Positions 1 through 64,000 of a DNA stretch of 64,000 nt are shown one piece after another. The notes under the pieces were generated by a model. That model was not told the origin of the DNA. It was given only the letters and a program-made list of their open reading frames with translations, and ran no database searches. The DNA is from Mycoplana azooxidifex. GTDB lineage: Bacteria > Pseudomonadota > Alphaproteobacteria > Rhizobiales > Rhizobiaceae. A program made the position numbers and the translations under genes. Every line of letters begins with the position of its first letter. The first letter of the stretch is position 1. Where the stretch lies: positions 124,001 to 188,000 of the forward strand of contig NZ_JACIEE010000001.1 of assembly GCF_014196765.1 (NCBI RefSeq). Direction: 5' to 3'.

Positions 1-737
1 CCGCGATCGGTCGATGCCGGGTCGATGCCATAGAAGCCCTGCATCCCGGCGAAATTGAGCACGCTGATGCGGCCGCGTGGCGTATCCACGCTCATGCCGA
101 AGGAATGGGCCTCGACCTCGCGCTCGTCCGCGGCTGTCTGCAGCAGATACTGAAAATCAGTCGGGTTCTGCTCCGACAGTACGACCTCGGACAGCGCGAC
201 CGCGCCATTGGCATGCTGCCCCAGGGCCTTGCGGTCAGACGGCAGGGCGACGACACGCTGCGAGGAGAAGAAAAAGAAATCGGGCGCGCGCGCATCGGCG
301 GCAAACGCGAGCCGGAAGCTGCCGGTGGCGCTGCTGCCGTCCGGCAGCAGCATATCGCGGGAAAATTCCAGCATCTCGCCACCCGACAGGCCCTCGGCGC
401 GATAGCGGGCATCGTCGTCGCGCGCGTCGTCGGTCGCCATCGCAATCCCCGAGAAGCCGTCGGCGCCGCGGCGAAAGCGGAAGGCCTGGTCCCGTCCAAC
501 AAAGACGTTGCCGGCCCGCGCTGCCGCCTCGCATTCCTCCCGGTTGGCGATCCCGAGCGGCTCCAGATAGCTGCCGTCACCGAGAAACACGCAGCAGTTT
601 TCCGTCCCGAAGGGATGGCGCGCGTCGGCCGCGACGGTGAACCCCAGCATGGTCAGCCGCTGCCGTGCCGTTGCGATCTCGCAGACCGGCAGGATCAGGT
701 GATCGATCGGACGCGCTGTCCTGGGCTTCGCACTCAT
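1..737 (-). CDS. VOC / glyoxalase-like domain protein (3' end outside window)
   Basis: An open minus-strand frame starts at ATG 737 and runs off the left edge without a stop, giving 245 visible residues. It opens with IDHLILPV and reaches YLEPLGI about 35 residues later. This is the beta-alpha-beta-beta pattern of a glyoxalase-like (Glyoxalase_3 type) VOC domain, in which such His and Glu positions often hold a metal. A second half around residues 125-245 looks like the paired VOC repeat. The codons show the GC-rich third positions of the neighbouring genes. Family membership rests on pattern recognition; the substrate is unknown. The missing C-terminus should be short, since such proteins are usually 260-300 residues. 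Confidence 0.7.
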   Translation of the reverse strand, partial: MSAKPRTARPIDHLILPVCEIATARQRLTMLGFTVAADARHPFGTENCCVFLGDGSYLEPLGIANREECEAAARAGNVFVGRDQAFRFRRGADGFSGIAMATDDARDDDARYRAEGLSGGEMLEFSRDMLLPDGSSATGSFRLAFAADARAPDFFFFSSQRVVALPSDRKALGQHANGAVALSEVVLSEQNPTDFQYLLQTAADEREVEAHSFGMSVDTPRGRISVLNFAGMQGFYGIDPASTDR

Positions 738-1098
738 GAAGGTGATCCGGGCTCATCCATTGGCCGTGCTTTGCCCTTTTTGAGACTGCATTGCAAGGGC
801 GGCACGCGCGTGCATGCGCATGGGCGAAAAAGCTGCCGCTAAACTACCGTAACGTCAGGCTGCAGGACGGTTCCAACGGTTCAAAAAAAGCTGTTGATTA
901 CCTCCGGTTGCCTCGATCCGTGCAGGATCCCGTTTTGACAATTTTACCGCGAACGTCTTACCTGCTCGCGAAAGCCCGGAAGCGGGCCGACCATGCGAAC
1001 ATGCTGAAATACGGAAGTAAATGCGCAATTCGGGGGCCCTGGGGCGGGGTGTCGGGTTGCAGGACAGTTTGACGTCGCCGAGGGGCTGAGGGATGGTC
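738..1098. other. Divergent intergenic region, 361 bases
   Basis: This gap separates the VOC gene from the coiled-coil gene, so it must hold two outward promoters. A plausible sigma-70 pair reading right is TTGACA at 935-940 with TTACCT 17 bases later (958-963), which would leave a leader of about 130 bases. The sequence TGCAGGACAGTTTGACG at 1058-1074 recurs at 24673-24689. A related TGCAGGACGGTTCC lies near 861-874. No credible gene was found. Confidence 0.4.
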
Positions 1099-2658
1099 AT
1101 GAACCTTTTTCGTCGTAGTGAGGACAGCGGCAGGCATGCCGGCAATCCCGCAACCAGGTACCTGCCTGACGGAATTGGGATTCCCATTTCTGCAGCGCCG
1201 TCCGTCGATCCGGTGGCGCCTGCCGCATCCGCCGATCCGCTCGACTTTGAGGCCTTCGGCCTGGCGCTCGAGGAAAACAAGCAATCCTCGGAGGAACTCG
1301 TCACGACGCTCGCCCTCGTGCAGGATCGCGTATCGACGCTCGTCACCGGCCACGCGCGCCTGCTTTCCGAAGTCGGCGGGCTGCGGTCCGAATGCAACCG
1401 GCTCGGTTCGCTTCTGGAACACGAGACCGGCACCCGCCGGAGGCTCGAACAGGACAACGGCCGGCTTGCTTCCGACAGCAAGGAGGTCCGTGCCAGCAAC
1501 GCACAGTTGCGCGTCGAGATCGACGCGATCCGGCAGGAGTTCGTCAAGCTCCAGGCGCTGCATGGGGTGACCTGCGAGGAACTCTCCATCGTGGAGATGC
1601 GACTGGCCGACGCCGAACGCGAGATGTCCGACAGAAGCGGCCAGTTCGACGAGGCGAACGCGCTGATGAAGCGCACGCAGAGGGAGCTGGAGGTCCGCAG
1701 CCGCGAACTCTCCGCACTGCGGGAGAAGCTCGACGTCGAATCGACAGCCCACCAACTGCTGATCGAGACCTCGCGCCGGGAGACCGCCGCGCAGGCGCGC
1801 GAGATCACGCGCGTCAACGAGGAAAAGAGCCAGCTGAAAAACACGCTGACCCAGCAGGAAACTCTCGTTCGCAGCCTGCAGGCAAGCGTCACCGGCCTCC
1901 GCCAGGAGATCACCGTCCTCGAGGAAAAGAACCGCAACCTCGAGGAGGAACTGGAGGGCGTCCAGAACGCAACCGCGCTGCAGATTGCCCATATGAACAC
2001 GCGCCAGGAGGCTATCGGCTCCAAGGCGGATCTGGCGGAGAAGCTGCTTGCGACCGCCAACGGCCGCAACCGCATGACCGACGAGGAACTGCGCACGACG
2101 CGAGCCGAGCTGAAGCGCCTCAAGAGCGACGCGCACTCGACCACGGCACGTGCCGAACGGCTGGCGGACGAGCTGACGCGCGCACGTTCCGCCGGCAGCG
2201 AGAGCGAAAATGCACGCCGCGACCTTGCCATGCAGAACAGCGAACTCTCATTGAAATTGCGCGAATTCGAGGGCGTGCGCAACCAGCGCGATCGCGACTG
2301 GGAGGAAGCGCGCCGTGACATGGAGACCCGCGCCGATAGCGATCGCCACGAGATCAGCCAGTTGCGGACGAGCCTGGAGATCGCCAAGTCGGAGATCCGG
2401 CAGCTTCGCACCGATCGGGCGATCCTCACGGGTCAGTTGGAGGCCGCCCGCGGCAACCGCGCCGGCAACGTCCCGGCGCCGCTCCGCCAGGAGAGCGATC
2501 TTGAGCCCGTGCCTTCGGTTTCGCGTACCGGGACGTCGCAGCCGATCATCGATATCTCGGAGAATTCCCTGCGCGGCCGGGCCGCGCCGGGTGACGCGTC
2601 GGCAATCGGTGACAGGCTGCAGACGATGGATGTCAGCGAGTTGCCGCCGGCTGAGTGA
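1099..2658 (+). CDS. Long coiled-coil protein of unknown function
   Basis: The protein has 519 residues. A basic, proline-containing head of about 60 residues is followed by an almost unbroken coiled coil, from about residue 65 to 440, rich in Glu, Arg, Gln, Leu and Ala with heptad spacing. A disordered tail of about 75 residues ends in MDVSELPPAE. There is no ATPase motif, signal peptide or membrane segment. Head-rod-tail layout resembles bacterial intermediate-filament-like proteins such as crescentin, but homology is not shown. I prefer ATG 1099 over ATG 1093 because GAGGG sits six bases upstream of 1099. The gene appears monocistronic and is followed by two strong hairpins. A scaffold or cytoskeletal role is inference. 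Confidence 0.8.
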   Translation: MNLFRRSEDSGRHAGNPATRYLPDGIGIPISAAPSVDPVAPAASADPLDFEAFGLALEENKQSSEELVTTLALVQDRVSTLVTGHARLLSEVGGLRSECNRLGSLLEHETGTRRRLEQDNGRLASDSKEVRASNAQLRVEIDAIRQEFVKLQALHGVTCEELSIVEMRLADAEREMSDRSGQFDEANALMKRTQRELEVRSRELSALREKLDVESTAHQLLIETSRRETAAQAREITRVNEEKSQLKNTLTQQETLVRSLQASVTGLRQEITVLEEKNRNLEEELEGVQNATALQIAHMNTRQEAIGSKADLAEKLLATANGRNRMTDEELRTTRAELKRLKSDAHSTTARAERLADELTRARSAGSESENARRDLAMQNSELSLKLREFEGVRNQRDRDWEEARRDMETRADSDRHEISQLRTSLEIAKSEIRQLRTDRAILTGQLEAARGNRAGNVPAPLRQESDLEPVPSVSRTGTSQPIIDISENSLRGRAAPGDASAIGDRLQTMDVSELPPAE

Positions 2659-2669
2659 AGCCAGCCGGA

Positions 2670-2704
2670 TTGCCGGCGGGGGACATGATGTCCTCCGCCG
2701 GCAA
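2670..2704 (+). repeat. Perfect long hairpin after the coiled-coil gene
   Basis: An inverted repeat of about 16 base pairs (TTGCCGGCGG at the left, CCGCCGGCAA at the right, with one G-T pair) lies 11 bases after the stop. It has no T run. It probably protects the transcript end together with the terminator at 2718. Confidence 0.6.
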
Positions 2705-2717
2705 CGTCCATTCCACG

Positions 2718-2754
2718 ATCGCCCGCCGGTCCTGATCGACCGGCGGGCGATTTT
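2718..2754 (+). terminator. Rho-independent terminator
   Basis: A perfect 14-base-pair stem (ATCGCCCGCCGGTC paired with its complement) has a six-base loop CTGATC. It is followed by TTTTC. It ends the coiled-coil transcript and insulates the lipid operon that follows. Confidence 0.75.
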
Positions 2755-2832
2755 CGCTGGAATAATCCGACGGCTTCAAACGTGAGAGCGAAAGACCTTG
2801 GCGGGCCGGGGTCCAACCGCAACCCAACGAAA

Positions 2833-3534
2833 ATGACGACAGGCACGGACGTGGCTACCCCTGACCAGATATCCGCCGACGCGCGCAGCCGCGGCCGCCA
2901 CCCGATCGCCGGTCCCGTTTCGACGCTGATCCTCCTGTTCGCCCGTGCTGTCACAGCCGTCCGTGCCATCTGGTCGCCCGACGGTCCGCCGTCGCGCCAG
3001 CACGTCTACTTCGCCAACCACAGCAGCCATGGCGATTTCATCCTGATCTGGACTGTCCTGCCGCCGCGCGAGCGTCGCCGGACGCGACCGGTGGCCGGCG
3101 CGGAATACTGGCTGAAGTCGAGGCTGACGCGCTTTGTCGGCCGCGACGTCTTCAACGCGGTGCTGATCGAACGCCAGCCGGAGACCCGCAGCGACGATCC
3201 CGTCGCCCGCATGGCGGGCACGCTCGACGAGGGCGCCTCGCTGATCCTCTTCCCCGAGGGTACCCGCAACCAGACCGACGATCCGCTTCTGCCGTTCAAG
3301 AGCGGGCTCTATCACCTGGCGAAGCTGCGACCGGATGTCGAGCTCGTCCCGGTCTGGATCAGCAACCTCAACCGCGTCATGCCGAAGGGCGAATTCGTGC
3401 CGATTCCGCTGATCTGCACCGTGACCTTCGGCCAGCCCCTGCGCGTGTGCGCCGACGAGCCCAAGCAGGACTTTCTCGACCGCGCCCGCGCCGCCCTCCT
3501 TTCGCTCTCGCCGCACACGGACACCGCCGCATGA
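2833..3534 (+). CDS. PlsC-like 1-acyl-glycerol-3-phosphate acyltransferase
   Basis: The family transfers an acyl chain to lysophosphatidic acid to make phosphatidic acid at the inner membrane. The acyltransferase motif NHSSHGD (NHx4D) is clear, and FPEGTRNQ supplies the glycerol-phosphate binding block. A hydrophobic stretch with an IAGPVSTLILLF core lies near the N-terminus. ATG 2833 gives 233 residues. GTG 2782 would add 17 residues, and neither has a strong ribosome site. The stop overlaps the next ATG by four bases, so this gene leads a four-gene operon. A cell normally has a housekeeping plsC elsewhere, so this copy is probably specialised (inference). Confidence 0.85.
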   Translation: MTTGTDVATPDQISADARSRGRHPIAGPVSTLILLFARAVTAVRAIWSPDGPPSRQHVYFANHSSHGDFILIWTVLPPRERRRTRPVAGAEYWLKSRLTRFVGRDVFNAVLIERQPETRSDDPVARMAGTLDEGASLILFPEGTRNQTDDPLLPFKSGLYHLAKLRPDVELVPVWISNLNRVMPKGEFVPIPLICTVTFGQPLRVCADEPKQDFLDRARAALLSLSPHTDTAA

Positions 3535-4481
3535 CCGAGGCCCGCTCCGATCTCCTCACCCTCGTGCTCGGCATCTGCGCCTTCCTGATCATCGCGACCG
3601 TCATCGGCCAGGTGCTGCAACGCCGGCTGTCGCCGGATCGCAGCAACGCCTCCATCGAAAACCTGAACGCACGCATCAATGCCTGGTGGGTGATGGTGGC
3701 GCTGATCGGCATTGCGTTTCTGGCCGGCCGCGCCGGCGTGATCGTGCTGTTCGCCTTCTGCTCATTCGCAGCCCTGCGCGAATTCGTGACGCTGACCCGC
3801 ACCCGCCGCGCCGATCACTGGGCGCTGGCCGCCGCCTTCTTCGTCGTTCTGCCGGTGCAGTATTATCTCGTGGCGACCGACTGGTACGGCCTCTATGCAA
3901 TCTTCATTCCCGTCTATGCCTTCCTGCTGATGCCGATCGCAGCGGTGCTGCGCGGCGACACGGAACGGTTCCTCGATCGCGTCGCCGAGGTCCAGTGGGC
4001 GCTGATGATCTGCGTCTTCTGCATCTCCCATGTGCCGGCCCTGCTGACGCTGCAGATCCCCGGCTACGAGGGGCGCAACGTTCTGCTGATCGCCTTCCTC
4101 GTCATCGTCGTCCAGATGAGCGACGTGCTGCAGTATGTCTGGGGCAAGCTCTTCGGCCGCACCAGGATCGCCCCCCGCCTGTCGCCGTCCAAGACCGTCG
4201 AGGGTTTCTTAGGGGGCGTGGCGAGCGCGACGCTGATCGGCGCGGCGCTCTGGTGGATCACGCCGTTCACGCCGCTGCAGGCCGGGCTTCTCGCACTTGT
4301 CATCACGCTGATGGGATTCTTCGGCGGGCTCGTCATGTCGGCGATCAAGCGAGACCGCGGCGTCAAGGACTGGGGCCATATCGTCGAGGGTCACGGCGGA
4401 CTGATCGACCGGCTCGATTCGGTGATCTTTTCCGCCCCGATCTTCTTCCACATCGTCCGCTACGGCTGGTCGCTGACATGA
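3531..4481 (+). CDS. CdsA-like phosphatidate cytidylyltransferase
   Basis: The reaction of this family is CTP plus phosphatidate to CDP-diacylglycerol in the inner membrane. The 316-residue protein has about eight membrane segments. Near its C-terminus it carries the full CdsA signature, running from SAIKRDRGVKDWGH to EGHGGLIDRLDS, with the Lys-Arg, Lys-Asp, His-Gly-Gly and Asp-Arg-Asp elements intact. It starts inside the plsC stop (ATGA overlap) and overlaps the next gene the same way. Placed between an acyltransferase and a CDP-alcohol phosphatidyltransferase, it probably supplies CDP-diacylglycerol to that partner, as proposed for E. coli YnbB. Confidence 0.88.
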   Translation: MTEARSDLLTLVLGICAFLIIATVIGQVLQRRLSPDRSNASIENLNARINAWWVMVALIGIAFLAGRAGVIVLFAFCSFAALREFVTLTRTRRADHWALAAAFFVVLPVQYYLVATDWYGLYAIFIPVYAFLLMPIAAVLRGDTERFLDRVAEVQWALMICVFCISHVPALLTLQIPGYEGRNVLLIAFLVIVVQMSDVLQYVWGKLFGRTRIAPRLSPSKTVEGFLGGVASATLIGAALWWITPFTPLQAGLLALVITLMGFFGGLVMSAIKRDRGVKDWGHIVEGHGGLIDRLDSVIFSAPIFFHIVRYGWSLT

Positions 4482-4873
4482 CCGGAGCGATCCGCCGACT
4501 GGCAGGCAGCGGTCTCGGCCACATGGCGATAGCCTTTCTCGCCATGGGCGGCTGGGCCCTGTTCGCCAATCGCGATCACAGCCTGCCCCGGATGTTGGCG
4601 GCCGGCGTCGTGCAGGGCATGCTCTCCGCGCTGATCACGCTGTTCCTGAAGTCCACAATCGAACGGCTCGCCCGCCGCTTCAAGGGATCGGCTGCGCTCG
4701 GGGTGCCGCCCGCAATCGCAATCGCCCTCTCGGCCACGCTGCTTCTGGCCGTCCACATGCTCGCAGGCACGCCGGAAGTGGCAGGCACGGTCGCCCTTCC
4801 CCTGCTCGTCTCGACGAGCTATGCCGCCCTCTACAACTATTCGCTCTACCGCAAGGAGCAGCGCGCGCCATGA
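4478..4873 (+). CDS. Small integral membrane protein in the lipid operon
   Basis: The protein has 131 residues and four predicted membrane segments (around residues 12-30, 38-58, 75-95 and 102-122). It has charged loops and the C-terminus SLYRKEQRAP. I recognise no catalytic motif. It overlaps the genes on both sides by four bases, so it is translated with the CdsA-like and CDP-alcohol transferase genes. It could be a partner subunit of the transferase or a lipid transporter; the sequence does not decide. Confidence 0.75.
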   Translation: MTGAIRRLAGSGLGHMAIAFLAMGGWALFANRDHSLPRMLAAGVVQGMLSALITLFLKSTIERLARRFKGSAALGVPPAIAIALSATLLLAVHMLAGTPEVAGTVALPLLVSTSYAALYNYSLYRKEQRAP

Positions 4874-5514
4874 CCGCCAGCGGAGACCGCCGCCCCCTTT
4901 CCAGCCGCGATACGCAATGGGCGAGGTCGATCGCCCGCTGGCTCGCCGCCCGGTCGGTCACGCCCAACCGCATCTCGCAGGCCAGCATGGCCGCGGCTGC
5001 CGTAGCCGGCGCCTGCTTCTGGCTCGGAGCCTCGCGGGAAGGCGCCCTCTCCATAATCCTGCTGCTTGCGGCCGCCCTCTTCTGCCAGTTGCGCCTGCTC
5101 TGCAACCTCTTCGACGGCATGGTCGCCGTCGAAGGGGGCAAGGCCGAGACCGACGGGCCCTTCTGGAACGAGTTCCCAGACCGGATCGCCGACATCCTGA
5201 TCCTCGCCGGCGCCGGCTACGGGATCGGCTTGCCCGCGCTCGGCTGGTCGGCGGCCGCATTCGCCGTCCTGACCGCCTATGTCCGCGAACTCGGCCGCGC
5301 CAGCGGCGCCCCGGGCGACTTCTCCGGCCCGATGGCCAAGCAGCACCGGATGGCGGTGATGACGGCGGCAGCCGTCCTCTCCGCGCTTTCCGTCGCATGG
5401 GACCGGCAGCAGACGGTCATCGAGACAGCCCTCTGGATCGTCGCCGCAGGTGCAGCGCTCACCGCACTCCGCCGCTGCCACAAGCTGGTCCGCAGGTTGC
5501 GCAACGGCGGCTGA
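4870..5514 (+). CDS. CDP-alcohol phosphatidyltransferase with variant motif (YnbA-like)
   Basis: This family swaps CMP on CDP-diacylglycerol for an alcohol. The signature D-G-x2-A-R-x8-G-x3-D-x3-D is present with exact spacing at residues 82-104 but altered: D82, G83, A86, then V87 in place of Arg, G96, N100 in place of Asp (followed by E101), and D104. D108 continues the helix. Multiple membrane segments follow. From memory, E. coli YnbA also has Asn-Glu at the third position, so the change may mark a subfamily rather than loss of activity. It is the last gene of the operon, and its head-group acceptor is unknown. Confidence 0.82.
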   Translation: MTASGDRRPLSSRDTQWARSIARWLAARSVTPNRISQASMAAAAVAGACFWLGASREGALSIILLLAAALFCQLRLLCNLFDGMVAVEGGKAETDGPFWNEFPDRIADILILAGAGYGIGLPALGWSAAAFAVLTAYVRELGRASGAPGDFSGPMAKQHRMAVMTAAAVLSALSVAWDRQQTVIETALWIVAAGAALTALRRCHKLVRRLRNGG

Positions 5515-5545
5515 CCCCGGAAACTCTCCGCCCGGACATGGATAT

Positions 5546-5574
5546 GAAAACGGCCCGGCGTCGCCGCCAGGCCG
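5546..5574 (-). terminator. Rho-independent terminator of pyrG
   Basis: On the minus strand a ten-base-pair stem closes on a GCGA tetraloop and is followed by TTTTC. One G-T pair exists only on this strand (it would be A-C on the other), so the element serves pyrG and not the plus-strand lipid operon. Confidence 0.7.
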
Positions 5575-5602
5575 CAAAAACAGAACCCTGTTCGTGAGAG
5601 GG

Positions 5603-7318
<1,716 letters not shown>

Positions 7319-7324
7319 CTACAC

Positions 7325-7359
7325 AAGAAGAAGGCCGGCGGGCTTTACGCCTGCCGGCC
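7325..7359 (-). terminator. Rho-independent terminator of secG
   Basis: On the minus strand GGCCGGCAGGC pairs with GCCCGCCGGCC (one mismatch) around GTAAA, followed by TTCTTCTTGT. It lies 21 bases past the secG stop. Confidence 0.65.
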
Positions 7360-7380
7360 GGTTCACGTCTTTTCCGACGA

Positions 7381-7851
7381 TTACTGCCCTGTCGGAACGC
7401 CCGTGTTCGGGGCCGGCGCCGCAGGAGCGGCTGCACCACCCGTCGCCGGAGCGGTGCCGGGTGCCGCACCACTATCGGTCGGCACGCCGTTGGTCGGTGC
7501 CGCGGGAGCGGCCGGGGTTGCCGGGGCCGGCTGTTCGGTCGAGGGCGTCGCCTCGCCGCCGAGCGAATCCAGCACGCCGTTGCCCGTACCCGTCGTTCCG
7601 GGGATCCGGTCGAGAATGTCGGTCGGCTGCGTCTCGTAGCGCGACAGGATGCCCATGGCGAGCGCCAGCACGAAGAACAGCGTCGCGAGGATCGCCGTCG
7701 TCCGGGTCAGGGCATTGGCCGCACCGCGCGCCGACATGAAGCCGGAGCCGCCGCCGATGCCGAGGCCGCCGCCTTCGGACCGCTGGACCAGCACGATGCC
7801 GATCAGCGCCACAACGACCATGAGATAGATGACAAGCAATACGGTCTGCAT
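7381..7851 (-). CDS. secG: Protein-export membrane protein SecG
   Basis: SecG is the small auxiliary subunit of the SecYEG translocon in the inner membrane. Residues 2-21 and about 50-70 are its two membrane helices, joined by the conserved loop VLVQRSEGGGLG. At 156 residues it is longer than the enterobacterial form (about 110) because of a C-terminal tail of some 70 residues. That tail is almost entirely Pro, Ala, Thr and Gly and is predicted to be unstructured. Such tails are common in alphaproteobacterial SecG. The gene lies between tpiA (upstream) and pyrG. Confidence 0.93.
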   Translation of the reverse strand: MQTVLLVIYLMVVVALIGIVLVQRSEGGGLGIGGGSGFMSARGAANALTRTTAILATLFFVLALAMGILSRYETQPTDILDRIPGTTGTGNGVLDSLGGEATPSTEQPAPATPAAPAAPTNGVPTDSGAAPGTAPATGGAAAPAAPAPNTGVPTGQ

Positions 7852-7945
7852 GATTAAATCCTGCCCGAAGGCGCAAACGAGAAGATTGGCGGCTCAATAT
7901 ACCAAGCCGCCGGCCATTCCAAGCCCTGCGCGACAATTGCCGCCT

Positions 7946-8716
7946 TCAGGCCACCAGTTCTTCGTAAGCGCGGTAGATGGCAAGGAAATCGCCGGATTTC
8001 AAGCTCGCGCCGCCCACCAGCGCGCCGTCGACATTCTCCACCGCCATCAGTTCCTTCGCGTTCGCGGGCTTCACCGAGCCGCCATAGAGGATGCGCATCT
8101 TCGCCCCCTCCCCGCCGAACCGCGCCTTCAGTTCCGCGCGCATGAAGGCATGCGCCTCGGCGACGTCGGCCGAAGTCGGCGTCAGCCCTGTCCCGATCGC
8201 CCAGACCGGCTCGTAGGCGATCACGGTGTCGGCCGCCGTGGCGCCGTCGGGAACCGAGCCTGCAAGCTGGGTTTTGAGAACCTCGAGCGTCCTGCCGCCC
8301 TTGCGCTCGGCCTCCGTCTCGCCGATGCAGACGATCGCTACGAGCTCGGCCGCATGCGCGGCCTCCGCCTTGGTACGCACCAGCTGGTCGGTGTCGCCGT
8401 GGTCGGTGCGCCGCTCCGAATGGCCGACGATGACATGGGTGCCGAAGCAATCGGCGATCATTTCGGCGGAGACGTCGCCGGTATGCGCACCGGAAACCTT
8501 CTCATGGCAGTCCTGCGCACCGATCAGCAGCGGGCTGTCGTCGCAGAGCGCGGTGGAGACATAGAGCAGCGTCACCGGCGGGCAGATCAGCGCCTCGACC
8601 TTCTCCGAAAGCGGTCCCTTCACGCCTTCGCCCATCGCCTTGATCTCGTTCAGCGAATCGCGGGTGCCGTTCATCTTCCAGTTTCCCGCCACGAGCGGTG
8701 TCACATCCGGGGTCAT
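7946..8716 (-). CDS. tpiA: Triosephosphate isomerase
   Basis: TpiA interconverts dihydroxyacetone phosphate and glyceraldehyde 3-phosphate. The 256-residue protein shows K14 in AGNWKMNG, H99 in VGHSERR and E169 in [11 protein letters not shown], plus the phosphate loops near YGGSV and GGAS. GGAGGCAAG lies close upstream of ATG 8716, giving a clear ribosome site. It is followed on the same strand by secG. It belongs to glycolysis and gluconeogenesis in the cytosol. Confidence 0.97.
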
Positions 8717-8813
8717 CTTGCCTCCTCAAGGTTACGTTCGGCTCAGGGCGCGCCCTAGCAGAAGCGCGCGGTCAAAGTAAGGGCTGCGCGCCGGATCCGG
8801 GGACCTGGCGATA

Positions 8814-9722
8814 TCAATGCGCAAAGATCCAGTTCAGCGTCTCGCGCCAGTCGGTCATGCGGACCGGCGTGCCATGCGATCCGGTGCGAAAGAGGACGAA
8901 CCGGGTTGGGATCCCCGCGCCCAGCAGCTTGCGGAACAGGGCAACCTGGTCCTGCGCGGCATAGACCTTGTCGCCTTCGCCATGGGTGAAATAGACGGGC
9001 AGCTTCGCCTTGTAGGCGGCGCTGCCGACGTAGCCGGGATCCGTCGCACCACCCATGACGATGATGCCGGCAAGGTTTTCCACGGCCGCAGGATCGCGGG
9101 CGATCTGCCAGCAGATGAAGCTTCCCATGGAAGCGCAGCTGAGAACGATCGGCGTCCCCGGAGAATTCCGCCGCGCCACTTCGATCAACCCTGCGATCGC
9201 TGCTGCCCCCTTCTCGTCGAAGCTCGTGACGCTGGCGGAATAGTAGACACCGCCGTTGCGCACGGCGAGGTTCTTGAGGCGGTTGAAGTTGCCGCCGAAG
9301 CTCCAGTCGTTGTTGCCGAGCCTGCGGTCGCCGCCGCGCCCGTGGATGAAGATGACGGAAAAGGCGGCCCCCTGTTGCCTGCCGGTGACGGCGACGTCGA
9401 CCGGTCCGGCAGGCGTCGAAAGCGTCAGGTTCTCCTGCTGCCGCTTCACCGCGGTCGAGACATAGGCCGCCTTGGCGCGCCGCTCCGGCACCTGGTCGCG
9501 GCCGTTGATGTCGCGCATTTCCTGATAGTCGACCACCCGGAGCGCGCCGCCGTCGCTGCTCTCGATGACAGCCGGATAGCCGAACAGCTCGTCCTTCCAG
9601 GGCGCGAGCTCGGTGGCCAGGGCGGAAAAGGCGGGCAGCGCCGACACGACGAATGCGGCCAGAACAAGCCGCGTCCGTGCGAAAACGGCCCTTGCGCGGC
9701 AATGAATTGTGGACTGCGACAT
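8814..9722 (-). CDS. Secreted alpha/beta hydrolase of unknown substrate
   Basis: From ATG 9722 the protein has 302 residues. It begins with an Arg-rich n-region and a hydrophobic core ending in FSALATELAP, a Sec signal peptide. The hydrolase core has an oxyanion-type segment VIFIHGRGGD, the nucleophile elbow CASMGS (Ser in a variant of GxSxG), Asp in GEGDKVY and His in GSHGTP. The frame continues upstream to 9899, but that part lacks hydrolase character and the signal peptide sets the start. The gene lies between tpiA (end of the minus-strand run) and parE, divergent from parE. The likely place of action is the periplasm. Confidence 0.8.
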   Translation of the reverse strand: MSQSTIHCRARAVFARTRLVLAAFVVSALPAFSALATELAPWKDELFGYPAVIESSDGGALRVVDYQEMRDINGRDQVPERRAKAAYVSTAVKRQQENLTLSTPAGPVDVAVTGRQQGAAFSVIFIHGRGGDRRLGNNDWSFGGNFNRLKNLAVRNGGVYYSASVTSFDEKGAAAIAGLIEVARRNSPGTPIVLSCASMGSFICWQIARDPAAVENLAGIIVMGGATDPGYVGSAAYKAKLPVYFTHGEGDKVYAAQDQVALFRKLLGAGIPTRFVLFRTGSHGTPVRMTDWRETLNWIFAH

Positions 9723-9964
9723 CAAGTCTGGTTCCCTTCGGGCGGAAAGTCTTGCCATTCCGGGTCCGGCGACGCAATCCTCGGGCGACGATTTCATCGG
9801 CGCGATGCCGGCCTCAAACGAGAACGAATCGCGAAACCGGCCGAAATCTGGCAAACTGCCGGTGATTCGCCGATCCGGTGCGAACCCTTGAAATTCCAAG
9901 CCGAAGCGGCCTACCTCCCCAGGCAGCCTCCCACGGCCGCAAGCTTAGAAGTCTGAAAAGCCCG

Positions 9965-12046
9965 ATGGACGACAACAACGATCTCTTCGCCAACATCGAC
10001 AGCACGCCGAAGTCCGCCCCTGCCGCCGCGGAGACGCCGGCCACGCCGCAGCCGCCGGCCGCTGCCGTGCCCGTGCCTCCCGCGGCCCCGCGCCCGGCGA
10101 CGCCGGCAGCCGACGGCGGCAACTACGATGCCTCCGCCATCCGCGTGCTCGAAGGGCTCGAGCCGGTCCGCATGCGGCCGGGCATGTATATCGGCGGCAC
10201 GGACGAGAAGGCGCTGCATCACCTCTTCGCCGAAGTGATCGACAACTCGATGGACGAGGCGGTCGCCGGACATGCCAACTTCATCGAAGTCTCGCTCGAC
10301 GTCGAGGGCTACCTGTCGGTGACCGACAACGGCCGCGGCATCCCGGTGGAAAACCACCCGCAGATGCCGGGCAAGTCGACGCTGGAGGTGATCCTGACGG
10401 TGCTGCATGCCGGCGGCAAGTTCGACGGCAAGGCCTACGAGACCTCGGGCGGCCTGCACGGCGTCGGCGTCTCCGTCGTCAATGCGCTGTCCGACGATCT
10501 CGAGGTGGAGGTCGCCCGCAACCGCAAGCTCTATCGCCAACGCTTCTCCCGCGGGGTGCCGCAGGGGCCCCTGGAAGAGATCGGCGACGTGCAGAACCGC
10601 CGCGGCACCAAGGTGCGTTTCCATCCCGACCCGGAGATCTTCGGGCCGCATGCCCGCTTCGATCCCGCCCGCGTCTTCCGCATGGCCCGCTCCAAGGCCT
10701 ATCTGTTCGGCGGCGTCGAGATCCGCTGGAGCTGTGATCCGGCGCTGCTGCCGGAAGGCTCCGAGACGCCGGACAAGGCCGTCTTCCATTTCCCCGGCGG
10801 CCTGAAGGACTACCTGCAGGCCACGCTCGGCAAGGAGTACACCGTCACCCGGGAGATCTTCGCCGGCAAGACGGAGAAATCCGGCGGCCACGGCGCGCTG
10901 GAATGGGCCGTCACCTGGTACGGCGGCGATTCCCTCATCCACTCCTATTGCAACACGATCCCGACGGCTGACGGCGGTACCCACGAGGCGGGTCTGCGCA
11001 TCGCGCTGACCAAGGGCCTGAAGAACTATGCCGAGCTGACGCAGAACAAGCGCGCGGCGGCCGTCACCACCGACGACGTCATGATCTCCGCCGTCGGCAT
11101 GCTGTCAGTGTTCATCCGCGAACCCGAATTCGTCGGCCAGACCAAGGACAAGCTCGCTACCGTCGAAGCCCAGCGCATCGTCGAGAACGCGCTGCGCGAT
11201 CCGTTCGACCACTACCTCGCCGACAACCCTGCCGAAGCGGACAAGCTGCTCGAATGGGTGATCGAGCGCGCCGAGGAACGTCTGCGGCGCCGCAAGGAAA
11301 AGGAAGTCAACCGCAAGACCGCGGTGCGCAAGCTGCGCCTGCCCGGCAAGCTTGCCGACTGCTCGCAGAATTCCGCGGCCGGCGCCGAACTCTTCATCGT
11401 CGAAGGCGATTCGGCCGGCGGTTCGGCCAAGCAGGCGCGCAACCGTGCCAACCAGGCGATCCTGCCGCTGCGCGGCAAGATCCTCAACGTCGCCAGCGCC
11501 GGCCGCGAGAAGCTCGGCGCCAACCAGCAGCTCGCCGACCTGATCCAGGCGCTCGGCTGCGGCACCCGCTCGAAGTACCGCGAGGAGGACCTGCGCTACG
11601 AGCGCGTCGTCGTCATGACCGATGCCGACGTCGACGGCGCCCATATCGCCTCGTTGCTCATCACCTTCTTCTACCAGGAAATGCCCGAGCTGATCCGCGG
11701 CGGCCACCTCTATCTCGCAGTCCCCCCGCTCTATCGGCTCAGCCAGGGGGCGAAGGTTGGCTATGCGCGCGACGACGCGCACCGGGAGGAGCTGATGCGG
11801 ACGGAGTTTTCCGGCCGCGGCAAGGTCGAGATCAGCCGCTTCAAGGGCCTCGGCGAGATGCTGCCGGCGCAGTTGAAGGAAACGACGATGGATCCCAAGA
11901 AGCGGACGCTGCTGAAGGTCGCGATCGACGACGTCGATTTCGAGGGCACGCGCGATGCGGTCGACAACCTGATGGGCACCAAGGCCGACGCCCGGTTCCG
12001 TTTCATCCAGGAACGCGCCGTCTTCGCCGAGAACCTCGACATCTGA
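9965..12046 (+). CDS. parE: DNA topoisomerase IV subunit B
   Basis: ParE is the ATPase subunit that decatenates chromosomes with ParC. The 693-residue protein contains the GHKL ATPase blocks EVIDNSMDEA, DNGRGIPV and GGLHGVG. Its TOPRIM domain has EGDSAGGSAKQ and MTDADVDGAHI. The N-terminus differs from GyrB and from enterobacterial ParE by a Pro/Ala-rich insertion between the start and the ATPase domain (about residues 15-45). I use ATG 9965 (MDDNNDLFAN); earlier in-frame codons translate to low-complexity sequence. No parC is visible nearby, as is usual in rhizobia. Confidence 0.96.
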   Translation: MDDNNDLFANIDSTPKSAPAAAETPATPQPPAAAVPVPPAAPRPATPAADGGNYDASAIRVLEGLEPVRMRPGMYIGGTDEKALHHLFAEVIDNSMDEAVAGHANFIEVSLDVEGYLSVTDNGRGIPVENHPQMPGKSTLEVILTVLHAGGKFDGKAYETSGGLHGVGVSVVNALSDDLEVEVARNRKLYRQRFSRGVPQGPLEEIGDVQNRRGTKVRFHPDPEIFGPHARFDPARVFRMARSKAYLFGGVEIRWSCDPALLPEGSETPDKAVFHFPGGLKDYLQATLGKEYTVTREIFAGKTEKSGGHGALEWAVTWYGGDSLIHSYCNTIPTADGGTHEAGLRIALTKGLKNYAELTQNKRAAAVTTDDVMISAVGMLSVFIREPEFVGQTKDKLATVEAQRIVENALRDPFDHYLADNPAEADKLLEWVIERAEERLRRRKEKEVNRKTAVRKLRLPGKLADCSQNSAAGAELFIVEGDSAGGSAKQARNRANQAILPLRGKILNVASAGREKLGANQQLADLIQALGCGTRSKYREEDLRYERVVVMTDADVDGAHIASLLITFFYQEMPELIRGGHLYLAVPPLYRLSQGAKVGYARDDAHREELMRTEFSGRGKVEISRFKGLGEMLPAQLKETTMDPKKRTLLKVAIDDVDFEGTRDAVDNLMGTKADARFRFIQERAVFAENLDI

Positions 12047-12135
12047 TTGCAGGATCACACGCCACAATTCCGTGCCATTGACCCCGTCTAAGCCCTGGAT
12101 CGGCGCAGCTTTTGCGAATCGGTGAAACGCAATTT

Positions 12136-12162
12136 CGGGGACAGGCAAAGGTCGTGTCCCCG
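12136..12162 (+). repeat. Hairpin in the leader of the gene at 12183
   Basis: CGGGGACA pairs with TGTCCCCG (eight base pairs) around an 11-base loop. No T run follows, so it is not a classical terminator. It ends about 20 bases before the next ATG and directly before the AGGAAGGA ribosome site, so it could affect parE 3' ends or the initiation of the next gene. Confidence 0.4.
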
Positions 12163-12182
12163 GACAGGAAGGACGCCCGCGC

Positions 12183-12641
12183 ATGAAGGCCGCACTCATC
12201 GTCATGACCATCCTCGGCTGCGACGATTCGGTCACGCAGTGCCACTATATCGACACCGTCGACAGCACCTGGCAGTCGGTGGCCCTGTGCGACGCCCAGT
12301 CCGAAGCGCAGATGACGCGCTACCAGAACGCCAACTATCCTGTCGTCGTCGCCGTCTGCGAAAGCAGGAATGGCCAGCAGAATGCCGAGGCACCGGACGT
12401 CCTCGCGCCGCAACCCGGCGCCCAGGCAACCGCCCTGCCGACTCCCGCGACCGAACCGGCGGCGCCTGCCCCGCCCGAACCGTCATCGGCCGCGTCCAAA
12501 GAAGGCGGCATCACCACGCGCACGATCGCCATGCTCCGCCGCAATCTTCCGGACACAGGCGCCATTCGCGACACGGTGACAAAACCGTTCCGTTATGCGG
12601 AAGACGGCTATAGCTGGGTGGTGCGGAAGTTCGCCGACTGA
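12183..12641 (+). CDS. Conserved hypothetical protein with Cys-rich head and Pro-rich linker
   Basis: The protein has 152 residues. The first 60 hold four Cys (in LGCDD, TQCHY, ALCDA and AVCES) in a compact domain. A linker of Pro, Ala and Thr covers about residues 70-105. A conserved-looking end, TVTKPFRYAEDGYSWV, follows. AGGAAGGA upstream of the ATG is a good ribosome site. There is no clear signal peptide, though MKAALIVMTILG is mildly hydrophobic. Proteins of this look occur widely in Rhizobiaceae; I know no function. Confidence 0.75.
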   Translation: MKAALIVMTILGCDDSVTQCHYIDTVDSTWQSVALCDAQSEAQMTRYQNANYPVVVAVCESRNGQQNAEAPDVLAPQPGAQATALPTPATEPAAPAPPEPSSAASKEGGITTRTIAMLRRNLPDTGAIRDTVTKPFRYAEDGYSWVVRKFAD

Positions 12642-12736
12642 CGCCTGCCGCGCGGAAGCACGGGGCGCTCTGCGGCAAGGGCAGGAAGCGCCAGGAACAA
12701 ATCTGGAAGCTCGCGACGTATCTGGAGCCTGAAGGC

Positions 12737-13864
12737 CTACGCGGCGTCCTGCGCAGCCAGCAGGGCAAAGCTGCGGGCGGATTGGCGCTGCTCGGCGAGC
12801 GCAAGCCCTTCGATCATCTCCAGTAAGGCTGCAGACGCGGCCCCTCGCGCTTCGCGCGTGCGCATCGCAAGCCGCGCCGTCACCGTCATCCTGCCGGCGC
12901 CGTCGCGCGCATCGTTTCGCCACAACAGCACGGCCTCGGCAAAGAGCGCGCTGATGTCGCGCCCGAGTCCCGCCGTCTCGAACAGCGCACCGATCGCCTG
13001 CCGACGGCCATCGGCCAGGATCGAACGCACGCGCCTCTCGCTCTGTCCCGAAAGATTGACCATGGTGGCCGCGAAGAACGCGATACGCCCGGCGCAGAGC
13101 GCCTGCATCAGAAGCACCGGCGTCAAGCGGCCGCCAATGCGCAGGTGCTCGACCAACTGGTCCATCTCGCCCGTCTCCAGCTCCGCGGCGAGCGTGATCG
13201 TGGCGACGTCACAGGCCTCGCGCGCGACCCGTTCAATCCGGCCGCTGCCCACCATCGCCTGAACGAGCGCGTCGCCGGCAAGGGCTGCGCCCACCTTTTC
13301 GACAAGGGCATGCCGCGCATCGCAGGGAAGGTCGTCCCGATCGAAGAGAAGAGCGCGAATTTCGGCATCGTCCCCATGCCTCTCGCAGATCCGCTTGAGG
13401 CTGCGGGCGCCGATGCAGGCGCCGTCGTTTTCGAGCAGCGTACGCACGTCGAAGACATTGCCGACCTCGATCACGGCCGCGCACACGGCGCGCGACACGC
13501 TGGGCCGGTGGGCGATCAGCGCACGGGTCAGGGCGCTGGCCCGGGCGGCGAGATCGACGAGATCGGCATCGGTAAGGACCGGCGAACGCAGGATGACCTG
13601 GGCGGCGATTTCCGGCTGATCCTCCGAAAGCGGCACGATGACCGCGCGCGGTGCGTCCGGATGATCCGCTATCCCCTCTGCCATTGCGAGGCGGACCTTC
13701 GGCGCGGGATCGTCGAGCAGGAAGATCATCGCCATTTCCGCGGCGTGCCGCTCGTCGATGCCGATCGATGCGTTGGCATAGGCACGCGCCAATGCGCCTG
13801 CCGCCCGCGCCCGATCGCCCGCCTTGGCGGTTTCCACCCATCGGAGAAAGGCGTTGATGATCAC
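12737..13864 (-). CDS. DUF2336 domain protein
   Basis: This 375-residue, all-helical protein has HEAT-like repeats (for example AEMAMIFLLDDPAPKVRLAM and repeated LARRA and ALIAHRP helices), typical of the alphaproteobacterial DUF2336 family. The start is GTG 13864. Family function is not established; some members occur near signalling genes. It is transcribed away from the CitE-like gene at 14002 across a 137-base divergent region. Confidence 0.8.
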   Translation of the reverse strand: MIINAFLRWVETAKAGDRARAAGALARAYANASIGIDERHAAEMAMIFLLDDPAPKVRLAMAEGIADHPDAPRAVIVPLSEDQPEIAAQVILRSPVLTDADLVDLAARASALTRALIAHRPSVSRAVCAAVIEVGNVFDVRTLLENDGACIGARSLKRICERHGDDAEIRALLFDRDDLPCDARHALVEKVGAALAGDALVQAMVGSGRIERVAREACDVATITLAAELETGEMDQLVEHLRIGGRLTPVLLMQALCAGRIAFFAATMVNLSGQSERRVRSILADGRRQAIGALFETAGLGRDISALFAEAVLLWRNDARDGAGRMTVTARLAMRTREARGAASAALLEMIEGLALAEQRQSARSFALLAAQDAA

Positions 13865-14001
13865 AATGTGCCCCAGCGTTCGGATATTCTGTGCGATGGG
13901 GAAACGTTAGCGATAAATGGTTTACGTTTGGTTCACCATGTTCCTTAACGACCGCCGGGCACCCCGATTGCGGCGATTTCGCAGCCGGCTTACAAGGAGC
14001 G

Positions 14002-14643
14002 ATGATCGGAAGCCTGCATTCCCTCCTCGAATGGACCGAAGACACCGCGGCCGAAGAGATCGCCGCGGCCGATGCCCTCGTCTGCCGCGCCCCGCCCCTG
14101 CCAGCGCCAGGAACCTGCATCGTCCTTGTTCCCGCTGACGAAAGCGAGGCCACCCTCCGTGCTGCGGTTCGTCTGAAACCGTTTGCGCTCGCACTCATGG
14201 GTTGCCGGTCGGGCGCAGACGTCCAGCGGCTGGATGTGCTGCTGTCGGTCGCAGAGGCGATCGAAGGCGTGGCTCCGGGGACGACGCGCATTCTCGCCTG
14301 GACCGACGGTATCCTGCCCGCCCCCTTCGACGACGCCGGATTCGACGGAAAATCGGCGCGGCTTTCCGGCCTCGTCTGGGACTGGCGGGCGCTGGCACGC
14401 CTCCTCGGCGCCTCACGCTGCCGCAACGATGACGGCGCCTGGACGCATGCCTTCGCCAGCGCGCGCACGGCGACGCTGATGTCGGCGAAGGTTGCCGGTG
14501 TCCCGGTTTACGAGGTGGCAGAAGGCGGCAGCGATTTTGCGGCCGATTGCCGCCGCGCCCGCGCGGACGGATTCGACGGCCGCGTCGCCGTCGCTGCCGG
14601 CCAGCTCGCGATCATAAACCAGGCGTTCGCATCGCCGCCCTGA
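14002..14643 (+). CDS. CitE-like (HpcH/HpaI aldolase fold) protein lacking catalytic residues
   Basis: The 213-residue protein follows the course of citrate-lyase beta-like TIM barrels. Its C-terminal third (FASARTATLMSAKVAGVPVY, then CRRARADGFDGRVAV, then QLAIINQAF) matches that family well. The usual N-terminal DLEDAV strand reads ALVCRAP, the IETA strand reads ILAWTD, and the FGxxDL segment reads LVWDWRAL, so the usual metal-binding Glu and Asp are absent. The length is also below the usual 270-300. AAGGAG five to ten bases before ATG 14002 decides the start. It may be a pseudoenzyme or a strongly diverged enzyme. Confidence 0.7.
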   Translation: MIGSLHSLLEWTEDTAAEEIAAADALVCRAPPLPAPGTCIVLVPADESEATLRAAVRLKPFALALMGCRSGADVQRLDVLLSVAEAIEGVAPGTTRILAWTDGILPAPFDDAGFDGKSARLSGLVWDWRALARLLGASRCRNDDGAWTHAFASARTATLMSAKVAGVPVYEVAEGGSDFAADCRRARADGFDGRVAVAAGQLAIINQAFASPP

Positions 14644-14666
14644 GCGACCCGCCCCGCAGGCCCGGC

Positions 14667-15272
14667 CTACCGCCGCTGCGGCCGCATCATCTCGAACACG
14701 TCGCCGGCATCGCAATAGTCCATGTAGCCCATGCGGCCGATCGGCCGCGCCGCCGCCATGTCGAAGCGTCCGTCACGGATCGCCTCTTCCTTGATGTGTA
14801 TTCCGACCACCTGGCCGAACACCACCCAGCTTTCCGACAGCGTCCCGTCCACGTCGCGCGGGCGCATAACCTCCGTCATCCGGCACTCGAGCACAGCCAG
14901 CGCCTCGGCGACGAAGGGCGCGTCGACGAGATTGGCCTGCTGCGGGGTCAGGCCAGCCAATTCGAACTCGCTCTCCTCGTAGGGCGCCGTCAGCGAGGTC
15001 ATGTTCATCTGCTCCATCAGGCCGCGACCGACAAAGCTGCAGGTGAAGACGCCCGTCTCCTCGATGTTACGCACGCTGTGCTTGTGGCCGCTGGAAGAAA
15101 ACATGACGAGCTTCGGCTTGTCGCTGATCGCGTTGAAGAAGGAATAGGGTGCGAGATTGTGGATCCCGCCCGCGCCCCGGGTGCCGATCCAGCCGATCGG
15201 CCGCGGGGAGACGATGGCCTTGAACGGATCGTGGGCCAGGCCATGCGCATTCGCCGCCGTGTCGTAGAACAT
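14667..15272 (-). CDS. Flavin reductase-like FMN-binding split-barrel protein
   Basis: The 201-residue protein has the split-barrel signature SPRPIGWIGTRG, then NLAPYSFFNAISDKP and GHKHSVRNIEETGVF. This is typical of flavin reductase-like proteins that bind FMN and reduce flavin or a bound substrate. ATG 15272 lies 11 bases after the stop of the nitroreductase gene, so the two are one operon. A joint role in flavin-dependent reduction is likely; the substrate is unknown. Confidence 0.85.
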   Translation of the reverse strand: MFYDTAANAHGLAHDPFKAIVSPRPIGWIGTRGAGGIHNLAPYSFFNAISDKPKLVMFSSSGHKHSVRNIEETGVFTCSFVGRGLMEQMNMTSLTAPYEESEFELAGLTPQQANLVDAPFVAEALAVLECRMTEVMRPRDVDGTLSESWVVFGQVVGIHIKEEAIRDGRFDMAAARPIGRMGYMDYCDAGDVFEMMRPQRR

Positions 15273-15283
15273 TGCTTGCGCCC

Positions 15284-15868
15284 TCACCCCTCTTCGCCGA
15301 CCCAGGAGACGATCTCCTTCAGGTCCGGCCGTGGCCTTTCGGTGGGCGGCACCATTGCGGTTCCGATATGGATGAAGCCGGCCACCTTCTCTCCGGGCTT
15401 CACGCCGAGGATCGGATAGGCGCGCGCGTCGAAGGCGAACCATTCCGTCAGCCAGTTGGAGGCAAAGCCGTGCGCATTGGCCGCCATCAGAAGGTTGAGG
15501 CACACAGCCCCTGCCGACATCAGCTGCTCCCACTCGGGAACCTTGAAATGCGGCGCTGCCGTGCTCACGACCGCGACCACGACCGGAGCGCGCGACAGCC
15601 GCGTGTTCTCCACCGTGACCATCTCCGCCGAAAGGTCGGGCTTGTCGGCGATCGCGATCCTTGCCAGCTCGGCGCTGATTCGCTCCCGCTCCTGGCCGCG
15701 ATAGACGATGAAGCGCCAAGGTGCGAGCTTGCCGTGGTCCGGCACGCGCGAGGCGAGCCTGAGCATCTGCTCGATTTCCGCGCGGCCGGGTCCCGGCGCC
15801 GCCATCTGGAAGGCGGGGATCGAGCGGCGGTTGGAAAGATAGTCGATAAGTCTGATATCGGTTTTCAT
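15284..15868 (-). CDS. Nitroreductase family protein (YdjA-like)
   Basis: This 194-residue FMN oxidoreductase has RRSIPAF at the N-terminus and [15 protein letters not shown], the FMN and dimer-interface blocks of compact YdjA-type nitroreductases. It ends at WVGEEG. It would use NAD(P)H to reduce nitro or quinone compounds; the natural substrate is unknown. It is the first gene of a pair with the flavin reductase-like gene. Confidence 0.87.
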
Positions 15869-15969
15869 CAGGGGGAAGTTCCACTAACGTGCGGCCATCG
15901 GTCGGCCATGAAAATGCCATTTGCCGGGCATTGAAGTGGAACCAACGATTAAGGAAGTCAACCTTCGCC

Positions 15970-16959
15970 ATGCCCACCCCAAGCATTTCCGCCCTTGCCA
16001 GGATCGCCTGCCTCTGTACGGCGGTATGCGCGGCATTTCCGGCATTGGCCCAGGAGACGCTGGACAGCTTTTCCCAGATCACCACGCCGAAGAAGAGCGG
16101 CAAGCTCACTTCCTTCAATCCGCTCGTCACTGGCGAGGTGGAGCCGAAGAACCTGCGCGATATCCTGTGCGAGGCGCTGCTGACCAAGGACGGCAAGCCG
16201 ATGCAGCACGGGCTCAGCTGGCGGGTCTTCTCGCCCATTCCCGACGCCGACGGCAAGCTGCCGCTGCTGGCCTCCTCGGAGGGCGGCTCGGCCGCCTTCC
16301 AGCTGGTTCCGGGCGAATACTTCGTCAATGTCGCCTTCGGCCGCGCCGCCGCAACGAAGAAGCTGCTGGTGCCCGAGACCGGCCCGGTCGAAAACCAGGT
16401 CATGGTTCTCGATGCCGGCGGCATCATGCTCAATGCCGTGTCCGGTTCGGACGTGCGCATTCCGCCGAACGAACTCACCTTCTCGATCTACGCCTCCGAA
16501 GTCGGCGAGGACGGCGAGCGCAGCCTCGTCGTGCCGAACGTGAAGGCGAGTACGGTCGTCCGGCTCAATGCCGGAACCTATCACGTGGTTTCCGACTACG
16601 GCACGGTCAATGCCGTGATTCGTGCCGACATCCAGGTCGAGGCCGGCAAGCTGATCGAGGCCACGATCCAGCACCGCGCGGCGAAGCTCACGCTGAAGCT
16701 CGTCTCCGAGGAGGGCGGCGAGGCGATCGCCGACACCGCCTGGTCGATCCTCACCTCGTCGGGCGACGTCGTCAGCGAAAGCGTCGGCGCCTTCCCGACG
16801 CTGGTGCTCGCCGAGGGCCAGTACACGGCCGTCGCCCGCAACAAGAACAGGATCTACCAGCGCGACTTCACCGTCACCGCCGGGCAGAACACCGATGTCG
16901 AAGTGCTGCTGACCGAGAACCCCGACCAGCAGGCGCAGATCGCCACCGAAGCGGACTGA
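15970..16959 (+). CDS. Secreted beta-sandwich repeat protein of unknown function
   Basis: The protein has 329 residues with a Sec signal peptide (ARIACLCTAVCAAFPALAQE). At least three similar units follow, each ending in a Gly-x-Tyr turn and a strand: LVPGEYFVNVAFG, LNAGTYHVVSDYG and LAEGQYTAVARNK. Each is followed by a strand with xVxAGxxxxxxVxL (for example FTVTAGQNTDVEV). This suggests tandem Ig-like or carboxypeptidase-regulatory-like domains in the periplasm. AAGGAAG about 12 bases upstream supports ATG 15970. The function is unknown and the gene stands alone. Confidence 0.78.
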   Translation: MPTPSISALARIACLCTAVCAAFPALAQETLDSFSQITTPKKSGKLTSFNPLVTGEVEPKNLRDILCEALLTKDGKPMQHGLSWRVFSPIPDADGKLPLLASSEGGSAAFQLVPGEYFVNVAFGRAAATKKLLVPETGPVENQVMVLDAGGIMLNAVSGSDVRIPPNELTFSIYASEVGEDGERSLVVPNVKASTVVRLNAGTYHVVSDYGTVNAVIRADIQVEAGKLIEATIQHRAAKLTLKLVSEEGGEAIADTAWSILTSSGDVVSESVGAFPTLVLAEGQYTAVARNKNRIYQRDFTVTAGQNTDVEVLLTENPDQQAQIATEAD

Positions 16960-16993
16960 TCCCCGGCGGATCGCCGTTTGCGCCCTACCCCCG

Positions 16994-17848
16994 TCAACCC
17001 GCCCGCTTGAACCGCAGCCGCCGCGGCGGCTGCATGGCAAACACGGCGTCGTAGATCCGCGTCAGGAGATCCTTGCGGTCCGGGATCGCGCTCAGCTGGT
17101 CCCAGCCGATCATGGCGCCGATGCGCACCGAGATCGTCGAGCCGGACAGCCGCTTGAATTCCCGGATCAAGAGCGACAGCCGCAGCGTCAGCGAGATCTT
17201 GCTGGCGATGTGGAACAGCGCGCCGTTCTGCCCCTCGAAGAAGATCGGGATGACATTAGCCTGCGCCGCCTGGATCAGCTTGGCCGGAAAGATCTTCCAC
17301 GGCAGGTCCTGCGCCCGGCCGAAGCCGCGCTTCGCAGTCGCCACCCCGCCGGCGGGAAAGACGATGATGGTCACGCCTTCCTTGAGCAGCCGCACCGCTT
17401 CGTGGCGTGTGCGCATGTTGATTGCCAACGCCTCCTTCGTCTCCTCGAAGGAGACCGGCAGCGAATAGGGCTCCATTTCCGGCACCTTGAGGAGATCCTT
17501 GTGGATCATCACCCGGAACGGCCGGCCGAGCTGTTCGGCCAGCGCCAGCACGGCGATGCCGTCGCCGATGCCGAAGGGATGGTTGGCGACGATGACGAGC
17601 GGCGCGTCGGGCAGGTCGCGCGGCGGCCAGCTGCCCGCCACGTCCATCTTCACGTCGATGATGTCGAGCATCTCGCCGAAGACGCGTTCGCTGCAGCCGA
17701 CGCTCTCGGCACGCCAGCGCTCATAGAGCGCCGCATAGCGGTTGCGGCCCGAAAGCCCCTCGATCGAACGGATGAACCAGCGCTTCAGCCGCGGGTCGTT
17801 TTCGTTGGCGTAGGACAGTTCCTTGAACCGCACCGGCATCCCCTGCAC
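16994..17848 (-). CDS. Lysophospholipid acyltransferase family protein
   Basis: The 284-residue protein has the acyltransferase motif NHPFGIGD (NHx4D), followed by FPAGGVATAKRG in place of the usual FPEGTR. It lacks a clear N-terminal membrane helix. It resembles the COG3176-like group of hemolysin or OlsA-type acyltransferases, whose members acylate lysophospholipids or lyso-ornithine lipids. No olsB neighbour is seen, so that role is not supported here. GTG 17848 and ATG 17839 are both possible starts; ATG 17839 has AGGGG too close. Confidence 0.82.
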   Translation of the reverse strand: MQGMPVRFKELSYANENDPRLKRWFIRSIEGLSGRNRYAALYERWRAESVGCSERVFGEMLDIIDVKMDVAGSWPPRDLPDAPLVIVANHPFGIGDGIAVLALAEQLGRPFRVMIHKDLLKVPEMEPYSLPVSFEETKEALAINMRTRHEAVRLLKEGVTIIVFPAGGVATAKRGFGRAQDLPWKIFPAKLIQAAQANVIPIFFEGQNGALFHIASKISLTLRLSLLIREFKRLSGSTISVRIGAMIGWDQLSAIPDRKDLLTRIYDAVFAMQPPRRLRFKRAG

Positions 17849-17906
17849 TTCACAATTGCGAACAGTCTACGACAGTTTTGTTGCATTCATCTGACAGATG
17901 CAGGGG

Positions 17907-17932
17907 TCGAGGGGTACGGGCGCACCCCTCGA
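17907..17932 (-). terminator. Stem-loop after thrS, no T run
   Basis: TCGAGGGGT pairs perfectly with ACCCCTCGA around eight bases, 11 bases past the thrS stop. It lacks a T tract, so it is either a weak terminator or a 3'-end stabiliser. Confidence 0.4.
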
Positions 17933-17942
17933 GCGGCAGCCT

Positions 17943-19925
17943 TCAGGCGGCAGCGCGGGCCGCAGCCTTGCGCTTCACGTCGGGCGGCGTCGCTTCGTCG
18001 ATCAGCGTCGCCATCGCCTCGTCCAGCGACATCGCCGTCTGCTTCTGCGAACCCAGCCTGCGGATGTTGACCGAGCGTTCCTCGGCTTCGCGCTTACCGC
18101 AGACGATGATGACCGGCACCTTGGTCACCGAATGCTCGCGGACCTTGTAGTTGATCTTCTCGTTACGAAGATCGGTCTCGACCGTGAGCCCGGCGTCACG
18201 CAGCTTTTCGGCCACCTCGCGGGCATAGTCGTCGGCTTCCGAGGTGATGGTCGCCACCACCACCTGCAGCGGCGAGATCCACAGCGGCATGTGGCCGGCG
18301 AAGTTCTCGATCAGGATGCCGAGGAACCGCTCCATCGAGCCGCAGACGGCGCGGTGGATCATCACCGGCTGCCGCTTCTCCGAGGCCTGGTCGATGTAGA
18401 AGGCGCCGAAGCGTTCCGGCAGGTTGAAGTCCACCTGCGTCGTGCCGCACTGCCATTCGCGGCCGATCGCGTCCTTCAGCGTATATTCGAACTTCGGTCC
18501 GTAGAACGCGCCCTCGCCCGGCAGGCTGCCGGTCTTGATCTTGCCGCCGGACTGCGCCTCGATCTGCTTCAAGACATCCGTCATCACGCTTTCGGCGCGG
18601 TCCCAGAGCTCGTCCGAACCGACGCGCTTGTCGGGCCGGGTCGAGAGCTTCACCACCACCTCGGAGAAGCCGAAGTCCTCGTAGACCGACAGGATCAGGT
18701 CGTTGATGCGCAGGCATTCCGCCGCCATCTGCTCGTCGGTGCAGAAGACGTGCGCATCGTCCTGGGTGAAGCCGCGCACGCGCATCAGCCCGTGCAGCGC
18801 ACCGGAGGGCTCGTAGCGGTGGACGTTGCCGAATTCCGCAAGACGGACAGGCAGTTCGCGGTAGGACTTCAAGCCGTGCTTGAAGATCTGCACATGCCCC
18901 GGGCAGTTCATGGGTTTAAGCGCAAACACGCGGTCGTCGTCGGTGTCGTCGCCGGCCACCGTCACCTTGAACATGTTGTCGCGGTACCAGCCCCAGTGAC
19001 CCGAGGTCTCCCACAGCGACTTGTCCAGCACCTGCGGCGCGTTGACTTCCTGGTAGGTGTTGGCGAGCCTCCGGCGCATGTAGGCCACCAGCGTCTGGAA
19101 AATGCGCCAGCCCTTGCCGTGCCAGAACACGACGCCCGGCCCCTCCTCCTGGAAGTGGAACAAGTCCATCTCGCGGCCGAGGCGGCGGTGGTCGCGCTTC
19201 TCGGCCTCGGCGAGGATGTTCAGGTAGGTGTCGAGCTCTTCCTGCGTGTGCCAGGCGGTGCCGTAGATGCGGGTCAGCATCGGGTTGTTACTGTCGCCGC
19301 GCCAGTAGGCGCCGGCCACCTTCATCAGCTTGAACGCCGTGCCGATCTGCCCGGTCGAGGCCATGTGCGGCCCGCGGCAGAGGTCGAACCAGTCGCCCTG
19401 ATAGTAGATCTTCAGGTCCTGGCCTTCCGGGATCGCATCGACGAGCTCGACCTTGTAGCTCTCGCCCTTCCTGGAAAAGACCTCCCGCGCCTTCTCGCGC
19501 GGCCAGATTTCCTTGGTGAAGGGCTTGTTGCGCTGGATGATCTCCTTCATCCGCTTTTCGATCTTCGGCAGGTCTTCGGGCGTGAACGGCTCGTTCTTGG
19601 CAAAATCGTAGTAGAAGCCGTTCTCGATCACCGGACCGATCGTCACCTGCGTCCCCGGCCACAGTTCCTGCACGGCCTCGGCCATCACGTGCGCGGCATC
19701 GTGGCGGATCAGTTCCAGCGAGCGCGGGTCGTCGCGGGTGACGATCTCCAGCCGGCCGTTCGAAACTGGATCGGACAGGTCGCGCAGTTCGCCATCAAGC
19801 GCGATCGCCACGGCCTTCTTCGCCAGCGACTTCGAAATCGCCTCGGCAACATCGCGCCCAGTCGAACCGGCGGGATACTCGCGGACGGAACCATCGGGAA
19901 AAGTGAGGGAAACGGGTGCAGACAT
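17943..19925 (-). CDS. thrS: Threonyl-tRNA synthetase
   Basis: ThrS charges tRNA-Thr. The 660-residue protein has an N-terminal TGS domain ([14 protein letters not shown]), a second-domain editing site with [10 protein letters not shown], and class II core motifs. These include [10 protein letters not shown] (zinc Cys), [11 protein letters not shown] (motif 2) and, toward the end, an anticodon-binding domain with [13 protein letters not shown]. The length and order are standard. The start ATG 19925 has GAGAATTTC upstream. No T-box or leader gene is visible in the 202-base gap before it. Confidence 0.97.
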
Positions 19926-20127
19926 GAAATTCTCCTATCCAGTCCCGCCAACGAATGCGGGTGGTATGCGGTGAAAGCGCCAAAAGCGGGCGCATGCGCT
20001 GCGCGATATAAGGGGAAAACGGGGGGATGGGAAGGGGTGGCCCGATGGCGGCGCTACGGGCTTTGGATCTGCAACACGAAAACAGGGCGGCAACACCGAT
20101 TGCCACCCCTGCCGCCGGAACCCTGTG

Positions 20128-20892
20128 CTATGTGCGGGTGATCGATACCCCGCCGTCTACAAGCGATGCCGTGCCGGTCACGAAGCTCGCGTCATCGGAG
20201 GCGAGGTAGAGAACCGAGCGCGCCAGTTCCTCCGGGGATGCGACCCGTTTCAGCGCATGCAGCCCCGTCACAAATGCCTGCTTCTCGGCGGTGTCGTTCA
20301 CGTCGCGATACATGTCCGTATCAACGGCGCCGGGAAGTATGGAGTTGACCCGCACGTTCTGCGGCCCGTATTCGGCAGCCAGCGTTTGAGTCAGACCGAT
20401 AAGACCGGACTTGCTTGCGGCGTATGCAGCGACGCCGGGAAAGGCAAAGCTGTAGCCGATGAAGGTGGAGGTGAAGATGATCGAACCGCCACCATTGGCC
20501 GACATTGCGCGCACCTGATGCTTGGCAGCAAGGAAGGAGGCCGTCAGGTTGATTGCCAGCGTTTCGGAAAAGCCGGCCTCTGACACATCGGTGCTTGGCC
20601 CCGATTCGCCGATCGTACCCGCGTTGTTGAATGCGATGTCGAGCTTGCCGTAGCGCTCGACAGCAGTCTCGACGAGCACCTTGTGATAATCTTCCGAGCG
20701 GACATCGCCCGCGACAGCAACGGCACTGCCGCCGTGTGCTTCGATTTCCCTTACCAAAAGATCGAGTTCTGTTTGCCGACGCGCTCCGACCACGACCTTT
20801 GCGCCTTCGGCGGCAAAGAGCGCAGCGGTGGCCCGCCCTATGCCGGAACTGGCGCCTGTGACGATTGCGACCTTGTTGATCAACCGATTCAT
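20128..20892 (-). CDS. Short-chain dehydrogenase/reductase
   Basis: This 254-residue classical SDR has the cofactor motif VTGASSGIG, the structural NNAG, an active-site Ser in FTSTFIG, YAASKSG (Tyr and Lys) and the C-terminal VDGGVS. ATG 20892 has AGGAG eight bases upstream. It is divergent from a LysR regulator across 124 bases containing a nested dyad, so it is probably that regulator's target. The substrate is unknown. Confidence 0.92.
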   Translation of the reverse strand: MNRLINKVAIVTGASSGIGRATAALFAAEGAKVVVGARRQTELDLLVREIEAHGGSAVAVAGDVRSEDYHKVLVETAVERYGKLDIAFNNAGTIGESGPSTDVSEAGFSETLAINLTASFLAAKHQVRAMSANGGGSIIFTSTFIGYSFAFPGVAAYAASKSGLIGLTQTLAAEYGPQNVRVNSILPGAVDTDMYRDVNDTAEKQAFVTGLHALKRVASPEELARSVLYLASDDASFVTGTASLVDGGVSITRT

Positions 20893-20969
20893 TGTTTCGT
20901 CTCCTGAACATCGCGGATGGCCCGGTGCCGTCCGCTGCGATGACCGGAAGATGGCATTTTTCAATCGTT

Positions 20970-21003
20970 CGGATTAGTCTTCGAATATTGGAACTGTAAT
21001 CCG
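20970..21003. promoter_or_regulatory. Nested dyad operator candidate between SDR and LysR genes
   Basis: CGGATTA at 20970-20976 and TAATCCG at 20997-21003 are perfect inverted arms. An inner dyad TTC-N8-GAA at 20980-20993 has exactly the same centre (20986.5). LysR proteins typically bind such interrupted dyads between divergent genes. Assignment to the neighbouring regulator is inference. Confidence 0.5.
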
Positions 21004-21016
21004 GATTCACCGAACA

Positions 21017-21916
21017 ATGCTAAAGACGGAAGGCATCGCGGCCTTTGTCGCAATCGTCGATGGCGGCTCGATTACCGAGGCTGCAAGACGGCTTCGCCTC
21101 TCTAAGTCGGTCGTCAGCGAAAGGCTTGCGGAACTGGAGAAGGCGGTCGGCGGAATACTTCTGCACCGCACGACGCGCAAGTTGACATTGACGGAGGACG
21201 GCTCGGCGTTCCTTGAACGCGCGCGCCGCATCGCTCGTGAAATCGAGGATGCCACCACCGACATGTCGGAACGACGCGGAACGCTCGCCGGTCCCATACG
21301 AATCGCAGCCCCGGTGACTTTCGGGCGGCTCCATCTCGGCCCGGCTCTCTATCCGTTCCTGCGCGAGCATCCGGAGCTTGAATTGACCCTTGATATCGAT
21401 GATCGGCGTGTGGATGCCGTATCCGATGGCTACGATGCGGTGATCCGGAACGGGCCGATATCCGATTCCCGCCTCATCGCGTGGAAACTGGCTCCGAGCC
21501 GCAGAGTGTTGGCAGCTTCGCCCGACTACTTGAGCCGGTTTGGTGCTCCCCGCACCTTGAGGGACCTCGAAGCACACCAGGGCATTTTCTACACCAACCG
21601 CGGGGTTGCCGACTGGCGCTTCCAGACCGAGAGCGGGACTGTCATCGTCAGGGCGCGATTCGCGCTCGGCATGAACAACGGCGACATGTTACGCGATGCC
21701 GCTGCCGCCGGTCTTGGGGTGGCGATGCTGCCCGCATTCATAGCCGGACCGGCGATCAGGGACGGACTGCTGCAGGAAATCGAAGTGGACCAGAAGCCGG
21801 AGCCGGAGTTCATCTACATGGCTCATCCGCAGGGACGAAACCCGTCCGCGAAGTTGCGCGCCATCGCCGATCATCTGAAGAAGACATTTGGTGATCCGCC
21901 CTATTGGGACCTTTGA
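21017..21916 (+). CDS. LysR-family transcriptional regulator
   Basis: The protein has 299 residues. The N-terminal winged HTH (AFVAIVDGGSITEAARRLRL, then SKSVVSERLAELE) is followed by a type 2 periplasmic-binding-like effector domain from about residue 88 (GPIRIAAPVTFGR). It is divergently transcribed from the SDR gene at 20892, the usual arrangement for LysR control of an adjacent enzyme. The effector is unknown. Confidence 0.93.
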   Translation: MLKTEGIAAFVAIVDGGSITEAARRLRLSKSVVSERLAELEKAVGGILLHRTTRKLTLTEDGSAFLERARRIAREIEDATTDMSERRGTLAGPIRIAAPVTFGRLHLGPALYPFLREHPELELTLDIDDRRVDAVSDGYDAVIRNGPISDSRLIAWKLAPSRRVLAASPDYLSRFGAPRTLRDLEAHQGIFYTNRGVADWRFQTESGTVIVRARFALGMNNGDMLRDAAAAGLGVAMLPAFIAGPAIRDGLLQEIEVDQKPEPEFIYMAHPQGRNPSAKLRAIADHLKKTFGDPPYWDL

Positions 21917-21972
21917 TCGTTGATCACCAGGCGGGCATTTCCGACTTAGACTGCACGCTGGCCGGACCCGAC

Positions 21973-22350
21973 TTAGACCCGCCACAGCCGCCACGGCGCC
22001 CACGCGACGCCCGCAGCCAGCCGCTCGGGCACCGGATCGAAACCCGACGTTCCACCCGGCCCGCAGCGGGAGACGCGGAACAGCGTCATCCAGCCGCCTC
22101 GCCACAGGCCATGGCGGGCGATCGCCTCGTAGCCGTATTCCGAGCAGGTCGGCACGTGCCGGCAGGAATTGCCGATGAATCCGGAGAGCGTCAGCTGGTA
22201 GAGGCGGATGAAAGCCATGCCGAACAGGCGGCCCGGGGTCTTGCGGAACGGGCCGGACCAGTTGCGGCCCGTCGGGCGCGGACTGCCGGCGCGGGGTTCT
22301 CGGCCAGCGGAATGCCCGCCGCCGCGCTTGCAATCAGGCCCGCTACACAT
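21973..22350 (-). CDS. yidD: Membrane protein insertion efficiency factor YidD
   Basis: YidD is a small amphipathic membrane-associated protein that helps YidC insert proteins. The conserved core CRHVPTCSEYGYEAI, then RVSRCGPGG, then GFDPVP is complete. The 125-residue frame includes an N-terminal extension of about 40 residues. The family core begins near IRLYQLTLSGFIG, so a start closer to ATG 22218 (MAFIRLYQ) is possible. It is not beside rpmH/rnpA, as often in Rhizobiaceae. Confidence 0.9.
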   Translation of the reverse strand: MCSGPDCKRGGGHSAGREPRAGSPRPTGRNWSGPFRKTPGRLFGMAFIRLYQLTLSGFIGNSCRHVPTCSEYGYEAIARHGLWRGGWMTLFRVSRCGPGGTSGFDPVPERLAAGVAWAPWRLWRV

Positions 22351-22373
22351 CGATCGGCCAGGCTCCCGACTTC

Positions 22374-22492
22374 TCCGTCATGCCGGCCCCCGAGCCGGCA
22401 TCCAGCGGCGCCGCGTCTGCGGCGCGGAAGAAGTTCTCTGCGCTCAAGGACTTGAGCGCGCTGGATCCCGGCTCGGGGGCCGGGATGACGGA
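22374..22492. repeat. Large dispersed palindromic element
   Basis: A left arm (TCCGTCATGCCGGCCCCCGA and on) and a right arm ending GGCCGGGATGACGGA are inverted copies of about 34 bases with a few mismatches. They enclose two smaller hairpins, GCCGCGTCTGCGGC and CGCTCAAGGACTTGAGCG. Elements with these arms (Rhizobium intergenic mosaic type) are scattered through rhizobial genomes. It lies between the yidD and IscU-like genes. Confidence 0.65.
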
Positions 22493-22516
22493 ATAGGGCG
22501 ATCGCGCGCGCATCGC

Positions 22517-22960
22517 TTACCCCGCCTTCTCCAGCCGCCGTGCCTCGACCTGCCCGAGCGCGTCCACCACGGCATCGAAGGTCAGCATGGTGGAGGCGTG
22601 GCGGGCCTTGTAGTCGCGTACCGGCCGCAGGAAGCGCATGTCCTCGAAGCGGCCCTCCGGCCCCTCGCCGTCCGCCTTCAGCATCGCCAGCATGTCCTCG
22701 CGGGCCTTGCGCAACTCGGCGGCCGTGGCGCCGATGACGTGGCGCGCCATGATCGAGGACGAGGCCTGGCCGAGCGCGCAGGCCTTCACCTCGTGGGCGA
22801 AATCCGACACACGGTCGCCGTCCATCTTCAGCCAGATCTTCACCCGGGAGCCGCAGAGCTTGGAATGGGCGCTCGCCTCCGCATCGGCATCCTCGAGCGT
22901 CCCGGTCCGCGGAATATTGCCGGCAAATTCGAGGATGCGGCTGTTATAGATGTCGTCCAT
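22517..22960 (-). CDS. IscU/SufU-like iron-sulfur scaffold, third Cys missing
   Basis: The 147-residue protein opens MDDIYNSRILEFAGNIPR, the NifU-N/IscU fold. The first two cluster ligands are visible as C36 (KLCGS) and C61 (KACALGQA). The third, normally in a C-A-T-L context, is absent: the segment reads ARHASTML. Only these two Cys occur. Alphaproteobacterial proteins of this type are annotated as iron-sulfur assembly scaffolds. Whether it still builds clusters is uncertain. It is divergent from folE. Confidence 0.82.
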   Translation of the reverse strand: MDDIYNSRILEFAGNIPRTGTLEDADAEASAHSKLCGSRVKIWLKMDGDRVSDFAHEVKACALGQASSSIMARHVIGATAAELRKAREDMLAMLKADGEGPEGRFEDMRFLRPVRDYKARHASTMLTFDAVVDALGQVEARRLEKAG

Positions 22961-23294
22961 AAGGATTTGTCCACGTTTTCATGGGTTTCTGCATCTCTGA
23001 TGGATCCGGGCACGATATTCTATCGTTTCCGCGAAAAAAGCATTCCGTGTCGCCGCTGGCCTCTTCCACAGCTATCGGGCGATACTATATGCTATGTCGT
23101 GTTGGGGCGAACGTTTTGCAACAAGAAACGTTTGCCTGTTGTTTGGGAAACCGTGCCGGACGATCGGGCGTGAAAACGCCGCGATCCGAAAGCCCCGGAG
23201 CCCGCCAACGGAACCCAAGCCTGCAGGGTTAGGCGAATGGCCAATGGCGAGTCCGACATTGACGGAAGTCAACGTGCAGAAAGGCCGTGGCACC
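22961..23294. other. Divergent intergenic region IscU-like / folE, 334 bases
   Basis: This region holds the promoters of both genes. An operator-like dyad, CGAACGTTT and AAACGTTTG separated by nine bases, lies at 23108-23134. The folE frame is open upstream to 23094 but lacks GTP cyclohydrolase similarity there. No other gene is visible. Confidence 0.45.
23108..23134. promoter_or_regulatory. Inverted repeat upstream of folE
   Basis: The nine-base arms CGAACGTTT and AAACGTTTG match at eight of nine positions around TGCAACAAG. The position, about 160 bases before folE, suits an operator. No regulator gene is adjacent, so the binder is unknown. Confidence 0.3.
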
Positions 23295-23906
23295 ATGGAC
23301 GCCATCATCAAGAATTTCCCCGTCGGCGACGACGGCCGCCCGACCCAGAAGGAAGCGGAAGACGCTGTTCGCGTGCTCCTGCGCTGGGCCGGTGACGACC
23401 CCTCGCGCGAAGGGCTGATCGACACGCCCGCCCGTGTCGCCAAAGCCTACAAGGAGCTCTTCTCCGGCTACACGCAGGATCCCGAAGACGTTCTCGGCCG
23501 CACCTTCGAGGAGGTCGCCGGCTATGACGACATCGTCCTCGTCAAGGACATCCCCTTCTATTCGCATTGCGAGCACCACATGGTGCCGATCATCGGCCGC
23601 GCCCACGTCGCCTACCTGCCGAACGGCCGCGTGCTCGGCCTGTCCAAGATGGCTCGCGTGGTCGAGATCTTTGGCCGACGCCTGCAGACGCAGGAAACGA
23701 TGACGGCGCAGATCGCCACCGCGATCGACGAGACGCTTCGTCCGCGCGGCGTCGCCGTCATGATCGAGGCTGAGCATATGTGCATGGCGATGCGCGGTAT
23801 CCAGAAGCAGGGCTCGACAACGCTGACCACCACCTTTACCGGTACGTTCAAATCCGAGCCCGCCGAGCAGGCGCGCTTCATGACCATGATCCGGGGCCGC
23901 GGCTGA
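23295..23906 (+). CDS. folE: GTP cyclohydrolase I
   Basis: FolE converts GTP to dihydroneopterin triphosphate, the first step of folate synthesis. The protein has 203 residues from ATG 23295. The zinc ligands are in [10 protein letters not shown] and EAEHMCMAM, and the GTP-binding and catalytic core includes [11 protein letters not shown] and RLQTQE. A longer start (ATG in MASPTLTEV, about 20 codons earlier) cannot be excluded. AAAGG lies 11 bases before 23295. hisI follows 30 bases later in the same direction, so the two may be co-transcribed. Confidence 0.96.
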
Positions 23907-23936
23907 CGCCGCCGGCTCCGGCAGACGGAGCCGACG

Positions 23937-24398
23937 ATGGCCATCGACTTTCCATCTCCTTCCAGGGACAAGCGCGAACTCGAAGCGGCCGGCGCCTTCA
24001 GCCCACGCTTCGACGAGCACGGGCTCGTCACCGCCGTGGTGACGGATGCGCGCGACGGAGAACTGCTGATGGTCGCGCACATGAACGCGCAGGCGCTGGC
24101 GCTGACCATCGAGACCGGCATCGCCCACTACTGGAGCCGCTCGCGGCAGGCGCTGTGGAAAAAGGGCGAGACCTCCGGCAACCTCCAGACGGTGATCGAG
24201 ATGCGCACCGATTGCGACCAGGACGCCGTCTGGCTCAAGGTTCAGGTCGCCGGCCACGACGCCACCTGCCACACCGGCCGCCGCTCCTGCTTCTACCGCA
24301 CCGTCAGCCGTGACGGCAGCGAGGCACGGCTCGAGATCGTCGACGACCGCATCCAGTTCGACCCCGCTGCGGTCTACCGGAAGGACAAGACGGAGTAG
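23937..24398 (+). CDS. hisI: Phosphoribosyl-AMP cyclohydrolase
   Basis: HisI opens the purine ring of phosphoribosyl-AMP in histidine synthesis. The 153-residue single-function form shows [18 protein letters not shown], the magnesium- and zinc-binding TDCDQDAVW, and [10 protein letters not shown]. It lies directly after folE; both enzymes hydrolyse purine nucleotide rings, but they serve different pathways. There is no fused HisE domain, as is normal in alphaproteobacteria. Confidence 0.96.
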
Positions 24399-24744
24399 GA
24401 CGCCGTTCCGTTTCGACGCGAAATTTACCCTTTGGCAAGGAAATCGGCCTGTAGTGGTGGCAGCAACAGAAGCGTAGCGTACGAACCACCATGCCAGTCC
24501 TCACGCCAGCAACCACCCGGATGCCGCAGCATGCGAAGGCGACGAAGCGGGCATCCCGGCGCCCCTGCCCCGACTACGCCCAATTGATGAGCCAGAGCAA
24601 AAGGAACGGGCTCACCGTTCCACGCTCGCCTGCTATTCTTGAGCCTACTGCGATGGGGCTCGCGGTTCATTATGCAGGACAGTTTGACGCGGCGCCGGAA
24701 CTGAAAGCATGGCGACGAAGTTCTGTCGTCGTCGGAGGCCTATT
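24399..24744. other. Intergenic region hisI / patatin, 346 bases
   Basis: An open frame at 24491-24751 (86 codons) has no ribosome site, no recognisable family and unusual composition, so I do not call it. TGCAGGACAGTTTGACG (24673-24689) repeats the sequence at 1058-1074. The region probably carries the patatin promoter. Confidence 0.35.
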
Positions 24745-25707
24745 ATGCTGAACTGGAGTCTAAACCGGGTTATGGTGACGGCAGATGCGTCGGAGCCGGA
24801 TGGTCCCTCCATGAATCATATGCCGCTTCCCGCGACACAAGGGACCCAGCCCCGTTCGCGCATCGCACTGGCGCTGGGCGGTGGTGCGGCTCGCGGCTGG
24901 GCGCACATCGGCGTCTTGCGGGCATTCGACGAAGAGGGGATCGAGGTAAGCATGATCGCCGGCACCTCGATCGGCGCGCTCGTCGGCGGCTGCTATCTTG
25001 CCGGCAAGCTCGATGAACTCGAGAGCTTCGCCCGGTCGCTGACCATGCGCCGCATCGCCAGCCTGCTCGATTTCACCATCCGCGGCAGCGGCCTGTTCGG
25101 CGGCATGCGGCTGACCAAGCGCATGCAGGAGCACCTTGAGCACCATTCGATCGAGGAACTCGACCGTCCCTTCGTCGCGGTCGCAACCGAGATCAACAGC
25201 GGTCATGAAGTCTGGATCACCAGCGGCTCGCTGATCACGGCGATACGCGCCTCCTACGCCCTGCCCGGCATCTTCGAGCCGATCAAGTGCAACGGCCGCA
25301 CGCTGGTGGACGGCGCGCTGGTCAACCCGGTCCCCGTCTCCGTCTGCCGCGCGCACGAGGAGCCGCTCGTCGTCGCCGTCAACCTGAACTACGACCTTTA
25401 CGGCCGGTCGGCGGTGATCAAGCACACCGCCACCGTCCAGGACATCGACCGCGCGCCGCGGCAGGAAAACAGCGAAGCGCGCCTCGGGCTGATGGGTGCC
25501 ATGGTGCAGTCGTTCAACATCATCCAGGATCGGATCGCCCGCGCCCGCCTGGCCGGCGATCCTCCGGATCTTTCGCTGCTGCCCCGCCTCGGCGACATCG
25601 GCCTTTCGGAATTCCATCGCGCCGGCGAGGCGATAGACCGCGGCTACCTCGAGGCCAAATCGAAGATTTCGGAAGTAAAGCGCATGCAGGAAGTGCTGTC
25701 GCGCTGA
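24745..25707 (+). CDS. Patatin-like phospholipase
   Basis: The protein has 320 residues and acts as a predicted serine-Asp lipid acyl hydrolase. The oxyanion loop GGGAARG is at residues 45-51, nucleophile S75 is in GTSIG, and the dyad Asp is D189 in VDGAL. It resembles the RssA/NTE-like bacterial patatins. GGAGG six bases before ATG 24745 decides the start over later ATGs at 24772 and 24811. There is no signal peptide, so it acts in the cytosol or at the inner membrane face. Its substrate is unknown. Confidence 0.88.
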   Translation: MLNWSLNRVMVTADASEPDGPSMNHMPLPATQGTQPRSRIALALGGGAARGWAHIGVLRAFDEEGIEVSMIAGTSIGALVGGCYLAGKLDELESFARSLTMRRIASLLDFTIRGSGLFGGMRLTKRMQEHLEHHSIEELDRPFVAVATEINSGHEVWITSGSLITAIRASYALPGIFEPIKCNGRTLVDGALVNPVPVSVCRAHEEPLVVAVNLNYDLYGRSAVIKHTATVQDIDRAPRQENSEARLGLMGAMVQSFNIIQDRIARARLAGDPPDLSLLPRLGDIGLSEFHRAGEAIDRGYLEAKSKISEVKRMQEVLSR

Positions 25708-25743
25708 CGCTGGATCGCTCTCGCGGTTTTCAAGGCGAGCGTA

Positions 25744-25775
25744 ACGAGGCGCCGCCGGCGCCCCGTCCTTATTTT
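25744..25775 (+). terminator. Rho-independent terminator after the patatin gene
   Basis: ACGAGGCGCC pairs with GGCGCCCCGT (one mismatch) around GCC, followed by CCTTATTTT. It sits in the convergent gap before the CBS gene. Confidence 0.5.
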
Positions 25776-25804
25776 CGCAAGCCCACTTCAGCAAGGATGC
25801 GTGA

Positions 25805-26233
25805 TCAGCCGGCGATGTACGCCTTGATCTCGGCCGCTTCGCGTTCGATCGACCGGATATGCGCCTTCACCACGTCGCCGATCGAGATGATGCCGACGAG
25901 GCGTCCGTCCTTTTCGACCGGGATGTGACGGGAGCGCAGCGTGCTCATCATTTCCATCACTTCTTCGACCGTCGCAGCTTCGCCGCAACGATGCACGTTG
26001 CCCCACATGATGGACGAGATCGGCCTGTCGAGACAATCGGCCCCGCTCTTGGCGATCGCGGCGACGATGTCGCGCTCTGTCAGGATGCCGGAGATCTGGT
26101 CGGTACGGTCGACGATGACGATCGCGCCGATGTGATTGTCATGAAGATAGACAGCAGCCTGACGAACGGTGAGCTGCGAACCGGCGGTAACGACGTTTCG
26201 GCCCTTTTCGTCAAGAATGGACTTTACATACAT
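25805..26233 (-). CDS. Tandem CBS-domain protein
   Basis: The 142-residue protein is made of two CBS domains: residues about 7-62 (LTVRQAAVYLHDNHIGAIVI, then GILTERDIV) and about 75-132 (ATVEEVMEMMSTLRSRHIPV, then GIISIGDVV). Such stand-alone pairs bind adenine nucleotides and sense energy state. GGGAGGA six bases before ATG 26233 is an excellent ribosome site. It has no fused effector domain and no obvious partner nearby. Confidence 0.92.
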   Translation of the reverse strand: MYVKSILDEKGRNVVTAGSQLTVRQAAVYLHDNHIGAIVIVDRTDQISGILTERDIVAAIAKSGADCLDRPISSIMWGNVHRCGEAATVEEVMEMMSTLRSRHIPVEKDGRLVGIISIGDVVKAHIRSIEREAAEIKAYIAG

Positions 26234-26412
26234 GCAATTCCTCCCGTGTGCATCATGCCGCAGAGAGGCAGGGTTTCCGGACAGGGACACCCTGCCAACC
26301 GGTGGACCGGTCAAGGACAGACCCACCTGCGTTCCGGCGTGCATGTGCCAGCCGGAACATGACAATCGTGCGCCAGGGGGCCGTGGAATGCAAGTCCGGA
26401 CCGAGCTTAGCC

Positions 26413-27165
26413 TTAACCGGCCCGGCGCTCGGCGTCCGCGACGGGCGGCAGCCGGTCGAACAGGGGAAAGCAGAAAAAGCCGAACAGGAATCCGCCGATA
26501 TGGGCCTCCCAGGCGATCGACGCACCCTCCGTGTCGCTGAAAAGCTGGCCGAAGCCGATGGCGAAATTGGTGAGGAACCAGATCGCCGAAAACACCAGGA
26601 CGGAGCGGTTCGAGAGTGCCTCGCGGATCGTCATCCGCCGGTTCACGTGCGCGAACTGCCGGCTGATTCGCCCGCTTGGCGAGAAGACGAAGCGCGCGGC
26701 CGCCCCCATCAGGCCGGAAACGACGCCGGAAGCGCCGATCACCACGACCACCTCGCCCCAGTGAAACGCGCAATGAAGCCCCACCGACGCGGCCGCCGAC
26801 AGGCACCAGAACGCGAGGAAGCGCCGGGTGCCGATCCGGCGGACCACCGGCGCCCCGAATGCCACCATCCAGAAGCCGTTGAAGATCAGGTGCTCCCAGC
26901 TGCCGTGCAGGAAGGAATAGGTCACCGGCGTCCACAGCCAGGCCCAATCCGCCGCCATGAACTGCGGCAGGTATCGGGCGGAAATGAAAGCGAACTGCAG
27001 CAGCACCCACTCGTCCTGCTGTGGCGTCAGCAGGTAGGTCCGTACGACATGGACGAATGTCAGCAGGGCAAGGGCTGCGACGAGGCTGCCCGGCAGGTTG
27101 AAGGCCGGCTCCCGCTTCCTGGCACTTTCCGGGACCACAAGGCCGCTGTCGTCAGTATCACTCAT
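26413..27165 (-). CDS. Rhomboid-family intramembrane serine protease
   Basis: The 250-residue protein has six membrane segments. The catalytic S146 is in GASG, H222 is in AWEAHIGGF, and the oxyanion-side HLIFNGFWM is present. The protein would cleave membrane protein helices within the inner membrane. The N-terminal 20 residues are charged and cytosolic. The start ATG 27165 (MSDTDDSG) is preferred; the frame extends to 27255 but crosses a strong hairpin. The substrate is unknown. Confidence 0.9.
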   Translation of the reverse strand: MSDTDDSGLVVPESARKREPAFNLPGSLVAALALLTFVHVVRTYLLTPQQDEWVLLQFAFISARYLPQFMAADWAWLWTPVTYSFLHGSWEHLIFNGFWMVAFGAPVVRRIGTRRFLAFWCLSAAASVGLHCAFHWGEVVVVIGASGVVSGLMGAAARFVFSPSGRISRQFAHVNRRMTIREALSNRSVLVFSAIWFLTNFAIGFGQLFSDTEGASIAWEAHIGGFLFGFFCFPLFDRLPPVADAERRAG

Positions 27166-27207
27166 AAAATCCGCCGATAAGAAAATGTATGACCAGCGCT
27201 TATACAG

Positions 27208-27244
27208 ATAAAATAAGGGCCGTACAGCTTTCGCCATACGGCCC
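27208..27244 (-). terminator. Strand-specific intrinsic terminator with no known gene upstream
   Basis: Read on the minus strand, GGGCCGTATGGC pairs with GCTGTACGGCCC over 12 base pairs closed by a GAAA tetraloop. TTATTTTAT follows. Two G-T pairs hold only on this strand; on the plus strand they become A-C mismatches. No minus-strand gene precedes it within 250 bases, so it ends a non-coding transcript or attenuates the rhomboid leader. Confidence 0.65.
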
Positions 27245-27330
27245 CGAGCCCCCAAAACCCCGGCCCTGAAATGCGTGCTGAAGGTTTCCCCTCAGGAAGT
27301 CGTGACTATCCTGTGCCATGCCCGGACAAG
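27208..27330 (-). ncRNA. Candidate structured small RNA
   Basis: The minus strand between the PAS gene and the rhomboid gene folds into at least two GNRA hairpins: CTGAGGG-GAAA-CCTTCAG at 27278-27295 (seven base pairs including one G-T pair, so again strand-specific) and the terminator stem at 27217-27244. No credible reading frame covers it. The 5' end is not known; no clear promoter was found, and 27330 is only a rough limit. It matches no RNA family I recognise. The alternative is a leader or attenuator of the rhomboid gene, whose ATG lies 43 bases after the T run. Confidence 0.42.
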
Positions 27331-27455
27331 ACGCACAATCGAAACCAAGGGTTAACCTTAATGTCGGGGCTGGCACGATCTTCGCTTGGTAATTCCGAAC
27401 CGGCGGACGCCGGCACATGACGTGCCGGTTTGATACAGCGCGGGATGGAATACCG

Positions 27456-28085
27456 ATGCAGGCGACGACGCGAGCGATCTATCAACACTGGTCGGCGGTG
27501 AAAGGAAACCGCGACATCCCCAACCGGCGCGACATCGCACCGGCGGCGCTCCAGCATTTTCTACCCGACCTTTTCATCCTGGAACAACTCCCGGGCGGCG
27601 GTGTGTCGTTCCGGCTCGCAGGTACGAGGCTGTGCAGCCTGTTTGGCCGCGAACTGCGGACGACCAGCTTCGAACGATTGTTTCCCGCCGACCTGCGCCC
27701 CCGCATCCTGCGGATCTGCCACAACATCACCAGCCAGCGCACGCCCGCCGTTCTGCATGCGGCCGCTTACGGGCGCTCGGTCCAGGCCACCCCCGTGGAG
27801 ATCACGCTCCTGCCGATGACGTCGCACACCTCGCGCGCCGACCGCATCTTCGGCGCCTTCTGCCCCCTCACCGCCGTCCAGCCGCTGGACATGCCGCTCC
27901 GTCACCTGCTCCTGAAGACGGTCGAGGCCATTCCCATGGCACTCGCAGACGTGGATGCCGCCGAGGCCTTGCCTGCGAACCCCGCGACTGCCGTCGTCGC
28001 CGTCCGGCGCCACGAATTCGGACAGGCCGTCCGCCGTATCCTTCACCTCAAGGTGTTCGATGGCGGCCGCCAGAACGAGCCGTGA
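27456..28085 (+). CDS. PAS-domain protein (PAS_5 type)
   Basis: The 209-residue protein has the rhizobial PAS_5 pattern. It opens YQHWSAVKGNRDIPNRRDI, continues LPDLFILEQLPGGGVSFRL, then SLFGRELRTTSFERLFP. The family is thought to be a stand-alone sensor-like fold; ligand and partner are unknown. GGGATGGA lies upstream of ATG 27456. It precedes the PilZ gene in the same direction, separated by 116 bases. Confidence 0.82.
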   Translation: MQATTRAIYQHWSAVKGNRDIPNRRDIAPAALQHFLPDLFILEQLPGGGVSFRLAGTRLCSLFGRELRTTSFERLFPADLRPRILRICHNITSQRTPAVLHAAAYGRSVQATPVEITLLPMTSHTSRADRIFGAFCPLTAVQPLDMPLRHLLLKTVEAIPMALADVDAAEALPANPATAVVAVRRHEFGQAVRRILHLKVFDGGRQNEP

Positions 28086-28201
28086 GCGCCTACAACCGCA
28101 AATCATTCCAATTGCCAACAGTTGCAACGACGCAGGAACGAACTATTAACCTCGAAAGATTAGGAGTTGGAAAGAGAGATTAATCAGGCCCCCGTCCGCC
28201 C

Positions 28202-28813
28202 ATGTATTCGTTTCAGCAAACGTCGCCGGCGACTCATAGAACACAGCCTGACCAGCGGAGTTTCCAGCGCGTTTCCGTCAATCTCCCCGGCCGCCTCATG
28301 CTGCCCAATCACGACGAATACGAATGCACCGTCATCAACATGTCACCGGGCGACGTGTTTTTCGCCTGCCACGCGCGTCCGCGTGCGGGCGAACGGATCA
28401 TCGCCTATGTCGACCACCTCGGTCGTATCGAGGGCACCGTCAGCAAGAGCACCGACGACGGCTTCGTCATCCTCGTCAACGCGACCGAACGCAAGCGCGA
28501 GAAGCTCGCGGCCCAGCTCACCTGGATCGCCAACAAGCATGAACTCGGCTTGCCCGAAGACCGCCAGCACGATCGCCTGACGCCGCGGAACAGCCGCACC
28601 GAGCTCGCTCTCGACGACGGCCGCCACTATCCGTGCCGCATCATCGACCTCTCCCTGTCTGGCGCGGCGATCGACATCGAGGTTCGCCCGGCCGTCGGCA
28701 CCCCGGTCCAGCTCGGCAACATGCGCGGCAAGGTCGTCCGCCATTTCCAGGAAGGCGTCGCCATCGAGTTCTCGAGCGTGCAGTCCAAGGAAGCCCTGAC
28801 GGCCTTTCTCTGA
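28202..28813 (+). CDS. Tandem PilZ-domain protein, cyclic-di-GMP receptor candidate
   Basis: The protein has 203 residues. The first PilZ domain has the RxxxR motif at R19-R23, but its second motif reads NMSPG, one residue short of the consensus [D/N]xSxxG. The second domain has RLTPR (about residue 121) and a canonical DLSLSG. PilZ domains bind cyclic-di-GMP through these motifs, so the second domain is the likelier ligand site. There is no signal peptide or membrane helix. The next gene encodes a LapG-family protease, another family tied to cyclic-di-GMP. Confidence 0.88.
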   Translation: MYSFQQTSPATHRTQPDQRSFQRVSVNLPGRLMLPNHDEYECTVINMSPGDVFFACHARPRAGERIIAYVDHLGRIEGTVSKSTDDGFVILVNATERKREKLAAQLTWIANKHELGLPEDRQHDRLTPRNSRTELALDDGRHYPCRIIDLSLSGAAIDIEVRPAVGTPVQLGNMRGKVVRHFQEGVAIEFSSVQSKEALTAFL

Positions 28814-29213
28814 TCCGAACCGGCACATTCCCAAGTCGTCCCGAAATTTTTCCGTCGGACGCGAGTTCGATTTGCAGACGTCGAAGGCGATCGAAGCGCC
28901 GTGAATGACCCGGCATCGATGGCCGGACAGCGGCGCCACGAGCGGACCACCCGCGCCGCGCCTGCACCTGCAGCGCCGTACCGCTTTATAAAACCACGTA
29001 AATACAATGACCTGCGTGGATGGCACCGACGCGGCATGCCCTTCTGCGCCCCAGAAAATCGATACAATTTTACTTAAATTTGCCTCAAATACAGATCAAA
29101 TGAAGTTTGCATTTTATTCTTACTCGTCGAAATATTGATCTCAATTATACTTCGCAACTTCGCGTGGAGTAAAAAAATTAGTGCCATTGTTCCCTCAACA
29201 CAGGGACACGGCA
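28814..29213. other. Intergenic region with an AT-rich block, 400 bases
   Basis: The first 230 bases have normal composition. From about 29050 to 29200 the sequence turns strongly AT-rich (for example AATTTTACTTAAATTTGCC and TTGCATTTTATTC). This is typical of a regulated promoter or nucleoid-protein binding zone in a GC-rich genome. I found no gene in it. Confidence 0.5.
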
Positions 29214-29816
29214 ATGATCAAGAAGACTTCCTGGACAGGGACGCTCGCAGTTCTGATTTCCGTCGCATTCGGCTCGGCCGCTGGCGCAGCGCCTGCGAGC
29301 ATGTCGATCGCGGGGCCGACGAACCAGCCGATCGGCCACTACGAGTTCTGCAAGCAGCACGCTGACGAGTGCACCGCCACCGAGGCGGACCGCCCGCTCG
29401 CGCTGACGGAAAAGAGCTGGAAGCAGATCCTCGAGATCAATTACAGCGTCAACAGCTCGGTTGAACCGATGACGGACGACGAGATCTACGGTGTGGAGGA
29501 ACGCTGGAGCTACCCCGGCAGCGCAGGCGACTGCGAGGATTACGTCCTCCTCAAGCGCAAGCGCCTGATCGAAGCCGGCTTCTCCGCCTCCGACCTGCTG
29601 ATCACCGTGGTCCTGCAGCCGAACGGTGAAGGCCATGCCGTCCTCACCGTCCGCACCGATCGCGGCGACCTGGTCCTGGACAACATGCGTGACAAGGTCC
29701 TGCTCTGGTCGGAGACCGAGTACCGCTTCCTCAAGCGCCAGTCCGAACGCCACGCCGGCCGATGGGTCAAGCTCGAGGACGGTCGCGCGACGGTCGTCGT
29801 CGGCAGCGTGAAGTAG
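29214..29816 (+). CDS. Transglutaminase-like cysteine protease (BTLCP / LapG family)
   Basis: The 200-residue protein has a Sec signal peptide ending at SAAGAAPAS. The catalytic triad is C107 in AGDCEDY, H141 in GEGHAV and D156 in LVLDNM, the Cys-His-Asp order of the bacterial transglutaminase-like family (PF06035). LapG members cleave large surface adhesins in the periplasm and are held in check by the cyclic-di-GMP receptor LapD; no LapD or adhesin gene lies nearby. An AT-rich promoter precedes it and a strong terminator follows. Confidence 0.9.
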   Translation: MIKKTSWTGTLAVLISVAFGSAAGAAPASMSIAGPTNQPIGHYEFCKQHADECTATEADRPLALTEKSWKQILEINYSVNSSVEPMTDDEIYGVEERWSYPGSAGDCEDYVLLKRKRLIEAGFSASDLLITVVLQPNGEGHAVLTVRTDRGDLVLDNMRDKVLLWSETEYRFLKRQSERHAGRWVKLEDGRATVVVGSVK

Positions 29817-29910
29817 TCGTCGATCCCGGACGCCCTCCTTCGGAAGGGCTACGGCCTGCAGCAAGAGAAAGGGCCCGGTCAGTCCCAATCCCCGTCCCGA
29901 CCACGGCCCT

Positions 29911-29950
29911 GGCGGTCGGCTCTGTCCCTTGGGCCGGCCGCCGTTTTTTT
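29911..29950 (+). terminator. Rho-independent terminator
   Basis: GGCGGTCGGC pairs with GCCGGCCGCC (one G-T pair, valid only on this strand) and is followed by GTTTTTTT. It ends the LapG-like transcript. Confidence 0.8.
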
Positions 29951-30099
29951 GAAGACCTGCATCCGTCTTCGACCGCCCGTTAACCGAATATCAACCGTAA
30001 CTGAAACACCTTCGGTTGCATGCAAGCAAGCTCCGCGCCGGGTCCACCCGGTAGCGTCTCGCTTGGCCCCACTCCCCCTCGGGTCGCTACGGGACGATC

Positions 30100-30891
30100 A
30101 TGCACGCAGGCCCACACGCCATGGACACCGAAGCGGACACCCTCGTTTCGCCCCGCTTCCTCAAGCGGTTGACGTTCGGTGTCGCCGTGCTTGCCTGCCT
30201 GACCGTCGCCATCAGCATCGGCGGGCGGAAGCTCGGCGAGCACATCGCGCTTGCGGGACACACCGAAGACCGCGCCGTCGTGAACGTCCTGATCGGCCAG
30301 GACCTCCTGCGCCTGCCGGCCAACGCCATCCGCTTCGAAGACCAGCGCACGAGCGGCCCGACAGACCGGATCGACCTCTACCTGACCTGGCCGGAGATGG
30401 AGGGCTACACGGCCGTAAACCGAAGCCGCTTCAACGACGTGGCAAGCCCGGAAAGCTTGATTTTCGCGCAACTGTCGCAGAGCACGATGTCACGCGACAT
30501 GTCCGGGCGGGTCGAGCCGATCTATTCGCATCTCTTCGACGGTGTGCCGGAAAAAGCTCCGGCGGGCCTGACCCTGCGCCGGCTGAAGGCAAGTTCGGGC
30601 TACGAGCAGGAAGTGCTCCTCACCGCACCCCTGCCGGACGGCTCCACCTACGCCGTGCGCTGCATCCTGCCGGGGCCCGATCACGCCACCACCAGCGCCG
30701 ATTGCCAGCGGGATATCCACATCGGCGACGATCTGTCGCTGATTTACCGATTCTCGAGCAGACTTTTGCCGCAGTGGCAGGCGATGGAGCAGGCCATCCG
30801 GACCTTCGCCAGCGGCAGCCTGGCCGAGAAGGGGCACACCTCCCCCAGCCGCCCCGAAGATCAAAAAGCGACAGAAACATTCAACCAATGA
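30100..30891 (+). CDS. Conserved hypothetical protein with one membrane anchor
   Basis: The protein has 263 residues. A single N-terminal membrane helix (about 27-42, FGVAVLACLTVAISIGG) is followed by a soluble periplasmic domain. That domain has EGYTAVNRSRFND, then TLRRLKASSGYEQEV, and two Cys (RCILPG and DCQRDI) that may form a disulfide. ATG 30100 and ATG 30121 are both possible. It precedes the D,D-carboxypeptidase gene in the same direction. Similar proteins occur in rhizobia; the function is unknown to me. Confidence 0.75.
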   Translation: MHAGPHAMDTEADTLVSPRFLKRLTFGVAVLACLTVAISIGGRKLGEHIALAGHTEDRAVVNVLIGQDLLRLPANAIRFEDQRTSGPTDRIDLYLTWPEMEGYTAVNRSRFNDVASPESLIFAQLSQSTMSRDMSGRVEPIYSHLFDGVPEKAPAGLTLRRLKASSGYEQEVLLTAPLPDGSTYAVRCILPGPDHATTSADCQRDIHIGDDLSLIYRFSSRLLPQWQAMEQAIRTFASGSLAEKGHTSPSRPEDQKATETFNQ

Positions 30892-30982
30892 TTCATCATA
30901 AACCGATTGGTAACCCTGCACCGATACGATCGCTCAAATCATCGTTCGCCTCCCCTGTCCGAACGAAACAGCAATCAGAGAC

Positions 30983-32464
30983 TTGAAGAGTAACAGCGTG
31001 TTCCGTTCCGTATTTTCCGTCCTCCTGTCGCGCGCGGCCGGTCTTGCAGGTGCAACGGCAAAATGCCTGCTCGTGGCGGGCACCATCGCCGCAGCCACGG
31101 CCTCCACCGCACAGGCAGATCCGAAATATGCAGGCATCGTCATCGATGCGAAAACGGGCAAGGTCCTCTACGGCGAAGCCCCCGATGCGCTGCGCTACCC
31201 CGCCTCGCTGACCAAGATGATGACGATCTACCTGACCTTCGAAGCACTCGAGGCCGGCAAGATCTCGAAGAACACGCTGGTTCCCGTCTCCAAGCATGCC
31301 GCCGGCGAACCGCCCTCCAAGCTCGGCGTCCGCCCGGGAAGCAAGCTCACCGTCGAGCAGGCCATCCAGGCGCTCGTCACCCGTTCCGCCAACGACGTGG
31401 CCACAGCGCTCGGCGAATTTCTCGGCGGCTCCGAAGACCGCTTTGCCCGCATGATGACGCAGAAGGCGCGTGCACTCGGCATGACGCGTACCGTCTATCG
31501 CAATGCGCATGGCCTGCCCAACACAGCACAGGTCACGACCGCGCGCGACCAGGCCCGGCTCGGCCTGGCGCTGCGCCAGCATTTCCCCCAGTACTACGAC
31601 TATTTCAGCACCCGCAGCTTCCGATACGGCAAGCAGACCATCGGCAACCACAACCGGCTGCTCGGCGCCGTTCGCGGCGTGGACGGGATCAAGACGGGCT
31701 ACACGCGCGCCTCCGGCTTCAACCTTGTGACCTCCGCGCAGGCGGATGGACGCAGCGTCGTCGGCGTCGTCCTCGGCGGCCGTTCGGGCGGCTCCCGCGA
31801 CCAGCAGATGAAGCGCCTGATTGCCAGCTACATGCCGAAGGCATCGCGCCGCGGCAGCGGCAACCTGATTGCCGAAACCGAAGATGCACCGACGCTGACC
31901 GCCGGCGCCGCCGCAAAGGCCGTATCGGCGAGTGTCACCGCTGCCGCCCCTTCCTTCGATCTTCCCGACAACGGCCCGGTCCCGACCTATCGCTACGAGG
32001 AATCCCGGATCGAGACGGCCTACGCAGCCACCTCCGGCGCGAGCGCTGCAGGCGTCGTCGGCAAGGAGGCACTCGCCGCGACGCTGCGCATCCAGCGCGA
32101 AGTCGCGACGCCACAGCAGGCGCCCGAGGACGTGATCGAGCAGGGAGACACCGACAATTCGGTCGACGCGCTCACCACCTCTTCCACCGCCGGCAGTGCC
32201 TCGGAACGGTCGGTTCCCTCCGGCTGGGTGATCCAGATCGGCGCGACGCCGGACCGGACCCAGGCGCAGGCGCTCCTCGACAATGCAAAGGATCGCGGCG
32301 GCAAGGCCTTGAGCGGCGCCCAGCCGTTCACCGTCGCCGTCGGCGAAGGCAACGGTCAGCTCTACCGGGCCCGCTTCGCCGGCTTCTCCGGCCAGGACGG
32401 CGCCGTCAACGCCTGCAAGGCTTTGAAGAAAAAGGGGTTCGCTTGCTGGGCGAGCCAGCAGTAA
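30983..32464 (+). CDS. D-alanyl-D-alanine carboxypeptidase with C-terminal SPOR domain
   Basis: The enzyme trims the terminal D-Ala from peptidoglycan stem peptides in the periplasm. From TTG 30983 (GTG 30998 is the alternative) it has 493 residues. The signal peptide ends near STAQA-DP, S75 and K78 sit in SLTK, then come SAND and KTGYTRASG. A low-complexity Ala/Thr linker at about 290-405 joins a SPOR domain (GWVIQIGATPDRTQAQALLD through FACWAS), which binds denuded septal glycan. This PBP5-like plus SPOR layout is usual for rhizobial DacC-type enzymes. Confidence 0.93.
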   Translation: MKSNSVFRSVFSVLLSRAAGLAGATAKCLLVAGTIAAATASTAQADPKYAGIVIDAKTGKVLYGEAPDALRYPASLTKMMTIYLTFEALEAGKISKNTLVPVSKHAAGEPPSKLGVRPGSKLTVEQAIQALVTRSANDVATALGEFLGGSEDRFARMMTQKARALGMTRTVYRNAHGLPNTAQVTTARDQARLGLALRQHFPQYYDYFSTRSFRYGKQTIGNHNRLLGAVRGVDGIKTGYTRASGFNLVTSAQADGRSVVGVVLGGRSGGSRDQQMKRLIASYMPKASRRGSGNLIAETEDAPTLTAGAAAKAVSASVTAAAPSFDLPDNGPVPTYRYEESRIETAYAATSGASAAGVVGKEALAATLRIQREVATPQQAPEDVIEQGDTDNSVDALTTSSTAGSASERSVPSGWVIQIGATPDRTQAQALLDNAKDRGGKALSGAQPFTVAVGEGNGQLYRARFAGFSGQDGAVNACKALKKKGFACWASQQ

Positions 32465-32641
32465 CAGCATCGACGACGCAGGGACACGATCACAGATGGA
32501 CCAGCGGAGTTCGAAATTCAGCCTCGGTCGAGGCATTCGCCGGATGGGTTTGATTATCGGCGGTCGAGACCAGGCAGGCGGAGCCATCTTCCGGCATCCG
32601 CCGACCTCGATTGGGTATTGCGTACGAGGGACAACACGGCG

Positions 32642-32896
32642 ATGAACGAGAACGTTACCGGCACAAGGCATGGCCCCAAACGGGACCTTCGGAGCGGCTT
32701 GCACCCGCTGCACGAGGCGGCACTTCGCCTCGCCGACATCGGGCTCAATCGTTCCCGCGCCCGCACCAAGGATCTCGTCGGCATGCTGCTGGCGCACGGC
32801 GCCCGCGCCTGGCGCACAGCGCAGCCGGAAGTCGGCATCCATCTGCACGTCCATCGCAGCGGCCGCAGCCACCCCGTCCGGATGCGTGTCAGGTAG
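32642..32896 (+). CDS. Small basic hypothetical protein
   Basis: The frame has 84 residues, rich in Arg and His, and begins MNENVTGTRHG. GAGGGA lies about 12 bases upstream. Third codon positions are GC-rich, as in true genes here, but an opposite-strand frame overlaps it. It follows the carboxypeptidase gene after 177 bases. There is no recognisable domain. Confidence 0.42.
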   Translation: MNENVTGTRHGPKRDLRSGLHPLHEAALRLADIGLNRSRARTKDLVGMLLAHGARAWRTAQPEVGIHLHVHRSGRSHPVRMRVR

Positions 32897-32953
32897 AGAC
32901 GGACGCGCCCTTTCGACCGGAGACTCGATCCTCGGAACGATTGCCGGTCTCCG

Positions 32954-33805
32954 TCATTTGCCGCAGCAATTGCCGTAACGCTTGCCGGAACCGCAGGGGC
33001 AGAGATCGCCGCTGCGCCGTTGCAACCGGGCGATCAACGGCAGCATCAGCGCGGACGGCACCACGGACGACGCGAGTGCCGTGAGCTTTGCGGACATGCC
33101 CGGGATGACTAGCCGGCGTCCGGCTCGGAACCCGCGCCAGGCGCGTTCCGCCACATAGTCGGCATCCAGCCGCGGCAGCACCTTGAACAGCATGGACTTC
33201 CCTGCCCCCGAAAGCTCGAGGAATTCGGTCGCGACCGGCCCCGGGCACGCACAGGTGACCGTCACGCCGATGGGGAGCATCTCCGTGTAAAGCGCTTCCG
33301 AAAATGAGCGGACGAATCCCTTGCTGGCATAGTATATCGCCATGCCGGGTCCCGGGGTGAAACTGGCGATCGAGCCGAGATTGAGCACGCCGCCGCGCTT
33401 GCGGGCCGCCATTCCCTTCAGGAAATGCAGCGTCAGTTCGCTGAGCGCGCGGATGTTGAGATCGACGATGCGGATCTGGTCCTCGACAGGCAGGAGCGTC
33501 GCCGCCCCCCGCAGCCCGATCCCGGCGCTGTTGACGAGAACGTCGCAGTAGAGACCGCTGCGGTCCAGTTCCGCCTGCAGTAGCTGTGCCACGTCCCCGG
33601 ACATCAGATCGAGGACGACCGTAAACGGCTCCGCCCCCGCAGCGCGCACCTCGGCGGCCACCTCGGTTAGTCCTTCCCGTGAGCGGGCGACAAGAACGAT
33701 CGGTCCGCCCTCGCGCGCGGCCACCCTGGCAATCGACCGACCGATGCCGCGGGAGGCGCCGACGACGACCACGGCGGGCCGGCTCTCTGCGGAAGCGGCG
33801 GTCAT
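32954..33805 (-). CDS. SDR oxidoreductase with C-terminal SEC-C zinc motif
   Basis: The protein has 283 residues. The SDR core shows VVGASRGIGR (cofactor), NSAGIG, LGSIASF (Ser) and YYASKGF (Tyr and Lys), with a hydrophobic segment near 245-262. The last 17 residues are a SEC-C motif, CPCGSGKRYGNCCGK (C269, C271, C280, C281), a zinc site best known from the SecA tail and many fusion proteins. Its ATG overlaps the stop of the acyltransferase gene upstream, so they are co-translated. Lipid or polyketide-like chemistry is conceivable but unproven. Confidence 0.88.
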   Translation of the reverse strand: MTAASAESRPAVVVVGASRGIGRSIARVAAREGGPIVLVARSREGLTEVAAEVRAAGAEPFTVVLDLMSGDVAQLLQAELDRSGLYCDVLVNSAGIGLRGAATLLPVEDQIRIVDLNIRALSELTLHFLKGMAARKRGGVLNLGSIASFTPGPGMAIYYASKGFVRSFSEALYTEMLPIGVTVTCACPGPVATEFLELSGAGKSMLFKVLPRLDADYVAERAWRGFRAGRRLVIPGMSAKLTALASSVVPSALMLPLIARLQRRSGDLCPCGSGKRYGNCCGK

Positions 33806-34599
33806 CCCGTCGTCCTCGCCACCGGATGCTGACCGGGGCCTTCCGAAGACGCGCCGCTGCCCGGCATGCCGTTGACCTCGGCAGCCACCTCGCCGTTCAG
33901 GATCGCCTCGAAGCGCTCGAGCGCACGGGCGACATTCGCTCCGTCCATCACGCGGTGATCATAGAGGATGCGCACGGTCACCGTGCCGTCTTCGCGGATC
34001 GGACCGTAGTTCAGAAGCGTCGTCAGCGGCGTCAGCGGGTTCAGCGATTCCGCACCGAGCCCCGAATAGACCGAGAACTGGAACGTGCCGAAATGACGGC
34101 CGCGCCGCCGGGCGATATTGAGACCCAGCCACATCAGCAGCCAGCGCAGCGGGCCTGGCAGCCGCGCGATCTTCAGCGCCCGCCGGAATTCCTTGTTCTC
34201 CAGCACCGGGCGCGTCCGGGCGGTCTCCATCATCGCCTGGAGTTCGGCAATGGAGCGCCGCTCCGGCCCCTTGATGGAGCCGAGCAGCACGATCCGCTCG
34301 CCCTCGAATTCGCGCTCGTGGGCGACGGAGGCGACGCTGAGCCCAAATTCGTAGAAGTGCGGCCAAGGCAGCTTGACATAGGCACGCCGCAGTTCCGGCA
34401 CTTCCTGGGAAAGAAGCCCGTAGCCCTTGACGAAGAGGACGCTCCAGGAGGGTCTTTCCGGCCGGGCGGCACGTGCGGACAGGAGCGGCGCGAGGTTCAT
34501 CTGCCGCTGCACGGTGACCCGCGGGATGCCGATCGAAAAGCGCATCAGATCGCAGACGAGCCGCCGCGGTGCCGAAATCTTGAGGGCCCTGCCTCGCAT
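33802..34599 (-). CDS. Stand-alone 2-oxoacid dehydrogenase-type acyltransferase domain
   Basis: The protein has 265 residues. The C-terminal half keeps the E2 catalytic motif HRVMDGA (H215 and D219, HxxxDG), as in dihydrolipoamide and chloramphenicol acetyltransferases. There is no lipoyl domain or E1/E3-binding domain, and no dehydrogenase subunits lie nearby. A hydrophobic stretch near 150-162 may touch the membrane. GGAGGAAGG gives a strong ribosome site at ATG 34599. It overlaps the SEC-C SDR gene by four bases, so the two likely act in one pathway. Confidence 0.82.
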   Translation of the reverse strand: MRGRALKISAPRRLVCDLMRFSIGIPRVTVQRQMNLAPLLSARAARPERPSWSVLFVKGYGLLSQEVPELRRAYVKLPWPHFYEFGLSVASVAHEREFEGERIVLLGSIKGPERRSIAELQAMMETARTRPVLENKEFRRALKIARLPGPLRWLLMWLGLNIARRRGRHFGTFQFSVYSGLGAESLNPLTPLTTLLNYGPIREDGTVTVRILYDHRVMDGANVARALERFEAILNGEVAAEVNGMPGSGASSEGPGQHPVARTTG

Positions 34600-34622
34600 C
34601 CTTCCTCCGAAACCTCGCGCAT

Positions 34623-34642
34623 GTTCACCTGCGCCTGTGAAC
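34623..34642. promoter_or_regulatory. Inverted repeat upstream of the acyltransferase-SDR operon
   Basis: GTTCAC and GTGAAC flank CTGCGCCT, 24 bases upstream of the operon's ATG. This is an operator-like position. No adjacent regulator is known. Confidence 0.3.
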
Positions 34643-34738
34643 CATGTTGTTGATGAAAGTGCCTGGTTCGGCGATCACGACATGGTGGAAATACTCACCC
34701 GGAGCGCGGCAAACGACCCTGAAAGCTCGCGGCACGCC

Positions 34739-35341
34739 CTAATAGACAAACGGTATGATTCGCTTCGTCCTGTCCATGTAGTCCCGGTAGTCGGTGCCGA
34801 AGGTGTCGAGCATCATCCGCTCTTCCCTGTCCACCCGCAGGAAGAACAGAGCTGCGAATCCCGCGAGCCCTGCCAGTCCTACGAACCAGTTGGCCAGCAG
34901 CAGCGCCTGCCCCACCGCCATCATCAGGAACGAGGTATACATCGGATGGCGAACGAGCGAATAGGGGCCGCCGGATATCAGTTTGTGCTTGTCGCGGATC
35001 TCGAGCGTGATCGACCAGTTCTTGCCGAGTTCCTTGTGCGTCCTCCGGAAGAGCCAGACGGCGGCGAAGAACAGGGCGGCGCCGAGCACAACCCGGAAAG
35101 CACCGGCCGGATAGTCGGCGGATGCCGGAAAGCCGGTGGCGACATAAATCGCCGGCACCAGTCCCATGCCGAGCATCGCAGCACCCAGGCCGCACATGTC
35201 GACCGGCGACCGGCGGTTCAGCACGACCTGCGTCCGCCGCGCCCGCCGCTCGAACGGATAGCGGATGACGTACCAGGCGATCCCGCCCAGCGCCCACAGG
35301 ACCGCCCCCAGGGTAGCGACAGACATGCCCATGCCGTTCAC
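34739..35341 (-). CDS. Isoprenylcysteine methyltransferase-like membrane protein
   Basis: The protein has 200 residues and about five membrane helices. The C-terminal block GPYSLVRHPMYTS, then EERMMLDTFGTDYRDYM is the S-adenosylmethionine-binding signature of the ICMT/PEMT family. Bacterial members methylate diverse small or lipid acceptors; the substrate cannot be inferred here. The longest start is GTG 35341; ATG 35332 or 35326 are equally plausible. It lies upstream of the acyltransferase-SDR pair on the same strand, 139 bases away. Confidence 0.87.
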   Translation of the reverse strand: MNGMGMSVATLGAVLWALGGIAWYVIRYPFERRARRTQVVLNRRSPVDMCGLGAAMLGMGLVPAIYVATGFPASADYPAGAFRVVLGAALFFAAVWLFRRTHKELGKNWSITLEIRDKHKLISGGPYSLVRHPMYTSFLMMAVGQALLLANWFVGLAGLAGFAALFFLRVDREERMMLDTFGTDYRDYMDRTKRIIPFVY

Positions 35342-35392
35342 CGCAAGCCCTCATCCGGCCGCGGCGTCGACGTCTCCCGATAGGTCATGGTC

Positions 35393-35977
35393 TTATCCCC
35401 CATTCATCTCACGAAGCTTCGTGATGAACTGCTGCGGCCGGAGCCAGATCGCCGGTGCCTTGTAGCCCATGGAACGGGCGATCTCCGCCACGAAGGCGTT
35501 GCAGTTGTAGACGGAAGCCTGCCAGACCTTGGACTTCGCCTGCAGTTGCCGGATGAAGGCCACCGTCTTGCGGTACTCCGCCTCGGTCAGCATAACACGC
35601 CAGCTTGCCGACCTGTACTGTTCTTCCAGGTCGCCGTCGCTGGCGCCGGTCTCTGCCGGCACGGGAACGATATGGCCAAGCACGTAGGGGGCGGGGTCGT
35701 TCGAAGCCGGTGCGAGGCCAGCGACCTCCTGGGTAACCGGCCGGCCGCCCTTCCCCATCTGGCCGAAAACCACATAGGAATGACCGTAGGTGAGCGCATA
35801 TCGCGATCGGAATTCGATGAAATAGCGCGCCGCGCTCCGGTTGGATTCCGGCGTGCCCGCATAGCCGCGATATTCGGATGTGTAGCGGGGGAGTGGTGGC
35901 TTGTCCTCCGATTGGCAGGAGGCGAGGGCCAGGGAAAAGAGGATCAAAAGCGATGCATGGCTCTTGCCCAGCGTCAT
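35393..35977 (-). CDS. Lipoprotein with NCxxF motif, possible papain-like fold
   Basis: From ATG 35977 (GGAG seven to eight bases upstream) the protein has 194 residues with a lipoprotein signal ending in LALASC. The mature part has TYGHSYVVFGQ and, later, VYNCNAFVAEIARSMG. A His followed by a Cys within an Asn-Cys helix resembles permuted NlpC/P60 or LRAT-type papain folds. That comparison is by eye only. An upstream start at 35995 or 36019 is less likely. The protein is predicted to be anchored in the outer membrane. Confidence 0.72.
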   Translation of the reverse strand: MTLGKSHASLLILFSLALASCQSEDKPPLPRYTSEYRGYAGTPESNRSAARYFIEFRSRYALTYGHSYVVFGQMGKGGRPVTQEVAGLAPASNDPAPYVLGHIVPVPAETGASDGDLEEQYRSASWRVMLTEAEYRKTVAFIRQLQAKSKVWQASVYNCNAFVAEIARSMGYKAPAIWLRPQQFITKLREMNGG

Positions 35978-36116
35978 GAATACGCTCCGTCGCATGCCAC
36001 GTATGTCGTAGGCCTGCACTGTATCTGAGATTGCCTTATGCGCTCCGAGCCGGAACGCGCATTTCGAGCTGGACGGGGAAGCACCGCAAGGCGCCTCCCC
36101 GGACCAAGGTCAGTCT

Positions 36117-36245
36117 TTACTTATAGACCGGAGCCGGCTGTTCGACCGGAGGTGGAGCCTTGCCCTTGCCCTTGCCAACGGTGTCACACGCGGTGAGACC
36201 GGCAACGGAAAGCACTGCTACTGCCACAATGAAAAGTCTGCTCAT
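36117..36245 (-). CDS. Very small lipoprotein, 42 residues
   Basis: The protein begins MSRLFIVAVAVLSVAG, then LTACDTVGKGKGKAPPP and PAPVYK. It has a complete lipoprotein signal (lipobox LTAC) and a mature peptide of only 23 residues rich in Lys, Gly and Pro. AAGGAGAGGA eight bases before ATG 36245 is one of the best ribosome sites in the window, so translation is very likely. It resembles small entericidin-type lipoproteins in size only. The function is unknown. Confidence 0.75.
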   Translation of the reverse strand: MSRLFIVAVAVLSVAGLTACDTVGKGKGKAPPPVEQPAPVYK

Positions 36246-36557
36246 CCAGATGTCCTCTCCTTGATTCGGAATAGGTTTTTCGAAGGCAACGCACTAGTAA
36301 TAGCCGCAAAAACAACAAAGGCATAGTGCAGAAACACCACAAAGTTAATTCGCAGGAAGAGCGGCCAAGATCAGATTTTTCAACAGCTTGTAGCAATTGC
36401 GTGATGAGCCTGGGCTGTACCCGCCGTTTGCGCGGGGAGGCATGTCCGCAAGCGACGATATTCGCTCCGGCGAATCGAATTCTTGCAGGATCGCCCCCTG
36501 GCAGGCGGGCGCAGGATCACCGGCGCGAACATCTGTTCCGCGGGCGCCGGGCGGCCG
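36246..36557. other. Intergenic region, 312 bases
   Basis: This region lies between the L,D-transpeptidase stop and the small lipoprotein start, both on the minus strand. The AT-richer part (36250-36390) near the small gene likely holds its promoter, though no convincing -35/-10 pair stands out. The rest has no gene or strong structure. Confidence 0.4.
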
Positions 36558-37154
36558 TCAGATGATGACGACCTTCGCCCCGACGGGGGTCCGGCTGTAG
36601 AGATGCACGATGTCGTCGTTCGTCAGCCGCACGCAGCCGTTCGAGACGGCCCGCCCGATCGACCAGGGCTCGTTGGTACCGTGCAGCCGGAACAGGGTGT
36701 CCTGGCCGCCCCGATAGAGATAGAGCGCGGCTGCACCCAGCGGATTGTTGGGTCCGCCCTCGACGCCGCCTGCATATTGCGCCAGATGCGGCTTCCTGCG
36801 GATCATCGACGCCGTCGGCGTCCAGGATGGCCACTCCGCCTTGCGGCCGACGCTCGCCTCGCCCTTGAGCGTAAGCCCCTCCTCACCGACGGCAACGCCG
36901 TAGCGCGTCGCCTGCCCGCCGCCCTCGACATGGTAGAGGTAGCGCTCATAGGTGTTGACGACGATCGTACCCGGCTGCTCGTAGCCGTCATAGGCCACGG
37001 TCTTGCGGCGATACTGGCGGTCGACGCGATAGCTGGAATAGTCCGAAGGCATGTAGCGGGAGTATATCGAACGGCAGCCGGAGGCGCCGGTTGCCACAAG
37101 GCCGAGGCTGGCGAGCAGCAGGGCCCGGCGGCTGGAAACGAAGTCTTTTTTCAT
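36558..37154 (-). CDS. L,D-transpeptidase (ErfK/YbiS/YcfS/YnhG family)
   Basis: The 198-residue exported protein crosslinks or anchors peptidoglycan through L,D bonds. The catalytic block HGTNEPWSIG, then SNGCVRLTNDD (nucleophile Cys) is intact. The N-terminus has Lys-Lys, a twin Arg (SSRRALLLASLG) and a Cys in ASGCR, consistent with a signal peptide and possibly a lipoprotein or Tat substrate. ATG 37154 is preferred over GTG 37160. Confidence 0.92.
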   Translation of the reverse strand: MKKDFVSSRRALLLASLGLVATGASGCRSIYSRYMPSDYSSYRVDRQYRRKTVAYDGYEQPGTIVVNTYERYLYHVEGGGQATRYGVAVGEEGLTLKGEASVGRKAEWPSWTPTASMIRRKPHLAQYAGGVEGGPNNPLGAAALYLYRGGQDTLFRLHGTNEPWSIGRAVSNGCVRLTNDDIVHLYSRTPVGAKVVII

Positions 37155-37380
37155 GAGCACCTGTCAGCGATCAGACCAACCCTTGCGGCTAGACTTAGCA
37201 TCACGGTGCCGATTGGCCAAGCCTCGCAGCAAGAAGGATTGCCGGAACTCATGCGCCACGATCCGCATTACAGCGACGCAGGGTGCTTTCCACACCGCAC
37301 CTCCGGCCGGGGACGAAATGGCTTGCTTCCGTTAGCGGCCTCTGTTCGACTGGGTAAAAACAATGGATGGGAGGGAAACG

Positions 37381-38136
37381 ATGACCTCTGGTTTTTCCGG
37401 AAAAGTGGCGCTCGTCACGGGCGGCGGATCGGGAATCGGTGCGGCCGTCTGCCGGCGCCTCGCTTCAGATGGGGTGCAGGTCGTCGTCGCCGACATCGAT
37501 TCGGACGCGGCCCGCAAGGTCACGGCCGCGATTCGCGAAGACGGCGGCGAGGCGCGGGATGTCGCCGTCGACGTCACCGATGCGCAAGCGGTTGAGCGGC
37601 TTGTGGAATTTGCCGTTTCCAACTGTGGCGGGCTCCATCTTGCGGTCAACAACGCCGGCTTCCAGGGCAGCCTCGCGATGACGGCGGACTACCCGCTCGA
37701 CAGTTGGCGCAAGCTTATCGACGTGAACCTCAACAGCGTCTTCTATTCGATGAAGTACGAGATCAACGCCATGCTGGCCGCAGGCGGCGGGGCCATCGTC
37801 AACATGGCTTCCGTGCTCGGCTGCGTCGGCCTGCCGGCGACCGCGGCCTATACGGCCGCCAAGCACGGCGTGGTCGGCCTGACCAAGGTCGCGGCGATCG
37901 AGTATGCGCGGCACGGCGTGCGCATCAATGCGGTCGCCCCCGGCTGGATCGAGACGCCGCTCCTGTCGGAGCATGCCAAGCTCGCCGCCAACAAGCGGCT
38001 GGAGGCGCTGCAGCCGATGGGCCGCCGCGGCACGCCGGAAGAGGTCGCAGCCCTCGTCAGCTTCCTCCTCTCCGACCAGGCGAGCTTCATCACCGGCAGT
38101 TGCCACCTCGTGGACGGCGCCTACACAGCACATTGA
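37381..38136 (+). CDS. Short-chain dehydrogenase/reductase
   Basis: This 251-residue classical SDR has VTGGGSGIG, VNNAG, NMASVLG, YTAAKHG and the C-terminal VDGAYTAH. The cofactor-discriminating VVADID after beta-2 suggests NAD rather than NADP (inference from the Asp). GGAGGGAA lies upstream of ATG 37381. The gene stands alone and its substrate is unknown. Confidence 0.92.
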   Translation: MTSGFSGKVALVTGGGSGIGAAVCRRLASDGVQVVVADIDSDAARKVTAAIREDGGEARDVAVDVTDAQAVERLVEFAVSNCGGLHLAVNNAGFQGSLAMTADYPLDSWRKLIDVNLNSVFYSMKYEINAMLAAGGGAIVNMASVLGCVGLPATAAYTAAKHGVVGLTKVAAIEYARHGVRINAVAPGWIETPLLSEHAKLAANKRLEALQPMGRRGTPEEVAALVSFLLSDQASFITGSCHLVDGAYTAH

Positions 38137-38177
38137 CCGGGTGATGCACCGAGCGGAGCCCCGGCCAGCCTGAACAT

Positions 38178-38615
38178 CTAGAGCAGACCGAGTTCGGCGA
38201 GTTCGCGGCGAAGGTCCATCGGCAGTTCGGCGCCATCCGCCCCGAGGCTCTTGAGGTCGCGCGGCGCTTCCTCGTCCTTCAGGTAGCGCCAGCCCTGGAA
38301 GGCGCGCTTCGGCTGGAATTCCGTCTCAATGACTTCCGGCCCGAGCACCAGTTCGCAGCGGCCGATCCCGTCGGCGTCGGTGAAGGTCTTCAGGTCGATC
38401 AGCCGCTGCCGCGCCTGCACCTGTCCCTTGATCACCCAGTAGAGCGAACCGCCGTCCAGCAACTCCTCGGCGCGCTTCGGCACCATCCGGGTCGTATGGC
38501 TCGAGCTCGGCTCGAGCCCGGCAGCCATTGCCACCAGCGCTCGCCTGGAAACCCATTCGCGCAGGTCCTCGATCGAGTCCGCGCCGACACAAAGCTTGAT
38601 GAGATGCAGGGCCAT
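38178..38615 (-). CDS. DUF1489 family protein
   Basis: The 145-residue protein begins LHLIKLCVGADSIEDLREWV and continues HTTRMVPKRAEELLDGGSLY, then GRCELVLGPEVIET. This is the full pattern of the alphaproteobacterial DUF1489 family. The function is unknown. It is 68 bases downstream of sdaA on the same strand and may share its transcript. Confidence 0.88.
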   Translation of the reverse strand: MALHLIKLCVGADSIEDLREWVSRRALVAMAAGLEPSSSHTTRMVPKRAEELLDGGSLYWVIKGQVQARQRLIDLKTFTDADGIGRCELVLGPEVIETEFQPKRAFQGWRYLKDEEAPRDLKSLGADGAELPMDLRRELAELGLL

Positions 38616-38683
38616 GGCCCCTTCAACGCCTTTCCGCGGCCGGCGTCAAGCCGGAGGAAACTGCTCCACAGCCGCAGCCGCCG

Positions 38684-40084
38684 TCAACATTCGACGACGT
38701 TGACGGCGAGGCCGCCGGTGGAAGTTTCCTTGTATTTCTCGTTCATGTCCACGCCCGTCTGGCGCATGGTCTCGATGCAGGCGTCGAGCGGGACGAAGTG
38801 GGCACCGTCGCCCTTGAGGGCCAGCGAGGCGGCCGTCACAGCCTTCACCGCACCCAGCGCATTGCGCTCGATGCAGGGGACCTGGACCAGGCCCGCCACC
38901 GGATCGCACGTCATGCCGAGATGGTGCTCCAGGGCGATTTCGGCCGCGTTCTCGATCTGCTCCGGCGTGCCGCCCATGACGGCGGCAAGTCCTGCAGCGG
39001 CCATGGCCGATGCCGAACCCACCTCGCCCTGACAGCCGACTTCGGCGCCGGAGATGGAGGCGTTATGCTTGATGATGCCGCCGATCGCGGCTGCGGTCAG
39101 CATGTAGTCGCGAATGCCTTCGGCGTCGGCGTCCTCGTGGAAATGCAGGTAGTAGCGGATCGTCGCCGGCACGACGCCGGCCGCGCCGTTGGTCGGAGAC
39201 GTGACGACCCGACCGCCCGCGGCGTTCTCCTCGTTGACCGCCATCGCATAGACGCTGAGCCAGTCGTTTGCCAGAAGCGGATTGGACTTGTTCGAGCGCC
39301 ATTCGGCATGCAGCTTGTCGTGGATCATGCGGGCGCGGCGCTTCACCTTCAGCCCGCCGGGCATGATGCCCTCGCCCTGCAGCCCGCGGTCGATGCAACT
39401 CGTCATGGCGGTCCAGATCGCGTCGAGGCCGGCATCGAGTTCGGCGCGCGACATCGCCGTCTCCTCGTTCGCCCGCTTCATCTGGGCGATCGTCAGGCCG
39501 GAGCGCTGCGCCATCTCCAGCATCTCGCTGGCGGTCGCAAACGGAAACGGCACCTTGCGCTCGCCTGCCTGCGCCTTGGTGGCGCGCATCGCCTCCAGCT
39601 CCGTGTCCGTGACGACGAAACCGCCGCCGACCGAATAGTAGATGCGCTTCAGCAACTGCCTGCCGTCGCGATCATAGGCGGAAAAGGTCATGCCGTTGGC
39701 ATGGCCGGGCAACGGCGTCTTCTTGTCGAACCCGAGGTCGTGCTTGGGCTGGAAGGCATAGGACGGATGACCGGGCGGCGTGATCCGGCCGGTGCGCTCG
39801 ACCTCGGCGATGATGTCGTCCATCCGGTCGGGATCGACCAGGTTGGGACGCTCTCCCATCAGCCCGAGGATGACGGCACGGTCGGAGCCGTGGCCGACGC
39901 CGGTGAAGGCGAGCGAACCGTGCAGGCTCATCCTGATCGCCGCGACGGCAGCACCGGTCGGGCGCGGCCAGTCCGAAGACAGGATCAGGTCGAGGAAGCG
40001 ATTGGCCGCCGACATCGGTCCCATCGTATGGGAACTGGAGGGGCCGATACCGATCTTGAAGACGTCGAAGACGGAAAGAAACAT
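38684..40084 (-). CDS. sdaA: L-serine ammonia-lyase (single-chain, iron-sulfur type)
   Basis: The enzyme deaminates L-serine to pyruvate and ammonia with a [4Fe-4S] cluster. The 466-residue protein has the N-terminal beta domain [16 protein letters not shown] and the alpha domain with [12 protein letters not shown]. The cluster Cys are in [18 protein letters not shown] and VPCIERN. The start ATG 40084 fits the family; the frame extends upstream without similarity. It links serine catabolism with the glycine cleavage system elsewhere in the window through glycine-serine exchange. Confidence 0.96.
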
Positions 40085-40284
40085 GCCGTGGACCTGCCGA
40101 AACCATGGGCCGCGTCGCAGCCCGAATTCACCTGTAAGATGGCGACGACAGGTGCGGACGGCAATATGTGAAACCTTCAGGAAAGCTACGCGATCGCATG
40201 AAGAGTCCAAGGCGGCGACCCGACATCCGTTACTGCGCCTGCGACATCGCCCCAGCAGGGCACGTCGAACGCCAGGGGCCCCAC

Positions 40285-40313
40285 AAAAAAGGCGCGCCGG
40301 AGATCGGCGCGCC
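40285..40313 (-). terminator. Rho-independent terminator of the 33-residue membrane protein gene
   Basis: On the minus strand two GGCGCGCC arms form an eight-base-pair stem (40291-40298 and 40306-40313), followed directly by TTTTTT. It lies 27 bases past the small gene stop. Confidence 0.75.
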
Positions 40314-40339
40314 CTTCTGGTCTCTATCAGTGAACTCTC

Positions 40340-40441
40340 TCAGTTGCCGCCGAAGAGGTACACGAGGCCGAGAAAGCCTGCAAAACCGAGAACCATGCGG
40401 AACGTAAGGCCCCAGCAGGCCTTCTGAACGGAACTTTCCAT
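40340..40441 (-). CDS. Tiny single-span membrane protein, 33 residues
   Basis: The protein begins MESSVQKACWGLTFRMVL, then GFAGFLGLVYLFGGN. It has one membrane helix (about residues 14-31) behind a short polar head. GGGGAAA lies just upstream of the ATG and a dedicated terminator follows, so it is an isolated transcription unit and not a by-product of sdaA (whose ATG is upstream only in the opposite sense of spacing, 256 bases away at 40084). The function is unknown. Small hydrophobic proteins of this kind often regulate transporters or envelope enzymes. Confidence 0.6.
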   Translation of the reverse strand: MESSVQKACWGLTFRMVLGFAGFLGLVYLFGGN

Positions 40442-40737
40442 GATTTCCCCAAAATGGTGAAAGACATGTCGTGTGGTGCCTATCGCCCCGCCGACGGCCC
40501 CTCATTAGTGAAGGAATGATGAAAAGGCAATGCGGGAAAATGGCGAAAGCATGGCAAGTGCACAACGGCGGTATTTTAGCAGTATTGCATTTTATTTAAA
40601 ATCAAAAGGTTACCCTTCGGAGGCATGTGTCGGTTGCATGCCTGCCCGCCACACAATAGCCGGCAATATGAAAATTGCTGCCCATGCAGCCCGGCACCGG
40701 TTTGCAAAATGCGCAAACCGTGGCAAATCACAGACCC

Positions 40738-41427
40738 ATGACCATCGCCGATCCGATCGCTTTCGCCATCTTCATCCTGCTGTGGCTGGCCTATGCCAGG
40801 ACCACGGACAACCGGCGCTTCCGCAACCGCGTGAGTCTGACGCGGGCGATGAATGCCCAGCGCGCCGCCTGGATCCGCAATGCGATGCGCCGCGACCTGC
40901 GCATGATCGACACACAGATCATGGCGGGCCTGCAGAACGGCACCGCATTCTTCGCCTCCACCTCGATCCTGGCACTCGGCGGATGCTTCGCCCTGCTCGG
41001 CGCCACCGAACAGGTCTTCATGATCTTCGGCGACCTGCCGCTGGTGTTCCAGGCGGGGCGCGCGGGCTTCGAACTGAAGGTCGGCGGGCTGGCCTGCATC
41101 TTCGGCTATGCCTTCTTCAAGTTCGGCTGGTCCTACCGGCTGTTCAACTACTGCACCATTCTTCTCGGCGCCGTGCCCATGGCGGGCGACATCCACAAGG
41201 ACCCGGCCGCAGCCGACCTCGCCGCAGACAAGGTCATCCGTATGAACATCCTCGCCGCCAGCCATTTCAATGCCGGGCTGCGGGCGATCTTCCTGTCGAT
41301 CGGCTACCTCGGCTGGTTCGTCAGCCCCTATCTCCTCATGATCACCACCGCCCTCATCATCTTCGTTCTCATTCGCCGGCAGTTCTATTCCGAGGCGCGC
41401 CAAACCGTGCTCGAACAGGCCGACTGA
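40738..41427 (+). CDS. DUF599 membrane protein
   Basis: The 229-residue protein has four membrane helices and the family pattern RRFRNRVSLTRAMNAQRAAW, then QNGTAFFASTSILALGG. It is common in proteobacteria and of unknown function. ATG 40738 is taken as the start; the 63 bases of frame before it have no similarity. It is followed in the same direction by the acetyltransferase-like gene after 104 bases. Confidence 0.88.
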   Translation: MTIADPIAFAIFILLWLAYARTTDNRRFRNRVSLTRAMNAQRAAWIRNAMRRDLRMIDTQIMAGLQNGTAFFASTSILALGGCFALLGATEQVFMIFGDLPLVFQAGRAGFELKVGGLACIFGYAFFKFGWSYRLFNYCTILLGAVPMAGDIHKDPAAADLAADKVIRMNILAASHFNAGLRAIFLSIGYLGWFVSPYLLMITTALIIFVLIRRQFYSEARQTVLEQAD

Positions 41428-41531
41428 ATTCGGTAAAGGCCAACCGATACCGGTTGCGACGGGTCATTCCGTGGTCTAGCCATGCACCCTAGCCAGAACC
41501 CGCGTGAACAGGCATCCATAACCGAGCACTC

Positions 41532-42563
41532 ATGACCGATCGACTGACGCCCGCCCCCACCGAACAGACACCGGCCGCGACGACATCGCCTGCGGGCGCC
41601 GTTCCCGCCCGGCGACTCGCCTGGCTCGATGCGGCGCGGGGGCTGGCGCTGGTCGCCATGGCGATCTACCACTTCAGCTGGGATCTCGACTATTTCGGCT
41701 ATATCGCCCAGGGCACCGCGGCCACCGGGGGCTTTAGGATCTTTGCCCGCCTGATCGCCGGCAGCTTCATCTTCCTGGCCGGATTCGGCCTCGTCCTCGG
41801 CCATCGCAACGCAATCCGCTGGCGCCCGTTCTGGATCCGGCTGGCGAAGATCGTCCTTGCCGCGCTTACGATCACGGTCGCGACCTATTTCATCTTCCCG
41901 ACCGGCTTCATCTTCTTCGGCATCTTGCACCTGATCGCGGCGGCGAGCCTGCTCGGCCTGCTGTTCCTGCGCCTGCCGGTCGCAATCGTGCTGCTGTGTG
42001 CGGCCGCAGCCTTCGCAGCGCCGCATTTTCTTCGCAGCGCCCTCTTCGACTTGCCGGCGCTCTGGTGGGTCGGCCTGTCGCTGACGCCGCCGCGGTCGAA
42101 CGACTATGTGCCGCTCCTGCCCTGGTTCGGCGCGTTCCTCCTGGGGATGGTCGCTGCGCGGCTCTACGTGAAATGGGCAAAGCCCCTGCCCGCCGCACCG
42201 GGCCGGTTCTCCGAAAGCCGGGCCGTATCGCTGCTGGCGACGGCCGGCAGGCATAGCCTGGCGATCTATCTCATCCACCAGCCCGTGCTGATCGCGCTCG
42301 TCTATCTCTATTCGCAGGTCGCGCCGCCGCCGGCGCGCGATCCGGTCGAAAGCTATCGCGGCAGCTGCGTCGCAGCCTGCAGCAGGGACACCGACGCGGG
42401 TTTCTGCCGCACGTTCTGCGATTGCACGCTGGACCAGTTGGTGCAGAAGAACCTGTTCGATGCGCTGAACCAGGGCACGGTCAACATGACCGACGCCCGG
42501 ATCGCCGCGATCTCGCAGCAATGCACCGCCGAGGCCTACTCGACGGTCCCGCCCGGCGGATGA
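41532..42563 (+). CDS. DUF1624 / heparan-acetyltransferase-like membrane protein with Cys-rich tail
   Basis: The protein has 343 residues. The core (ARRLAWLDAARGLALVAMAI, then YHFSWDLDYFG, LLPWFGAFLLG and HSLAIYLIHQP) matches HGSNAT_cat membrane acyltransferases with about eight helices. The last 75 residues form a soluble tail with six Cys in the order CxxxC, CxxxCxC and a final Cys (RGSCVAACSRD, FCRTFCDCTLDQL, SQQCTAEAY). This tail is not part of the enzyme fold; it may be a disulfide-bonded periplasmic module. The acceptor is unknown. Confidence 0.85.
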   Translation: MTDRLTPAPTEQTPAATTSPAGAVPARRLAWLDAARGLALVAMAIYHFSWDLDYFGYIAQGTAATGGFRIFARLIAGSFIFLAGFGLVLGHRNAIRWRPFWIRLAKIVLAALTITVATYFIFPTGFIFFGILHLIAAASLLGLLFLRLPVAIVLLCAAAAFAAPHFLRSALFDLPALWWVGLSLTPPRSNDYVPLLPWFGAFLLGMVAARLYVKWAKPLPAAPGRFSESRAVSLLATAGRHSLAIYLIHQPVLIALVYLYSQVAPPPARDPVESYRGSCVAACSRDTDAGFCRTFCDCTLDQLVQKNLFDALNQGTVNMTDARIAAISQQCTAEAYSTVPPGG

Positions 42564-42570
42564 GAGAGCG

Positions 42571-42957
42571 TCAGGTGCCGACGCCGATTTCGGCCAGCCG
42601 CGTCAGGCAGGCTTCCTCGACATTGTCGAGCTCCGCCAGGGTTTCGTCGATGTCGCGCCGCTTCTGGCGCAGGTCGTCGCGCTTGACGCTGACCTTCTGC
42701 ATGAGAAGCTGCAATTGGCCCATCTCGCCGGGAGGATCCTTGTAGACCTCGATGATCTCGCGAATTTCTGAAATGGTGAAGCCGATGCGGCGCCCGCGCA
42801 GGATTTCCTTGATCAGGTGCCGGTCCGCCGGCCGGAACAGGCGGGTGCGCCCGCGACGCTCGGGATGGATGAGCCCCTCGTCCTCGTAGAAGCGCAGCGT
42901 CCGGGTGGAGACGCCGAATTCGCGCGTCAGCTCTGTTATGGTGTAGTACTTGTTCAC
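42571..42957 (-). CDS. MerR-family transcriptional regulator
   Basis: The protein has 128 residues from GTG 42957 (CGGAG five to six bases upstream). The winged HTH YYTITELTREFGVSTRTLRF, then YEDEGLIHPERRGRTR is followed by a coiled-coil dimer helix. There are no metal-binding Cys of the classical type; one Cys lies in EEACLTRL. It resembles LiuR-like MerR proteins that control branched-chain amino acid or acyl-CoA genes, but none are adjacent. It is convergent with the acetyltransferase-like gene. Confidence 0.9.
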   Translation of the reverse strand: MNKYYTITELTREFGVSTRTLRFYEDEGLIHPERRGRTRLFRPADRHLIKEILRGRRIGFTISEIREIIEVYKDPPGEMGQLQLLMQKVSVKRDDLRQKRRDIDETLAELDNVEEACLTRLAEIGVGT

Positions 42958-43024
42958 GCCGGCTCCGAAAGTTTCAGTTCGGGGCAATTTTATTTACTTT
43001 TACGTGAAAGTCAATTTTAGCGGT

Positions 43025-44455
43025 TCACCCGATCGAGAACCACCAGGTCGCGAGCCCGAGAAACGAGAAGAATCCGGTCGTATCGGTCACGGCGGTCACG
43101 AACACTGCGGAGGACACCGCGGGATCCGCGCCCACCTTGTCGAGCACCAGCGGAATCAGGATCCCCGCCAGCGCTGCGGCCATCATGTTAATCAGCATCG
43201 CCGTCGCGATGATCCCGCCGATGTTCGGATCCTGGAACCAGAGCCCGGCGACGCAGCCGATCAGGGTGCCGCACAACATGCCGTTGAGGAGGCCGACGCC
43301 CGCCTCGCGGCGCACGACGCGCCAGGCGTTGTGAATATCGAGATTGCGCGTGGCGAGCGCGCGCACGGTCACCGTCATCGTCTGCGAGCCGGCGTTCCCG
43401 CCCATGCCGGCAACGATGGGCATCAGGATCGCCAGCGCCACGATCTCCTCGATCGTCGCCTCGAACAGCGAGATGACGGACGCGGCGAGCGAGGCGGTGA
43501 AGAGGTTGACGAGCAGCCAGGGCACGCGCGAGCGCGAGGTCTCGAGCACCGTGTCCGATAGTTCTTCATCGCCAACGCCGCCGAGGCGCATCAGGTCTTC
43601 CTCGGCCTCTTCCTGGATGACGTCGACCATGTCGTCGATCGTCAGCACACCGACGAGGCGGCCGTTCTCGTCGACGACGGCGGCCGAAAGAAGGTCGTAC
43701 TGCTCGAAGACCTGCGCCGCCTCCTCCTGGTCCATCAGCGCCGGGATGGGATGGCTGGTCTGGCGCATGACCGTCTCGACCTTGACGTCGCGCTTGGAGC
43801 GCAGCACGCGGTCGAGCTCGACGACGCCGAGCAGGCGGAAGGTCGGGTCGATCACGAAAATCTCGGTAAAGCTTTCGGGAAGATCGTCGTCCTCGCGCAT
43901 GTAGTCGATCGTCTGGCCGATCGTCCAGAACGGCGGCACGGCGACGAATTCCGAGCGCATGCGGCGGCCGGCCGTGCTTTCCGGATAGCCGAGCGAGCGG
44001 CGCAGCCGCACGCGTTCGGTAAACGGCAGCTTGGCAAGGATCTCCTCGCGGTCCTCCTGGTCGAGATCCTCCAGGATGTAGACGGCATCGTCCGAATCCA
44101 TCTCGCCGATCGCGGCCGCGATCTGCTCGTTCGGCAGGTGCTCGACGATGTCGAGACGGATCGCCTCGTCGACCTCGGTCAGCGCCGCAAGGTCGAAATC
44201 CGCACCGAGAAGCGAGACGAGCGCACGGCGCTGGTCCGGCTGGATCGCCTCCAGCAGGTCGCCCATTTCCGATTCGTGCAGATGGGCGACGTGACGGCGC
44301 AGGAACAGGATATCGCGATCGGCGACCGCGGCCCCGACCTGCATGAGGAAGTCGCTGCGAACGGAACCGTCCGGTGCGTAGATGTCGTCAACATCGGCGG
44401 CGTGCGCCTCGGCAGGGCGGGCGCGCTCGCGATCGTCTTCGCCGGTGTCCGTCAT
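43025..44455 (-). CDS. mgtE: Magnesium transporter MgtE
   Basis: The 476-residue protein has the MgtE N domain of helical repeats (DLLEAIQPDQRRALVSLLG), two CBS domains (near 155-275, including GVLTIDDMVDVIQEEAEED), a plug helix, and five C-terminal membrane helices. The pore has PIVAGMGGNAGSQ. It carries Mg2+ into the cell and is gated by Mg2+ binding to the cytosolic part. No M-box riboswitch is evident upstream. Confidence 0.96.
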   Translation of the reverse strand: MTDTGEDDRERARPAEAHAADVDDIYAPDGSVRSDFLMQVGAAVADRDILFLRRHVAHLHESEMGDLLEAIQPDQRRALVSLLGADFDLAALTEVDEAIRLDIVEHLPNEQIAAAIGEMDSDDAVYILEDLDQEDREEILAKLPFTERVRLRRSLGYPESTAGRRMRSEFVAVPPFWTIGQTIDYMREDDDLPESFTEIFVIDPTFRLLGVVELDRVLRSKRDVKVETVMRQTSHPIPALMDQEEAAQVFEQYDLLSAAVVDENGRLVGVLTIDDMVDVIQEEAEEDLMRLGGVGDEELSDTVLETSRSRVPWLLVNLFTASLAASVISLFEATIEEIVALAILMPIVAGMGGNAGSQTMTVTVRALATRNLDIHNAWRVVRREAGVGLLNGMLCGTLIGCVAGLWFQDPNIGGIIATAMLINMMAAALAGILIPLVLDKVGADPAVSSAVFVTAVTDTTGFFSFLGLATWWFSIG

Positions 44456-44793
44456 CCGAGCCGCTCCTACGAAATGCGTGCCCCGGCACCGCGCCAGCCT
44501 GAAACGCGAACGGGACGGGAAAATGGGATCTGCGCCGCCTTGCCGGCAAACAGGGAGAGAGCATCCCTGCAGCCGGTTCCGTGCTAGCCGAAAGCATTGA
44601 CATGGTCCACAGCGCGCTCAGCAATTCCGGGCGTGTTCGCGGCAAAATTCTGCGACTGTTGCCGATGGCCCAAACCCCGTCCGCACGGTATCGCCTGCAG
44701 CATTGGTGCCCGCCCGGGGCGCGGCCGAGACCGGGGCTTCCCAATTGCCGGCCAGCCCGCTACTTCGGTCGCAGACAAACCGGGGGAACCTGC
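44456..44793. other. Divergent intergenic region mgtE / deformylase-like gene, 338 bases
   Basis: TTGACA at 44597-44602 may be a -35 box for the rightward gene, but the matching -10 is poor. There is no Mg-sensing leader structure that I can recognise and no additional gene. Confidence 0.35.
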
Positions 44794-45288
44794 ATGCCAA
44801 TACGCCCGATCCTTCGCTTTCCCGACGCACGGCTGCGCGCCCGCTGCGCAACCGTGACGCAGTTCGACGACGCGCTCCAGGCGCTGGCGAACGACCTTGC
44901 CGAGACGATGCGCGCAGCTCCCGGCATCGGCATCACCGCCGCCCATGTCGGCGAACTGCTGCGGCTGGCGGTGATCGAACTCGACGGGCCGACCTCGACA
45001 CGCATCTACGTCAACCCCGAGATCGCGTGGTTCTCCGGGGAAACCCGCCGGCACGTCGAGGGCAGCGTGTCGATGCCGGGCCTGACCGAGGAAGTCGAAC
45101 GCCCGGCAAGGATCAGGATCAGCTACCAGTCTCTCTCGGGCGATCATCTGACCGAGGAAGCCGACGACCTCCTGTCCGTCTGCCTCCAACACGAGATCGA
45201 CCAGATGGACGGCATCTTCTGGATCGACCGGCTGTCGCGTCTGAAGCGCGAGCGCATCGTCAAGAAGTTCCGCAAGCTGCATCCCTGA
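44794..45288 (+). CDS. Peptide-deformylase-like protein lacking metal ligands
   Basis: The 164-residue protein follows the deformylase fold throughout. Motif 1 reads GIGITAAHVG (H51 where the catalytic Gln stands). Motif 2 reads EGSVSMPG (S91 instead of the metal Cys). Motif 3 reads QHEIDQMDG (H133 and E134 kept, Q137 instead of the second metal His). Two of three metal ligands are therefore replaced, and the formyl-methionine hydrolysis of the family is unlikely. GGGGGAA upstream supports ATG 44794. True def is expected elsewhere. A regulatory or ribosome-binding role is possible. Confidence 0.82.
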   Translation: MPIRPILRFPDARLRARCATVTQFDDALQALANDLAETMRAAPGIGITAAHVGELLRLAVIELDGPTSTRIYVNPEIAWFSGETRRHVEGSVSMPGLTEEVERPARIRISYQSLSGDHLTEEADDLLSVCLQHEIDQMDGIFWIDRLSRLKRERIVKKFRKLHP

Positions 45289-45694
45289 GCGTCGGGAAGA
45301 GACCAGCCGGCCGCTTCGATTCTCGATGTCAGTTTAGATTTTTAGCAAAACTACTGATATCTATTACTTACTGCCAATTCATCCTGCAAGTTCACGGCCG
45401 CGCTGCTCACATCGACCGGCAAGCACGCAAGCGGTCGGCGAAGATGGTGCCAGGCCCGGACTGTCCGGCTAATCCGGCATCCCGCCCCTACGTCAAAATC
45501 CCGGGGACTACCTCCAGGTGTACAACTCCTGATCGAGGCCGTGCATATGACCGGGGCCTGCGGGCAGAATGCAACCTACGCACTAAGACGAATCCCGCCT
45601 ACGACCATTGTTCGGTTAGACGCGACTGACCTTTGTGCGCAGAAAATATATTCTTTCTTTGTCAAGTATTGCCCCCGCTTCAAGAGGTGAACTC
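45289..45694. other. Intergenic region, 406 bases, partly AT-rich
   Basis: 45335-45385 and 45640-45665 are clearly AT-richer than the surroundings, marking probable promoter zones before the PhyH-like gene. A short stem CCGGACTGTCCGG lies near 45457. No gene is supported. Confidence 0.35.
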
Positions 45695-46552
45695 ATGAAC
45701 ATGGCAGGCGTTGTAAACAGAGTCATGGCCCACGATTTGTCTTATGTGCTCGGGCGATTTCGCACCGTTCGCAGCGCCTACGGATCCGTCCGTCGTGCAC
45801 TGGAATCTATACAGCCGGCATCCCGCGCCATATCGCGGAATGCTTCAACCCTCTTTCCCGATGCCGACGTGAACGGCATCATCCGCGCTATTCGCGAGGA
45901 GGCCGTGTTCATCGGCCTCGACCTGCCGCCCAAAAGCATCGAGGCGATCAAGGCCTTTGCGCTGACGGAGCCCCTGCATGCGATCTACGATCCGAAGGGG
46001 CCGACCTTCCGCTATGCGGACGTCTCGAACGGCGTGGCGGCCGACGGGCGGAAGATGCCGATCGGTGGCATTGCCGATCCGGCCCGCTGCCCCGAGGTTC
46101 GGGAGATCATCAACGATCCCGTCCTGCGCGCGATCATTCGCGGCTACCTCGGACACGAGCCGCGCAAGATAACGACGATCCTCGACTGGAGCTTCGGCTC
46201 CTCGATGAGCGACGAGGAGCGGCGCCAGCTGAAGCATCACGTCATCGACTATCACTACGACGTCGGCGGCTTCGATTTCCTCTACGCCAGCTTCTACATC
46301 ACCGACACCGATCGCCATTCCGGCGCCCATGTCATGATCAAGCGTTCGCACAAGAGCAAGCCGCTCAGGATGCTGCTGGGCTCCGCCCGTGCGAGCCAGG
46401 AGGCCGTCTACAAGGAATTCGGACGCGAGAACGAACTCGTCATCGAGGGGCCGGCCGGAACCGGCTTCGTCGAGGACACCTCCTGTTATCACCGCGCATC
46501 CCCGCCCACCCGCAGCGATCGGTTGATGCTGGCAATTCGCTTCATCAATTGA
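45695..46552 (+). CDS. Phytanoyl-CoA dioxygenase (PhyH)-like protein
   Basis: The 285-residue protein is a predicted non-haem iron and 2-oxoglutarate oxygenase. The facial triad is His and Asp in YHYDVGG plus a distal His in TSCYHRASPP; the Arg of DRLMLAIRF would bind 2-oxoglutarate. The N-terminal 60 residues are basic and helical. AGAGGTGA lies upstream of ATG 45695. Its neighbour is a methyltransferase, so both may tailor one small molecule or glycan. The substrate is unknown. Confidence 0.75.
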   Translation: MNMAGVVNRVMAHDLSYVLGRFRTVRSAYGSVRRALESIQPASRAISRNASTLFPDADVNGIIRAIREEAVFIGLDLPPKSIEAIKAFALTEPLHAIYDPKGPTFRYADVSNGVAADGRKMPIGGIADPARCPEVREIINDPVLRAIIRGYLGHEPRKITTILDWSFGSSMSDEERRQLKHHVIDYHYDVGGFDFLYASFYITDTDRHSGAHVMIKRSHKSKPLRMLLGSARASQEAVYKEFGRENELVIEGPAGTGFVEDTSCYHRASPPTRSDRLMLAIRFIN

Positions 46553-46855
46553 GACCCGCCGATCGCCGCAGCACGCCTACGGGAGATGCGGACTTCTACG
46601 GAAGATGCGGACTGGCAGATCCTGCGCGAGCAACCTGCCTGCGATCGACCTGATCGAACCGCAAGGCCGGTGGCGGGCATGCCCCGGTGTCGCAAGGGCA
46701 GGACCGGATCGCGCGCGTACGGCCCGGCCTGTCGCAGGCCCAAGTGACGGCCTGTCTTTGGCTGGCTGCCGCCTTCTCCCGGCGGATGCGATCGCACACG
46801 AAAGGTGATATCGTCACCCCATCATGAGACTACCGGCGCCCGTTGAGGACATCAC
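46553..46855. other. Intergenic region with a tandem duplication, 303 bases
   Basis: The region holds two adjacent 18-base copies (46577-46594 and 46596-46613; 17 of 18 identical) of CTACGGGAGATGCGGACT. The remaining sequence has no credible gene. Confidence 0.4.
46577..46613. repeat. Two-copy 19-base tandem repeat
   Basis: CTACGGGAGATGCGGACT and CTACGGAAGATGCGGACT are spaced one base apart, 24 bases past the PhyH-like stop. Confidence 0.7.
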
Positions 46856-47461
46856 ATGGCGAAGGGCTATTTCTCCAAGCGCAGGAATTTTCTCTACTAC
46901 AGATACGTCGAACAGATCGTGTCTGTGCTGGCGTCCGACGCAAGGTCCTATCTCGATGTCGGCAGTTCCAATGCCGAGTACATCGAGCGTTTCCGCTGGA
47001 TTCCCGTCCGCCACACGATCGACATCCGCCATCCCTATTCATCGCCGAATGTGGTCGGCTTCGAGCAGGACTTCTTCACCTTTCAACCGGAGGAGAAATA
47101 TGACTTCGTGTCCTGCTTCCAGGTTCTCGAGCATATTCCCGACGCGACCGCCTTCGCGCAGCACCTGATGCAGATGGCGGACCGGGTGCTCGTATCCGTC
47201 CCCTTTCTGTGGCCGAAGGGCAGCTGCAGGCATCATGTGCACGACCCGGTCGATCTTGAGAAACTGAGCCGCTGGTTCGGCCGGACGCCCGACTACAGCA
47301 TCGTCGTGGAGGAGCCGCTGCGCAAGCTTGCCAAGGGCCGGCGCCTGATCGCCTACTACCACAATGCCGGAGAGATGCCGACCTATGCCGATCTGCGCAA
47401 GAACCAGCGAAAGGCCACAACCCGTAAGTATCCCGCGGCGGCGGCAAAAACGGAAGCGTAG
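46856..47461 (+). CDS. Class I SAM-dependent methyltransferase
   Basis: The protein has 201 residues. Motif I reads YLDVGSSNAEY, the adenine-side acidic strand is TIDIRHP, and the catalytic-face segment reads VSCFQVLEHIPDA. This is the Methyltransf_11-like fold used on lipids, sugars and small molecules. The C-terminus is basic (NQRKATTRKYPAAAAKTEA). It follows the PhyH-like gene and ends 124 bases from tRNA-Leu. Confidence 0.85.
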   Translation: MAKGYFSKRRNFLYYRYVEQIVSVLASDARSYLDVGSSNAEYIERFRWIPVRHTIDIRHPYSSPNVVGFEQDFFTFQPEEKYDFVSCFQVLEHIPDATAFAQHLMQMADRVLVSVPFLWPKGSCRHHVHDPVDLEKLSRWFGRTPDYSIVVEEPLRKLAKGRRLIAYYHNAGEMPTYADLRKNQRKATTRKYPAAAAKTEA

Positions 47462-47556
47462 CCGGGGCGCAGAGAGCCATATCGGGCCGCCAACCAGCCT
47501 GCGCGAAAGCGCGCGCCTCCGCAAGGAGACAGCAAACTTCAAATCGCTGAATAAAA

Positions 47557-47583
47557 ACAAAAAACCCGGCGTGAGCCGGGTTC
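47557..47583 (-). terminator. Rho-independent terminator of tRNA-Leu
   Basis: On the minus strand AACCCGGC pairs with GCCGGGTT around TCAC, followed by TTTTG and further T. It starts two bases after the tRNA CCA end. Confidence 0.75.
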
Positions 47584-47584
47584 T

Positions 47585-47669
47585 TGGTGCGGTCGAGAAG
47601 ACTCGAACTTCCACGGGTTGCCCCACAGCGACCTCAACGCTGCGCGTCTACCAATTCCGCCACGACCGC
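47585..47669 (-). tRNA. tRNA-Leu (anticodon GAG)
   Basis: The 85-base gene includes an encoded CCA. The acceptor stem GCGGTCG pairs with CGACCGC. The D-arm has GGTAGACGC, the anticodon stem is CAGCG/CGCTG with loop TTGAGGT (anticodon GAG), and a long variable arm follows, typical of tRNA-Leu. The T-arm has GTTCGAGTC. It reads CUC and CUU codons, which are abundant in this genome. Confidence 0.97.
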
Positions 47670-47862
47670 ATCGTGGTAGGTGCCGATTTGCGCCGGCGGG
47701 GCTGCATGTAGCAAAAGCCCTGTGGGTGCACAAGGCCATTGCAACAGAAATCTGACTGCAAAGACAACAATTTCAACAGCCCCTCCGAACGGGCGATTTC
47801 AGCCCTCAAAACCTTGCATCGGTCGGCCTATATTGGCAGAGAAGTGCCTGAAGGACCGCACC

Positions 47863-48591
47863 ATGCAACGCGCAGAACTCGAAAGATCCATGCACGCCGC
47901 GAAAGGCTCGCCGCCGATCCGCTGGCGCATCGAATCCGGGCTCGTCCCCTACGACGTGGCCGTGGAGACGATGGAGCGCGAGGCCGCGGCCATTGCCACA
48001 GGCGAGGCCGACGAACTCGTCTGGCTGGTCGAGCATCCGCCGCTCTATACCGCCGGAACCAGCGCCGATGGTGCGGACCTGGTCGATCCGGATCGCTTTC
48101 CCGTGTTCCAGACCGGGCGCGGCGGCGAATACACCTATCATGGCCCGGGGCAAAGGGTCGTCTACGTCATGCTCGACCTGAAGCGACGGCGGCAGGACGT
48201 GCGGGCCTTCGTGGCCGCCCTCGAGGAGGTCGTCATCGAGACGCTGGCGCAGATGAACGTCAGGGGTGAGCGCCGCGAGGACCGCGTCGGCGTCTGGGTG
48301 CGGCGTCCGGAGCGCCCGCCCCTGCCCGACGGCTCGCCGGCCGAGGATAAGATCGCGGCGATCGGCATCCGCCTGCGCCGCTGGGTCAGCTTCCACGGCC
48401 TGTCGCTGAACGTTGATCCGGAGCTGGACCATTTCGGCGGCATCGTCCCCTGCGGCATTCGCGGCTACGGCGTCACCAGCCTCGTCGACCTCGGCCTTCC
48501 CGTCACGATGAGCGACGTCGACTTCCTCCTGAAGGGCGCTTTCGAGACGGTGTTCGGCCCAGTGGCCGAGCTTCCCCCGCACGGCCGGTAG
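47863..48591 (+). CDS. lipB: Octanoyl-[acyl carrier protein]:protein octanoyltransferase
   Basis: LipB moves octanoate from ACP to lipoyl domains such as GcvH. The protein has 242 residues. [25 protein letters not shown] (Lys) and [11 protein letters not shown] (Cys) are the family blocks. AAGGA seven to eight bases before ATG 47863 favours this start; ATG 47890 is possible. It serves the same cofactor used by the glycine cleavage system at the right end of the window. Confidence 0.95.
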
Positions 48592-48774
48592 TTCGCCCCA
48601 CGACGCGGGCGCAATGGGCGAGGCGCTCCTGCCCCTGCGCCGTCACGTCGCTTACCTCAAGGGTGCGCAGGATCGGGTTTCCCGTCCTGTCCACATGCGA
48701 TAGGCCTGCCGGACCCGGCCATCGCCGGTCCGCGTGCTGGAAAGGACGGAGTGGTGCCAGTCCGAACATCTGCC

Positions 48775-49719
48775 TCAATCCGGCGCAGCCGGACCGGCAT
48801 TTCTCGCGGCCGTCCGCTCCCGCCAGATGATGAACAGGCCGGAGCCGACGATGATGGCGATGCCGACCCATTTCCAGAAATTGGGAAAATCGCCGAACAG
48901 GGCATAGCCGAGGATCGTCGCCGAAATGATCTCGAAATACTGGAATGGCGCCAGCAGCGAAAGCGGCGCCATCCGGAAGGCGCGCACGACCAGAAGGTGG
49001 GCATATCCGGAAAGCGAGCCGAGGATCAGCAGCAGTCCCAGCGCCAACGGCGTTTGCGGCAGCGACAGCTCGAAGTTCTGAAGCCCCGCGCCGTTTCCGA
49101 CCGCAAGCGCGCCGGCCATGAACATCATGCCGCCGAAGCCGGAGATTGTCTGCATCGTCAGGGGGGAATCGCCCTCCCCGATCGCCCGGTTCAGGAACAG
49201 GTAGAGCGAATAGAGAAAGGCGCAGGCGACCGGCAGCAGCGCGGTCAGGCCGAAGATCGCAAAACTCGGCTGGATGACGATCAGCGCGCCTCCGAAGCCG
49301 ACTGCGATCGCCAGCCATCGCCGCCAGCCGACACGTTCGCCGAGGAAGACGGCCGACATCGCCGTCAGCATGAACGGCTCGACGAAGTAGATGGCAAAGA
49401 CGTCCGCGAGCGGCATGTACTTCACGGCGACGAAGAACAGGAGGCTCGCCGCCCCGTGCAGCACCCCGCGCAAGAGGTTCATCCATGGCCGCTTCGCCCG
49501 GAACGCATCGCGTCCCATCACCGTCAGCAGCAGCGGCAGCGTGCACACGAGCTGGAAGAAGAACCGGTAGAACGTCACCTGCCCCGGCGACATGCCCTCG
49601 TAGGTCGCCATGTACTTGGCGATCGCGTCCATGCCGGGAAGGATCGTCATGGCGAACGCCATCAACGCCATCCCCTGCATCGTGTGCTGCCTGAAATGTT
49701 CCGTCGTTGACGATTGCAT
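48775..49719 (-). CDS. EamA/DMT-family transporter
   Basis: The 314-residue protein has ten membrane helices built of two EamA repeats. The first begins GMALMAFAMTILPGMDAIAK and the second includes YFEIISATILGYALFGDFPN. It is a predicted exporter of a small metabolite across the inner membrane; the substrate is unknown. It is convergent with lipB. ATG 49719 is chosen as the first in-frame start with an AGGGTT site. Confidence 0.88.
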   Translation of the reverse strand: MQSSTTEHFRQHTMQGMALMAFAMTILPGMDAIAKYMATYEGMSPGQVTFYRFFFQLVCTLPLLLTVMGRDAFRAKRPWMNLLRGVLHGAASLLFFVAVKYMPLADVFAIYFVEPFMLTAMSAVFLGERVGWRRWLAIAVGFGGALIVIQPSFAIFGLTALLPVACAFLYSLYLFLNRAIGEGDSPLTMQTISGFGGMMFMAGALAVGNGAGLQNFELSLPQTPLALGLLLILGSLSGYAHLLVVRAFRMAPLSLLAPFQYFEIISATILGYALFGDFPNFWKWVGIAIIVGSGLFIIWRERTAARNAGPAAPD

Positions 49720-49896
49720 GGATGAACCCTGGAGCGACGCGACGGGGCAACGTGTAGACGCAACCGGTGCCGGAATCGCGTGCGCGATTTTCGGTCTGTT
49801 TCAACAGCATCGCACGCCGCACGGTCAAGTGGTCCCGGGCGCTGCGGCGGGACGCGACGCAATTGGGGTAGCCAGGCGGCGCATCCATCCTTAGGG

Positions 49897-49907
49897 TCAG
49901 GACCTGA
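49897..49907. promoter_or_regulatory. Short dyad upstream of the XRE gene
   Basis: TCAGG and CCTGA flank a single A, 29 bases before the XRE start. This position would suit autoregulation, but the dyad is short enough to be chance. Confidence 0.25.
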
Positions 49908-49935
49908 GGTTTCGCTGAAGAAAACGGAGGCCGTC

Positions 49936-50349
49936 ATGGCAAAATCCGGTGACGACAACACCATCCCATTCCGCTCGCCCCGCGCCGATGGCGACACGCT
50001 CGGCGGCCGGATCTGGCGTGCGCGCGACGCGCTCGACCTGTCGCTCGGCGAACTTGCGGCACGGATGGGACTTCCGGAGGAGACAGTCGGCGACTGGGAG
50101 CGCGACCATGCCGAGCCGCGCACGCAGGCCCTGTTCATGCTGGCCGGCGTCCTTGGCGTGTCGCCGTCCTGGCTGATCGCCGGGATCGGCCAGGCGCCTT
50201 CCGAGACAGGCCCGGAGGCGTCCACCCATCCGCTTTTCGAGCGGCTGGAGGAGATCCGTCGCTTGCATATCCAGACCGGCGAGGCGATCGACGCGCTCGA
50301 GGCCGAGATCGCCCGGCTGGGCCTCCGCGGTCGTCGAAGCGACGATTGA
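49936..50349 (+). CDS. XRE-family helix-turn-helix protein
   Basis: The protein has 137 residues. An HTH of the XRE/Cro type covers about residues 25-80 (RARDALDLSLGELAARMGLP, then WERDHAEPRTQ), followed by a short coiled coil (EIRRLHIQTGEAIDALEAEI). ACGGAGG lies five bases before ATG 49936. It sits 94 bases upstream of frmA in the same direction; control of the formaldehyde genes is possible but not shown. In many proteobacteria formaldehyde genes are controlled by FrmR instead. Confidence 0.88.
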   Translation: MAKSGDDNTIPFRSPRADGDTLGGRIWRARDALDLSLGELAARMGLPEETVGDWERDHAEPRTQALFMLAGVLGVSPSWLIAGIGQAPSETGPEASTHPLFERLEEIRRLHIQTGEAIDALEAEIARLGLRGRRSDD

Positions 50350-50443
50350 ACACGCCCGGCCTTGAGATGGACTTGAGTGCCCGCCCGGGCTCTGCAATGG
50401 TCCGCATCGAATCAGATTCCGTTGGAAGTTAAGGAGAGAGATC

Positions 50444-51571
50444 ATGGACGTACGCGCCGCTGTCGCCGTTCAGGCTGGAAAGCCGCTGGAAGTCATGACC
50501 GTGCAACTCGAGGGCCCGCGGGCCGGCGAGGTGCTGGTCGAGGTCAAGGCCACCGGCATCTGCCACACCGATGATTTCACCCTCTCCGGCGCCGATCCGG
50601 AGGGCCTGTTCCCCGCCATCCTCGGCCACGAGGGCGCCGGCATCGTCGTCGACGTCGGCCCCGGCGTCACCTCCGTGAAGAAGGGCGACCACGTCATCCC
50701 GCTCTACACGCCGGAATGCCGCGAATGCTATTCCTGCCTGTCGCGCAAGACCAACCTCTGTACCTCGATCCGCGCCACCCAGGGCCAGGGCCTGATGCCG
50801 GACGGCACGAGCCGTTTCTCGATCGGCAAAGACAAGATCCACCACTACATGGGCTGCTCCACCTTCGCCAATTTCACCGTTCTGCCTGAAATCGCACTGG
50901 CCAAGGTCAACCCCGACGCGCCCTTCGACAAGATCTGCTACATCGGCTGCGGCGTCACCACCGGCATCGGTGCCGTCATCAACACCGCCAAGGTCGAGAT
51001 CGGCTCCACGGCGATCGTCTTCGGTCTTGGCGGCATCGGGCTCAACGTTCTGCAGGGTCTTCGTCTGGCCGGCGCCGACATGATCATCGGCGTCGACCTC
51101 AACAACGACCGCAAGGAGTGGGGCGAGAAGTTCGGCATGACGCATTTCGTCAATCCGAAGGACGTCGGCGACGACATCGTGCCCTATCTGGTCAACATGA
51201 CCAAGCGCAACGGCGACCTCATCGGCGGCGCGGACTACACCTTCGACTGCACCGGCAACACCAAGGTCATGCGCCAGGCGCTGGAGAGCTCGCATCGCGG
51301 CTGGGGCAAGTCGGTGATTATCGGCGTCGCCGGCGCGGGCCAGGAAATCTCCACCCGTCCGTTCCAGCTGGTCACCGGCCGCAACTGGATGGGCACGGCC
51401 TTCGGCGGCGCGCGTGGCCGCACCGACGTGCCGAAGATCGTCGACTGGTACATGGAGGGCAAGATCCAGATCGACCCGATGATCACCCACACCATGCCGC
51501 TCGAGGACATCAACAATGGCTTCGAGCTGATGCACAAGGGCGAGAGCATCCGCGGCGTGGTGGTCTATTGA
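50444..51571 (+). CDS. frmA: S-(hydroxymethyl)glutathione dehydrogenase / class III alcohol dehydrogenase
   Basis: The 375-residue zinc enzyme oxidises S-hydroxymethylglutathione to S-formylglutathione with NAD. The catalytic zinc site GICHTDDFT and GHEGAGIV, the structural zinc block PECRECYSCLSRKTNLC, and the Rossmann motif GLGGIGLNVLQG are complete. AAGGAGAGAG precedes the ATG. Together with fghA at 53209 it completes formaldehyde conversion to formate. It leads a run of five closely spaced genes. Confidence 0.97.
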   Translation: MDVRAAVAVQAGKPLEVMTVQLEGPRAGEVLVEVKATGICHTDDFTLSGADPEGLFPAILGHEGAGIVVDVGPGVTSVKKGDHVIPLYTPECRECYSCLSRKTNLCTSIRATQGQGLMPDGTSRFSIGKDKIHHYMGCSTFANFTVLPEIALAKVNPDAPFDKICYIGCGVTTGIGAVINTAKVEIGSTAIVFGLGGIGLNVLQGLRLAGADMIIGVDLNNDRKEWGEKFGMTHFVNPKDVGDDIVPYLVNMTKRNGDLIGGADYTFDCTGNTKVMRQALESSHRGWGKSVIIGVAGAGQEISTRPFQLVTGRNWMGTAFGGARGRTDVPKIVDWYMEGKIQIDPMITHTMPLEDINNGFELMHKGESIRGVVVY

Positions 51572-52041
51572 CAGCTTCACCCGCCTATACGGTCGACGTG
51601 CGGAGGCTGGAGGCGTTCTCCGCCGTCGATCTCTACGCAATGCTGAAGATGCGCGTCGACGTGTTCGTGGTGGAGCAGAGCTGCCCCTACCCCGAGCTCG
51701 ACGGCAGAGATCCGGACTGCCAGCATCTGCGCCTGCTCGACGGCAAGGACCTGCTCGCCTGCGCAAGGCTCTGGCGCCCGGTGGCCGATGCGCATCCGCG
51801 GATCGGGCGCGTCGCCGTGTCGCCGGACCATCGCGGCAAGCGCCTGGGCGAGGCGCTGATGCGCGAGGCGATCACGGCCTGCGAGCGCCTTTACCCGAAC
51901 GAGGCGATCGCGCTGTCCGCGCAGAGCCACTTGATGCACTTCTACGAAGCCTTTGGCTTTTCTCCGACTTCGGAGGAATATCTGGAAGACGGCATCCCGC
52001 ATGTCGACATGCTGCGGCCGCCGTCGCCCGGAAACGCCTGA
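51568..52041 (+). CDS. ElaA-like GNAT N-acetyltransferase
   Basis: The 157-residue protein has the ElaA pattern: DLYAMLKMRVDVFVVEQ, CARLWRP, the acetyl-CoA loop VSPDHRGKRLGEALM, and HFYEAFGFSPT. Translation likely starts at TTG 51568, which overlaps the frmA stop. GTG codons 30 bases on are an alternative. It transfers acetyl groups to an unknown amine. The tight coupling to frmA suggests co-expression rather than a shared pathway. Confidence 0.85.
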   Translation: MTASPAYTVDVRRLEAFSAVDLYAMLKMRVDVFVVEQSCPYPELDGRDPDCQHLRLLDGKDLLACARLWRPVADAHPRIGRVAVSPDHRGKRLGEALMREAITACERLYPNEAIALSAQSHLMHFYEAFGFSPTSEEYLEDGIPHVDMLRPPSPGNA

Positions 52042-52064
52042 AGAACACCAGAAGCCAGTAAGCC

Positions 52065-52520
52065 ATGATCTACGTCGATGCCGATGCCTGCCCGGTCAAG
52101 CCGGAAATCCTCAAGGTCGCCGAGCGCCACGGGATCGGGGTCACCTTCGTGGCCAATTCCGGGCTCAGGCCGTCGCGCGACCCGATGGTGAAGAACGTGA
52201 TCGTCTCGGGAAGCTTCGACGCCGCCGACGACTGGATCGTCGAGCACGTTGAGCCCGCAGACATCGTCGTCACCGCCGACGTGCCGCTCGCAGGTAGGTG
52301 CGTGGGCAAGGATGCCTTCGTCACCGGGCCGACCGGGCGGATCTTCGACAAGACCAACATCGGCATGGCGAGCGCCATGCGCGACCTCGGCCAGCACCTG
52401 CGCGAGACCGGTGAAAGCAAGGGCTACAACGCCGCCTTTTCGCCGCGCGACCGCTCGGCCTTTCTCGAAACGCTCGACCGCTTGTGCCGCCGCGCGAAAT
52501 CTTCGGGCGCAGCACAATGA
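52065..52520 (+). CDS. YaiI/YqxD family (DUF188) protein
   Basis: The 151-residue protein opens YVDADACPVKPEILKVAERH and has VTADVPLAGRC and GPTGRIFDKTNIG, the complete DUF188 family with a PIN-like nuclease fold. Conserved Asp residues could bind metal. The function is unknown. Its stop overlaps the ATG of the next gene. Confidence 0.9.
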   Translation: MIYVDADACPVKPEILKVAERHGIGVTFVANSGLRPSRDPMVKNVIVSGSFDAADDWIVEHVEPADIVVTADVPLAGRCVGKDAFVTGPTGRIFDKTNIGMASAMRDLGQHLRETGESKGYNAAFSPRDRSAFLETLDRLCRRAKSSGAAQ

Positions 52521-53182
52521 GCACGCAGGCGGCAAAGACAACGGCGGGGCACAGCCGCCATCGCCCGTTCTACATTGCCGCCATCGTCGCCCTTCTGGTC
52601 CTGCCCGCGGCCCTCTGGCTGCGGATGCGGGTTGCAGCACAGCTGGGCGGCATCACCTTCTTCACGCTCTACCTGCTGATGATCGGACAGCGCCTGCCCT
52701 ATCTCACCGGCGGCTACCTCAAGAAGCATGCCGTCGACACCGATACACCGGCACCGATCATCCTGCTGGTGACGGTCGGCGCCTTCGCCATCTCCCTCGC
52801 CTCCCTCTTCATCGTCCTCAACGAGGGCGACGTGGTCGAGCCACTGGACCTGATCCTCTCCTTCGCATCGGTGGTGCTCGGCTGGTTCACGATCCACACG
52901 ATGGCCGCGGTCCACTATGCCCATGTCTACTGGCGCCCGCATGGCGGCAAGCCGCTGCAGCCCGAAGAGCGCGGGCTGGACTTCCCGCAGGCCGACATGC
53001 CCGGCATCTTCGATTTCCTCTACTTCGCCTTCGTCATAGGAATGACCGCGCAGACCTCGGACGTGGCCGTCACCACCACGCAGATGCGCAAGCTCAACCT
53101 CGTGCATGCGATCATTTCCTTCTTCTTCAACACCGTGCTCGTCGCAGCCGCCGTCAATGCGGCGGTGGCGCTTGCGTCGTGA
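52517..53182 (+). CDS. DUF1345 membrane protein
   Basis: The 221-residue protein has five to six membrane helices and the family block TIHTMAAVHYAHVYW, then FLYFAFVIGMTAQTSDV. It starts inside the DUF188 stop (ATGA). The function of the family is unknown. The position between frmA and fghA is consistent with one transcript. Confidence 0.88.
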   Translation: MSTQAAKTTAGHSRHRPFYIAAIVALLVLPAALWLRMRVAAQLGGITFFTLYLLMIGQRLPYLTGGYLKKHAVDTDTPAPIILLVTVGAFAISLASLFIVLNEGDVVEPLDLILSFASVVLGWFTIHTMAAVHYAHVYWRPHGGKPLQPEERGLDFPQADMPGIFDFLYFAFVIGMTAQTSDVAVTTTQMRKLNLVHAIISFFFNTVLVAAAVNAAVALAS

Positions 53183-53208
53183 CCGCCACCACCTCGATGG
53201 AGTTTCCC

Positions 53209-54042
53209 ATGAAAGTGCTATCCCAGAACCAGGCCTTCGGCGGCATGCAGGGCGTGTTCGCCCATGATTCGCTCGCCACCAATTGCGAGATGACCTTCGC
53301 CGTCTTCGTGCCGCCGAAGGCGGTCCAGGAGCCCTGCCCGGTCGTCTGGTATCTCTCCGGCCTGACCTGCACCCATGCCAACGTCATGGAAAAGGGCGAG
53401 TACCGCCGCATGGCCGCCGAGCTCGGCCTCATCGTCGTCTGCCCCGACACCAGCCCCCGCGGCAACGACGTACCGGACGAGCTGACCAACTGGCAGATGG
53501 GCAAGGGCGCGGGCTTCTACCTCGACGCCACCGAGAAGCCCTGGGCCGAACACTACCAGATGTACACCTACATCACCGAGGAACTGCCGGCCTTCGTCGC
53601 CCAGCATTTCCGCGTCGACATGGACCGCCAGGGCATCTTCGGCCACTCGATGGGCGGACATGGCGCCATGACGATCGCGCTGAAGAACCCGGACCGCTTC
53701 AGGAGCTGCTCCGCCTTCGCGCCCATCGTCGAGCCCTCGACCGCCGACTGGTCCTCCGGCTCGTTCGAGAAGTACCTCGGCCCCGACCGGGCCAACTGGC
53801 GGCAGTACGACGCCTGCGCGCTGGTGGAAGACGGCGCACGCTTCCCGGAGTTCCTGATCGACCAGGGCAAGGCTGACGGTTTCCTGGAAGATGGCCTTCG
53901 CCCCTGGCTGTTCGAGGAGGCGATCCAGGGCACCGGGATCGGCCTGACGCTGCGCATGCAGGAGCGCTACGACCACTCCTACTACTTCATCTCCACCTTC
54001 ATGGACGGTCACCTGAAGTGGCACGCCGAGCGACTCGGCTGA
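53209..54042 (+). CDS. fghA: S-formylglutathione hydrolase
   Basis: The 277-residue esterase-D-type serine hydrolase splits S-formylglutathione into formate and glutathione. S147 lies in GHSMGGHG, the catalytic Asp lies in LIDQGKADGF, and the catalytic His lies in ERYDHSYYF. YLSGLTCTH forms the oxyanion side. GGAG six to seven bases before ATG 53209 decides the start (ATG 53197 is the alternative). It is the second step of the route begun by frmA. Confidence 0.96.
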   Translation: MKVLSQNQAFGGMQGVFAHDSLATNCEMTFAVFVPPKAVQEPCPVVWYLSGLTCTHANVMEKGEYRRMAAELGLIVVCPDTSPRGNDVPDELTNWQMGKGAGFYLDATEKPWAEHYQMYTYITEELPAFVAQHFRVDMDRQGIFGHSMGGHGAMTIALKNPDRFRSCSAFAPIVEPSTADWSSGSFEKYLGPDRANWRQYDACALVEDGARFPEFLIDQGKADGFLEDGLRPWLFEEAIQGTGIGLTLRMQERYDHSYYFISTFMDGHLKWHAERLG

Positions 54043-54135
54043 CGCACGCCGCACCGTTGCCGACGGAGCGCTCGCATGGCTGGTCTGCGCGGGCGCCTCT
54101 TGATTTTCGGGCCGTCTGTTGCGATATCGGGGGAA

Positions 54136-54207
54136 GGCAGACGACTGCCGCCGCTGAAAATCGGCGGTGACGACCGCGGGGACGGCCCCGCTCCTTTCAA
54201 ATGGAGC
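54136..54207 (+). promoter_or_regulatory. Guanidine-II (mini-ykkC) riboswitch
   Basis: Two hairpins carry the diagnostic ACGR loops: P1 GGCAG-ACGA-CTGCC (54136-54149) and P2 GCGGGG-ACGG-CCCCGC (54176-54191), 26 bases apart. GCTCC (54190-54194), which shares GC with P2, can instead pair with GGAGC (54203-54207), the ribosome site of gdx. Guanidine binding to the two loops should hold P2 closed and free the site. The target, a Gdx-type exporter, is the classic one for this class. Confidence 0.85.
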
Positions 54208-54212
54208 AGGAC

Positions 54213-54527
54213 ATGTCCTGGACTTTGCTCGTACTCGCCGGCCTCTTTGAAATCGGCTGGGCGATTGGCCTGAAATACACCGAAGGCTTCACCAGACCGC
54301 TGCCCACTGCGCTGACCGTCGGCGCGATGGTGATCAGCATCGCCCTTCTCGGCCTTGCCGTCCGCCACCTGCCGATGGGGACCGCCTATGCCATCTGGAC
54401 CGGCATCGGCACGGTCGGCACCGTCATCCTCGGCATCGTGCTCTTCGCCGAGCCGGTCACGGCCCTGCGCCTCGGCTGCATCGCCCTGATCGTCACCGGC
54501 ATCATGGGCCTGAAGTTCGCGGCCTGA
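54213..54527 (+). CDS. gdx: Guanidinium exporter, SMR family
   Basis: This 104-residue, four-helix SMR protein (formerly SugE) exchanges guanidinium for protons. The essential E13 is in LFEIGWAIG, and GTAYAIWTGIGTVG forms the helix-3 dimer contact. The riboswitch context separates it from the multidrug EmrE branch. ATG 54213 is set by GGAG six bases upstream; ATG 54201 lies within that site. It is convergent with the DoxX gene, seven bases apart. Confidence 0.93.
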   Translation: MSWTLLVLAGLFEIGWAIGLKYTEGFTRPLPTALTVGAMVISIALLGLAVRHLPMGTAYAIWTGIGTVGTVILGIVLFAEPVTALRLGCIALIVTGIMGLKFAA

Positions 54528-54534
54528 TCCGATC

Positions 54535-54927
54535 TCAGCTTCGCCGGTTGTCGAGCGCGAACGCGCCCGGCCCGGCGAAGACGAGATAGAGGAAGATGAA
54601 GCAGAACGAGATCGCCGCATCGCCGCGATTGTTCACCGGCCAGAAGTCCATCGGCATGTGCGCCATGAAATAGGCCACCGCCATGAAGCCGCTGAGGACG
54701 AAGGCAGCAGGTCGCGTGAACAGGCCGATGAGGACCAGCCCCCCGCCGACGATTTCCAGCAGGCCCGCGACGCCGATCAGGAGCGTCAGTTCGCCGAACG
54801 GCTCGGCGGCCGGCGGAAAATTGAAGAACTTCTGCGTGCCGTGCTCGATGAACTGCAGCGCCGTCATGATCCTGAGCGCGGCAAGCGCCTGGGGTCGATA
54901 GAGCGACAGGCGTTCGGACATGGACAT
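54535..54927 (-). CDS. DoxX-family membrane protein
   Basis: This 130-residue, four-helix protein has ALRIMTALQFIEHGTQKFF and LLEIVGGGLVLIGLFTRPAA, then MAHMPMDFWPVNN, the DoxX/SURF4-like pattern. In other bacteria DoxX-like proteins take part in redox or sulfur metabolism; the role here is unknown. GGGAG seven bases before ATG 54927 supports the start. Confidence 0.9.
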   Translation of the reverse strand: MSMSERLSLYRPQALAALRIMTALQFIEHGTQKFFNFPPAAEPFGELTLLIGVAGLLEIVGGGLVLIGLFTRPAAFVLSGFMAVAYFMAHMPMDFWPVNNRGDAAISFCFIFLYLVFAGPGAFALDNRRS

Positions 54928-55094
54928 GTTCGTCTCCCTGCATGATGCGGCGATTCACCCGCCAGTGGCGGGATTATCGCGCCTCGCCGGCCCTGCAATC
55001 AAGTTCGCATTGGTCGGGATGTCGATCCGGCCGCAACATACCAGGGATGGTGCAACAGGCTCGCCTGTTGCACCCTGTGCGAATCACAGAATCG

Positions 55095-55763
55095 TCAGTT
55101 GCAGCTCGTGGTCGCCGTGACCACGCAGGGCGCGGGCGTCTTCGCGGCGCTGGCTTCCGTCTTCGGCTTGCGCACGCGCGGCTTGACTGTCAGCGCGGCT
55201 TCGCTCGGGATGATCACCGGATCGGCTGCCGGGCCGGAAGCCTGTTCTGCCGCCTGTGGGGCCGTTTTCTGACGGGCTGCGGGCTGCTGCTTCCGATAAG
55301 CCTTCGCGCTCCCCCGCGATCCGGCGGATACGGCCCTCACCGGCGCCAGGCTGTAGGTCACGGCGATGCGTTGCGAGATCGCGTTGGCAAGCGCCCTGTC
55401 GGCCGCCTTGCCCGTCATGAAGCTGTTGACGGTGAAGCGCTGGCTTTCGACCGGCGCCCCCGACCCGCCGCGAAGCAGCACGGTCACCTCTGCCGAGTTG
55501 CGGCCGGCCTGTGCGCCTGCGCCGCGGATCTCATTGGCGAGATGCACTTCCATCGCCACCTTCGGCAGCGCCACCGGCCGCCGTGTCGACCGAGCCGAGC
55601 GTTTCAGCTGCTGGCCCGTCAACGCCACCACGTCCTTTGAGACCGAACCGTCGCCGGCAACCGAAACCTTGCGGATATCCTTGAGCGTCCCGGCCTGGGC
55701 GGCAAGGCACATCGCCGCCATCGCAAGTGCGACGAGCGGCACGCGGAGAAAGGTCATCAGCAT
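55095..55763 (-). CDS. Secreted hypothetical protein with basic Pro-rich tail
   Basis: The protein has 222 residues. The signal peptide MLMTFLRVPLVALAMAAM ends near LAAQAG. A compact domain at about 25-145 (KVSVAGDGSVSKDVVALTG, then MEVHLANEIRGAGAQAG) is followed by a low-complexity tail of Ala, Lys, Pro and Thr. The tail ends CVVTATTSCN with two Cys. It has a weak ribosome site. I do not recognise the family; the place of action is probably the periplasm. Confidence 0.7.
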   Translation of the reverse strand: MLMTFLRVPLVALAMAAMCLAAQAGTLKDIRKVSVAGDGSVSKDVVALTGQQLKRSARSTRRPVALPKVAMEVHLANEIRGAGAQAGRNSAEVTVLLRGGSGAPVESQRFTVNSFMTGKAADRALANAISQRIAVTYSLAPVRAVSAGSRGSAKAYRKQQPAARQKTAPQAAEQASGPAADPVIIPSEAALTVKPRVRKPKTEASAAKTPAPCVVTATTSCN

Positions 55764-55904
55764 GAAATTGCATCCGTAATTCAATAGTTGCCGGGAAACC
55801 GAATCGGCCCGGCCCATGCCATCGCCATGACACGAACCGGAGCGCCGGGGCAACCCCGTGATGCAATCCATGGTAAATGTGACGGCCTGAGGACGCCGCG
55901 TGCC

Positions 55905-56693
55905 TTAGTGCGCGGTCGCGTCGCCGAATACCGCGGCTGCGACCTCGAGCTCCTGCCGGCGCAGTTCCCGGCGCCGGAACGCCTCCTCGTCCGTGCCCCA
56001 CTGCTCGATCTGCCAGTCCTCATCGACATGGGCGAGTTTCCAGACAGTCTCGGCGTCCAGCCGGCCATGGGCGAAGGCGAGCGCCAGGATGGCCGAACCG
56101 GTCAGCGTGGTGACCGTGTGGATGCAGGAGAGTTCGAGCGGCGAGCGGAATTTTTCCAGCGCGGCGGCAAAGGCTGCTATCGCCTGCGACGGCTGCTCTT
56201 GGTGGATGACGCCTTCCGCCAGGATGAAGCGCGCGCCGAGCGCACCCGCCGCCCATTCGAGCACCGGATCCCATGCCTCCTGCTGGATCGCCACCAGCCG
56301 TTCCGGACTGTCGGCCCGGTAGCAGATCATGTCGGTGCCGGCGAAGCGGACGATCTCGTCCAGGACCGCATCCGCATTGTCGGCGACGCCGTCGAGTGCG
56401 GTGTTGACGAGGCGCGTCACCGGCATCTTTGCCGGGTCGATCACGTCTGCCTGCGCGTCCCATTCGGCCCTCAGCCGTTCGGCGAGGCCTGCCGAGGCCA
56501 CGGCGAGCGGCCGCTTGGCCGGGGTGCGGACGGGACGGCCATCGAGCAGGACGGTCAAACCGCCCTCGCCCTCGCCGATCGAGACGTCCTTGTAGAACCG
56601 CTTCGGCAGCGGCCGCTTCATCTGGATCTGCGCCCGGCGTACCGGATCGGGATCGCTCATGGCATCGGAAAGATCTGTGAGAATGTCACGCAT
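55905..56693 (-). CDS. ATP12 chaperone family protein
   Basis: The 262-residue protein has MKRPLPKRFYKDVS, LLDGRPVRTPAKRPL, then DMICYRADSPERLV and LELSCIHTVTTLTGSAILAL, the full ATP12 pattern. ATP12 assists assembly of the F1-ATPase alpha subunit in mitochondria and is conserved in alphaproteobacteria. ATG 56693 overlaps the HAD stop by eight bases. It is the third gene of the rluA-HAD-ATP12 operon. Confidence 0.93.
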   Translation of the reverse strand: MRDILTDLSDAMSDPDPVRRAQIQMKRPLPKRFYKDVSIGEGEGGLTVLLDGRPVRTPAKRPLAVASAGLAERLRAEWDAQADVIDPAKMPVTRLVNTALDGVADNADAVLDEIVRFAGTDMICYRADSPERLVAIQQEAWDPVLEWAAGALGARFILAEGVIHQEQPSQAIAAFAAALEKFRSPLELSCIHTVTTLTGSAILALAFAHGRLDAETVWKLAHVDEDWQIEQWGTDEEAFRRRELRRQELEVAAAVFGDATAH

Positions 56694-57351
56694 CGGCAAG
56701 TTCCAGCCATTGAAGCAGTTCGGCCGGCTCCCTGAGAATATGGTCCGCTCCCGCCTCGACGAGTTCGGGCACGCTGGCATAGCCCCAGGCGACACCGACG
56801 GCTCGCGCGCCGGCCGCCTTGGCCATCTGCATATCGTAGATCGCATCGCCGATGACAACCGTCCGGGCCGCATCGATGCCGGTCTCGGTGCAACATTCGC
56901 TGACCATGGCCGGATGCGGCTTGGACGGGCAGTCGTCGGCTGTGCGCGAAACGAGGAAGGTCTTCTCCAGACCGTGCGTCACCCGGATCGCATCGAGCCC
57001 GCGCCGGGATTTGCCCGTCACCGCGCCGATCAGCATGTCGCCCTCACGCTCGAGCCGGCGTATCAGCGGCTCGATCCCCGGAAACAGCGGCTCCTGGTAG
57101 CCCGGCTCCGCCCGCACGCCCATGAAGATCTCCTTGTAGCGCGCCGTCATCGCCAGCGCCTCCTCGTCCACATGCGCCTTGCCCCGCAGCCGGGCAATGG
57201 CGATGTCGAGGGTCAGGCCGATGATGCTCTTGGTGGCGGCAAGCTCGAGACGTGCATGCCCGAAATCCTCGAACGTACGCGCCATCACCTCGTGGATCAG
57301 ATGCGCGCTGTCGACCAGCGTGCCGTCGCAATCGAACAGAACGAGCCGCAT
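56686..57351 (-). CDS. HAD-IA hydrolase (phosphoglycolate-phosphatase-like)
   Basis: The 221-residue protein has motif I FDCDGTLVDS, motif II VTGKSRRGL, and motifs III and IV in CPSKPHPAM and VIGDAIYDM, with an alpha-helical cap. The substrate is probably a small phosphate ester. It overlaps the pseudouridine synthase gene by one base (TGATG) and ATP12 by eight, so all three are translationally coupled. Confidence 0.92.
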   Translation of the reverse strand: MRLVLFDCDGTLVDSAHLIHEVMARTFEDFGHARLELAATKSIIGLTLDIAIARLRGKAHVDEEALAMTARYKEIFMGVRAEPGYQEPLFPGIEPLIRRLEREGDMLIGAVTGKSRRGLDAIRVTHGLEKTFLVSRTADDCPSKPHPAMVSECCTETGIDAARTVVIGDAIYDMQMAKAAGARAVGVAWGYASVPELVEAGADHILREPAELLQWLELADA

Positions 57352-58343
57352 CACTCGTCCCCTTCCGCCGCCCGCTGGTCGAAACCGAAGACGTTCCAGG
57401 TCTGCACCATGTGCTGCGGCAGCGGCGCGGTCACGCGCAGGCGTCCGCCGGAAGGGTGCGGAATGTCGATATGGCGGGCATGCAGGTGCAGCCGGTTCTG
57501 TATGCCGCCCGGAAAGGTCCAGTTGGTGTCGTCATCGAAATACTTCGGGTCACCAAGGATCGGGTGGCCGATATGCGCGGCATGGACGCGCAGCTGGTGG
57601 GTCCGGCCGGTATAGGGCTCCATCTCCAGCCAGGCGAAGTTCTGCCCGGCCTGCTCGACGACGCGGTAGTAGGAGACCGCGTGATCGGCGCCGTCTTCGC
57701 CGTGCCTGGCGATGCGCATGCGGTCGCCGTCAGGCGTCTGCTCCTTGACGAGCCAGGTGGAGACCTTGTCGTCGCGCTTGCGCGGCACACCCTTGACGAT
57801 CGCCCAGTAGGTCTTCTTCGTGTCGCGCTCGCGGAAAGCGGCCGTCAGCTTCTGCGCCGCGCCGCGCGTGCGGGCGATCACGAGCACGCCGGACGTGTCG
57901 CGGTCGAGACGGTGGACGAGGCGCGGCTTCTCGCCCTTCGGGCTGGTCCAGGCCTCCAGCATCTTGTCGATATGCCTGGTCACGCCGGAGCCGCCCTGCA
58001 CGGCGATGCCGGCCGGCTTGTTCAGCACAAACACCTTGTCGTCCTCGTGCAGAAGCATGCGCGACAAAAGCTCGCCATCGGGAGAATGCTTCAGGTCGCG
58101 GCCGCCGATCGGGCCGGACTTGGTTTCCTTCGCGTCCACGTTCATCGGCGGGATGCGCACGGTCTGGCCCGGCTGCACGCGCATGTCGGTCTTGGCGCGG
58201 CCGCCATCGACGCGCACCTGGCCCGAGCGCAGCAATTTCTGAAGCTGGCCGAAGCCGAGCCCCGGATAGTGGACCTTGAACCAGCGGTCGAGCCGCATGC
58301 CCGCCTCGTCGTGGTCCACCTGCCTGTGTTCGATACCTGCCAT
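57351..58343 (-). CDS. RluA-family 23S rRNA pseudouridine synthase (RluC-like)
   Basis: The protein has 330 residues. An S4 RNA-binding domain (MRLDRWFKVHYPG, then LQKLLRSGQVRVDG) precedes the catalytic domain with HRLDRDTSGVLV (catalytic Asp) and YTGRTHQLRVHA. The domain order suits RluC/RluD; which uridines it modifies is not decided here. It leads the operon with HAD and ATP12, a common arrangement in rhizobia. Confidence 0.93.
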   Translation of the reverse strand: MAGIEHRQVDHDEAGMRLDRWFKVHYPGLGFGQLQKLLRSGQVRVDGGRAKTDMRVQPGQTVRIPPMNVDAKETKSGPIGGRDLKHSPDGELLSRMLLHEDDKVFVLNKPAGIAVQGGSGVTRHIDKMLEAWTSPKGEKPRLVHRLDRDTSGVLVIARTRGAAQKLTAAFRERDTKKTYWAIVKGVPRKRDDKVSTWLVKEQTPDGDRMRIARHGEDGADHAVSYYRVVEQAGQNFAWLEMEPYTGRTHQLRVHAAHIGHPILGDPKYFDDDTNWTFPGGIQNRLHLHARHIDIPHPSGGRLRVTAPLPQHMVQTWNVFGFDQRAAEGDE

Positions 58344-58412
58344 CTTCGCCTTCTCTCTTTGGGCCGTGCTTTAGCGCATGTCCCGGCAAAGGGGAAGTTG
58401 CAGGGGCGCGGG

Positions 58413-58649
58413 TCAGAATGCCCGGAAGGTCAGCGTGGTCAGCGAACGGACGATGCCGGGGATCGAGGCGATGTGGTCGTTGATGAACTTGCCGATATCC
58501 TCCTCGGCCTCGACATAGACCTTCAGGAGCAGGTCGTATTCGCCGCTGGTGGAATAGAGTTCGGAGATCAGTTCGGTGGCGTAGAGTGCATCGGCGACCT
58601 CGTAGGTCTTGCCGGGAGCGCATTGCAGTTGCACGAATATCGGTTTCAT
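58413..58649 (-). CDS. Stand-alone Lrp/AsnC ligand-binding domain protein
   Basis: The 78-residue protein consists only of the RAM-type alpha-beta domain (KPIFVQLQCAPGKTYEVADA, then SGEYDLLLKVYVEAEEDIG). It has no DNA-binding helix-turn-helix. Such proteins form ring oligomers that bind amino acids and may mix with full-length Lrp proteins. It is divergent from the small gene at 58896 across 246 bases. Confidence 0.9.
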   Translation of the reverse strand: MKPIFVQLQCAPGKTYEVADALYATELISELYSTSGEYDLLLKVYVEAEEDIGKFINDHIASIPGIVRSLTTLTFRAF

Positions 58650-58690
58650 CGGCTCACTCCGCGCGCCGCAACAAGCGGCGATTGTCCAGC

Positions 58691-58706
58691 CGGCCGGGCC
58701 CGGCCG
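58691..58706. repeat. Perfect 16-base palindrome
   Basis: CGGCCGGGCCCGGCCG is its own complement. It lies in the divergent region 40 bases before the AsnC-like start. It could be an operator or a chance GC palindrome. Confidence 0.4.
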
Positions 58707-58895
58707 TCATGTGCGGTCTTATGGCGGAGATCGCCTCCGCGACGCAAGAGGCACGTAGGATTTTGCCCGGCGCGACCAACGCACACCCGACGAAACACTA
58801 AAATTCGATTAAAAACGAACTGCCCGCGTTACATTTTGCGCAAGTCGATTGTGTTAACAAGAGACTGTTGGAAACCAGAAATTGCAAAAGACGAC

Positions 58896-59207
58896 ATGGC
58901 GCAGATCGTAACCGTATCCCCCGCAACCGCCGCCTATGCCTCGCAGGCATACAAGGCGACCACCCGGCCGACCACGCTCTTCGAACAGAAGATCGAGGCA
59001 TGGGCGGATGCTGCCCGGATCGGCGACAATTTCCAGCTCCGCGGTTTCCTGACCGTCGTGCAGCCGCCGGCCCTGGCACTCGCGCTGCTGACGATGGAGC
59101 GCCAGACCGATACGACCTTCGGGGCGGCGGCACGTTCTTATGCCGAAAACGGCGGCGAGGGTGATCTGGTCGCAGCCCCCGAGGGCATGCCCTCGCGCGA
59201 GGACTGA
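58896..59207 (+). CDS. Hypothetical protein, 103 residues
   Basis: The protein begins MAQIVTVSPATAAYASQAYK and has a helical middle (IEAWADAARIGDNFQLRGFL) and an acidic tail. There is no signal peptide or known motif. It is preceded by an AT-rich promoter-like stretch (58795-58860) and followed by a strong terminator, so it is a separate transcription unit. I do not recognise a family. Confidence 0.68.
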   Translation: MAQIVTVSPATAAYASQAYKATTRPTTLFEQKIEAWADAARIGDNFQLRGFLTVVQPPALALALLTMERQTDTTFGAAARSYAENGGEGDLVAAPEGMPSRED

Positions 59208-59242
59208 CCCGGACCACGGCCGTCCGCCATGCCACTATCGAG

Positions 59243-59269
59243 GGCTCCCGCGTTTGCGGGAGCCTTTTT
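59243..59269 (+). terminator. Rho-independent terminator
   Basis: GGCTCCCGC pairs with GCGGGAGCC around GTTT, followed by TTTTT. It ends the 58896 gene and insulates the gcv leader. Confidence 0.82.
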
Positions 59270-59380
59270 CGTTTGGGCCGGTGGAATGGACGACATGACG
59301 GCAGGCGACAAATATTTGTTCAGCCGCGACGCTTCGCTCTTGCCAAATTCCGGCCGACGCATTTATGTGGCGAAGACCTC

Positions 59381-59537
59381 GCTGGGAGAAACCGGTTTCG
59401 AACCGGTGCCGAAGGAGCAACCGCCCCCGGAAACTCTCAGGCAAAAGGACCAGCAAGGTGCCGACAGGACTCTGGAGAGTGGCGTTCACGCGCCCGCCGA
59501 AGGGATAACAATCTCAGGCGACAAGGACAGAGGGGGC
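59381..59537 (+). promoter_or_regulatory. Tandem glycine riboswitch
   Basis: Two successive aptamers are visible. The first has GCTGGGAGA, GCCGAAGGAGCAA, and ACTCTCAGGCAAAAGGAC (to about 59450). The second has GGACTCTGGAGAG, CGCCGAAGGGATAAC, and TCTCAGGCGACAAGGACAG (to about 59531). These are the conserved cores of the gcvT-type element. It precedes gcvT directly and should switch the gcvTHP operon on when glycine is plentiful. Confidence 0.95.
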
Positions 59538-59547
59538 TCATGAAAGC

Positions 59548-59586
59548 GGCGCGAAAGCGCCAGTGATGGGCCGGCGCGCGAGCGCC
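59548..59586 (+). promoter_or_regulatory. Twin GNRA hairpins, likely expression platform
   Basis: GGCGC-GAAA-GCGCC (59548-59561) and GGCGC-GCGA-GCGCC (59573-59586) have identical stems, so each arm can also pair with the other hairpin. They end nine bases before the GGAGGGG ribosome site of gcvT. Mutually exclusive pairing would let the riboswitch control translation. Confidence 0.55.
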
Positions 59587-59605
59587 ACAGGACTGGAGGG
59601 GCACC

Positions 59606-60745
59606 TTGGACGTTTCGTCTGACCTCAAGAAGACACCCTTGCACGACCTCAACGTTTCGCTCGGCGCGCGCATGGTGCCGTTTGCGGGCTATGAGATGCC
59701 GGTGCAGTTTCCCGCAGGCGTGATGAAGGAGCACCTGCATACCCGCACGGCTGCCGGTCTCTTCGACGTCTCCCACATGGGCCAGGTGATCGTGCGCGCC
59801 CGCTCCGGCGACAACGCCGATGCGGCGCTGGCGCTCGAGCGCCTCGTGCCCGTAGACGTCGCGGGCCTGCCCGAGGGACGCCAGCGCTACGCGCTGTTCA
59901 CCGCCGGGGACGGCGGCATCCTCGACGACCTGATGATCGCCAACCTCGGCGACCACTTCTTCGTCGTCGTCAACGCCGCGTGCAAGGATGCGGATCTCGC
60001 CCACCTCGAAAAGCATATCGGCGACACCTGTGAGCTGACGATGCTCACCGACCGCGCGCTCATCGCCCTGCAGGGACCGCACGCGCAATCGGTGCTGGCG
60101 GAACTCTGGGCCGACATCGCCGGCATGCGCTTCATGGACGTGCGCGCCTGCGACCTGCACGACGCCGACTGCATCGTCTCCCGCTCCGGCTACACCGGCG
60201 AGGACGGCTTCGAGATCTCCATCCCCGCCGACAGGGCGGAAAAGGTCTGTCGCCATCTGCTCGATCATCCGGACGTGATGCCGATCGGGCTCGGCGCGCG
60301 CGATTCGCTGCGGCTCGAGGCAGGTCTCTGCCTCTACGGCAACGACATCGACACGACCACGACCCCGGTCGAGGCCGCCCTCGAATGGGCGATCCAGAAG
60401 GTTCGACGCACCGGTGGAGAACGCGAAGGCGGCTTCCCGGGCGCTGAAGCCATCCTCGGCCAGTTCGCTTCCGGTGCCGCCCGCCGCCGTGTCGGCCTCA
60501 AGGTCGAGGGCAAGGCCCCGGTCCGCCCTCCGGCCAGGCTCTATGCCGATGCCGAGGGCAAGACCGAAGTCGGCCACGTCACCTCCGGCGGCTTCGGCCC
60601 CAGCATCGAGGCCCCCGTCGCCATGGGCTACGTGCCGGTCGCGCTCGCAGCCCCGGGGACCCCGCTGTTCGCCGAGGTCCGCGGCAAGTACCTGCCCGTC
60701 ACCGTGACCGCCCTGCCCTTCGTCGCCAATACCTTCAAGCGCTGA
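59606..60745 (+). CDS. gcvT: Glycine cleavage system T protein (aminomethyltransferase)
   Basis: GcvT transfers the aminomethyl carbon from the H protein to tetrahydrofolate, releasing ammonia. The 379-residue protein starts at TTG 59606, set by GGAGGGG four bases upstream and the conserved KKTPLHDLNVSLGARMVPFA. DVSHMGQ, SRSGYTGEDGFEI and the C-terminal GHVTSGGFGPS are family blocks, and the folate-binding Asp lies near IGLGARDSLRLEAGL. It is the first gene of gcvTHP. Confidence 0.97.
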   Translation: MDVSSDLKKTPLHDLNVSLGARMVPFAGYEMPVQFPAGVMKEHLHTRTAAGLFDVSHMGQVIVRARSGDNADAALALERLVPVDVAGLPEGRQRYALFTAGDGGILDDLMIANLGDHFFVVVNAACKDADLAHLEKHIGDTCELTMLTDRALIALQGPHAQSVLAELWADIAGMRFMDVRACDLHDADCIVSRSGYTGEDGFEISIPADRAEKVCRHLLDHPDVMPIGLGARDSLRLEAGLCLYGNDIDTTTTPVEAALEWAIQKVRRTGGEREGGFPGAEAILGQFASGAARRRVGLKVEGKAPVRPPARLYADAEGKTEVGHVTSGGFGPSIEAPVAMGYVPVALAAPGTPLFAEVRGKYLPVTVTALPFVANTFKR

Positions 60746-60773
60746 ACCATGTTGACCGCTGCCCCTCACCCGG

Positions 60774-60816
60774 CTGCCGCCACCTTCTCCCCGCAAGCGG
60801 GGAAAGGCCCCGGCAG
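60774..60816. repeat. Intergenic hairpin element between gcvT and gcvH
   Basis: CTGCCG and CGGCAG enclose CCCCGC-AA-GCGGGG. Sequences with this core, preceded by CCTCACCCGGCTGC, are scattered in rhizobial intergenic regions. It may tune the relative amounts of gcvT and gcvH transcripts. Confidence 0.5.
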
Positions 60817-60866
60817 AGGATGACGGGCACTCGCACAGTTTCTGAATCTTCCAGAGAGGAACAAAA

Positions 60867-61229
60867 ATGTTGAAATTCACCGCAGAACACGAATGGCTCA
60901 AGATCGATGGCGATGTCGCCACCGTCGGCATCACCACGCACGCCGCCGAACAGCTCGGCGACCTCGTCTTCGTCGAACTGCCCGAAGTGGGCGGCACCTC
61001 TTTCAAGGGCGGCGATGCCGCGACCGTCGAGAGCGTCAAGGCCGCCTCCGACGTCTACTGCCCGCTCGACGGCGAGATCGTCGAGGTCAACCAGGCGATC
61101 GTCGACGATCCGTCCCTCGTCAACAGCGACCCGCAGGGCGCCGGCTGGTTCTTCAAGCTGAAGCTTAACAACAAGGCCGACGCCGATGCGCTGCTGGACG
61201 AAGCCGCCTACAAGGAGCTCGTCGGCTGA
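60867..61229 (+). CDS. gcvH: Glycine cleavage system H protein
   Basis: GcvH is the lipoyl carrier that shuttles the methylamine group between P, T and L proteins. The 120-residue protein has the lipoyl attachment Lys K58 in [10 protein letters not shown] and the family blocks [15 protein letters not shown] and [23 protein letters not shown] lies before the ATG. It overlaps the gcvP start by one base (TGATG). The lipoyl group depends on LipB encoded at 47863. Confidence 0.97.
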
Positions 61230-64000
61230 TGAACCTGCCCAAGGACTTCACCTTCACCGACTACCAGCCCTACGACTTTGCCAACCGTCGCCACATCGGC
61301 CCCTCGCCGGCCGAGATGGAGGCGATGCTGAAGGTGGTCGGCTATGACAGCCTCGATGCGCTGATCGACGACACCGTGCCGCAGTCGATCCGCCAGAAGA
61401 CGCCGCTTCAGTGGGGTGCGCCGATGTCGGAGCGCGAGGCGCTCGACAAGCTGCGCGAGACGGCCAACCGGAACCGGAAGCTCGTTTCCCTGATCGGCCA
61501 GGGCTATTACGGCACCATCACCCCGCCGGTGATCCAGCGCAACATCCTGGAAAACCCCGCCTGGTACACGGCCTACACGCCCTACCAGCCAGAAATCAGC
61601 CAGGGCCGGCTCGAGGCGCTGCTCAACTACCAGACCATGGTCTGCGACCTGACCGGCCTCGACATCGCCAACGCCTCGCTGCTCGACGAGGCGACCGCCG
61701 CAGCCGAAGCGATGGCGATGGCCGAACGCGTGTCGAAGTCGAAGGCCACCACCTTCTTCGTCGACGAGAACTGCCACCCGCAGACGATCGCGCTGCTCAA
61801 GACCCGTTCCGAGCCGCTCGGCTGGACGATCAGGGTCGGCGATCCCATGAAGGACCTGGTCGCCGCCGAGGTCTTCGGCGCGATCTTCCAGTATCCCGGC
61901 ACCTACGGCCACGTGCACGACTTCACCGACGCCATCGCCGGCCTGCATGCCGATGGCGCGATCGCCGTCGTCGCCGCCGATCCGCTGGCGTTGGCGCTCC
62001 TGAAGTCGCCCGGCGACATGGACGCCGACATCGCCGTCGGCAGCACCCAGCGCTTCGGCGTGCCCGTCGGCTATGGCGGCCCGCACGCCGCCTACATGGC
62101 GGTCAAGGACGCCTACAAGCGCAACATGCCGGGCCGCCTCGTCGGCGTCTCCGTCGATGCGCGCGGCAACCGCGCCTACCGCCTGTCGCTGCAGACCCGC
62201 GAACAGCACATTCGCCGCGAAAAGGCGACGTCGAACATCTGCACCGCGCAGGTGCTGCTCGCCGTCATGGCGTCGATGTATGCCGTCTTCCACGGCCCGC
62301 AGGGCATCAAGGCAATCGCCCAGCAGGTTCATCGCAAGGCCGTGCTGACGGCCAAGGGTCTGGAGAAACTCGGCTATACCGTCGAGCCCGACGTGTTCTT
62401 CGACACGATCACCGTCCATGTCGGCAAGCTGCAGGGCATCATCCTCAGGACGGCGGTCGCCGAGGAGGTCAACCTGCGCAAGATCGGCGAGGACCGGATC
62501 GGCATCAGCCTCGACGAGCGCTCGCGCCCGGTGACGCTGGAAGCCGTGTGGCGGGCCTTCGGCGGCGACTTCAAGGTTTCGGATTTCGAGCCCGACTACC
62601 GCCTTCCCGAGAAGATGTTGCGCACCAGTGCCTACCTGACGCATCCGATCTTCCACATGAACCGCGCCGAAAGCGAGATGACGCGCTATATCCGCAGGCT
62701 GGCCGACCGTGACCTGGCGCTCGACCGCTCGATGATCCCGCTCGGCTCCTGCACGATGAAGCTGAACGCGACCGCCGAGATGCTGCCGATCACCTGGCCG
62801 GAATTCGCCGAGATCCATCCCTTCGTGCCTGCCGACCAGGCGGAAGGCTACAAGGAAGTGATCGACGACCTTTCCGCCAAGCTCTGCGCCGTCACCGGCT
62901 ACGACGCCGTCTCGATGCAACCGAACTCCGGTGCCCAGGGCGAATACGCGGGCCTGCTGACCATTCGCGACTACCACATCGCCAACGGCAATCCGCACCG
63001 CGACGTCTGCCTGATCCCGACCTCCGCCCACGGCACCAACCCGGCTTCCGCGCAGATGGCGGGCATGAAGGTCGTGGTCGTCAAGGCGAGCGACAACGGC
63101 GACATCGACATGGACGATTTCCGTGCGAAGGCAGAGCAGTACGGCGAAAACCTCTCGTGCTGCATGATCACCTATCCCTCGACCCACGGGGTGTTCGAGG
63201 AGAACGTGCGCGAGGTCTGCGAGATCGTCCACGAGCACGGCGGCCAAGTCTATCTCGACGGCGCCAACATGAACGCCATGGTCGGCCTCGCCCGCCCCGG
63301 CGACATCGGCTCCGACGTCAGCCACCTGAACCTGCACAAGACCTTCTGCATCCCCCATGGCGGCGGCGGTCCCGGCATGGGCCCGATCGGCGTCAAGGCG
63401 CACCTGGCACCCTTCCTGCCGAAGGATCCACGCACGGCGGAAGCCGGCGCCGTTTCGGCCGCTCCTTTCGGCTCGGCCTCGATCCTGCCGATCTCCTGGA
63501 GCTACTGCCTGATGATGGGCGGCGAAGGCCTGACACAGGCGACGAAGGTGGCGATCCTCAACGCCAACTACATCGCGGCCCGCCTGAAGGGCGCCTACGA
63601 CGTGCTCTACAAGTCCGCCAAGGGCCGCGTGGCTCACGAGTGCATCATCGACACGCGCCCGTTGGTCGACAGCGCCGGCGTAACGGTGGACGACGTCGCC
63701 AAGCGGCTGATCGACTGCGGCTTTCACGCGCCGACCATGAGCTGGCCGGTGGCGGGCACGCTGATGATCGAGCCGACCGAATCGGAGACGAAGGCCGAAC
63801 TCGACCGCTTCTGCGAGGCGATGCTGGCGATCCGCGAGGAGGCCCGCGCCATCGAGGAAGGCCGGATGGACAAGGTCAACAACCCGCTGAAGAACGCCCC
63901 GCACACGGTGGAAGACCTGGTCGGCGAATGGGACCGCCCCTACAGCCGCGAGCAGGCCTGCTACCCGCCCGGCGCCTTCCGCGTCGACAAGTACTGGTCG
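61229..64000 (+). CDS. gcvP: Glycine dehydrogenase (decarboxylating), P protein, 3' end outside window
   Basis: GcvP decarboxylates glycine with pyridoxal phosphate and passes the aminomethyl group to GcvH. 924 codons are visible of a usual 950-960, so about 30 residues are missing at the right edge. The N-terminal half opens [18 protein letters not shown]. The C-terminal catalytic half holds K704 in [17 protein letters not shown], and [12 protein letters not shown] lies at the start of that half. This is the long single-chain form typical of proteobacteria. It is translationally coupled to gcvH. Confidence 0.97.

Follow-up and report, generated by a model that had tools for sequence, protein, structure and literature searches.

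A probable three-hairpin guanidine-II riboswitch with a covarying linker hairpin upstream of gdx in Mycoplana azooxidifex

The gdx leader and its target gene

The leader of the gdx gene in the window (the whole 64,000-nucleotide stretch of Mycoplana azooxidifex DNA analyzed here) is probably a three-hairpin guanidine-II riboswitch, which would act as a translational ON switch with a predicted OFF fold. What appears to be new is a covarying hairpin in the linker between the two ACGR hairpins, together with a systematic miss of this form by the standard covariance model. A conserved variant in rhizobial bacteria thus goes unreported by the current Rfam model, and guanidine regulons there are under-called. 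The three-hairpin form also provides a naturally occurring case in which the influence of linker structure on loop kissing and cooperativity could be studied in the smallest of the guanidine riboswitches.

Riboswitches of the guanidine-II class bind two guanidinium molecules through a loop-loop contact. An earlier note on this DNA had proposed such a riboswitch before gdx, and comparison supported both the class and the target, with two ACGR hairpins followed by a SugE-type gene; the positions that it gave for P1, P2, and GCUCC/GGAGC are exact as read from the sequence. The leader shares with the class (mini-ykkC, RF01068) two G-C-closed ACGR hairpins before a gdx/sugE ribosome site, but it differs in its covarying linker hairpin, in the AG-ACGR-CU form of P1, and in a score below the Rfam gathering threshold. 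The features, in window coordinates, are as follows.

54100-54105, plus strand: -35-like TTGATT of an inferred promoter; motif common in three-hairpin leaders
54123-54128, plus strand: -10-like GATATC, 17 nt after the -35-like element; position relative to P1 common in leaders
54136-54149, plus strand: P1, GGCAG-ACGA-CUGCC, ACGA loop, 5 bp; read from the sequence, with outer pairs covarying in 51 leaders
54150-54168, plus strand: linker hairpin, 54150-54157 with 54161-54168; two-sided changes and RNAalifold
54164-54177, plus strand: GCGGT-GACG-ACCGC, extra hairpin of the earlier note; judged outside the switch
54169-54175, plus strand: spacer of 7 nt from the linker hairpin to P2; length near-constant in relatives
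54176-54191, plus strand: P2, GCGGGG-ACGG-CCCCGC, ACGG loop, 6 bp; read from the sequence, with pairing in 99.7% of cells across the 51 leaders
54177-54221, plus strand: predicted OFF hairpin, 54177-54188 with 54209-54221, enclosing GCUCC:GGAGC; minimum-energy fold of 54134-54230, dependent on the ends chosen
54190-54194, plus strand: GCUCC, complementary to the ribosome site; predicted to pair with 54203-54207
54203-54207, plus strand: GGAGC, including the gdx ribosome site, GGAG lying 6 nt before the ATG at 54213; conserved in relatives
54213-54527, plus strand: gdx/sugE, a 104-residue SMR exporter; NCBIfam SugE model, Pfam PF00893, and solved relatives

The distance from P1 to P2 is 26 nt, within the range of 7 to 40 nt given for the flexible linker of the class in the accessible part of PMC7544219. 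GCUCC begins with the two bases that end P2, and GGAG follows the end of P2 at 11 nt, with the SugE-type gene after it. The gdx protein was found in 45 of 101 relatives (E 1e-12) and in 108 of 297 family genomes (E 1e-36), and the scan of named genomes took the best 80 of 584 confirmed loci. The comparison used 200 gdx leaders, 193 of them distinct over the last 110 nt; of the distinct leaders, 147 have two G-ACGR-C hairpins with stems of 4 bp or more, 22 have one, and 24 have none, and some of the 22 show by eye a second hairpin with a mismatch. Because 147 of 193 leaders carry both hairpins and the stretch 54125-54235 folds better than 200 of 200 dinucleotide shuffles (z = −3.9), the observation of two hairpins is above chance. 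By sequence comparison, the guanidine-II identity of the leader is well supported.

The gdx product scored 127.1 bits against NCBIfam NF008512 (SugE; cut-off 126), the sole one of 21 NCBIfam matches to exceed its own cut-off, the other 20 being below theirs; by this score, the protein is of the SugE/Gdx type rather than the Qac or EmrE type of SMR proteins. It also matched Pfam PF00893, and its nearest solved chains were 6wk5 (with 6wk8 and others), which we take to be Gdx-Clo, and 8vxu. The product is a probable guanidine exporter. Its start is most likely at 54213; an alternative start at 54201 was rejected, as it overlaps the ribosome site and has no ATG in leaders L010-L014. A DoxX-family gene (PF07681; 54535-54927, minus strand), which also has a below-cut-off match to a copper-RiPP maturation family, is convergent with gdx.

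A promoter-like pair, TTG-N16..18-NATA, was present upstream of P1 in 47 of 52 three-hairpin leaders, compared with 1.2% of shuffled regions, and in 43 of the 47 the -10 element ended 6 to 8 nt before P1. We infer that transcription starts at about 54134-54136, at the foot of P1. If the promoter-like pair is used, such a start would leave the RNA without a 5' strand for a P0 helix.

Conservation of the linker hairpin

The earlier note overlooked a covarying hairpin between P1 and P2. Leaders resembling that of the window combine a P1 of the form AG-ACGR-CU with a long linker; those of named source come from Shinella, Ensifer, Sinorhizobium, Rhizobium, and Pararhizobium, and others from further Rhizobiales, and the three-hairpin form looks lineage-specific. 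Four Mesorhizobium leaders (L046, L051, L058, and L061) have the AG-type P1 with a short linker. Selecting leaders whose P1 loop is preceded by AG and whose two loops are separated by 34 nt or more, a rule that fixes the two loop-adjacent pairs of P1, gave 51 leaders with distinct aptamers. A linker hairpin of 4 to 12 bp is predicted in 50 of these, L035 being the single exception; it adjoins a 5-bp P1 in 44 of the 50, and the spacer to the 6-bp P2 is 7 nt long in 37 and 6 to 8 nt in 47. Against dinucleotide shuffles, AG-type linkers, short ones included (n = 56), had a mean z of −2.35 with 39 at or below the 5% level, whereas linkers of the other type (n = 91) had a mean z of −0.33 with nine at or below that level.

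The pairing of the linker arms was then assessed in a test anchored on P1 and P2 alone. At the best register, 80% of the arm cells were paired (median over registers, 38%), and swapping the 3' arms between species reduced this value to 45% (maximum 57%), with none of 2000 permutations reaching the observed 80%. Leaving out the window's own genus again gave 80%. The seven own-genus linkers alone, too few as a set, gave 86% against 78% when permuted, and 65 of 2000 permutations were as high. In a MAFFT alignment of the 51 leaders built without structure (A2), RNAalifold recovered, unprompted, P1, four basal pairs of the linker hairpin, and P2. In the counted structure, two-sided changes occurred at all eight linker pairs, and 76.3% of linker cells were paired; the whole structure was 89.8% paired against 35.8 to 49.5% for slid versions, which are the only control for shared ancestry. 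Long linkers of the other type (15 distinct) showed no clear register, the best reaching 0.62 on nine of them, and permuted sets were as high in 61 of 2000 trials. Within this mixed set, five gdx leaders from Pseudomonas and Stutzerimonas (L079, L081, L083, L086, and L105) have a linker hairpin near P1, and hairpins in the linker may have had more than one origin. A literature search by titles and passages, covering papers other than the founding ones of the class, found no mention of a linker hairpin or third stem in guanidine-II RNAs.

The earlier note had instead pointed to an extra hairpin at 54164-54177 that overlaps the 5' side of P2. It is present as letters, but its conservation is not supported. 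Its five pairs are formed in 48.2% of cells in the 51 aligned leaders, compared with 43.5 to 49.4% when slid 3' and 23.3 to 26.5% when slid 5', and its 5' side is part of the linker hairpin. Its covariation score (0.173) exceeded those of the slid versions (at most 0.104) and of 500 of 500 shuffles, mostly owing to one of the five pairs. Its probability was 0.0 in folds from the likely transcript start and approximately 0.4 in folds begun at 54120. Despite the covariation score, we rejected it as a part of the switch on the basis of the 48.2% pairing and the zero probability from the likely start.

The earlier note had staked its reading on a covariance-model match above threshold, and none was present: a permissive RF01068 search gave 54133-54190 at 21.9 bits, with 10 extra nucleotides in the linker, against a gathering score of 32, which is operational rather than class-defining. 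In the note's own terms, this result formally counts against it. At the gathering threshold, Rfam reported one glycine riboswitch (59373-59462, plus strand, 68 bits) and one tRNA in the 64-kb window and no RF01068. The linker of the RF01068 model is unpaired and has 14 positions. None of 20 three-hairpin loci (20 of the 51 were given) reached the gathering score, whereas 17 of 20 short-linker gdx leaders (20 of the 91, chosen for short linkers) passed, with L020, L031, and L096 failing; linker length and linker structure vary together in this comparison. Because all 20 three-hairpin gdx leaders fail alike, the sub-threshold score reflects the model more than the site. An RF01068 search of the 101 relatives at E 0.001 with stricter filters gave 37 places, which did not include the gdx leader of any of the seven own-genus genomes (G000-G006).

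Rejection by Rfam also speaks for a different kind of RNA, namely, a related sugE-associated element that senses another ligand or a protein partner rather than guanidine. GGAM-5, one of six sugE-associated motifs, is the possible candidate: according to the accessible part of PMC7736828, it occurs in Alpha- and Betaproteobacteria, mostly before sugE, and has neither reported guanidine binding nor an obvious expression platform. Our comparison with GGAM-5 is by description only, and the two may overlap. We regard such a non-guanidine RNA as very improbable here, since the guanidine-II pocket depends on both ACGR loops and none of the 51 leaders departs from ACG in either (selection required both loops), and other gdx leaders pass RF01068 at the same alignable position.

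A model built from alignment A2 (R1) gave 65.4 bits at the window site, and the next place in the genome scored 22.6; because the window is in the training set, these scores show specificity rather than independent discovery. R1 matched in 33 of the 297 family genomes; a gdx place adjoins 32 of the 33 matches, most of which are training rows. The place in G158 is in a genome with no gdx place listed. Across the class, R1 at E 0.001 with stricter filters matched in one of 289 genomes, that of M. azooxidifex alone.

Predicted switching and the role of the linker hairpin

Folds were computed for RNA alone, in the absence of ligand and tertiary contacts. The minimum-energy fold of 54134-54230 keeps P1 and the linker hairpin but lacks P2 (probability 0.05-0.07). 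GCUCC:GGAGC pairs with a probability of 0.93 to 1.0, nested in a stem that covers the start codon and in which 54177-54188 (the 5' side of P2, its loop, and the start of its 3' side) is paired with 54209-54221 (the start-codon region). The state with P1 and P2 lies 1.7 kcal/mol above this minimum; the gap is 0 with the 3' end at 54221 and 1.3 to 2.5 for the other longer ends tried. In folds from 54120, P2 had a probability of 0.42 to 0.63 and the linker stem mostly approximately 0.59, and the minimum-energy fold of 54125-54235 has P1, the linker hairpin, and P2. In 46 of 52 leaders folded from the likely start, P2 formed with a probability of less than 0.5.

Over the 51 leaders, the ribosome site was predicted to be paired at 0.87 when folding was free, at 0.66 with P1 and P2 enforced, and at 0.94 with the two outer pairs of P2 blocked. 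The opening of the ribosome site could therefore be partial, since the site is still 0.66 paired with P2 enforced. Exclusive pairing of P2 and the ribosome-site strand, the competition proposed in the earlier note, is predicted, but the two-base overlap that it named is too narrow a description, as most of P2 is absorbed into the predicted OFF state. Competition through the two shared bases alone was rejected: with the full P2, a 3-bp UCC/GGA remnant leaves the site at that same 0.66. Pairing of the 3' side of P1 with the ribosome-site region was also set aside, being seen by eye in some leaders and not kept in others. A translational ON switch as such would be in line with the comparison and with these predicted folds, which depend on the ends chosen.

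When only the bases separating P2 from the ribosome site were shuffled, free site pairing in 49 three-hairpin leaders fell from 0.87 to 0.61, whereas in 87 other leaders the values were 0.71 and 0.71; the strand immediately following P2 is thus a feature of the three-hairpin form. For P2 itself, the probability in 50 three-hairpin leaders (two long-tailed ones being dropped from this control) was 0.15, rising to 0.39 with early codons shuffled and to 0.64 with the tail shuffled; the values in the 87 other leaders were 0.31, 0.44, and 0.60, respectively. Because both groups trend alike, the predicted OFF fold appears to be encoded mostly by the tail and is not restricted to the three-hairpin form. 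Two three-hairpin leaders, L167 and L180, carry one more long hairpin, placed after P2 and before the ribosome site.

In the scheme that we propose, the RNA would consist of P1, a linker hairpin folded in both states, the 7-nt spacer, and P2. Without ligand, P2 is predicted to be open, with its 5' side on the start-codon region and GCUCC on GGAGC, a pairing that would hide both the ribosome site and the start codon. By analogy with the class, guanidinium would be bound as the two loops kiss, holding P2 closed; the last two bases of P2 and its 5' side would then leave the OFF hairpin, and gdx would be translated. In the weakest part of the scheme, the linker hairpin would fold away surplus linker and stop the GC-rich linker from mispairing, and its base, with the spacer, would bridge P1 to P2. 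As a tentative extension, the linker hairpin and the near-fixed spacer might set the geometry of the P1-P2 kiss, with a platform that takes up P2 and the start codon and with a cooperativity and threshold of its own, a form overlooked as the model rejects it.

The leader might instead be an ordinary guanidine-II riboswitch in which the linker hairpin only fills space, with no effect on sensing or switching. This reading is possible but somewhat doubtful. Many relatives do without such a hairpin, few of the other-type linkers (nine of 91) folding better than 95% of their shuffles; its length varies from 4 to 12 bp; and the linker of the class is called flexible in PMC7544219 and poorly conserved in PMC9561414, in the parts of these papers that were accessible. 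However, a neutral insertion need not show two-sided changes at eight of eight pairs or a near-constant position and spacer.

Switching of the kind put forward in the earlier note has already been proposed for the class, as models for Gloeobacter violaceus, Escherichia coli, and Pseudomonas aeruginosa are published; guanidine biology is reviewed in PMC12186494, likewise accessible in part. For G. violaceus, the proposed ON switch relies on a putative stem-loop that would overlap both P2 and the ribosome site and could not coexist with the folded riboswitch; its extended linker of 14 nt has no hairpin reported in the accessible part of the paper (PMC5486947), and the predicted OFF fold in the window differs in also including the start codon. 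For P. aeruginosa, the accessible part of PMC9561414 describes ligand-dependent translation and guanidine-dependent ribosome loading, with a P0 helix and an anti-SD modelled with the 5' flank and a "poorly conserved" linker. The P. aeruginosa riboswitch is a translational ON switch, as the one in the window is predicted to be, but the masking strand in the window would follow P2 on its 3' side, and a 5' flank is not expected. For E. coli, the anti-SD is placed within the linker (PMC9094411, accessible part).

The last two models suggest that the ribosome site in the window, too, could be hidden by a linker strand or by a P0 helix of the 5' and 3' flanks rather than by the strand 3' of P2. We consider this arrangement unlikely, because its own hairpin occupies most of the linker here, the linker has no CUCC, the inferred transcript begins at P1, and GCUCC is predicted to pair with the ribosome site at the high probability given above.

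Other guanidine-II matches in the genome and its relatives

Two further places in the M. azooxidifex genome scored above the RF01068 cut-off. One (G000:C15:30171-30215, L001, minus strand, 38.3 bits) lies before a gene for ATP synthase subunit a; the genome has two PF00119 genes, of which this is one. Similar matches in atpB leaders occur in the own-genus genomes G001, G003, and G006 (L233, L234, and L235), with P1 differing by matched changes. The ORF after the atpB-like gene resembles, by eye, a D-Ala-D-Ala ligase and not atpE, and it would be unusual for a stand-alone subunit a to be linked to guanidine.

The other place (G000:C4:5758-5804, L002/L212, minus strand, 36.6 bits) is directly before an ORF of PF05232, the chlorhexidine efflux transporter family, which we take to be the PACE family; similar loci are L213 and L215-L226. 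A search, judged by titles, found no paper linking a guanidine riboswitch with chlorhexidine, the PACE family, or the transmembrane pair. PF05232 homologues were found at 21 places in 19 of the 101 relatives, and within 170 nt upstream there were two ACGR hairpins at 12 places, one with another by eye at two, and none at seven. A PF05232-type gene adjoins 12 of the 37 RF01068 places in the relatives, and PACE-type transporters could be guanidine exporters.
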